Shown: piece by piece, positions 1 to 36,955 of the stretch | How positions within the stretch are numbered: the stretch's first letter is position 1 | Layout of the letters: the number at the start of each line of letters is the position of its first letter | NCBI GenBank assembly: GCA_902635645.1 | Contig: CACPON010000010.1 | Span: forward strand, 1 to 36,955 | Direction: 5' to 3' | Length of the DNA: 36,955 bases | Origin: an uncultured SAR86 cluster bacterium | GTDB lineage: Bacteria > Pseudomonadota > Gammaproteobacteria > Magnimaribacterales > D2472 | Position numbers and translations under genes: made by a program | Notes under the pieces: generated by a model | Told to the model about the DNA's origin: nothing | The model's database searches: none | Seen by the model: only the letters and a program-made list of their open reading frames with translations

Positions 1-1
1 T

Positions 2-1381
2 CAGACTTCAGCATTTACAGTAAATGCAACTGACCCAAATGGAGATACTCTATCATATTCATTAAGCGGTGATGACGCTAGTTTGCTTTCAATTTCTAAT
101 CAAGGTGTTGTAACTTTCAATACTGCGCCAGACTTTGAAAATCCATCTGATGCAGATACTAATAATATCTATAAAATAACAGTTACGGTTTCTGATGGAT
201 ACTTAAGTGCAAATGCAAACTTTGAAATTACAGTTACCAATGATACATCTGACGATGAAACATATTCAGCTTGGGATGGAAATTTAGTTAAAGATGATAC
301 TTACAATCCTTATGATAAGCACTTGAATGCATATGGTTTAGTGGTAGCTGGTTTACCAGATGTAACAGACTCATTTATGACTAATATAGGAAATATTGCA
401 AATCTTATGCTTGCCAAAAATGATGCTACCAATGATACAGATAGAAATTCTCTTTTAAGCAACTTTGAACAATACAAGGCTTTACAAAGAGTTGGTTCAA
501 CTTCATTCGACAGTTATAACCCGACACTAAATGAAGAAAATTATCCAGGATGGGATAATATAAATGATAATAATGCTGTTGTAGATTTTATTTGGGAGGT
601 AACTTCTAATTCATCCACAGATGAACAAAATAATTCTTCTCAGTTGAATGGGATTATTGAGCACCTCCTTCATACCATCACACTTATTTATGATTTAACT
701 TTTAATTCTTGGAGCTATGAGAATGATACATCCGAGCTAGTCCTTGCTATGAATGAGGCCATCAATGGAGGGTATTACGATCCTTCAGGCAACTATGGAG
801 ATCTGGCAGAATCAGATCCAACCGCTTATAAGAGAATAATTGCCCAGGAGTTTGCTTACTGGATGATACTAACTGGCTGGGATCTAAAATCTTCTTATGC
901 TCAAGATTCATCACCTGAATGGACAATCGAGAACCCATCTCAAATGGAATCAAACACTCCACTTGCACACCAACTATTTAACGGTACTATTAATGGTGTT
1001 CTAGTTAATCCTGGTAAAGATTATCTTGACAGCCTAACATTTGAATCAATTCCAACTACACAGTTATCAGAAACTATTACAGTATCGGTTGAACCTAATG
1101 ATAATGGATCAGGAAATGTTTATGTTATTGATGGTGTTCAAAAGAAATCCTTAGAGCTTAAGGTTGGAACAACATATACATTTAATCATTCAAGCTCACA
1201 CCCATTTAGGTTCTCCCAAACTTCCAATGGAACCCATGATGGAGGCAACGAGTATATGAATGGAGTAACAAAATCAAGCGGTGTTACAATTATTGAAGTA
1301 ACATCAAATACTCCAACAAACCTATATTATTATTGTTCTTTACATTCAGGTATGGGTGGAAGTATAACTATTACTAATTAA
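2..1381 (+). CDS. Partial secreted/surface protein with cadherin-like repeat end and C-terminal cupredoxin-like domain (5' end outside window)
   Basis: Frame open from base 2 (QTSAFTVNATDPNGDTLSYSLSGDDAS...) and upstream of the listed TTG start at 83; cadherin-like repeat; C-terminus H..PFRFS...YYYCSLHSGMGGSITI resembles a blue-copper (His/Cys/His/Met) domain. Confidence 0.7.
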   Translation, partial: QTSAFTVNATDPNGDTLSYSLSGDDASLLSISNQGVVTFNTAPDFENPSDADTNNIYKITVTVSDGYLSANANFEITVTNDTSDDETYSAWDGNLVKDDTYNPYDKHLNAYGLVVAGLPDVTDSFMTNIGNIANLMLAKNDATNDTDRNSLLSNFEQYKALQRVGSTSFDSYNPTLNEENYPGWDNINDNNAVVDFIWEVTSNSSTDEQNNSSQLNGIIEHLLHTITLIYDLTFNSWSYENDTSELVLAMNEAINGGYYDPSGNYGDLAESDPTAYKRIIAQEFAYWMILTGWDLKSSYAQDSSPEWTIENPSQMESNTPLAHQLFNGTINGVLVNPGKDYLDSLTFESIPTTQLSETITVSVEPNDNGSGNVYVIDGVQKKSLELKVGTTYTFNHSSSHPFRFSQTSNGTHDGGNEYMNGVTKSSGVTIIEVTSNTPTNLYYYCSLHSGMGGSITITN

Positions 1382-1382
1382 A

Positions 1383-1715
1383 TTAATGGCTAAATCTTTT
1401 TAAATTTTTAGCCATTTTTTTTGCATATCTTTTAAAGATTTTTAAGGCCTTTGTTAAATCACCAGATTCTTCATTTTCTGATAAAGAATAGCCATCCCAG
1501 TAGCTGATAATATAGCCAGATTTAGTTTCAGAAAGTTCAATGTTAGCTGAATCTTGATTTTCTTCATCTAAATGCATGATTTCTACTCTGTCATCTTTTA
1601 AATCAATAGATGTGTTCTGAACCTCTGAAAACATAGATTTATAAAGATTTTCAATTCTAATATGATTAGCTTTTAAGTTTGTTTTGGTCATATGAATGAT
1701 GTCTTCCAACTTCAA
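1383..1715 (-). CDS. Hypothetical protein, about 110 aa (start may be 1691)
   Basis: ORF with plausible composition in an operon-like array; no family recognised. Confidence 0.5.
   Translation of the reverse strand: MKLEDIIHMTKTNLKANHIRIENLYKSMFSEVQNTSIDLKDDRVEIMHLDEENQDSANIELSETKSGYIISYWDGYSLSENEESGDLTKALKIFKRYAKKMAKNLKRFSH
1385..1422 (+). terminator. Rho-independent terminator of the first gene
   Basis: Perfect 10-bp stem AATGGCTAAA (1385-1394) / TTTAGCCATT (1407-1416) followed by a T-tract to 1422; overlaps 3' coding end of the convergent ORF. Confidence 0.75.
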
Positions 1716-1881
1716 AATCTCTTAAACCCAAGTGTTTAGTTTTTCTTCCTCTTGCCCTCTTTCTCCAAAGAGTATAACTACCCTTTTTTAAATTTTTTCT
1801 CATTAAATCTTCAACCTGATTCTGATTAAGGCCAAAAGTAGCTTTAATAGCATCAAAAGGAGTTCTATCCTCCCATGCCAT
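1666..1881 (-). CDS. DUF2805/TIGR03643-like small protein
   Basis: MAWEDRTPFDAIKATFGLNQNQVEDLMRKNLKKGSYTLWRKRARGRKTKH matches my recollection of the family; homology-like sequence continues upstream of the ATG (IKKLKEEEISRIIE). Confidence 0.7.
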   Translation of the reverse strand: MAWEDRTPFDAIKATFGLNQNQVEDLMRKNLKKGSYTLWRKRARGRKTKHLGLRDFEVGRHHSYDQNKLKS

Positions 1882-1910
1882 TTCAATGATTCTAGAAATC
1901 TCTTCTTCTT

Positions 1911-2078
1911 TTAACTTTTTAATTTAGATACCTCAGACTCTAATTCAGCAATCCTTCTTTTTAAGGGTTCGATTTCGTCTTTTTTTATAAAACCTGCTTC
2001 CTTCATAAATTTTTCTAGCGCTGGCTTCATCATCTTTTCCATATTTTTAGCATCTTTCATCATTGTAAAAGGGTTCAT
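1911..2078 (-). CDS. Small coiled-coil protein, 55 aa
   Basis: MNPFTMMKDAKNMEKMMKPALEKFMKEAGFIKKDEIEPLKRRIAELESEVSKLKS; strong Shine-Dalgarno AAGGAG just upstream of the ATG; heptad-like C-terminus; not in supplied ORF track. Confidence 0.6.
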   Translation of the reverse strand: MNPFTMMKDAKNMEKMMKPALEKFMKEAGFIKKDEIEPLKRRIAELESEVSKLKS

Positions 2079-2087
2079 TTCATCTCC

Positions 2088-2819
2088 TTATATATATACA
2101 TCAAATCTTGTTGACTTACCTTTAACTTGATAGTTTAAGTTAGTATCTATTATCTTTGATTTAATTGGTCTTTTTAAGACAATCTTTTTAAATTCTTGTT
2201 TTTTAAAGTCAAAAAATATTTGATCTTCTAGATTTTTGATTGCCTCAATTTTAAGAATACTTTTTATATCATTCATACTACCTGCTCTAGCAGTGTTTTT
2301 CTTGCTATCAGGATACATTGGGTCTAGATAAATCAGATCAATATTTCTCTTATTTTTGTATATATCGACAGCATTTCCATAAACTAAATCTAAATTTTTT
2401 AAAAAAATTAATTCCTCTCTTGCTCTATTAATAGCATCATTTAATAACATAAATAAAATACTGCTTTGCTCACAAGCAATTACTTTGTGACCTAAGGCTA
2501 GAAAAATGAGGGTATCTGATAAAAAACCTGCAGTTCCATCAAATATTGTTAAATTATCTTTTTTTTTACCTAATGCTTTCTTTAAAAGAGTTTCATGATC
2601 TGTTCTTTTCAGTCTCCACCCCATTTGCCCTTTTAAAAAATCTATATGAATTAATTTTTTTTGTGATGAGTTAATAACAAAATGTAATCCGTTTTCTTTG
2701 TATATAAAAAATGATGGTTGTTCAGGATATATATTTACTATATTTGCTTCAGGAACACCTAAAACATTAATTAAATAATCTACATAGATTTTCTTATCAA
2801 TGTAAATTGGTAAATTCAT
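2088..2819 (-). CDS. rsmJ: 16S rRNA (guanine1516-N2)-methyltransferase RsmJ
   Basis: SAM-MTase motifs FDGTAGFLSDTLIFLALGHKVIACEQ and YLDPMYP typical of RsmJ/YhiQ. Confidence 0.88.
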   Translation of the reverse strand: MNLPIYIDKKIYVDYLINVLGVPEANIVNIYPEQPSFFIYKENGLHFVINSSQKKLIHIDFLKGQMGWRLKRTDHETLLKKALGKKKDNLTIFDGTAGFLSDTLIFLALGHKVIACEQSSILFMLLNDAINRAREELIFLKNLDLVYGNAVDIYKNKRNIDLIYLDPMYPDSKKNTARAGSMNDIKSILKIEAIKNLEDQIFFDFKKQEFKKIVLKRPIKSKIIDTNLNYQVKGKSTRFDVYI

Positions 2820-3607
2820 ATTAGAGCAAGTAACAGAACTCCCAATAAAATCCTATAAATTACAAATGGATACATGCCAACTTTTTCAACAAAAATTAGA
2901 AAATACTTAATAGTAAAAAAAGCAACAATACATGAAGTTAAAAAACCAACAACCAAAGAGATGATATTAAATTTAGTTTCATATAGAGCCACATCCCCAA
3001 TTAAAAAAACTAGTGCACCAAAAATAGTTGGTATTGCCAATAAAAAAGCAAATTTTGATGAGTCTTTTAAATTTAATCCAATTAATAAAGCAGCCGTCAT
3101 TGCTGTCCCTGATCTTGATGCTCCTGGTAATAAGGCAAAAACCTGAAATATACCTATAAAAATAGCACCAGCAATTGTTAGCTCAATTAAGCTTTTAGAT
3201 GAAGCGCTATATTTGTATGCAAAAAGCAAAAAGCCAGCAAATAAAAGATTCATGTATGCAATGCTAGCAATACTATTTCTATTTGATTCTATAAAATCTG
3301 TCCCAAGTAGACCTGCGATGACAATTGGAATAGTTGCAATTATTAATAAATATGTAAGTTTTCTGTTGTCATTTAAATTATTATTTCTAGAAATTAAAGA
3401 CTTAATCATAAGTTTAATTTCAGTTCTGAAAAAATATATTACAGCAACCAGTGTTCCAGCATGAACAGCTATATCAAATGCTAATCCAAGATCATCTGTT
3501 CCGAATAATAAGGCTGGAAATAATAAATGTGCCGAGCTTGAAATTGGTAAGAATTCTGTTAACCCTTGTATTAAACCTAAAAGAAAGCTTAGAAGAACTT
3601 CATTCAT
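2816..3607 (-). CDS. uppP: Undecaprenyl-diphosphatase UppP/BacA
   Basis: N-terminal GLIQGLTEFLPISSSAHL and PGASRSG motifs, multispanning membrane protein. Confidence 0.95.
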   Translation of the reverse strand: MNEVLLSFLLGLIQGLTEFLPISSSAHLLFPALLFGTDDLGLAFDIAVHAGTLVAVIYFFRTEIKLMIKSLISRNNNLNDNRKLTYLLIIATIPIVIAGLLGTDFIESNRNSIASIAYMNLLFAGFLLFAYKYSASSKSLIELTIAGAIFIGIFQVFALLPGASRSGTAMTAALLIGLNLKDSSKFAFLLAIPTIFGALVFLIGDVALYETKFNIISLVVGFLTSCIVAFFTIKYFLIFVEKVGMYPFVIYRILLGVLLLALI

Positions 3608-4034
3608 TTACTTTTTTGTATTGAGGTATTGATGAATAAATAGGGTTTGCGGTATCTGGTTTAAACGAATTTGAGTTATTTTTTGAATCTTGATACATCT
3701 CTAAAGCTTTTTTAGCTACCGCATCAGAATCTAAGTTATCAACATCATCTGAGTTGATAACAATTAGAGGTTTGCTAATAGCCGAAGTAATTCCTTTCAA
3801 ATAAGCTGCAATGCTTCGTGTGGCTGTGTATGAGTTTGAATTATTTGCATATGCAAAAATATCGATCTCTTCTAGCGTAAAAAAAGAATCAAGCCCTATG
3901 CTTGAAAGCATTTCTGACCAATTTGGTCTTTCTTTTCTTTCATGTTTAATGGAATACTGAACGACATCATCTTTAATGATTGCACATAGAGAAGTTTGAT
4001 TTCCAGAACTCTGTATAGCTATAACATTCATCAA
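3600..4034 (-). CDS. tsaB: Short, divergent TsaB-like protein (tRNA t6A biosynthesis)
   Basis: 144 aa; N-terminal ASKHA-like strand (VIAIQSSGNQTSLCAI) and region aligning with TsaB GPGSFTGxR (here NNSNSYTATR); follows adk. Confidence 0.6.
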   Translation of the reverse strand: MMNVIAIQSSGNQTSLCAIIKDDVVQYSIKHERKERPNWSEMLSSIGLDSFFTLEEIDIFAYANNSNSYTATRSIAAYLKGITSAISKPLIVINSDDVDNLDSDAVAKKALEMYQDSKNNSNSFKPDTANPIYSSIPQYKKVNE

Positions 4035-4036
4035 GT

Positions 4037-4681
4037 TTATATTTGATTAGATATAAAATTAAAAACATCATTTACAGACTGTGATCCATCAACTGTAATA
4101 TATTTTAAATCACTCTCAAGAGCTTGATTTGAATAAAAATCTGATAAAGGTTTTGTTTGATCATGATATACGGCTAATCTTTTAAGAACTGTTTCGGGTT
4201 TATCATCCTCTCTTTGAATTAAAGGTTCACCAGTTTCATCGTCTTTTCCTTCTATTTGTGGAGGATTAAAGTCAATATGATAGTTTTTACCTGACCCTGG
4301 ATGAACTCTTCTTCCAGACATTCTTTTAACAATAACTTCATCATCTACCTGAATCTCAATCACATGTGTAAAGTTAATTCCCATATTCTTTAGCTCTGCT
4401 GCTTGACCTAAGGTCCTTGGGACTCCATCAAATAAAGAGCCATTAATACAATCAGATTGTGTTAATCGATTTTTAATTAGCTCGCCTATTATTTCATCTG
4501 AGACCAGGCCACCTGTATCAAGAATATTTGAAACTTTTTTTCCAAAATCACTCCCTGAAGCAACAGCCTCTCTCAGCATGTCGCCAGTACTAATTTTAGG
4601 AATATTGCATAGTTCACAAATTAAATCAGCTTGTGTACCCTTTCCTGCACCTGGAGGGCCTAACAAAATAATATTTTTCAT
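4037..4681 (-). CDS. adk: Adenylate kinase
   Basis: GPPGAGKGTQ P-loop, DGVPRT, LID-domain signature; 214 aa. Confidence 0.97.
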   Translation of the reverse strand: MKNIILLGPPGAGKGTQADLICELCNIPKISTGDMLREAVASGSDFGKKVSNILDTGGLVSDEIIGELIKNRLTQSDCINGSLFDGVPRTLGQAAELKNMGINFTHVIEIQVDDEVIVKRMSGRRVHPGSGKNYHIDFNPPQIEGKDDETGEPLIQREDDKPETVLKRLAVYHDQTKPLSDFYSNQALESDLKYITVDGSQSVNDVFNFISNQI

Positions 4682-5055
4682 AACTCTAATATAGCAAATG
4701 CTATTGCGTAATCATTTTCGTCTGCAAGACTAACATGAGACTTAGATATACCCAAGTTAATCATAGTTTTTTTTACTCCACCTAATGGATTTAATAATGG
4801 CTTACCATTTTCATCCCTTAAGATCTCAATATCCTTAAATAAGATTGGTTTTCTTATTCCAGTTCCAAAAGCTTTTGAGATAGCTTCTTTTCCTGCAAAT
4901 TGTTTTGCTAGAAATTTAATTAGTTTTTCATCATTATACGATGAAGCTATCTTATGCTCTTCAGGTGATAATATTTTCTCTGTAAATCTTGATAAGGATT
5001 TCATCTCCTCAATTCTAGAAATCTTTACTATGTCTGTTCCTATACCAAAAATCAT
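4678..5055 (-). CDS. acpS: Holo-[acyl-carrier-protein] synthase
   Basis: FGIGTDIVKISRIE and FAGKEAISKAFGTGI motifs; 125 aa. Confidence 0.95.
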   Translation of the reverse strand: MIFGIGTDIVKISRIEEMKSLSRFTEKILSPEEHKIASSYNDEKLIKFLAKQFAGKEAISKAFGTGIRKPILFKDIEILRDENGKPLLNPLGGVKKTMINLGISKSHVSLADENDYAIAFAILEL

Positions 5056-5759
5056 TGTTTGATTCTCCTGAAAATTTCTCTACTTGATAAATTTCTTCCG
5101 TCTAAACAAAAATGTATAGCCTCTTGAGTAATATGCTTAAGGTGTTTTTTTGAAACTTCTGAAAGGTTTCTTATACGTATGTTTATAATATCTTTTCCTG
5201 AAAAATTAGAGTTTTTTGACTCTCTAAAACCTCTTTCTGGAATAAATGAATAATTCTTATTAGCATCAATTGATTGGTTTTTATCTATTTCATTTTCAAA
5301 ATCTAATCCATAGCCCAGCATTTCAAGCATATCCAATTCAAAGCTTCTTAAGGTAAGTTCGATATTTTCTCCTGAATGAATTTTTTCTAAAAAACTTTCA
5401 TATAACTGAAATAAATCTTCATGCACTGCATCTTTTGGAAGAAGCCTTATTAACAACTCATTAATATAAAGAAGACTATAACTTGTTTTTGAAAGACTAT
5501 TTGTTGATTCTGAAAAGTCTCTGTCTATATTTGTTAATGTTTTTAGCTCAGACCTTCCTGTGTATGTGATCTTTAATTTAGTAAATGGAGTTAAATAGCC
5601 AAAAAATTTTGACTTAGGTTTTTTAGCTCCCTTAGCAATGAATGACATTTTTCCATTTTTTTTTGTAAATACATCTACAATTAAGCTCGTCTCACCATGC
5701 GGTCTATGATGTAAAAGAAAACATTCATCCCAGTCGTTATTAGTCATAGCTACCGCCAA
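5052..5759 (-). CDS. recO: DNA repair protein RecO
   Basis: N-terminal OB-like (HHRPHGETSLIVDVFTKKNGKMSFIAKGAKKPKSKFFGYLTPF); conserved era-recO order. Confidence 0.93.
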   Translation of the reverse strand: MAVAMTNNDWDECFLLHHRPHGETSLIVDVFTKKNGKMSFIAKGAKKPKSKFFGYLTPFTKLKITYTGRSELKTLTNIDRDFSESTNSLSKTSYSLLYINELLIRLLPKDAVHEDLFQLYESFLEKIHSGENIELTLRSFELDMLEMLGYGLDFENEIDKNQSIDANKNYSFIPERGFRESKNSNFSGKDIINIRIRNLSEVSKKHLKHITQEAIHFCLDGRNLSSREIFRRIKQ

Positions 5760-6645
5760 CTCCTAGGCTATGAAGATAATCAGAATCTGTATTCCAATTC
5801 TTTTTAACCTTTACCCAGGTTTTTAAAAAAACTTTTTTATTAAAGTACTCTTCGATCTCAATTCTGGCCTGTTTCCCAATTTTTTTTAATGTATTTCCAT
5901 TTTTTCCAATAACTATCTGCTTTTGGCTATTTCTAGCTACAAATATAACTGCATGAATTTTAATAAGTGCTTCCTCGTCTTCAAATAATTCAACTTGCAC
6001 AAATGTATCATGAGGCAACTCGTCACCAAGCATTCTAATAATTTTTTCTCGAATAAGTTCAGAAATCATAAACATGTCTTTATGGGAGCTAGATTCTGCA
6101 TTTTTATCATATAAATGTTCGTTTTCTGGGAGATATTTTTTTATAAGATTTTCTAATTCATGGATACCGTCATTATTAATTGCTGATATTGGTATGATGT
6201 CTAGAAAATTATATTCATTTGAGAGTCTATCTATAAGTGGGAGTAATTTATTTTTATCTGTAACTTGATCAACTTTGTTTACAACACATATAACTTTTGT
6301 ATCAATTTGTTTAAGTTTCTTAAGTACTGATAAATCTTGCTCATCAAGCGTTAATCTCTGAATAACAAAAAGAATAATATCTGAATCTTCCATTAAACTT
6401 TCAGCAGAGCGATTTAATACCTTGTTCATAACCTTAGGTGATTTAATATGCATACCTGGAGTATCTGCATATATCATCTGCTTATTACCTTCGGTCTTAA
6501 TTCCCAAAATATTATTTCTAGTAGTTTGAGATTTTCTTGAAGTAATAGATATTTTCTTTCCTAATATATGATTAAGAATTGTAGACTTTCCTACATTGGG
6601 CTTTCCAATGATAGAGATGTATCCGCAGTAGCTTTTAGGCATCAT
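5740..6645 (-). CDS. era: GTPase Era
   Basis: GKPNVGKSTILN, DTPG, NKVD, KH-domain GKNGNTLKKIGKQAR. Confidence 0.97.
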   Translation of the reverse strand: MMPKSYCGYISIIGKPNVGKSTILNHILGKKISITSRKSQTTRNNILGIKTEGNKQMIYADTPGMHIKSPKVMNKVLNRSAESLMEDSDIILFVIQRLTLDEQDLSVLKKLKQIDTKVICVVNKVDQVTDKNKLLPLIDRLSNEYNFLDIIPISAINNDGIHELENLIKKYLPENEHLYDKNAESSSHKDMFMISELIREKIIRMLGDELPHDTFVQVELFEDEEALIKIHAVIFVARNSQKQIVIGKNGNTLKKIGKQARIEIEEYFNKKVFLKTWVKVKKNWNTDSDYLHSLGVGGSYD

Positions 6646-7297
6646 TCTGTTTTATATGTGCTAAAAGCTTCATTGCCACATTTGTTTCAGCTATTCTTTT
6701 TGATGTACCTGTAGATTCAAATACCATATCTTTGTAATTGACTGCACATGAAAATTTACCCTTACCAATGTCTTCACTGATATATTTTGGTAGATCGCTT
6801 TTTAGAGATTGAAACAATTCTTGCAATTCTGTTTTTGCATCCTTAAAAGTCATATCTTCAGATAATGCTGCTAAATTTTTATTAAAAACTTTTAAAGTAA
6901 TGTCTTTCGCAGCATCCCAACCACCATCGATAAAGATTGCTCCTATAACTGCTTCAAATGCGCCTTCTAAAATTGAATTTTTTCGTTCTTTGGATAAATT
7001 TGCAGTACCCTTAGATAGTTTTACAACTTTTTCTAAAGATAGCTCCTCTGCTTTAATTGTTAAGGTTTCGGCTTTAACAAGATAGGCTCTCATTCTTGTT
7101 AACAGGCCTTCTTTTTGGTTATTAAATTTATTGAAAAGATATTCTGAAATAATAGAATTAAGAATTGAATCTCCTAAAAATTCAAGTCTTTCATTGTTTG
7201 AAATATTGCTAAAACTTTTATGTGTTAAAGCTAGTTCGATAAGTGCTTCATCCTTGAATCTATAACCCAATCGATTTTGAAGATCTTTATAAGACAT
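6635..7297 (-). CDS. rnc: Ribonuclease III
   Basis: NERLEFLGDSILN signature, C-terminal dsRBD. Confidence 0.97.
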   Translation of the reverse strand: MSYKDLQNRLGYRFKDEALIELALTHKSFSNISNNERLEFLGDSILNSIISEYLFNKFNNQKEGLLTRMRAYLVKAETLTIKAEELSLEKVVKLSKGTANLSKERKNSILEGAFEAVIGAIFIDGGWDAAKDITLKVFNKNLAALSEDMTFKDAKTELQELFQSLKSDLPKYISEDIGKGKFSCAVNYKDMVFESTGTSKRIAETNVAMKLLAHIKQNDA

Positions 7298-8244
7298 TAA
7301 TTAATTGTGCCAACTCTTGAGAAATATGGAAGACATGTCCAACACTCCCAAGTCATAAAAAGATAACTAGCTTCCCCAAAGAAATTTTCTCTCGGAACAA
7401 ACCCAACATCTTTTGTACTATCATTTGAGTTATCTCTGTTATCTCCCATTACAAAATAATTCCCGCTAGGTACAGTCCATTCAGAGGGATACTGAATGTT
7501 TTCACCACGAATGTTTCTGGTTAAAAACTTCCTATTTCCATGTTCTTCATAATAATAATCAACAAGTACATTAGATTCTTTTGATGTAATTTTTCCTGAT
7601 AGATCTCTATACCTTTTAGTGATTTGCTCTTCTTTTGTTTTGTAAAATGTTTTCTTAATTGGCTTATCGTTTACATAAACTTGTTTATTAATAATTCTAA
7701 TTTTATCTCCAGGCATACCAATTAGCCTTTTTACATAAGGCACTGGATTATGTTGAGGAACAAACACCACAACATCACCATATTGTGGGTCGCTTTGAGA
7801 TGATAATGGATTGCCTATTCTATTAATTTTATATCCATAAGAGTTTTTATCGACCAATAAAAAATCTCCCACTTTTAGACCAGGCATCATTGAGCCTGAG
7901 GGAATTTGATATGGTTCATAAATAAAAGTTCTCAAGATAAATATGAGAAATATGGGAATAAAATATCCTCTCGAAGAAGAAATAATTTCATTATTTTGAA
8001 GAAAAAAGCCCACTAAAAGCACTAAAAGAGAAATAACTGAACCTACTAAAAGAACAATACTTAAATCGCCTGCATTAATGAAGATGCTGTAAAGCATCAT
8101 TAAGCCAAAAATTGTTGATAACATAGATGAGTTATTTGCTACAAAATTATCTTTATAGCTTTCTTTTGTTTCGCTAATAATCCATGCGACAAGCACAGCA
8201 GCCATTCCAATCATTGAAATTATAAAAATTGGGTCTGATATCAA
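7297..8244 (-). CDS. lepB: Signal peptidase I
   Basis: PSGSMMPGL, YVKRLIGMPGD, MGDNRDNSNDS motifs; N-terminal TM segments. Confidence 0.96.
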   Translation of the reverse strand: MISDPIFIISMIGMAAVLVAWIISETKESYKDNFVANNSSMLSTIFGLMMLYSIFINAGDLSIVLLVGSVISLLVLLVGFFLQNNEIISSSRGYFIPIFLIFILRTFIYEPYQIPSGSMMPGLKVGDFLLVDKNSYGYKINRIGNPLSSQSDPQYGDVVVFVPQHNPVPYVKRLIGMPGDKIRIINKQVYVNDKPIKKTFYKTKEEQITKRYRDLSGKITSKESNVLVDYYYEEHGNRKFLTRNIRGENIQYPSEWTVPSGNYFVMGDNRDNSNDSTKDVGFVPRENFFGEASYLFMTWECWTCLPYFSRVGTIN

Positions 8245-8245
8245 T

Positions 8246-10033
8246 TTATTCTCCAGATTTAAAATAATTTAAGAAGGCATCTTGTGGTATTGATACTTTG
8301 CCGAATTGTTTCATTTTTTTCTTTCCATCTTTTTGTTTTTCAAGCAGTTTCTTTTTCCTAGTAATATCGCCACCATAACATTTAGCTGTAACATTCTTTC
8401 TTAAAGCTTTTACAGTCTCTCTAGAGATAATTTTAGATCCAAGAGCTACTTGAATTGGCACATCAAACATTTGTCTTGGTATAAGCTTTTGAAGATTTGC
8501 AGCAATTTCTCTAGCTTTTTGAGTTGAAAAAGATTTATGAACAATCATAGATAAAGCATCTATTTTTTGATTATTAATCAATATGTCTATTTTGGTTAAT
8601 TCTGACTTAAAAAATCCAATCAAAGAGTATTCAATTGATGCAAAGCCCTTAGTAGATGATTTTATTTGATCAAAGAAGTCCACTATCACTGATGATAAAG
8701 GCATTTCAAAAACAATAGAAACTTGATTTCCAAAATAAGTCATATCTTTTTGTACACCTCTTTTACCAGTGCAAAGAGTGATAACATTCCCAACATATTC
8801 ATTGGGAGTCAAGATAGTGGTATTAACAATTGGCTCTCTAATCTCCTCAATATCATTTGGAACAGGTAGTTGAGATGGATTATCAATTTTTATAACTTCA
8901 CCATCTGTTTTTAATACTTCATATTCAACAGATGGAGCAGTAGATATAAGATCTAGATCATATTCTCTTTCTAGCCTTTCTCTTATAACTTCCATATGAA
9001 GAGTTCCAAGAAAGCCACATCTAAATCCAAATCCAAGAGCATCTGAAACTTCTGGTTCATAAATAAGAGATGAGTCATTTAATATAAGTTTAGAAAGAGC
9101 ATCTCTGAACCTTTCGTAATCATCAGAATTAACAGTGAACATTGATGCAAACACTTTTGGATTAACCTTTTTGAAACCAGGTAGAGGTTGAGTAATTTCG
9201 TCGCCTGCCTCAAGAATAGTATCTCCAACGGGAGCACCTTTAATATTTTTTATACCAGCAACCAAATAACCCACTTCACCAGCTGATAAAAAATCTTTTT
9301 TAATCTTTTTGGGTGAAAATATTCCTAATTCATCTACATTATGAGATTGTCCTGTTGAATGAATTTTAAATTTTTGACCAGTCTTAATTGAACCATTTTT
9401 TATTCTAATTAGTGACACAACACCTAAATAAGAATCAAACCATGAATCAACTATTAATGCTTGTAATGGCTCAGTTGAGCTTCCATCTGGTGAAGGAATA
9501 TCTGTAACAAGCATATCTAGTAAATCCTCAATACCTGCTCCAGTTTTTGCACTTACAAGAGGTGCTGAGACTGCATTAATACCAATCATATCTTCAATTT
9601 CTTTTTTAACTCTCTCAGGCTCTGATTGAGGTAAATCGATTTTGTTAATAACAGGTACCACTTCTAACCCCTGATCAACTGCTGTATAACAATTTGCTAA
9701 TGTTTGAGCCTCAACTCCTTGAGATCCATCTACAACAAGTAAAGCACCTTCACATGCCGATAATGATCTAGATACTTCATATGAAAAATCAACATGACCA
9801 GGAGTATCAATAAAATTTAATAAATAACTAATGTCGTCTTTTTTATATTCTAAGGTTACAGCTTGAGCCTTAATGGTGATTCCTCTTTCTCTTTCAATAT
9901 CCATTGAATCAAGAATCTGTTCTGACATCTCTCTAGCTGACAGTCCCCCGCAATATTCAATCAATCTATCAGACAAGGTCGATTTACCATGATCAATATG
10001 GGCAATGACTGAGAAATTTCTAATATTTTTCAT
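8246..10033 (-). CDS. lepA: Elongation factor 4 (LepA)
   Basis: [25 protein letters not shown]; LepA-specific C-terminal domain. Confidence 0.98.
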
Positions 10034-10094
10034 AAAGTGCTGCTATTTTACAGCCAATATTACAAATATAGGAGTATCAAGGACTTATTATCTT

Positions 10095-11495
10095 TTAATT
10101 AATCGTAATTGATCTAATTATCCGACTTCCATTTCTATTAAGGTGAAGAGCTATTTTATCTCCAGAAGAAAAGTTTTCTATAGATTCTTCATAAGATTCA
10201 ACATCAAACACCTGATATTTGCTACCTTTGTATTGAATCATTGTTATTAAGTCACCCCTCATAACCTTGCCGGATGCAGGCGATCCTGGGTTCACTCTTG
10301 ATACGACTACCCCATCAGGTAAATTTGCCATTGAAGGGTTATCTCTATCAATCTCTGCTACCTTTATTCCTATTGGATCGGCTGATCCCTGAGATTTTGC
10401 TGGTATAAATGAGTCTTGATTAACTGGTAATTCACCTAGAGTAAATTTCAGTTCAATTTCTTTGCCATCTCGAATTATTTTACCCTTTGCTTTGGATTCG
10501 GGCTGAATCTGGCCTACAACATGAGGCAAGTCAGAACTAAACTTTATTTCTTTATTATCAAACTCAATTATTACATCGCCTGGTAGTAATCCAGCATTAT
10601 CTGCAGACTCACCTTCTTCAACATCATTTATGAGGGCTCCGTATGGCTTCTTCATACCAAGGGCTTCAGCTAGATCACTATCAACTTCACTCATTCTTAC
10701 ACCAAGGTATCCTCTTGAAACCTCACCTTTTTCAATAATTTGTTCAGCAACGTCAATTGCTACATTTATTGGAATTGCAAAAGCTAAACCTTGATACCCT
10801 CCACTTCTTGAGTAAATTTGAGAATTAATACCAACAACTTTTCCATCTAAGTCAAACAAAGGCCCGCCTGAATTACCAGGATTAATCGCAACATCTGTTT
10901 GTAAAAAAGGAACATAGTTTCCAATATTATTGTTTTGTATACTTCTACCTTTAGCACTAACAATCCCAGCGGTAACTGAAAAATCAAAACTAAAAGGTGA
11001 GCCAATTGCGACAACCCAATCACCGACTTTTAACTTATCACTATCTCCTGCAGTAACTTCTGGCAAATTTTTTCCCTCAACAGTTAATAAGGCTAAATCT
11101 GAAAGAGGATCAACGCCCACAATTTCAGCAACAAACTCTCTTCTATCTGACAATGAAACAATAACTTCAGTTGCATCCTCAACAACGTGATAATTAGTTA
11201 ATATATAGTTATCTTTTAATATAAAGCCTGAGCCGTATGATGTAGCTTCCCTTTTTTCTTGAGGCATTTCACGAAACTGTCTAGGTATGCCAAATCTTTC
11301 AAGCATTTCATCTGGAATACCACCATAGCCAAATGACTGCCTTTGAGAAACTTCTTTTTTTGATGTGATATTTACTACGGCTGGGGCTGAATCTTCTACA
11401 AGTTCAGAAATATTTTCAGGCAATGCAGCAAATAAATTTGCACATATAAGAATGTTACATGTAAATAGAGTTAATAATTTATGATAGTTTTTCAT
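10095..11495 (-). CDS. mucD: DegP/MucD-type periplasmic serine protease
   Basis: Signal peptide, trypsin-like triad (TNYHVV, D, GNSGGPL), two PDZ domains. Confidence 0.93.
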   Translation of the reverse strand: MKNYHKLLTLFTCNILICANLFAALPENISELVEDSAPAVVNITSKKEVSQRQSFGYGGIPDEMLERFGIPRQFREMPQEKREATSYGSGFILKDNYILTNYHVVEDATEVIVSLSDRREFVAEIVGVDPLSDLALLTVEGKNLPEVTAGDSDKLKVGDWVVAIGSPFSFDFSVTAGIVSAKGRSIQNNNIGNYVPFLQTDVAINPGNSGGPLFDLDGKVVGINSQIYSRSGGYQGLAFAIPINVAIDVAEQIIEKGEVSRGYLGVRMSEVDSDLAEALGMKKPYGALINDVEEGESADNAGLLPGDVIIEFDNKEIKFSSDLPHVVGQIQPESKAKGKIIRDGKEIELKFTLGELPVNQDSFIPAKSQGSADPIGIKVAEIDRDNPSMANLPDGVVVSRVNPGSPASGKVMRGDLITMIQYKGSKYQVFDVESYEESIENFSSGDKIALHLNRNGSRIIRSITIN

Positions 11496-11511
11496 GTTCG
11501 TTGTCTTTTGG

Positions 11512-12195
11512 TTATTTGATATTTATCGAATTAGCTATTTCTAGAGCAGATTTTTGATCAATATTTCCATACAAGGTCAAAACTCTACCATCTTGCATTG
11601 GAACAACATATATCATTTTATCTTTATGCTGCCAGTTTCTAACTTTTTTAATGCCTAAATTCTTTTTTTCAATATGTAATACAAAGTTTTTATTGCCTTT
11701 ATTGTATGTTCTGCTGTTTGGGCTATTTCTTGTGTAGCCAACATTTCTTAAATCAACATTATATGATGTCATATTATCATTTTGTTGATTGTTAATTACT
11801 TGCAAAACGTGGTCTACAAGATTTTCTTCTGCTCTGCTTGCTGTGTCTTTAGCTTCTTTACTATTAACAGCAATGTTTATCTGATTTTTAGCAGATAAAT
11901 CCTCTCCCATACGATTTAAATCAAATTGGTTGATGGCAAAAAAAGTAATAAGCACTGCAGCAGCAGCGGTAATTGAGTTAGAAAACCAAAAATTGAATTT
12001 TTTACTTCTCCTACTAGATGTAATTGATTGAATATTATTTTTTTGTTGCCTCATCGCAGATGACATCAATGCATATTTTGATATTTTATTTTGTAAGTTA
12101 ATATCATTCCCTATCATCATCAACACTTCATCGGCTTCTGTATCGCTAAGCTCTCCATCGTATAGAGCTGATATTTTTTCTTCTATGTTATCCAT
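11512..12195 (-). CDS. rseA: RseA/MucA-like sigma-E anti-sigma factor
   Basis: N-terminal EEKISALYDGELSDTEADEVL like RseA; single TM (NSITAAAAVLITFFAIN); immediately follows rpoE. Confidence 0.8.
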   Translation of the reverse strand: MDNIEEKISALYDGELSDTEADEVLMMIGNDINLQNKISKYALMSSAMRQQKNNIQSITSSRRSKKFNFWFSNSITAAAAVLITFFAINQFDLNRMGEDLSAKNQINIAVNSKEAKDTASRAEENLVDHVLQVINNQQNDNMTSYNVDLRNVGYTRNSPNSRTYNKGNKNFVLHIEKKNLGIKKVRNWQHKDKMIYVVPMQDGRVLTLYGNIDQKSALEIANSINIK

Positions 12196-12763
12196 CTAAT
12201 AGATCCTCCGATATGTATGTAAGAATATTTTCTCGCGCTCTAAATATTCTTGATCTAACAGTTCCTATTGGTGTTTCAGTAATTGTAGATATTTCCTCAT
12301 AACTCTTGCCTTCGGACTCTCTTAGTGTAAATGCAGTCTTTAGTGCTTCCGGTAATTTATCAACATATTTTTTTATTTTACCCAAGGACTCATCATGCAT
12401 TAAGTCCTGTTCTGGGTTCGTATAAGAAGGAATGTCAAAATCAGTATCACTTGTTGAAATATTTATCTTATCTTTTTTATACGAGGAACTAACAAAATGA
12501 TTTTTTGCTAGATTAATAGCTATTCTATAAACCCATGTAAAAAATGCGCTATCTCCTCTAAAAGTAGCAATTTGTTGCCATACTTTTATAAATGTTTGCT
12601 GAGCAAGGTCTTCTGAATCCTCTTTTGACTTGGTAAATGAATATAGAGATGCATATACTCTCGGATAATATTTAGTCATTAAAAAATTAAATGCTCCTTC
12701 GTTACCATCTTGGGCCTTTTTAATTAATAAGGAATCTTCAATAGTTGAGTCTTTTTTCATCAA
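12188..12763 (-). CDS. rpoE: RNA polymerase sigma-E factor (RpoE/AlgU); start likely ATG at 12760
   Basis: ECF sigma regions 2 and 4 (AQQTFIKVWQQIATFRGDSAFFTWVYRIAINLAKN; LRESEGKSYEEISTITETPIGTVRSRIFRARE). Confidence 0.95.
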   Translation of the reverse strand: MMKKDSTIEDSLLIKKAQDGNEGAFNFLMTKYYPRVYASLYSFTKSKEDSEDLAQQTFIKVWQQIATFRGDSAFFTWVYRIAINLAKNHFVSSSYKKDKINISTSDTDFDIPSYTNPEQDLMHDESLGKIKKYVDKLPEALKTAFTLRESEGKSYEEISTITETPIGTVRSRIFRARENILTYISEDLLDG

Positions 12764-12781
12764 TTTAAGTTCCTTTTCACA

Positions 12782-12810
12782 TCAGACAAGCAAAATAGTT
12801 AAAAGTTTCC
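12782..12810 (-). promoter_or_regulatory. Sigma-E-type promoter for rpoE
   Basis: Minus strand: GGAAACTT (12803-12810), 16-nt spacer, TCTGA (12782-12786); resembles sigma-E/AlgU consensus GAACTT-N16-TCtgA, about 20 nt upstream of rpoE start. Confidence 0.6.
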
Positions 12811-13056
12811 CTGCTTATTAAATTTTTTAAGATATTTATTAATGAAATCTTCATGGGTTTCATTGCCTAGACTTTCATTTTTAAAAATATAATCAAACAG
12901 CTTTTGATCATCATAATCAAGAACTTGATCAAAAATGTTTATAGAACATTCATCAAGTGAGCTTAGCATAGTATTTGAGAACTCTCTTAGCAGTAAATCT
13001 ATTTCTCGCATTCCTCTTCTGCATTTCCATGAGATTCTGTTTATTTCTGTATTCAT
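12799..13056 (-). CDS. sdhE: FAD assembly factor SdhE
   Basis: WKCRRGMREIDLLL contains the RGxxE motif; 85 aa; divergent from ygfZ as in E. coli. Confidence 0.9.
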   Translation of the reverse strand: MNTEINRISWKCRRGMREIDLLLREFSNTMLSSLDECSINIFDQVLDYDDQKLFDYIFKNESLGNETHEDFINKYLKKFNKQGNF

Positions 13057-13227
13057 TAGTTAAAATATTGGGTTGTTAAACAATTTTACAAGAAAATAGA
13101 TATACAAAAAAAATTAATATCATTTGGCTCAATATATTTAGAAGCTATAAAAATAATTTCTGTTCATGGTGATATTGATAAAGTAGAGAATTTACTTCAA
13201 GGACAGATAACTTCTGATGTAACGCTA

Positions 13228-13875
13228 TTGGGCAATGAAAACTACCAGCTCTCATCTATATGCAATCAAAAAGGTGAGGTAATGGCCGGATTTATTATTC
13301 ATAAGTCAAAAAACTACAAAATATTAATAGATGAAACTCTTGTAAATATATTTATCGATGAGTTAAGTCCATTTGCAAAATTTTTTGGTGCTACCTTCTC
13401 TGTTGAAGATGGTTTTGTGCATGGTCATATAACACAAGATAAAAATGAAAAAGCATTTTTTTCAAATGATATATTCTCACTTTCAGTTTCATTAGAAAAA
13501 GAAATTCATGTTAATGATCAATCTCTATTGATGAATGATTGGGTTGTTGCCAATAAACTAGCACTAAATATTGATTTGAACCTTAATGATATTGGTAAGT
13601 ACAGGCCCTTAGAGATAAATTATGATAAAAATAGGGTTGCTTTTGATAAAGGTTGCTTTAGAGGCCAAGAAATTATTGCTAGGATGAAATATCTTGGTGT
13701 TGATAGAAGAAAATTCGTAACCATAATTTCTACAGAAGCCATTAAAGAAAACAAAAATTTTAAAGTTATTGGTGAAATTGTAAGATATAAAGACCTTTAT
13801 ATTTTTAGTAGCTTAATAAAAAGAGATTTTCTTGATGAGTTTTCTTCAAACAACCCAAGCGTAGTAATTATCTAG
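13228..13875 (+). CDS. ygfZ: tRNA-modifying protein YgfZ (folate-binding); true start probably upstream
   Basis: KGCFRGQEIIARMKYLG signature; conserved N-terminal sequence (LISFGSIYLEAIKIISVHGDIDKVENLLQGQITSDVTLL) is in frame upstream of the listed TTG start, frame open to 13060. Confidence 0.88.
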   Translation: MGNENYQLSSICNQKGEVMAGFIIHKSKNYKILIDETLVNIFIDELSPFAKFFGATFSVEDGFVHGHITQDKNEKAFFSNDIFSLSVSLEKEIHVNDQSLLMNDWVVANKLALNIDLNLNDIGKYRPLEINYDKNRVAFDKGCFRGQEIIARMKYLGVDRRKFVTIISTEAIKENKNFKVIGEIVRYKDLYIFSSLIKRDFLDEFSSNNPSVVII

Positions 13876-13877
13876 AA

Positions 13878-14564
13878 CTACCATAAGATAGGTTGCTTTT
13901 TATTTTTTATAAGAAGTTCATTAGTTAATGAAAAATGTTTACACCCAAAAAAACCCCTATATGAAGATAGTGGAGAAGGATGAGATGATTTGAGTATGTG
14001 ATTAACATTTTTATCTATGAGTTTTTCTTTTTCTTGAGCATCTCTGCCCCACAAAAGAAAAATAACTCCCCCTTTTATATTAAGAAGATCAATAACGGAA
14101 TCTACTAAAATATTCCAACCAATATTTTTATGAGACCCAGCTTCAGACTTATTTACGGTCAATGAAGAATTTAACAAAAGCACACCTTGAGCTGCCCACT
14201 GCTCAAGATTGCCTGAACTATGAATACAGTCTCCTATATCATCCTGGATTTCTTTATAAATATTTTTTAAAGAACTAGGGATTTTGTTGCCCTTGTTTAC
14301 TGCAAATGCAAGACCGTTTGCTAAGCCTGGTTGGTGATATGGATCTTGCCCAAATATAACTACTTTTGTATTTGAAAAACTGCACAATTTAAAAGCCTTA
14401 TAGATATCCTGTAAGGCAGGATATATTTCTTTGCCCGCTTGTTGAAATGATAAAAGTTTATTTATTGGTTCAAATAGGTTGAATGAAATTCCATTCTTTC
14501 TGAGTTCATAATCCCAATCATTTGGTATTTTATTTAGTGATTTAATTTGTTGCATTTTTATCAA
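13878..14564 (-). CDS. ung: Uracil-DNA glycosylase
   Basis: VVIFGQDPYHQPGLANGLAFAV and HPSPLSSYRGFFGCKHF motifs. Confidence 0.97.
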   Translation of the reverse strand: MIKMQQIKSLNKIPNDWDYELRKNGISFNLFEPINKLLSFQQAGKEIYPALQDIYKAFKLCSFSNTKVVIFGQDPYHQPGLANGLAFAVNKGNKIPSSLKNIYKEIQDDIGDCIHSSGNLEQWAAQGVLLLNSSLTVNKSEAGSHKNIGWNILVDSVIDLLNIKGGVIFLLWGRDAQEKEKLIDKNVNHILKSSHPSPLSSYRGFFGCKHFSLTNELLIKNKKQPILW

Positions 14565-14569
14565 AATTT

Positions 14570-14592
14570 TTATCCACAGAAACTGTGGATAA
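14570..14592. promoter_or_regulatory. Inverted pair of consensus DnaA boxes upstream of ung
   Basis: TTATCCACAG-AAA-CTGTGGATAA, perfect 10-bp inverted repeat; each arm holds a perfect TTATCCACA. Confidence 0.7.
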
Positions 14593-14608
14593 AGTTATGG
14601 ATAACTTT
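14591..14608. repeat. Perfect inverted repeat AAAGTTAT-GG-ATAACTTT containing a near-DnaA box
   Basis: 8-bp arms; TTATCCATA on minus strand differs from TTATCCACA at one base; abuts the DnaA-box palindrome. Confidence 0.6.
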
Positions 14609-14854
14609 ATTTATACCATAACAAAGCCTTATATTTAAAGGTTTTATTAAAGTTGAACAAAATTTATACAATTATTATATAAATAACCGCATATCAGTAA
14701 CTTATGAAATATTTATAAAAAATATTGTCGATGTAAAGTAAACTTATCAAGTGCCCCAATATCATTAATTTGTCTTGTTGACAAGTGTTAATATATGTTA
14801 ATTGTTTACAAAAATTAAAAACGACAGAAGTTGATATTAAATTAAGTTATTTGC

Positions 14855-16036
14855 TCACAAATTACTACAGAGTCTAACGTTAATAACGTGGTCAATATTT
14901 TTAATATTTTCTATTAGTTCTTGTGATGGCTTATCTTCTAAATCTATTAAATTGATACCGATTGCGTCTCTACTCTTGTGTGTCATGTCAGCAATATTAA
15001 TATTTTTGTAACCAATCTCATCTGTGATTTTACCAATCATTCCTGGTTCATTTTTATTAATAATGACCATTCTATATTCTGTCTTTCTTCCCAACTTTAT
15101 TGATGGAAAATTTACAGAATTAACAATAACTCCATCTTTCAAAAAATTTGATATTTGTTCGGCTGCCATAACAGCACAATTAATTTCAGCTTCTTTTGTG
15201 CTTGCTCCAAGATGGGGTAATAGGATAACGTCATGAAAATCATTAGATCTTGTTACTAACTCTGGTGTAGGAAAATCTGTTACAAATTTATCAATAATTT
15301 TTGTATCAAGAGCCTCGATGATATCTTCATTGTTAACAATACCGCCTCTAGATAAATTGATTAACTTTGCTCCTTTTTTAAAATGTTTTAAAGATTTTTT
15401 TGAGATTAAATCCTTTGTTTCATCAACAAGTGGAACATGAATTGAAATATAGTCAGAATTATTTAAAAGGTATTCCATAGAATCTGCTTTTTCTACATCT
15501 TTAGGGAGTCTCCATGCTGCATCAATTGATATATATGGGTCATATCCTATTATTTTCATACCCATGACTTCAGCTGTTTGTGCAAGCAATGAACCAATTG
15601 CACCAAGTCCTATAATTCCTAGGGTTTTGCCTTTAAGCTCATTACCTTTGAAGTTCTTTTTCTGGGATTCCATAGATTTATTAAGCTCTGATGTATCTTG
15701 ACCAGATAATGTCTTTGAATACAAATTACCTTGGATTATTCCTCTTGATGAGAGAAGCATTCCGCAAACTACAAGTTCTTTTACTGCATTTGCATTAGCT
15801 CCTGGTGTATTGAAAACAACTATTCCATTGTCCGTTGCAATATCAACTGGGATGTTATTTGTTCCAGCTCCAGCTCTGCCAATGCATTTTAAAGATTGGT
15901 TAAAATCAGCATCTGTAAGCAGCTGACTTCTTAATATAAGTGAATCGGGATCAATTTCATCAATATGAAAGTCATTGGCGTCGAATATATCAATGCCATC
16001 TTGAGCAATATTATTAAAAATTTTGTATGTAAACAT
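14855..16036 (-). CDS. serA: D-3-phosphoglycerate dehydrogenase with C-terminal ACT-like domain
   Basis: GRAGAGTNNIPVDIATDNGIVVFNTPGANANAVKEL, GIIGLGAIGSLLAQ, LINLSRGGIVNNEDI, HLGASTKEAE. Confidence 0.93.
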   Translation of the reverse strand: MFTYKIFNNIAQDGIDIFDANDFHIDEIDPDSLILRSQLLTDADFNQSLKCIGRAGAGTNNIPVDIATDNGIVVFNTPGANANAVKELVVCGMLLSSRGIIQGNLYSKTLSGQDTSELNKSMESQKKNFKGNELKGKTLGIIGLGAIGSLLAQTAEVMGMKIIGYDPYISIDAAWRLPKDVEKADSMEYLLNNSDYISIHVPLVDETKDLISKKSLKHFKKGAKLINLSRGGIVNNEDIIEALDTKIIDKFVTDFPTPELVTRSNDFHDVILLPHLGASTKEAEINCAVMAAEQISNFLKDGVIVNSVNFPSIKLGRKTEYRMVIINKNEPGMIGKITDEIGYKNINIADMTHKSRDAIGINLIDLEDKPSQELIENIKNIDHVINVRLCSNL

Positions 16037-16103
16037 TGAAAAAGAAAAGTTATGTTTTTAAAACACAAGATTATATATAAAAAAATTTATTTTATAAGAT
16101 AAT

Positions 16104-17564
16104 TTATTGCTTAATATTAGATATAGTTGTTTCTATATACTTTTTCCAAGACGAATAGTCGCTGTTATAAAAATCTTCAGAGCTTCCATCAGGTTTATAT
16201 ATATTTTCAAGTCTTGGCTTAATGTCTTCGATGGATAAACCTTCAGCTATTTGAGAGACAATACATGCTCCAAGAGCTGTTGATTCAATGTTTTCTGGTT
16301 TAGAGATATTTTTTTGAAGTGTATTGGATAATAACTGACAAAAAGTTTTATTTGCTGTCATGCCGCCATCAACTAGTAGTGAGTTTATTTTAATATTATT
16401 TTTCATAAGTAAGTCTGTTATATCTCTAGTTTGGTAACAAATAGATTTAAACGCTGCTGTTATCAAGTCATTATTATCAGAATCTTGGGTTATACCGTAA
16501 AAGCCACCTCTAATATCTGAATTCCAGTACGGAGCCCCTAATCCATTAAACGCAGGTAAGAAATGAACATTTTTAGAATTACCATCGCTGTTTAAAAAAG
16601 ATTCGCTATCTCTAGCATTTGTAAAAAATTTCATTTTATCTCTAAGCCACTGAATAATATTTCCGCAGGAATAAATACTTCCTTCAATTGCATAACTAAT
16701 TTCGTTATTTAATTGGTATCCAACAGTTGTTAGTAGTCCCTCATCTAGAGTTATTATATTTTTTTTGGTGTTTACCATTAAAAAACAGCCCGTTCCATAA
16801 GTAGACTTCATGTCACCGTAGGTAAAACAATTTTGTCCAACTAGTGCTGCCTGTTGATCGCCTATAACACCTTTAATGCTTATGTTTTTATTATCCACAG
16901 ATAAAGTACCAAAATTTGCATTACATGATTGAACAGATGGCATCATAGAAATAGGTATATCAAATAAATCTAATAAATCTTTATCCCATTTCATCTCATT
17001 GATATTAAATAGCATGGTTCTAGATGCATTGGTTACATCTGTATAATGGTCTTTTTCTTTTGTCAGCTTATATATCAAGTAGGAGTCAATCGTACCAAAC
17101 ATTAACTTACCATTATTAGCAAGCTCTCTTGCGCCAGTCACATTATCAAGAATCCATTTAATTTTAGTAGCAGAAAAATATGGATCTATGACAAGCCCTG
17201 TTTTTTCTCTTACCATTTTTTCGTGGCCACTATCCTTAAGTTCTTTGCAAAACTCATGAGTACGTCTGTCTTGCCAGATTATGGCTGGATAAATTGGTTC
17301 ATCTGTTTCTCGAGACCAAACAACAGTAGACTCTCTTTGATTGGTTATTCCACAAGCTGTTATAGCATTCTCTTTTTTTAGAACATCACTAATAGTATTT
17401 TTAACAGTGTTTAATATGTCAGCGGGGTCAGCTTCAACCCAACCGTCATTTGGATAAGACAAAGAGTATTCCTCTTGAGAGTCTGTAATTGCATTAAGTT
17501 GTGAATTAAAAACTATTGCTCTTGAACTTGTTGTTCCTTGGTCTATTGCTAAAAAATTACTCAT
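16104..17564 (-). CDS. glpK: Glycerol kinase (start chosen at MSNFLAIDQGTTSSRA)
   Basis: FGGY kinase signatures (DQGTTSSRA, GDQQAALVGQ, GLGAPYW, DGGMTAN); GGGAGA Shine-Dalgarno upstream of 17564. Confidence 0.95.
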   Translation of the reverse strand: MSNFLAIDQGTTSSRAIVFNSQLNAITDSQEEYSLSYPNDGWVEADPADILNTVKNTISDVLKKENAITACGITNQRESTVVWSRETDEPIYPAIIWQDRRTHEFCKELKDSGHEKMVREKTGLVIDPYFSATKIKWILDNVTGARELANNGKLMFGTIDSYLIYKLTKEKDHYTDVTNASRTMLFNINEMKWDKDLLDLFDIPISMMPSVQSCNANFGTLSVDNKNISIKGVIGDQQAALVGQNCFTYGDMKSTYGTGCFLMVNTKKNIITLDEGLLTTVGYQLNNEISYAIEGSIYSCGNIIQWLRDKMKFFTNARDSESFLNSDGNSKNVHFLPAFNGLGAPYWNSDIRGGFYGITQDSDNNDLITAAFKSICYQTRDITDLLMKNNIKINSLLVDGGMTANKTFCQLLSNTLQKNISKPENIESTALGACIVSQIAEGLSIEDIKPRLENIYKPDGSSEDFYNSDYSSWKKYIETTISNIKQ

Positions 17565-17586
17565 AAAATATCTCCCATAACCATAA

Positions 17587-17595
17587 TTATCCACA
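17587..17595 (+). promoter_or_regulatory. DnaA box TTATCCACA
   Basis: Perfect 9-mer in glpK-nrdA intergenic region. Confidence 0.6.
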
Positions 17596-17636
17596 ATTTA
17601 TCAACTGATTGCCAACAGCAAAAAAACAGCTTACAT

Positions 17637-17681
17637 ACACTATATAGTGAAAAAAAATGAAATTGTCACAATATATAGTGT
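17637..17681 (+). promoter_or_regulatory. Two NrdR-box-like palindromes upstream of nrdA
   Basis: CACTATATAGTG (17638-17649) and TCACAATATATAGTGT (17666-17681), centres about 30 bp apart; second matches acaCwAtATaTwGtgt at 15 of 16 positions. Confidence 0.7.
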
Positions 17682-17689
17682 TTTTTTAC

Positions 17690-17717
17690 TTGATTCTTTA
17701 TCCACAACAAGTAATAT
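17690..17717 (+). promoter_or_regulatory. Candidate nrdA promoter with a DnaA box in the spacer
   Basis: -35-like TTGATT (17690-17695), 16-nt spacer, -10-like TAATAT (17712-17717); TTATCCACA at 17698-17706 lies between. Confidence 0.4.
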
Positions 17718-17841
17718 TAGTGTAGCGGAACAAAAAGTTAGTGTAACTGCAGACACACAGACTTATTCCAAAAATTTATTAAAAAGAACTCTTTGTGAGT
17801 GGAAAAGATACGGCGAATAAAATAGGGAAACAGGGTTAAAG

Positions 17842-20718
17842 ATGGAAATACAACAAGAAGCAAGTAAAACAATAGACGTCCAACAACAAGTTGAAACTAA
17901 TGAGATTGAGGCAACAGCACCTGGTAAGCTCAGAGTTATAAAAAGAAATGGAAAAGTCGTTGCATTTGAAGAAGACAAGATTAAAGTTGCGATAACAAAA
18001 GCCTTCCTGGCAACAGAATCTGGAAATGCAGCTGCAAGTGAAAGAATTCATAAGAAAGTTAACGCAATCTCATCTGGAGTTCTTGAGGTATTTGAAAGAA
18101 GAATGCCCTCTGGAGGAACCCTTCACATAGAAGAAATTCAAGATCAAGTTGAACTTCAATTAATGAGAAGTGAAGAGCTAGAGGTCGCAAAAAGCTACAT
18201 CCTATACAGAGCTGGTCGTACTCAAGAAAGAAAAAAAGAAACACCAGAAATTGATATACCAAATAGGCCTGATATTAATATTACAAAGGCAGATGGATCA
18301 CTGGTACCACTTGATATAGATAAGCTTGCTGCATTAATTAATGATGCGTGTGACGGGCTAGAAGAAGTCTCAATGAACGAAGTTTTAGAAGAAGCATTAA
18401 AAAACTTGTATGACGGAGTTTCAATATCAGACATGAGAACAAGCTTAGTTATGTCTGCAAGAACAAAAGTGGAAAAAGAACCAAACTACTCATATGTCAC
18501 TGCAAGAATTCTTATGGATCAAATTAGAAGTGAGGCACTCGGCTTCTTAAAAGTAGCTGAAGAATCAACTTATGATCAAATGAAGGAAAACTATCCAAAA
18601 GCATTTTTAGCTTATATAGATAAAGGTATTGAGCTAGATATCTTAGACCCAGAACTAAAAACATTTGATTTAGACACTTTAGGCAAAGCAATTGATCATA
18701 CTAGAGATAATCAATTCACTTATTTAGGGTTGCAAACACTATACGATAGATACTTCATTCATTGTGATGATGTTAGGTACGAGCTTCCTCAGGTCTTTTT
18801 TATGAGAGTTGCAATGGGTTTAGCAGTGGAGGAAGAAAATAGAGAAGAAAGAGCTATTGAATTCTATAAGCTCCTATCAAGTTTTGATTATATGAGCTCA
18901 ACTCCAACTCTATTTAACTCTGGAACAAAAAGACCTCAATTGTCTTCTTGCTACTTAACAACAATTCCAGATGATCTTGATGGTATTTTTGGAGCCATGA
19001 AAGATAATGCTCTTTTATCAAAATGGGCAGGCGGACTTGGAAACGATTGGACATCAGTTAGGGCCATGAACTCCTATATCAAAGGAACAAATGGAAAAAG
19101 CCAAGGTGTTGTTCCCTTCTTAAAAGTAGCTAATGATACAGCTGTAGCTGTAAATCAAGGAGGAAAAAGAAAAGGAGCAATGTGTGCTTATCTTGAAACA
19201 TGGCACTTAGATGTTGAGGAATTCCTAGAACTAAGAAAGAACACTGGCGATGAAAGAAGAAGAACCCATGATATGAATACTGCTAATTGGGTTCCTGATT
19301 TATTTATGAAGAGAGTTGAAGAAGATAAAAACTGGACTCTTTTTTCTCCAGGTGAAACACCAGACCTTCATGACTTAATAGGCAAAGCATTCGAAGAAAA
19401 ATATGAAGAATATGAAAAGAAAGCTCAAGCTGGAGAAATGGATCAATTTAAGTCCGTACCTGCAAAAGAGCTATGGAGAAAAATGCTAACAATGCTTTTC
19501 GAAACAGGTCACCCTTGGATTACTTTTAAAGATTCATGTAATTTAAGATCACCACAACAACATGCAGGCGTTGTTCATTCTTCAAACCTTTGTACTGAAA
19601 TTACTCTTAATACGAGCGCAGACGAAATTGCTGTTTGTAATCTTGGTTCTGTTAATTTAGCGCAACATATGAAAGATGGAAAGTTGGATGAAGAAAAAGT
19701 AAAGCAAACTGTCTCAACAGCTATAAGAATGTTAGATAACGTAATCAATATAAATTATTACTCTGTAGACACAGCAAAAAATTCTAATTTAAAACATAGG
19801 CCAATTGGTCTTGGAATGATGGGTTTTCAAGATACTTTATACATGCAAGATATTGCATATTGCAGCGATGAGGCTGTTGAATTTGCAGACAGAAGCATGG
19901 AATTAATTAGTTATTACGCTATTCATGCTTCAACAGAACTAGCAAAAGAAAGAGGAAGTTATGAGTCCTATGAAGGTTCACTATGGAGTCAAGGCATATT
20001 GCCAAAAGACTCGCTTGAGATACTAGAAAAAAATAGAGGATCAGAGTATTTAAATGTTGATAAGTCTGAAACTCTGGATTGGGAATCTTTAAGAAAAAAA
20101 GTTATGACCGATGGAATGAGAAATTCAAATGTTATGGCTATAGCTCCTACTGCTACGATATCAAATATTACTGGTGTTACACAGTCGGTTGAACCAACTT
20201 ATCAAAACTTATATGTAAAATCTAACCTTTCAGGAGAGTTTACTATTGTAAATCCGCATTTAGTTAATAAGTTGAAAGAGCTCAATCTTTGGGATGACGT
20301 CATGATTAATGACCTCAAATATTTTGAAGGTAGTCTTTCACAGATATCAAGAATACCTGATGAAATTAAAACCATATATTCAACAGCTTTTGAGGTTGAA
20401 CCTAGATACATAGTTGAATCAGCTAGCAGAAGGCAAAAATGGATAGATCAAGCTCAGTCATTAAATTTATATATAGGAAATGCTGATGGTAAAAAGCTTG
20501 ATATTACATACAGAATGGCATGGTATTCAGGTCTTAAAACTACCTATTACCTAAGATCAATAGCTGCAACATCAACTGAAAAATCAACAGTTGCACAAGG
20601 AAAATTAAACGCGGTTAGTGCGCAAGCAACACAAGCCGCACCACAGGAACTAGGAGCACCGGCCCCTGTTCCTACAGCATGCTCTCTGGATGATCCAGAT
20701 TGTGAGGCATGTCAATAA
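17842..20718 (+). CDS. nrdA: Class I ribonucleoside-diphosphate reductase alpha subunit with two N-terminal ATP-cones
   Basis: Two ATP-cone regions (RVIKRNGKVVAFEEDKI; ITKADGSLVPLDIDKL), catalytic core, Cys-rich tail ACSLDDPDCEACQ. Confidence 0.96.
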   Translation: MEIQQEASKTIDVQQQVETNEIEATAPGKLRVIKRNGKVVAFEEDKIKVAITKAFLATESGNAAASERIHKKVNAISSGVLEVFERRMPSGGTLHIEEIQDQVELQLMRSEELEVAKSYILYRAGRTQERKKETPEIDIPNRPDINITKADGSLVPLDIDKLAALINDACDGLEEVSMNEVLEEALKNLYDGVSISDMRTSLVMSARTKVEKEPNYSYVTARILMDQIRSEALGFLKVAEESTYDQMKENYPKAFLAYIDKGIELDILDPELKTFDLDTLGKAIDHTRDNQFTYLGLQTLYDRYFIHCDDVRYELPQVFFMRVAMGLAVEEENREERAIEFYKLLSSFDYMSSTPTLFNSGTKRPQLSSCYLTTIPDDLDGIFGAMKDNALLSKWAGGLGNDWTSVRAMNSYIKGTNGKSQGVVPFLKVANDTAVAVNQGGKRKGAMCAYLETWHLDVEEFLELRKNTGDERRRTHDMNTANWVPDLFMKRVEEDKNWTLFSPGETPDLHDLIGKAFEEKYEEYEKKAQAGEMDQFKSVPAKELWRKMLTMLFETGHPWITFKDSCNLRSPQQHAGVVHSSNLCTEITLNTSADEIAVCNLGSVNLAQHMKDGKLDEEKVKQTVSTAIRMLDNVININYYSVDTAKNSNLKHRPIGLGMMGFQDTLYMQDIAYCSDEAVEFADRSMELISYYAIHASTELAKERGSYESYEGSLWSQGILPKDSLEILEKNRGSEYLNVDKSETLDWESLRKKVMTDGMRNSNVMAIAPTATISNITGVTQSVEPTYQNLYVKSNLSGEFTIVNPHLVNKLKELNLWDDVMINDLKYFEGSLSQISRIPDEIKTIYSTAFEVEPRYIVESASRRQKWIDQAQSLNLYIGNADGKKLDITYRMAWYSGLKTTYYLRSIAATSTEKSTVAQGKLNAVSAQATQAAPQELGAPAPVPTACSLDDPDCEACQ

Positions 20719-20732
20719 TATAGGAGAACGAA

Positions 20733-21995
20733 ATGTTAAATTGGGATGATTATGGAAAAGAGGAAACAAACACAAGCGCAGCAGTAACTGCTAGTGCTCC
20801 TGTAGTAGAAACACCTCAAGTTGTAAAAGAACAACCTGCTCCAGTAGTAGATACAGCAGCTCCAATAAAAGAAAATACAACCAAAATAGAAGAAGGATCT
20901 CGTGCACAACTGGCAAGAGAGGCTATAAAAAATCTAGATGATGCCGCAGGCGTTGAAGAACTAGATGAAATGGCTGGCTCAAGGGTTCAGGTTGATGACA
21001 AAATGATGATTAACTGTAAAGCTGATCTTAATCAACTAGTGCCATTTAAATATGACTGGGCATGGCAAAAATATTTAGACGGAAGTGCCAACCATTGGAT
21101 GCCACAAGAAATTAATATGACAAACGATATTGTATTATGGAAATCTGAAGATGGCCTTACAGAAGATGAAAGAACAATCGTAAAAAGAAACTTAGGGTTC
21201 TTCTCAACAGCTGACTCTCTTGTTGCAAATAACTTAGTATTAGCACTATACAGATTAATAACAAATCCTGAATGTAGACAATATATATTAAGACAAAGCT
21301 TAGAAGAAGCTATTCATACACATGCTTATCAATACTGTATTGAATCACTTGGTATGGATGAAGGCGAAATATTCAACATGTACCGTGAAATACCATGCGT
21401 TTCGAGAAAAGCAGCATGGGGTCTTAAATATACTCAAGAAATATCAGATCCTGAATTTAAAACAGGCACTGTGGAAACTGATAAACAGCTTCTTAAGAAC
21501 TTGATTGCCTTTTATTGTGTCCTAGAAGGAATCTTCTTCTATTGTGGTTTTACTCAAATATTATCTATGGGTCGAAGAAATAAAATGACTGGAACGTCAG
21601 AACAGTTCCAATATATTTTAAGAGATGAATCTATGCATGTTAACTTTGGTATAGACGTAATCAATCAAATTAAGATTGAAAATCCTCATTTATGGGATGA
21701 AGAGATGAAGGCTGAAGCTGCTCAAATGATCCTTGAAGGAACAGAACTAGAAATTATGTATGCAAGAGATACTATGCCTAGAGGAGTTCTTGGAATGAAT
21801 GCCGCAATGATGGAAGAGTATCTAAAGTTCATTGCGAATAGAAGACTGACACAAATTGGTTTAGAAGAAGAATTTAAAGGTGTTGGTAATCCATTCCCAT
21901 GGATGTCAGAAATAATAGATTTAAGAAAAGAAAAGAACTTCTTTGAAACTAGAGTTACTGAGTACCAAGTTGGTGGCGCTCTAAACTGGGAATAA
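20733..21995 (+). CDS. nrdB: Class I ribonucleoside-diphosphate reductase beta subunit
   Basis: Metal ligands and radical Tyr region [11 protein letters not shown]; follows nrdA; N-terminal low-complexity extension. Confidence 0.96.
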
Positions 21996-21996
21996 T

Positions 21997-22611
21997 CTAT
22001 ACAGAAAAGCTAGATCTACTGGAAACCTGATTGATGTAATCATTCAGGTTTTCGTAATCGTTTATATCAAGCCTATTTAACCTAACCAAGAATTGTAATG
22101 AGGTTACCATTTGAATATCTGCATAAGTAAATCTTTCTCCTGCTATATATTCTCTACTCGCAATAATTTTGTCATAAACATCTAAAGATTTAACTGCTAG
22201 TTCTCTTTGTGCTAAGCCATATTCTTGATTTTGATTTTCCATTTGACTCATATGTGGGTGAGTGTGCCGAAAACCATGCATTAAAGGCACTGCTAACTCA
22301 TAAGTCACCCTTGAGTACCACATCTCTATAGAAGCGATCTCGATAGGGTTTTCTCCAAATAAATTAGGTTCAGGATACAAAGATTCTAAATATCTGCATA
22401 TAGCAGTTGTTTCTAAAATAATTGTGTCATCATCTAACTTTAAAGCAGGTACTCTAGAATTAGGAGCTATAGCTTTATACTCTGGAGTTTTATGTTCAAG
22501 TTTTCCTAGATCAAGATCAATGACCTCTACTTGGTCTAATATACCCTTTTCTTTTAAGAAAATTAAAACCTTGAGCGGACTGGGAGCAAGTTTGCTTGAA
22601 TATAGCTTCAA
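21997..22611 (-). CDS. Glutathione S-transferase family protein
   Basis: N-terminal thioredoxin-fold region with NSRVPALKLDDDTIILETTAICRYLE, C-terminal ERFTYADIQ. Confidence 0.85.
   Translation of the reverse strand: MKLYSSKLAPSPLKVLIFLKEKGILDQVEVIDLDLGKLEHKTPEYKAIAPNSRVPALKLDDDTIILETTAICRYLESLYPEPNLFGENPIEIASIEMWYSRVTYELAVPLMHGFRHTHPHMSQMENQNQEYGLAQRELAVKSLDVYDKIIASREYIAGERFTYADIQMVTSLQFLVRLNRLDINDYENLNDYINQVSSRSSFSV
22023..22051 (+). terminator. Candidate nrdAB terminator hairpin
   Basis: AAACCTGA (22023-22030) / TCAGGTTT (22044-22051) with inner TGAT/ATCA; short T-run; inside convergent GST 3' coding end. Confidence 0.35.
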
Positions 22612-22613
22612 TG

Positions 22614-23516
22614 CTAGCCCTTATTAATTAATTCAAATATTTTTAGAGTCTGTTCACCACCGTTTTGCAGCGGCCTAGCATCGTCCATATCTGAAACCTT
22701 ATCCCAATTTGCAGCTATATTTTCTGGAGTCATGTCCTCACCAGTACCAAGGTTGATACCCATGGTTTCATGTATAAATATACGAGCAAAAACTCCAGCA
22801 CCAGCAGCCATAAGAACTCCATTAGGAGCATCTTTGCTAGCAAGATATAGAACAGCAGGTGTTACATGCTCTGGCTGCATATTTTTACCAAAATCTTCAG
22901 GTATTAATCCCTCTGTCATTCTTGTATAAGCTACTGGAGTAATAGAGTTAGTGAATACATTATATTTTTGTCCCTCTAATTTAAGTGTATTCATTAATCC
23001 AACCATTGCCATTTTTGCAGATCCATAGTTTGCTTGACCAAAATTACCAAAAACCCCACTAGATGAACTAGTAAAAATAATTCTTCCAAACTCTTGTTCT
23101 CGCATTATTGGGTACACAGTATGAGTACAATTCAAAGTTCCTTGAAAGTGAACATCCATAACAGTATTAAAGCTCTCAATAGTATCTTTATGAAAGCTTT
23201 TGTCCCTTAATATTCCGGCATTATTTACAAGAATATCTATTCTTCCCCATTTTTCTTTAGCTTCATTAACCATAGCTTGAACTGCTTCTAAATCAGTGAC
23301 ACTAGCGCCATTAGCAATTGCCTCACCACCCTCAGAGATAATTTGGTCAACAACAGCCTTTGCGGCATCACTAGCACCACTTCCATCAACACCTCCACCA
23401 AGATCGTTAACAACTACTTTAGCCCCTCTTCTTGCAAGTCCTAATGCATGCTCTTTACCTAATCCACCGCCTGCTCCAGTAACGATTGCAACCTGATCAT
23501 CAAATCTAATATTCAT
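22614..23516 (-). CDS. SDR family oxidoreductase, MFE-2/HSD17B4-like hydroxyacyl-CoA dehydrogenase type
   Basis: VTGAGGGLGKEHALGLARRGAKVVVNDLGG, NNAGILRDKSF, YGSAK catalytic motif. Confidence 0.88.
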   Translation of the reverse strand: MNIRFDDQVAIVTGAGGGLGKEHALGLARRGAKVVVNDLGGGVDGSGASDAAKAVVDQIISEGGEAIANGASVTDLEAVQAMVNEAKEKWGRIDILVNNAGILRDKSFHKDTIESFNTVMDVHFQGTLNCTHTVYPIMREQEFGRIIFTSSSSGVFGNFGQANYGSAKMAMVGLMNTLKLEGQKYNVFTNSITPVAYTRMTEGLIPEDFGKNMQPEHVTPAVLYLASKDAPNGVLMAAGAGVFARIFIHETMGINLGTGEDMTPENIAANWDKVSDMDDARPLQNGGEQTLKIFELINKG

Positions 23517-23600
23517 TTATTTCACCCCTTTTTTAGAAGTCCTTCTACGTTTAAGATAAAGTTATTCTAATAAAAATTAGTCTTATTTACTATTACTGAA

Positions 23601-24206
23601 ATGGGAGCACCCTTGATTAAAAAAGAGGCAATAACTGGATATGAAGATTTAGAAATTGACTTATATCAAGATAAAAGATTAGAAGAAAAAAAAGATTTAT
23701 GGTTTGAATCATGTCTGCATGATTTAAATTGGGAAACAGGTTTTATAAAAATCTTTGGTAAAACTCATCAAATACCAAGACTTCAAGCCTGGTATGCGGA
23801 CAACGAAATTGAATACACATATTCTGGAAAAAAACTTCAAAGACATAATTGGAATAACTTACTACTAGAGATTAAAGAAAAAATTGAGAATATTACATCT
23901 TTTAAATTTAATTCTGTTCTAGCTAATTTATACAGAGATGGAAATGATTCAATGGGGCTGCATTCTGATGATGAAAAAGAGCTTGGAAAAAAACCTGTGA
24001 TAGCGTCTTTATCGCTTGGAGAGACAAGAGAAATATATTTTAAGCATAAAAATAAAAAATTAAACTTAATTATTCCTCAAGCAAGTGGTCAACTCATAGT
24101 AATGCATGGCAAGACTCAAGAATATTGGAAGCATGAAATAAAAAAAACAAAAAAAATTAAAAAGCCAAGAATAAATCTAACTTTTAGGAATATAATTACC
24201 AATTAA
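23601..24206 (+). CDS. alkB: AlkB-like alpha-ketoglutarate-dependent dioxygenase
   Basis: NLYRDGNDSMGLHSDDEKELG (HxD), WKHEI and RINLTFR motifs, ALKBH2/3-like. Confidence 0.88.
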   Translation: MGAPLIKKEAITGYEDLEIDLYQDKRLEEKKDLWFESCLHDLNWETGFIKIFGKTHQIPRLQAWYADNEIEYTYSGKKLQRHNWNNLLLEIKEKIENITSFKFNSVLANLYRDGNDSMGLHSDDEKELGKKPVIASLSLGETREIYFKHKNKKLNLIIPQASGQLIVMHGKTQEYWKHEIKKTKKIKKPRINLTFRNIITN

Positions 24207-24228
24207 ATTTCATATTAAAAGGTAAAAA

Positions 24229-25227
24229 ATGAGTTCAAGAGTAAAAGTTGTGGTAACCGGGGCAGCAGGACAAATAGCCTACTCTCTTATCCCAAGATTG
24301 GTTGATGGAAGAACATTTGGTGACAAGATAGTTGATTTATGCCTTGTTGAAATTCCTCAAGTTGTTAGCAAACTTGAAGGCTTAGTTATGGAGCTTGAAG
24401 ATTCATATTTTCCAAATATGGGTGAAGTTAAATATACAGATAATTTTGAAGAAGCATCTCATGATGCAGATTGGTTCCTTCTTGTTGGAAGTATTCCAAG
24501 AGGAATTGTTTATGAAGGAAAGAAAATTGAAGAAAGATCAGATTTACTAAAAATTAACGGTGGAATTTTTGTTAATCAGGGAGAGGCTATTGGCAAATAT
24601 GGTAAAGATAATGCAAAAATACTAGTTGTAGGCAACCCTGCTAATACAAATGCGCTTATAGGTAAAAATGCTGGTAATAAGGATTCTCAACTATGGATGG
24701 CTATGACAATGCTTGATTCAAGTAGGGCCAAGTCTGTGATAAGCAAAAAAACTGGAACAAATATTGATAACGTTAAAAATATGGTTATCTGGGGCAATCA
24801 TAGTCCTACGATGTACCCAGATGTTGAAAATGTTCTTATTGATGGAAGACCTGGTAGTGAAGTTATAAGTGATATGGAGTGGGTTGAAAATTCTTTTCTT
24901 CCAACTGTTCAACAAAGAGGTAAGGCTGTAATTGACTCTAGGGGAGCTTCATCAGCAACATCTGCTGCAAAAGCGGCTCTAGATACAATTGTTGCATGTG
25001 AAAATCCAACTGATGAAGGTGATTCATTTAGTGCTGCCATAGCAAGCGATGGAGCTTACGGCGTTCCTGAGGGTTTGATGTGTGGATACCCTCTCTTTAC
25101 TCTACCTGATGGCACAATAGAGATTAAAAGAGATCTAGTGATGTCAGAATTTGCAAAGCAAAAGTTTCAAATATCTATAGATGAGTTAGAATCTGAAAGA
25201 GAGGCAGTAAAACATTTACTTAAATGA
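24229..25227 (+). CDS. mdh: Malate dehydrogenase
   Basis: VTGAAGQIAYSLI, VVGNPANTNALI, LDSSRA, WGNHSPTMYPD. Confidence 0.9.
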   Translation: MSSRVKVVVTGAAGQIAYSLIPRLVDGRTFGDKIVDLCLVEIPQVVSKLEGLVMELEDSYFPNMGEVKYTDNFEEASHDADWFLLVGSIPRGIVYEGKKIEERSDLLKINGGIFVNQGEAIGKYGKDNAKILVVGNPANTNALIGKNAGNKDSQLWMAMTMLDSSRAKSVISKKTGTNIDNVKNMVIWGNHSPTMYPDVENVLIDGRPGSEVISDMEWVENSFLPTVQQRGKAVIDSRGASSATSAAKAALDTIVACENPTDEGDSFSAAIASDGAYGVPEGLMCGYPLFTLPDGTIEIKRDLVMSEFAKQKFQISIDELESEREAVKHLLK

Positions 25228-25679
25228 AACAAAGGGGAAAAATATTAAATCAATTTATATTAGACACCCTTAATAATGAAGAATGTAAAAACCTTCAAAT
25301 AGTAACAAAGCAAGATATCTCAAAGCTTGTAAAAAAATTTGAAGATTCTGAAATAGCGCATCTAAGCATAGACCCAAATTTTGAGTATATAAAAGATCCA
25401 GTTGATTTATTCATTGTTTTGGATGATATAGATTTATCTCAAAGTCAGATAGGAACTATTAAGAATCTTTTGAGTCAAAAAATTATAATTTTTTCTCGAC
25501 CTAAAGATGGCATCAAAGAATCCAATATGATTAAACTTGGATTTCAAGTTGAGCTTGAGGATAGCTCCAATAAGTTGCTCTGTTTTTCATATAACCTTAA
25601 AACCTATAACAATAAAAGATCTTGGAACAATTCAGAAGGATGGGCAAATCCAGAAAATTTTGATAAATATAGGTGGTAG
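25224..25679 (+). CDS. Hypothetical protein, tentatively DUF6231-like
   Basis: ATGA overlap with mdh; C-terminal SYNLKTYNNKRSWNNSEGWANPENFDKYRW resembles the conserved tail I associate with DUF6231. Confidence 0.55.
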   Translation: MKQRGKILNQFILDTLNNEECKNLQIVTKQDISKLVKKFEDSEIAHLSIDPNFEYIKDPVDLFIVLDDIDLSQSQIGTIKNLLSQKIIIFSRPKDGIKESNMIKLGFQVELEDSSNKLLCFSYNLKTYNNKRSWNNSEGWANPENFDKYRW

Positions 25680-25681
25680 TG

Positions 25682-27409
25682 TTATCTAAAGTAAGATAAG
25701 AACTTTAAAAAATTAGTATTACCACCATCAACAATAATATCTCCAGAAGCTAAAGCCATTACTGGATTTAACAACCCTGATAATGCCATTTTAAAATTAA
25801 GTTCAGAAGTTTTAACTGTAATGTCACAAGGTAAATCAACGCTGGCTGAAACTGAGGCAACTTGATTTCTTATTGTAATGGCCCTTGTTAAGCCAGATGA
25901 GAATAAGAAACATACTTTAATATTTTGATTAATGACTCTTTCAGGATTTAACCTGACAGATAAAATGCTAAAAATAGTATCAATTGAAATTTCTTTTACG
26001 CCCTCTTCTGTTCTTTCTGCAATTGGATAACCATCAAAATCATCGTCTAATTCCATAGCCGATGAAAGAAAGTAATTTCGTTTATTTGGATTGGATGAAC
26101 GTAGGCCAATATAAAGTAGAGCTTTTTGTCTTAGATTGTTTACCTTGTCTACCTCAAAATCTAAGGCTATGAGCTTATCACTTAATTCAAGTGCCCATTG
26201 CATATCTTCATCAAGAACAGATTTTTCTAATGCACTCAGTAAAAATGCTTCGCCGCCGACTAATTTAGCAAACTTTTGAGCTTCTTCTTTTCGTGATAAA
26301 GGATCAAGATCAGCAGGATTTCCATTAAACCAACCTAAGTATCCGTTAAAAATGCTTTTAACCGACCACCTAACAGTACCATAAAATTCTGATAAATAAG
26401 GTGAGCTTTTTATAGAGTCTGGCAATTCTACCATTTCAACAATTTGATCAGGATAGTAGCCTTCATTCATTAATCGAATTGTTTGATCATGAACATATTG
26501 AATTGCATCTCTATAAATAGTTAATGCTTCCATGGCCTCTTCTGAGCCTATGATTGGCTTTGTGTGACTAGGGAATATATATTCTGGTTCATGAAATCGC
26601 ATCTTATCTAGGCTGGAAACCCAGCCTATAACGTCTCTGTGAGTTGTTCCTCTAATCGTATAGAGATTCGGAAATGTTTTATAGATATTATCTCCAGGCA
26701 TCAAAGATTTATGCTCTGGCAACCAAACAAATAGTTGATCGTTTGTTTCACCAGGAGCATGATACAGCTCAATATTAATACCAGAAATATTTATCTTTAA
26801 TTCTTCTTTAAAGGTTGTATCTGGTTTGATGTATCCAAACGGTGATTTAGAAACATTAAGGCTCTTGCCAATACCTACATTTATAACCTCATCCTCTGGT
26901 AATGCTGTACCAAACATTCTGGTGCTTCTAACGCTAATAATTGGATTTATTATTCCTAGAATCCTTTGCATGTAATAGTCGGTTGATTCATGAGCTATAA
27001 CCAAAGGCCTTTCTTTTTGTGTTGTTAAATAGTGTGCAGCTCCAAAAGTATGGTCTCCATGATTATGGGTATAAATTATCGCAGTGATTGGATTATCACT
27101 CAGCTTCTTAAATCTCTTATAGACCTCTGATGCTTCATAGGTGCTATCTGATGCATCAATAATAATATTACCTTCTTCTCCCTCAACCATTATTGAATTA
27201 GCAATACCAAAACCTATTGCAAAATGAACTTTTCCACCAGGCGTTTCATATGTAAGAACATTCTGCTCAAATTCGTTAGAGTGTTCTATAAGCTTTTCGA
27301 CTGAAGAAATTTTTGGAATATCAAGCTTTTCTTCTTCGGGCTTACATGAAAAAAATATAATTAAAGCAAAAAAGCTTATAAGATAATTTTTTTTAAGGTT
27401 TGATTTCAA
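25682..27409 (-). CDS. Alkylsulfatase-like metallo-beta-lactamase lipoprotein (SdsA/BDS1-like)
   Basis: Lipobox-like FFSC; THNHGDHTFGAAHY; NLYTIRG; C-terminal SCP2-like domain. Confidence 0.8.
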   Translation of the reverse strand: MKSNLKKNYLISFFALIIFFSCKPEEEKLDIPKISSVEKLIEHSNEFEQNVLTYETPGGKVHFAIGFGIANSIMVEGEEGNIIIDASDSTYEASEVYKRFKKLSDNPITAIIYTHNHGDHTFGAAHYLTTQKERPLVIAHESTDYYMQRILGIINPIISVRSTRMFGTALPEDEVINVGIGKSLNVSKSPFGYIKPDTTFKEELKINISGINIELYHAPGETNDQLFVWLPEHKSLMPGDNIYKTFPNLYTIRGTTHRDVIGWVSSLDKMRFHEPEYIFPSHTKPIIGSEEAMEALTIYRDAIQYVHDQTIRLMNEGYYPDQIVEMVELPDSIKSSPYLSEFYGTVRWSVKSIFNGYLGWFNGNPADLDPLSRKEEAQKFAKLVGGEAFLLSALEKSVLDEDMQWALELSDKLIALDFEVDKVNNLRQKALLYIGLRSSNPNKRNYFLSSAMELDDDFDGYPIAERTEEGVKEISIDTIFSILSVRLNPERVINQNIKVCFLFSSGLTRAITIRNQVASVSASVDLPCDITVKTSELNFKMALSGLLNPVMALASGDIIVDGGNTNFLKFLSYFR

Positions 27410-27428
27410 TTATATTTGCACTTTAATA

Positions 27429-27941
27429 CTATAAAAAACTGAGCATAATTTCATCAACGATTATATTTGATCCATCTTCAGAAGTTGGTGCTTTTGATGA
27501 TCCATTTCTCCAAACGGTTACTACTGTCCATAAGGTTTTATCTGCAGTATTGTCTTTTAAATTAACTCTTAAGATATTTTCAGTTATTGTTCTAATATCA
27601 TCACGGAAGTAGTAATTATCCCAGTAATATCTAGTGTAATAATGATTCATTCTATCTGTCTGAACTTTATCTTTTGTAGTAATAATAATCTCAAAGGTTA
27701 GTTCTGAACTTTCAGAATAAGATAATCCAGTTTCTATTAAAGAAGTTTTCAAATTATCTTTAAATCTTTCAAGATCAATTGGATTTATTTCTGCACTAAT
27801 GCTTGATTCATTTATCTTTATAGAAAAATCGCTATAATTATCTAAGTTGAAAGTATCGACTGAGTCAACTTCAATGTTAGTTTGCATACTGTTACAACCT
27901 ACCAGTATCAGTAGAGTGATTAATGTAGTTATTTTTTTCAT
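27429..27941 (-). CDS. Small lipoprotein, possibly DUF4136-like (start chosen at MKKITTLITLLILVGCN)
   Basis: Signal/lipobox LILVGC; longer ORF start (28016) would overlap the divergent gene. Confidence 0.6.
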   Translation of the reverse strand: MKKITTLITLLILVGCNSMQTNIEVDSVDTFNLDNYSDFSIKINESSISAEINPIDLERFKDNLKTSLIETGLSYSESSELTFEIIITTKDKVQTDRMNHYYTRYYWDNYYFRDDIRTITENILRVNLKDNTADKTLWTVVTVWRNGSSKAPTSEDGSNIIVDEIMLSFL

Positions 27942-27962
27942 AAATTTATTATAGATTTTATT

Positions 27963-30830
27963 ATGTTTAACCTTCAAGAACAAAAAAATATTCCTTTGCT
28001 GGATGTCAATGCTCAAATATATAACGAATCAGAATTTAATTGCAAGCACATACACTTAGAGAGCGATAGCAACGAAAAAGTATTCATGGTTGCTTTTAGA
28101 ACTATTCCTGAAGATTCTACTGGTGTAGCCCATATTTTAGAACATACAGCCTTATGTGGTTCCAAAAAATATCCAGTAAGAGATCCATTCTTTATGATGA
28201 TTAGAAGATCTCTTAACACATTTATGAATGCTTTCACCTCAAGTGATTGGACTGCTTATCCATTTGCGACCCTGAATAAAAAAGATTTTAACAATCTTTT
28301 AGGTGTATATCTTGACTCAGCTTTTTTCCCAAATTTAGATAGTCTTGATTTTGCTCAAGAAGGTCACAGGTTAGAGTTTCAGGAAAAAAATAATCCAGAA
28401 AGTGAAATTGAAATTAAAGGTGTTGTTTATAATGAAATGAAAGGAGCTATGAGCTCAATTACAAGTCAGTTATGGCATGGAATGTCGAAACACTTATACT
28501 CTTCTTCGACTTATAAGCATAATAGTGGTGGTGATCCAGAAAACATAATAGATCTCTCACATAATGATTTGGTCAATTTTCATCAAAAACATTACCACCC
28601 ATCAAATGCTACCTTCTTCACATTTGGCAATGTAGATCCACTAGAAATACAGTCATTCATTAAAGAAAATGTTTTAGATAATTTTTCACCCTCAGATGAA
28701 GTGGTAGCAGTTAAAAATGAAGACAGATTAGATTCACCAAAAGTTGTTTCTGATTTTTATAATCCCCAACCAGGAGATGAAAATAATCATCATATTGTTT
28801 TAAGCTGGCTTTTAAATGAAAGTCATAACCCAGTTAAGTTACTTGAAACATATTTAATGTCTAACATTCTTTTAGATAACTCTGCCTCTCCTCTTAGAAA
28901 GGTTTTAGAAAGTTCAAAATTGGGTAAATCCCCTTCGCCTTTAACAGGCCTTGAAGCTGATCAAAAAGAGCTTGTATTTGCAGCTGGGTTAGAAGGTGTT
29001 GATTCTAATAAATCCAAAGAAGTTGAAACTCTTATCATGGACTGTCTCAAAAAACTTGTAAAAGATGGAGTACCTAAAGATCTAATAGATTCCTCTCTTC
29101 ATCAGCTAGAAATTAGACAAAGAGAAATTACTGGCTCTGGTATGCCATTCGGTTTACAAATTATGTTAACTTGCTTGCCTGCCTGTATTCATAATGACAA
29201 TCCATTAAATGTATTAGATTTAGACAGCGCTTTTAATACTATAAAAAATAACCTTAAAACAGAGAATTATATCGAGAATCTTATTGATAGAAGTCTAATT
29301 AAAAATAATCACAGGTTAACCTATTCACTGATTCCTGATACTGAGTTAAATAAAAAAAATGAAGAAAAAATTCAAAATAAAGTTTTTGAAATTACAAAAA
29401 ACTTTTCTTCAGATGATAAAGAAAAGCTTATAAAGCTAGCTAATGACTTAGAAAAAAGACAAAACTCTATTGATGATCCAGAGGTTTTACCAAAAGTCAC
29501 AAAAGATGATATCCCTAAAACAAGAAACTATGCATCTCCAATAGCTTTTGCAAAGGATAAATCTACAGATTACTTCTATAAAAGTGGTACTAATGGCATT
29601 GTTTATCATTCAATGATTTTTCCTTGCGATGCTCTTGATGAAAATGAATTAGAAGTTGCTAGTTTGTTTTCCAATACATTAACTGATATTGGCCTTGGTA
29701 AAGATGGATATGAAGATATTCAAAAATATCAATCATCAATCACTGGGGGAATTTCAGCTTCATTTATAACTATACCTAATAAAAGTGATGATACTTTTAA
29801 GCTGGCACTAAAAGTTAGCTCAAAGAGCTTAGAAGGCAATGAATCTTATATGCAAGACCTAATATTAAGAACTGTTAAAGAGTCAAGCTTTGATGAAACT
29901 AAGAGAATTGAAGAGCTTCTAGAATTCATCTCATCTGATAATGAAAAATCAGTTATTCAAAATGGTCATATTCTCTCTATGAGTAATGCTGCTTCACAAA
30001 TAAGTGACATTGCATCGACCAATGATCTTACATCAGGATTAAGATTTATTCATAATACCAATCATCTTTCAAAATTAATTGGCGAACATGATGAGCTTGC
30101 AAAATATCTAGAATTGCTGAGATCTATAAATTCTAAAATTTCTAATACACCAAGTCATTTGTTCACAGCATCAGCATTAGACAAAGCAAAGTTAAACTTA
30201 GATTTTACAATTGAAGAAAATACTCATCAGTATAAAAATCAAGGTCTTGTTGCCCTTCAATCTAATCCTATTGGTTGGATCACTGGTTCACAAGTATGTT
30301 TTTGTGCTGAAGCTTTTCCAACTGTTGATTATAAGCATGGAGATGCCCCTGCTCTAACGGTACTCGGAACGGTATTAAGGAATGGATATCTTCACTCTGC
30401 TATTAGAGAAAAAGGCGGTGCATATGGCGCTGGAGCATCTCAAGACTCAAATAACAAAGTTTTTAAATTCTTTTCCTACAGAGATCCAAAATGTACAGAG
30501 ACGTTTAAGGAATTTAAAAAATCTAGAGAGTGGTCAATTAAAAATATTACAGAAGAGCAATTAGAAGAAGGGGTTCTGGGTGTTATATCAAGTATAGACA
30601 AACCATTATCTCCATTTGGCGAAGCCATGAGCGATTTTATGAGTTCATTAGATCAAAAAACTCAAGATGAACGTTTGAGCTTTAGATCAAAAGTTAAAGA
30701 ATGTAGTTTAGCTGACCTCGCTATGGTAGCAGAAAAATATTTATTCAATGAATCAAAGCGTTCTGCTATAGCTGGTCAAAATTATGAAACAGAGCTAAAA
30801 GATTTAGGGTTTGAAATTAAAAATATATAA
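27963..30830 (+). CDS. M16C family zinc metallopeptidase (PreP/presequence protease-like)
   Basis: Inverted zinc motif HILEH, LCGSKKYPVRDPFFMMIRRSLNTFMNAFTSSDWTAYPFAT typical of M16C; 955 aa. Confidence 0.93.
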   Translation: MFNLQEQKNIPLLDVNAQIYNESEFNCKHIHLESDSNEKVFMVAFRTIPEDSTGVAHILEHTALCGSKKYPVRDPFFMMIRRSLNTFMNAFTSSDWTAYPFATLNKKDFNNLLGVYLDSAFFPNLDSLDFAQEGHRLEFQEKNNPESEIEIKGVVYNEMKGAMSSITSQLWHGMSKHLYSSSTYKHNSGGDPENIIDLSHNDLVNFHQKHYHPSNATFFTFGNVDPLEIQSFIKENVLDNFSPSDEVVAVKNEDRLDSPKVVSDFYNPQPGDENNHHIVLSWLLNESHNPVKLLETYLMSNILLDNSASPLRKVLESSKLGKSPSPLTGLEADQKELVFAAGLEGVDSNKSKEVETLIMDCLKKLVKDGVPKDLIDSSLHQLEIRQREITGSGMPFGLQIMLTCLPACIHNDNPLNVLDLDSAFNTIKNNLKTENYIENLIDRSLIKNNHRLTYSLIPDTELNKKNEEKIQNKVFEITKNFSSDDKEKLIKLANDLEKRQNSIDDPEVLPKVTKDDIPKTRNYASPIAFAKDKSTDYFYKSGTNGIVYHSMIFPCDALDENELEVASLFSNTLTDIGLGKDGYEDIQKYQSSITGGISASFITIPNKSDDTFKLALKVSSKSLEGNESYMQDLILRTVKESSFDETKRIEELLEFISSDNEKSVIQNGHILSMSNAASQISDIASTNDLTSGLRFIHNTNHLSKLIGEHDELAKYLELLRSINSKISNTPSHLFTASALDKAKLNLDFTIEENTHQYKNQGLVALQSNPIGWITGSQVCFCAEAFPTVDYKHGDAPALTVLGTVLRNGYLHSAIREKGGAYGAGASQDSNNKVFKFFSYRDPKCTETFKEFKKSREWSIKNITEEQLEEGVLGVISSIDKPLSPFGEAMSDFMSSLDQKTQDERLSFRSKVKECSLADLAMVAEKYLFNESKRSAIAGQNYETELKDLGFEIKNI

Positions 30831-30832
30831 AT

Positions 30833-31444
30833 TTAAAAAAAGAAAAATCTTTTTTTCTTTAATTCTTTGGCACATCCCCAGTATTGCTGTTGATATTTAG
30901 TTGATCTTGTTTGCACTCTATCAGCTACTTTTATTAGCCAAGGTTTTTTTCTATAAGTTTTTTTCTTAAAGCCACCATACCCTTCATGATATGCAAGATA
31001 CAGCGATCTAGCATCTAACCTATCAAATCCTTGATAATAACCTTTAGATGCATACCATCCTATGAAATCTGCTGAATCCTTAAAATTCTTTCTGCTTGCT
31101 CCTGAATTTCCAGTTTCATCTTTGTAGTCTTCCCAAGTCATGTTGAGTGCCTGAGAATAACCTACAGCTGTAGATTTTCTCTTCCAGGGTATTACCCATA
31201 ATAACTTCGTTCTTTCTGGTTTTGCATCTGCTTTAAAACTAGATTCTTGATAAACAAATGACATAAGAACATAAGGAGGAATTTTCCACCTCTTTTCTGA
31301 TTTCATTGCAGCCTTGTACCAGCTTTTCTTTTCTTCAAATATTAAACATATGTTATCTGGATTTTGGGGTGGTGTAGTCATGCATGATTGAAGAGAGAAT
31401 ATCAAAACTATAAAAAACGAAGTTTTTAAAAATCTAATATTCAT
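30833..31444 (-). CDS. SLT-type lytic transglycosylase-like lipoprotein
   Basis: Lipobox FSLQSC; PPYVLMSFVYQESSFKADA, AVGYSQALNMTW, YLAYHEGYGG. Confidence 0.78.
   Translation of the reverse strand: MNIRFLKTSFFIVLIFSLQSCMTTPPQNPDNICLIFEEKKSWYKAAMKSEKRWKIPPYVLMSFVYQESSFKADAKPERTKLLWVIPWKRKSTAVGYSQALNMTWEDYKDETGNSGASRKNFKDSADFIGWYASKGYYQGFDRLDARSLYLAYHEGYGGFKKKTYRKKPWLIKVADRVQTRSTKYQQQYWGCAKELKKKRFFFF
30835..30856. terminator. Candidate bidirectional AT-rich terminator between convergent genes
   Basis: AAAAAAAGA-AAAA-TCTTTTTTT perfect 9-bp inverted repeat; lies inside the 3' coding end (KRFFFF) of the minus-strand gene. Confidence 0.45.
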
Positions 31445-32727
31445 CAGACTTTTTCCCCTGGCTCAAAACCTCTAAATGTTTTAAAACGAGGAAATCTTAA
31501 ACTGTAACTTTCACCTTCCATACTCTGTGTTACTGCATCTGCTCGAATTTCTATTAATTGTCCTATCAATGAATCTTTATGTTGCCAAAATTTTTCTCTA
31601 TTTTCATCTGTCAAACCACTGCCCACATTTAATGAAAAAAATTTGCCATCGTCATTGCCCTCAACTGTAAATGCTCCTAGCTTACCAGCATGTCTTCCAG
31701 TGCCCTCGTGAACCTCAGTTACTTTTAATGTAACTTCAATAAAAGGTTTCATTTTTAGCCAAGCATGACTTCTTTTGCACTCATATAAATCATTCTCAGG
31801 TTTAATCATCAACCCTTCATAGCCTCGCTCTAATGCCTCTTTGTTCATTTGAGTATAAGTTTCTTCGCCCTGCTCTTTATCAAAATCTACAACCGTATAA
31901 TCAACAATCTTAATACATGAAGGAAATTTATTAGCAAATTTCTCTAAATGATGTTTTCTTTCAAGGGTGGTAAGCTTGCTTTTGCCATCGTTAAATTCTT
32001 TAAGAGGTAAAATATCAAACAAAGCTAAATATGCATCTTCTGTTTTTGCATTGGTTTTCCTATGAACCTGTTTCATTAATGATTGAAAGTCATCACTCAT
32101 AACCTCGCCATCAAAAACCATATTATTAAATTCAGGTTTGCTTAATGCTTCTTCAATATGAGGAAAATTGCTAAATATTTTTCCATTTCTGCTATAGAGG
32201 GTTGTATTATTTTTCTTAGTTATTGCGATTACTCTCACTCCATCATATTTATATTCAATTAAACAGTTACCTCTAATCTTTTTTGGATGTTTCATTCCGT
32301 CATGAGATAGCATGCATGCAAAAACAGGCACTCTAAATTGAATATCTATTTTTTTTGCGACATTGTTCACCGTCTTCTCACTTACGCCGCACCTCAAATC
32401 CTTTATTAAGATTCTTCTATACCAATCATTCCACTCTTCTGAAGTGGCTTTATCCATTAGCTCCAAAATTTCATCCCTAGCAGCATGACCAGTTTTCTCT
32501 CTTTCAATCAGAAGTAAAGCTGAGTTCTTAAAAGTACTCCAATCCAATCCATTTCCATTTTTATCAGATTTAGGAACTTGTTTAACGCCAAATGTTACTA
32601 ATGCATCTAAGCACATTGATAGACCTTCTTGAAATTCCAGATCATTAATATTTTCTTCAATAACGCTTTCTTTGAATAATCTACTATTATCACTTTCAAG
32701 TTTTTGAATTATTTTCCAGGGCTTCAT
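31444..32727 (-). CDS. ATP-dependent DNA ligase, phage-type
   Basis: Motif I EYKYDGVR, III VFDGEV, IIIa LALFDILP, IV EGLMIKP, V AWLKMKP; C-terminal SLRFPRFKTFRG resembles phage T7 ligase tail. Confidence 0.93.
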   Translation of the reverse strand: MKPWKIIQKLESDNSRLFKESVIEENINDLEFQEGLSMCLDALVTFGVKQVPKSDKNGNGLDWSTFKNSALLLIEREKTGHAARDEILELMDKATSEEWNDWYRRILIKDLRCGVSEKTVNNVAKKIDIQFRVPVFACMLSHDGMKHPKKIRGNCLIEYKYDGVRVIAITKKNNTTLYSRNGKIFSNFPHIEEALSKPEFNNMVFDGEVMSDDFQSLMKQVHRKTNAKTEDAYLALFDILPLKEFNDGKSKLTTLERKHHLEKFANKFPSCIKIVDYTVVDFDKEQGEETYTQMNKEALERGYEGLMIKPENDLYECKRSHAWLKMKPFIEVTLKVTEVHEGTGRHAGKLGAFTVEGNDDGKFFSLNVGSGLTDENREKFWQHKDSLIGQLIEIRADAVTQSMEGESYSLRFPRFKTFRGFEPGEKV

Positions 32728-33365
32728 TAATCAGATTTTTCAGCAACTGCTAGTTGTTTTAGCCTTGCAATCTCTTGAGCTTGAGACTCAATATGAGAAA
32801 TCATTTGTTTTGTTATTGGCATTCTCTCTTGGTCACAAATATTGGCATAAAACTTTTCAGTAAATTCATAAGAAAAATTTACCATATCTTTTACTGTTTT
32901 AATCGGGTCCAAGACGTTATTAAGATCAGCGGCTACAAGAATTGCAAAAGTACTAGTATCTGCTTCAAATGTTCCAGGGTTTAAAGCGTTGGCTATTCTA
33001 AAAGACTCTTTATTGTTGCTATCTTTTATAACAAAAAATCCATGAGATAGGGTTGCTCCGAGATTATTCATAAACCCATATACTTGATCAATTTCGAACA
33101 TGGACTTATCAACGGATATTAAGTTTAAGACAACAAGTTTTTGTTCTTGATAATCAATGTGATCTTTATCTTCAAAATCAAAAGCTTTTTGAGACTTTAT
33201 ATCAATTTCATCAAACTCTTTTATTTCAAAAGTATCTGTAACAGGCTCAATTTTTACTTTGAGCTCTCCTCTATTAGAAATTTTTTTAATAAAAAGAAAT
33301 GTAATTATTAAGAATACTAAAACAGAAATGCCAATTAAATATATATCTATATTGGAGTCCATCAT
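32727..33365 (-). CDS. zipA: ZipA-like cell division protein
   Basis: N-terminal TM, C-terminal LVVLNLISVDKSMFEIDQVYGFMNNLGATLSHGFFVIKD...FRIANALNPGTFE; located after smc. Confidence 0.82.
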   Translation of the reverse strand: MMDSNIDIYLIGISVLVFLIITFLFIKKISNRGELKVKIEPVTDTFEIKEFDEIDIKSQKAFDFEDKDHIDYQEQKLVVLNLISVDKSMFEIDQVYGFMNNLGATLSHGFFVIKDSNNKESFRIANALNPGTFEADTSTFAILVAADLNNVLDPIKTVKDMVNFSYEFTEKFYANICDQERMPITKQMISHIESQAQEIARLKQLAVAEKSD

Positions 33366-36349
33366 ACTTCAGCAAATTCTAGAGCTTGGTTAACATCAAC
33401 AGAGACCATTCTAGAAACACCAGCTTCTTGCATTGTTACTCCCATTAAATGATCACTTTTTTCCATAGAAACTTTATTATGAGTTATAAATATGAATTGA
33501 ACTGTCTTTGACATCTCCTCAACCATATTTATAAAACGCATAGTATTTAAATCGTCTAGTGGAGCATCTACTTCATCTAAAATACAAAACGGAGCAGGAT
33601 TGAGCTCAAAAATTGCAAAAACAAGAGCTAAAGCAGTTAAAGCTTTTTCACCTCCTGATAGTTGAGAAATTGATGAATTTTTCTTGCCAGGAGGTCTAGC
33701 CATTATTACCACGCCCGCATTTAATGCATCGTTTTCGGTAAGAGCAAGTTCAGCAAAACCACCACCAAATAACTTTGAAAATACCTCTTTCATTCTTTTG
33801 TTTATTGAATCAAAGCTATCTTGAAATCTTGTTTTAGTTTCAAGATCAATTGTTTTTATGGCGCCTGTAAGTTTTTCAAGAGCTTCAGTAAGATCGTTGT
33901 ATTGAACATCAAGCTCTTCTTTTCTTTTTGATTCTGCAGCTATTTCTTCTGGAGCTGCCAGGTTGATAGCTCCTAGACGTATGATTTTTGCCTGTATGTC
34001 TGCAAGTGAATCTTGGAGGACATTGAGCTCCATGTCTTCATATTTTGAATAATCTATATTTTCAATATTTAAACCAGCCTCTTTAATTTTGGTGTTAGCG
34101 TTATCTAAATTAATTTCATGGGTTTTTAAATCCAACCTCAGATTAGTAACTTTCTCTGTAATTGATTTGAGATCTAATTCAGCTACATTTTTTTGATTTT
34201 CAAGGTCTCTCAAGCTTTCATTAAACTGAGATTGTTTTTGCCTTATGGCTGTTAATTTAGATTCTGCTTGAGAGCTCTTTTCTACCAAGTCATCCATAAT
34301 TACTTGAATTTCAGACTTCCTTATTTCAGCTTCTTCAATTAATTTTTTTAATTCGTTTTCTCTGCTCAAGTACTCCTCAGGAGCAGCTAAATTAACTGAA
34401 CCTAATTGAGCAATGTTTTTTTGTATTTCATCTAAAGAGACCTCAAGCCCTTTTAAATCCATCCCCTTGTATTGTGCTGAATCAAGGTCTGAAATACTTA
34501 CCTCTGCTTTCTCTAAAACCATTGAAGCATTTTCTAAATTAATTTCGTGAGTTCTTAGCTCAAGCCTTAAATCATTAATTTCTTTCTCAAGATTTCTAAG
34601 TTCATTTGATACAACAGATTTATTGCTATCCATTTCTTGCAATTGGTTATCTATATTAGTCTGAATACTAATCTGTGATTCCAGTTGATTACCAATTGAG
34701 ATTCTTTGACTGTTAAGGTCTTCGAGCTTAGTTTCAGCAATTTTTTTATCTTCCTTGGCTTTGTTAATAGCCTCTTCTGCTCTATTTTTTTTATTTAAAT
34801 ATTCTGCAGTAAAGCTTTTTGATTGATCAGAAGCAATTTTTAATATGCTCATTAGGAGTTCTTTCAGCTCAGATAATTTTGAATTCACTTTATCTGCACT
34901 TGATCCAAATGATTTAAGTAAGTCTGTGATTGAATCTAGTAAGTGTATTGCTTTTTCTTTAGGGCTTAGATGTTCATTATTTGACTCTTTTTCAACAGCA
35001 TTTTCATAATTACGTGAAGCCTCTTCAAAATCTGATTTTGCATTTTCTGCTAAATTATTAAGATTTTTTATTGAGCCTTCGATTCTTGCAATTTCAGCAT
35101 CAATAGAAAATTGATTTTTTTGAATATCTTTTATCTCATTTACGATTTTGTCTTTATTAGCTTTAATACCGTCAAAAATATCCTGCTTCGAATCTAATTC
35201 ATTTTGTTTGATGTTTATTTGATCTTCAAGCGGTTTAATTGATACACCGATAGTATTTTTTTTCTCAAGAGCATCAAAAGCTTTAACAATGGCAATATTT
35301 AGCTTTAATTCTTTTTCTTTTGGACTTAAGTCCTTAAATGCAGACTCTTTTTGAAGAGCATCTTTGTAACTTTTTTGAGCTCTCTCAAGAGCTTCTAAAT
35401 TAGTGGCTTCAGATTTATTGATGTTATGAAGATCTGATTCATGCTTGGCTATTTCAGCACCTATTGTATAAAAATTTTTCTGAGCATCCTCATAAGCATT
35501 AATTACAGACTCATTCTGGGTTCTATAATCATCGATTTGTGCTTGTTTTGAATCTGATTCTGCCTGTTTTATTTTGAGATCTCTATTTAAGCCTTCTAAG
35601 TTCTTTTGGAGTTTGTCTTTATTGTTTTTAGCTTCAAGTGAATAAAGAATAGCTATATCAGTTTGTTTCTGATTCTCCTCTTCTTTTAACTTGTTATATT
35701 TCTCTGCAGCATTAGCTTGATTTTCAAGCCTTCTAATAAGCCTTTCTATTTCATCCTTTATATCTTTAACTCTTGATAGGTTCTCTTTTGTCTTCTTGAT
35801 TCGACTCTCGGTTTCTCTTCTTCTTTCCCTATATTTAGAGACGCCTGCAGCCTCTTCAATATGAGTCCTAAGCTCCTCTGGCTTTGCACTTACAAGCCTA
35901 CTGACCATTCCTTGTTCAATAATTGCATAAGAACTTGGTCCTAAACCTGTTCCTAGAAATATATCTTGAACATCTTTTCTTCTACACTTTGTACTATTTA
36001 TAAAATAAGTTGACTGTGCATCTCTTGTCATTAATCTTTTGATGGAAATTTCATTATATGAAGCATATTCACCACCAATCTTTCCACTAGAATTATCAAA
36101 AAGTAATTCAATACTGCACTGTCCTGATGGCTTTCTATTTTCTGAACCATTAAAGATGACGTCTACCATAGACTCCCCACGAAGATTTTTAGCAGAGAGC
36201 TCTCCTAAAACCCATCTTACGGCATCAATTACGTTTGATTTACCACAGCCATTTGGGCCGACTACGCCTACTAAATTTGAAGGAAAAGATATCTTCGTTG
36301 GATCTACGAAACTTTTAAAACCTGCGAGTTTTATATGTTTAAGCTGCAT
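33362..36349 (-). CDS. smc: Chromosome partition protein SMC, atypical (995 aa, no recognisable hinge)
   Basis: Walker A GPNGCGKSNVIDAVRWVLGE, signature LSGGEKALTALALVFA, Walker B FCILDEVDAPLDD; long coiled-coil centre. Confidence 0.93.
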   Translation of the reverse strand: MQLKHIKLAGFKSFVDPTKISFPSNLVGVVGPNGCGKSNVIDAVRWVLGELSAKNLRGESMVDVIFNGSENRKPSGQCSIELLFDNSSGKIGGEYASYNEISIKRLMTRDAQSTYFINSTKCRRKDVQDIFLGTGLGPSSYAIIEQGMVSRLVSAKPEELRTHIEEAAGVSKYRERRRETESRIKKTKENLSRVKDIKDEIERLIRRLENQANAAEKYNKLKEEENQKQTDIAILYSLEAKNNKDKLQKNLEGLNRDLKIKQAESDSKQAQIDDYRTQNESVINAYEDAQKNFYTIGAEIAKHESDLHNINKSEATNLEALERAQKSYKDALQKESAFKDLSPKEKELKLNIAIVKAFDALEKKNTIGVSIKPLEDQINIKQNELDSKQDIFDGIKANKDKIVNEIKDIQKNQFSIDAEIARIEGSIKNLNNLAENAKSDFEEASRNYENAVEKESNNEHLSPKEKAIHLLDSITDLLKSFGSSADKVNSKLSELKELLMSILKIASDQSKSFTAEYLNKKNRAEEAINKAKEDKKIAETKLEDLNSQRISIGNQLESQISIQTNIDNQLQEMDSNKSVVSNELRNLEKEINDLRLELRTHEINLENASMVLEKAEVSISDLDSAQYKGMDLKGLEVSLDEIQKNIAQLGSVNLAAPEEYLSRENELKKLIEEAEIRKSEIQVIMDDLVEKSSQAESKLTAIRQKQSQFNESLRDLENQKNVAELDLKSITEKVTNLRLDLKTHEINLDNANTKIKEAGLNIENIDYSKYEDMELNVLQDSLADIQAKIIRLGAINLAAPEEIAAESKRKEELDVQYNDLTEALEKLTGAIKTIDLETKTRFQDSFDSINKRMKEVFSKLFGGGFAELALTENDALNAGVVIMARPPGKKNSSISQLSGGEKALTALALVFAIFELNPAPFCILDEVDAPLDDLNTMRFINMVEEMSKTVQFIFITHNKVSMEKSDHLMGVTMQEAGVSRMVSVDVNQALEFAEV
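33947..34804 (-). repeat. C-arm internal duplication in smc, 2 x about 429 bp
   Basis: Gapless 143-aa offset: LRLELRTHEINLENA...LGSVNLAAPEE (594-659) versus LRLDLKTHEINLDNA...LGAINLAAPEE (737-802). Confidence 0.85.
34874..35593 (-). repeat. N-arm internal duplication in smc, 2 x about 360 bp
   Basis: Translated units aa 253-372 and 373-492 align with constant 120-aa offset in the first part (IKQAESDSKQ / IKQNELDSKQ; IGAEIAKHE / IDAEIARIE; HLSPKEK / DLSPKEK). Confidence 0.75.
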
Positions 36350-36382
36350 TATTGAGAATATTTTTCTTACAGATATATTAAA

Positions 36383-36955
36383 CTATTGTTCCCTTTTAAA
36401 CCATTCATTTGCCTTAATATTATAGGAATTTACAGGCTGATTGTTATCAATTAACAAAGCGTTTTCAGAATAAAAAATAGAGGCTGTATCAGTGCAGTTT
36501 AATGATACTTTTAAATCGAGGGTTTCTTGATTTAGGTAGGCAGAAGCCAAATCAAAACCAGGAATGGAAGAATGAATATTTTCTAATTCAAATTCAAAAG
36601 AATCCGTGAATTTTTTTGAAGCTATGGGTATTTTTGGACCATTCATTATAAATACTTCTGCTGTACCAAAAAAATTAGAGCACTCTGGTGGATAGTTAAG
36701 ATTTATAATTAATTTAGACTTTGCAAAATCAGGGAATTTTGCGTCTCTAAGTTTTGTGTATAAGGTATAAAAAATAAATTTTTCATCTGTAGTTTGAAAG
36801 TATTGCTCTGAGATAGAAATTAAGCTTTCAGCAGCAATAAATTTACTGTCTTCAATGGCTTTATTAATGTAACTTTGCAGCCAGTACATTTTATCTTCAT
36901 TGCTAATATTGTTATTAAATTCTCTTGTAATGTTTTCAGAAATTTTACTATTAAC
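36383..36955 (-). CDS. Hypothetical protein, partial (5' end outside window)
   Basis: Frame remains open from the listed ATG at 36889 to the window edge (VNSKISENITREFNNNISNEDKMYW...). Confidence 0.5.
   Translation of the reverse strand, partial: VNSKISENITREFNNNISNEDKMYWLQSYINKAIEDSKFIAAESLISISEQYFQTTDEKFIFYTLYTKLRDAKFPDFAKSKLIINLNYPPECSNFFGTAEVFIMNGPKIPIASKKFTDSFEFELENIHSSIPGFDLASAYLNQETLDLKVSLNCTDTASIFYSENALLIDNNQPVNSYNIKANEWFKREQ

Follow-up and report, generated by a model that had tools for sequence, protein, structure and literature searches.

The locus at 14570-14608 raises the question of what a composite palindrome of DnaA boxes does immediately upstream of ung in a SAR86 cluster bacterium. 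The window, which is the whole stretch of DNA analysed (36,955 nucleotides), lies on contig C10 of a genome of 888 kb that is 66% complete. The original prediction read two fused palindromes at this place, and both are present letter for letter: TTATCCACAG-AAA-CTGTGGATAA (that is, TTATCCACAGAAACTGTGGATAA) occupies 14570-14592, and AAAGTTAT-GG-ATAACTTT (that is, AAAGTTATGGATAACTTT) occupies 14591-14608, with perfect 8-bp arms around a GG centre. The core palindrome is single-copy in the window's genome at up to three mismatches (reversed control, 0) and is more than a product of chance. Exact copies of TTATCCACA number nine in the whole genome, and five of them fall inside 3.1 kb of the window (14570-17706). 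The gap between ung and the serA-like gene had been described as one of the largest in the window; its size of approximately 290 bp is indeed large, but it is exceeded by the gap at 1716-2087, which measures 372 bp. The genes around it in the window are ung (-), a ygfZ-like gene (+), the serA-like gene (-), glpK (-), and nrdAB (+). The features of the locus are as follows.

14570..14578, plus strand: DnaA box I, TTATCCACA, exact consensus, aligning with box I of E. coli DARS1 and DARS2
14584..14592, minus strand: DnaA box II, TTATCCACA, facing box I head-to-head across a 5-bp spacer, its start 14 bp beyond that of box I
14596..14604, minus strand: DnaA box III, TTATCCATA, in the orientation of box II and 12 bp further
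14655..14669, no strand assigned: Fis-consensus site GAACAAAATTTATAC (GnnYAnnnnnTRnnC), +85 from box I
14692..14704, plus strand: IHF-consensus site TATCAGTAACTTA (consensus WATCARNNNNTTR), perfect match, +122 from box I
14776..14784, minus strand: weak box IV-like DnaA box TTGTCAACA, 2 mismatches, +206 from box I, oriented as boxes II and III
13878..14564, minus strand: ung (uracil-DNA glycosylase), alternative ATG at 14555, start 6-15 bp from box I
14855..16036, minus strand: serA-like D-2-hydroxyacid / phosphoglycerate dehydrogenase, on the other flank of the element
13228..13875, plus strand: ygfZ-like gene, convergent with ung and adjoining it in most of the order

The orientation and spacing of the three core boxes support the link to DnaA and replication control that had been proposed for this site. 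In E. coli, DARS1 and DARS2 are the sites that turn ADP-DnaA back into ATP-DnaA; box I points against boxes II and III, with equal spacing in the two elements (PMC5742627). The box starts of the window lie at 0 (+), 14 (-), and 26 (-), with spacings of 14 and 12 bp, and these offsets are identical to those of the E. coli DARS1 core (L034, 2108+/2122-/2134-) and of the E. coli DARS2 core (L035, 3136+/3150-/3162-). Both E. coli cores are pinned by the double boxes of a ChIP-seq table (Table 1 of PMC11317965), and the DARS2 core is also fixed by the primers of a box I-III deletion (PMC4585315). The window element thus has the three boxes, the inverted box I, and the spacing of a DARS core. On this architecture, the segment 14570-14784 is very likely a DnaA-reactivating sequence (DARS), nearest in kind to E. 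coli DARS2.

The likeness to DARS2, which is situated in the rppH-mutH region, extends beyond the three-box core with its inverted box I and 14/12 spacing. IHF and Fis consensus sites are both located on the box III side: the IHF site beside the core is perfect at +122 (IBS2 of E. coli is at +109), and a Fis site of the form GnnYAnnnnnTRnnC is present in the regulatory region at +85. A further DnaA box lies near +205 to +213, comparable with box V of E. coli at +211. However, there are differences in the arrangement of these parts. DARS2 has the order core-IHF-Fis (FBS2-3, required), with IHF at +93/+109 followed by Fis at approximately +145 to +211, whereas in the window Fis at +85 precedes IHF at +122, giving the order core-Fis-IHF-box IV. 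Furthermore, the distal box of the window is weak and lies on the opposite strand, and the element is found not by mutH but upstream of ung, in each of the order's four families (f1 to f4). Because the order of Fis and IHF differs, the element is filed as a DARS2-like variant and not as DARS2 itself. Compared with E. coli DARS1 (bioD-uvrB), the core spacing is the same, box II is identical, and the element is likewise upstream of a DNA-repair gene (uvrB there, ung here), but DARS1 lacks an IHF consensus and the window element has one.

High-affinity boxes together with an IHF site are also found at E. coli datA, a non-coding DnaA-box cluster that controls the nucleotide state of DnaA, and a DnaA sink (titration site) or an inactivating site of the datA type could be built from the same parts. 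The essential boxes of datA, which flank an IHF site, all share one orientation (PMC5742627), whereas the core of the window is head-to-head, with box I inverted at the exact spacer. A sink would need neither the exact 5-bp spacer nor fixed Fis and IHF offsets, and both of these readings are very unlikely. Titration, or control of ung alone, had been put forward in the original prediction; each is the weaker account, because the box orientation and spacing are those of the E. coli DARS core and the Fis and IHF distances are fixed, although control of ung may be a second role of the element.

Two side observations touch on these known systems. The ygfZ-like gene (13228-13875) keeps its place next to ung and the element in most of the order, an adjacency that may be chance; E. 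coli YgfZ influences initiation via IHF binding at datA (PMC13036160). Upstream of nrdA, 3 kb from the DARS-like site, the window carries a double DnaA box, TTATCCACAatTTATCAACT, at 17587-17606 (2-bp spacing), another exact box at 17698-17706, and two NrdR-box-like palindromes, ACACTATATAGTG and ACAATATATAGTGT (17637-17649, 17668-17681), so that this region looks like the E. coli nrdA promoter, which is under DnaA control. Unlike the ung element, the double DnaA box of the E. coli nrdA promoter has no inverted box I listed, and we know of no fixed array of Fis and IHF sites at that promoter.

Conservation of the palindrome upstream of ung in relatives had been set as a check on the prediction, and it is clearly present. 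At up to three mismatches, the palindrome occurs in 89/107 family genomes and in 18/19 of the good ones. The pair of boxes I and II (18 bases, up to two mismatches) is more widespread still, with 175/203 order genomes and 39/40 good ones; it was not found in G054 (91% complete), possibly on account of a missing contig. A scan of named genomes for the three-box pattern matched numerous SAR86 cluster bacteria, among them the complete genome CP097973.1. The core lies directly upstream of ung in each of the four families, and their Ung proteins are merely ~40-55% identical to that of the window. Over 76 order loci, selected by a mismatch limit that favours box conservation without forcing it, boxes I and II vary at just one of their 18 bases, and there with a single exception. 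Box III is weaker in family f4 (TTTTCCCCA).

The same 76 loci bear on the reading of the palindrome as an RNA hairpin, either a terminator of the serA-like gene or a hairpin in the 5' UTR of ung. The minus strand folds well (z -5.1), and the site was flagged by a terminator scan. However, the stem pair that borders the 9-mers is not maintained, with AC in 10 loci, GT in 9, and TC in 1. A stem pair that is freely broken next to near-invariant 9-mers indicates that the selected unit is two protein sites and not a hairpin. In addition, an RNA structure leaves the Fis and IHF consensus sites at fixed distances unexplained, and the palindrome stays by ung even where serA is much more distant. On these three grounds the hairpin or terminator, which has next to no probability left, was dropped.

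The flanking features, which played no part in the selection of the loci, hold their distances from the core across the order. A perfect IHF consensus (scanned with WATCAR) is present at +119..122 in 33/33 f1, 28/29 f2, 4/9 f3, and 1/5 f4 loci, 66/76 overall, compared with about 0 at that offset in shuffled sequences. Two of the f3 exceptions have the site at +109 and +131, approximately one helical turn off, and four of the five f4 loci have no IHF consensus at the usual place. A perfect Fis consensus is located at +84..86 in 33/33 f1, 29/29 f2, 3/9 f3, and 4/5 f4 loci, where shuffled loci contain 0.12-0.19 sites anywhere per locus. At +204..215, 67/75 order loci have a weak DnaA box oriented as boxes II and III, with 2.4 expected; no box IV was found in the f4 loci.

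Most f3 genomes (L194, L195, L197-L204) contain a second head-to-head pair of DnaA boxes, in which box I is often TTATCCACT, the form found in E. coli DARS1, and which lacks an IHF consensus; this second copy is more DARS1-like. In L194 the pair is situated between gcvT and an aspartate aminotransferase gene, and most of the others have flanking ORFs of comparable size and arrangement. The pair of G176 is 88 kb away from dnaA.

The original prediction also considered an origin-like site. The combination of DnaA boxes, an IHF site, and AT-rich DNA would suit a chromosomal origin or a second origin-like site, and the locus is among the top DnaA-box clusters of the relative G053. Yet the dnaA gene of the window's own genome is on another contig (C9), next to rnpA and dnaN and with one exact box upstream. 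In four single-contig relatives (G053, G190, G049, and G176), the GC skew reaches its minimum close to dnaA, and 31-40% of the chromosome separates the element from that region; three of these (G190, G049, G176) were skew-sampled at ~25-37%. For G053, with the skew computed on 1.2 of 1.23 Mb, the cumulative curve bottoms out close to dnaA (0-170 kb) and peaks around 590 kb, and the element is at 419 kb. The distance from the element to dnaA is 0.356, 0.314, and 0.395 of the chromosome in G190, G049, and G176, respectively. The element thus does not occupy the skew minimum expected of oriC, and its head-to-head boxes with a 5-bp spacer are of DARS design. An origin at the palindrome is contradicted by the skew in these four genomes, and initiation at the element is, overall, extremely improbable.

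With regard to the origin itself, a scan for DnaA-box clusters in G053 (1.2 of 1.23 Mb) brought out no clear oriC. The rpmH-dnaA gap of the window's genome (L001, 1350-1490) contains one exact DnaA box ~85 bp before dnaA and no obvious oriC-like cluster.

Across the class, the box I/II pair (up to two mismatches) occurs in 323/370 sampled genomes, often about twice, compared with ~11/370 for the reversed control. When exact boxes were searched with spacers of 0-30 bp, the spacer was 5 bp in 69/75 sites among the matches listed, and two of the six listed sites with another spacer correspond to the box I-III distance. At exactly +12, 18/30 class loci among the matches listed have a sequence resembling box III (up to two mismatches), and no other offset has one in more than 2 of these 30. 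Furthermore, among the three-box non-SAR86 loci in the matches listed, IHF (up to one mismatch) lies at +117..122 in 22/36 (0.3 expected) and Fis at +84..86 in 13/36 (0.08 expected).

The gene neighbours of these loci, which are examples among the matches listed and not a census, differ from those in SAR86. For approximately 27 non-SAR86 loci among the matches listed, one or two neighbours were tested: seven loci adjoin priA (L281, L291, L334, L354, L358, L172, L175), and five adjoin proS (L287, L293, L321, L352, L192). Most of the priA- and proS-adjacent loci among the matches listed also carry box IV at +200..213, and in the proS set the distal DnaA box is often perfect, at +211..213. In the 30 class loci outside the order, no ung is adjacent among the matches listed, so the link to ung appears to be order-specific. 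DARS-type sites seem to favour the control regions of repair and restart genes (uvrB, mutH, ung, priA).

This distribution also weighs on the reading of the element as a DnaA-controlled promoter operator, in which the nucleotide state of DnaA would repress or activate ung so that uracil repair tracks the replication cycle. The distance of 6-15 bp between box I and the ung start, with the core upstream of ung in four of four families, suits such an operator, and another DnaA-box promoter is nearby, at nrdA. E. coli DARS1 is itself upstream of uvrB, and DnaA also regulates transcription (PMC11317965). However, outside SAR86 this multi-part element is found next to priA, proS, and various other genes, a simple operator has no need of Fis, IHF, and distal-box sites at fixed offsets over 210 bp, and a promoter search of the gap between ung and the serA-like gene gave nothing above background. 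An operator as the whole explanation is unlikely, and the DARS reading is preferred.

The protein partners of a DARS were sought in the relative G053 (IHF, Fis, and Hda) and in the window's own genome (DnaA), and all four were found, the DnaA with residues relevant to DARS. Fis is encoded with a score of 103 bits against an NCBI cut-off of 99, and an Hda-like protein scores 178 bits, below the cut-off of 195. IhfA-like and IhfB-like proteins score 55 and 58 bits, below the NCBI cut-offs but as the best matches, and HU is also encoded; as judged from sequence, the SAR86 IHF subunits are divergent. DnaA is 58.5% identical to E. coli DnaA and retains R227, D269, R281, R285, L290, R334, R399, D433, H434, and T435. 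R399, D433, H434, and T435 are the DNA-contact residues. Activity at DARS or datA has been linked to several of the retained residues (PMC4245941, PMC5742627).

From this architecture we infer a function in ADP release, which might proceed as follows. ADP-DnaA would occupy boxes I, II, and III, and the bound ADP would be loosened by the head-to-head contact between the protomers on boxes I and II, aided by the adjacent protomer on box III. IHF at +122 and Fis at +85 would bend the DNA so that the weak distal box (+206) meets the core, and the bending may let the complex assemble at the right time of the cell cycle. The freed apo-DnaA would then take up ATP, giving a larger pool of ATP-DnaA for the following round of initiation at the dnaA-proximal origin.

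DARS elements are known from E. coli, Shigella, Erwinia, Yersinia, Photorhabdus, Rahnella, Vibrio, and Shewanella (PMC8682772), and the DARS2 core has been called specific to a group proximal to E. coli (PMC4245941). In the literature covered, mostly open-access papers, no direct report of DARS was found for Pseudomonas, for SAR86, or at priA or proS, and within those limits the four-part layout, with its spread over the class, appears to be undescribed. We lean towards DARS being a regulator inherited from the ancestor of the Gammaproteobacteria (a class taken to include the former Betaproteobacteria), composed of the canonical core, Fis (+85), IHF (+120), and a distal box (+200..213) and anchored by priA, proS, or, in SAR86, ung; E. 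coli DARS2 would then be a rearranged descendant. As a separate observation on this small marine gammaproteobacterial genome, the window encodes an ATP-dependent DNA ligase-like protein near smc (31444-32727).

For SAR86, the result means that streamlined, mostly uncultured ocean bacteria carry the full set of DARS parts, in one copy in most genomes. The recurrence of the core in most of the class provides hundreds of natural variants in which spacings can be probed against ADP release. If the ancestral reading is true, the recharging site would often lie inside the control regions of replication-restart and repair genes. The finding raises a testable link between DnaA recharging and the repair genes uvrB, mutH, ung, and priA. 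It also suggests that the recharging of DnaA is an old and near-obligatory piece of replication control in the class.
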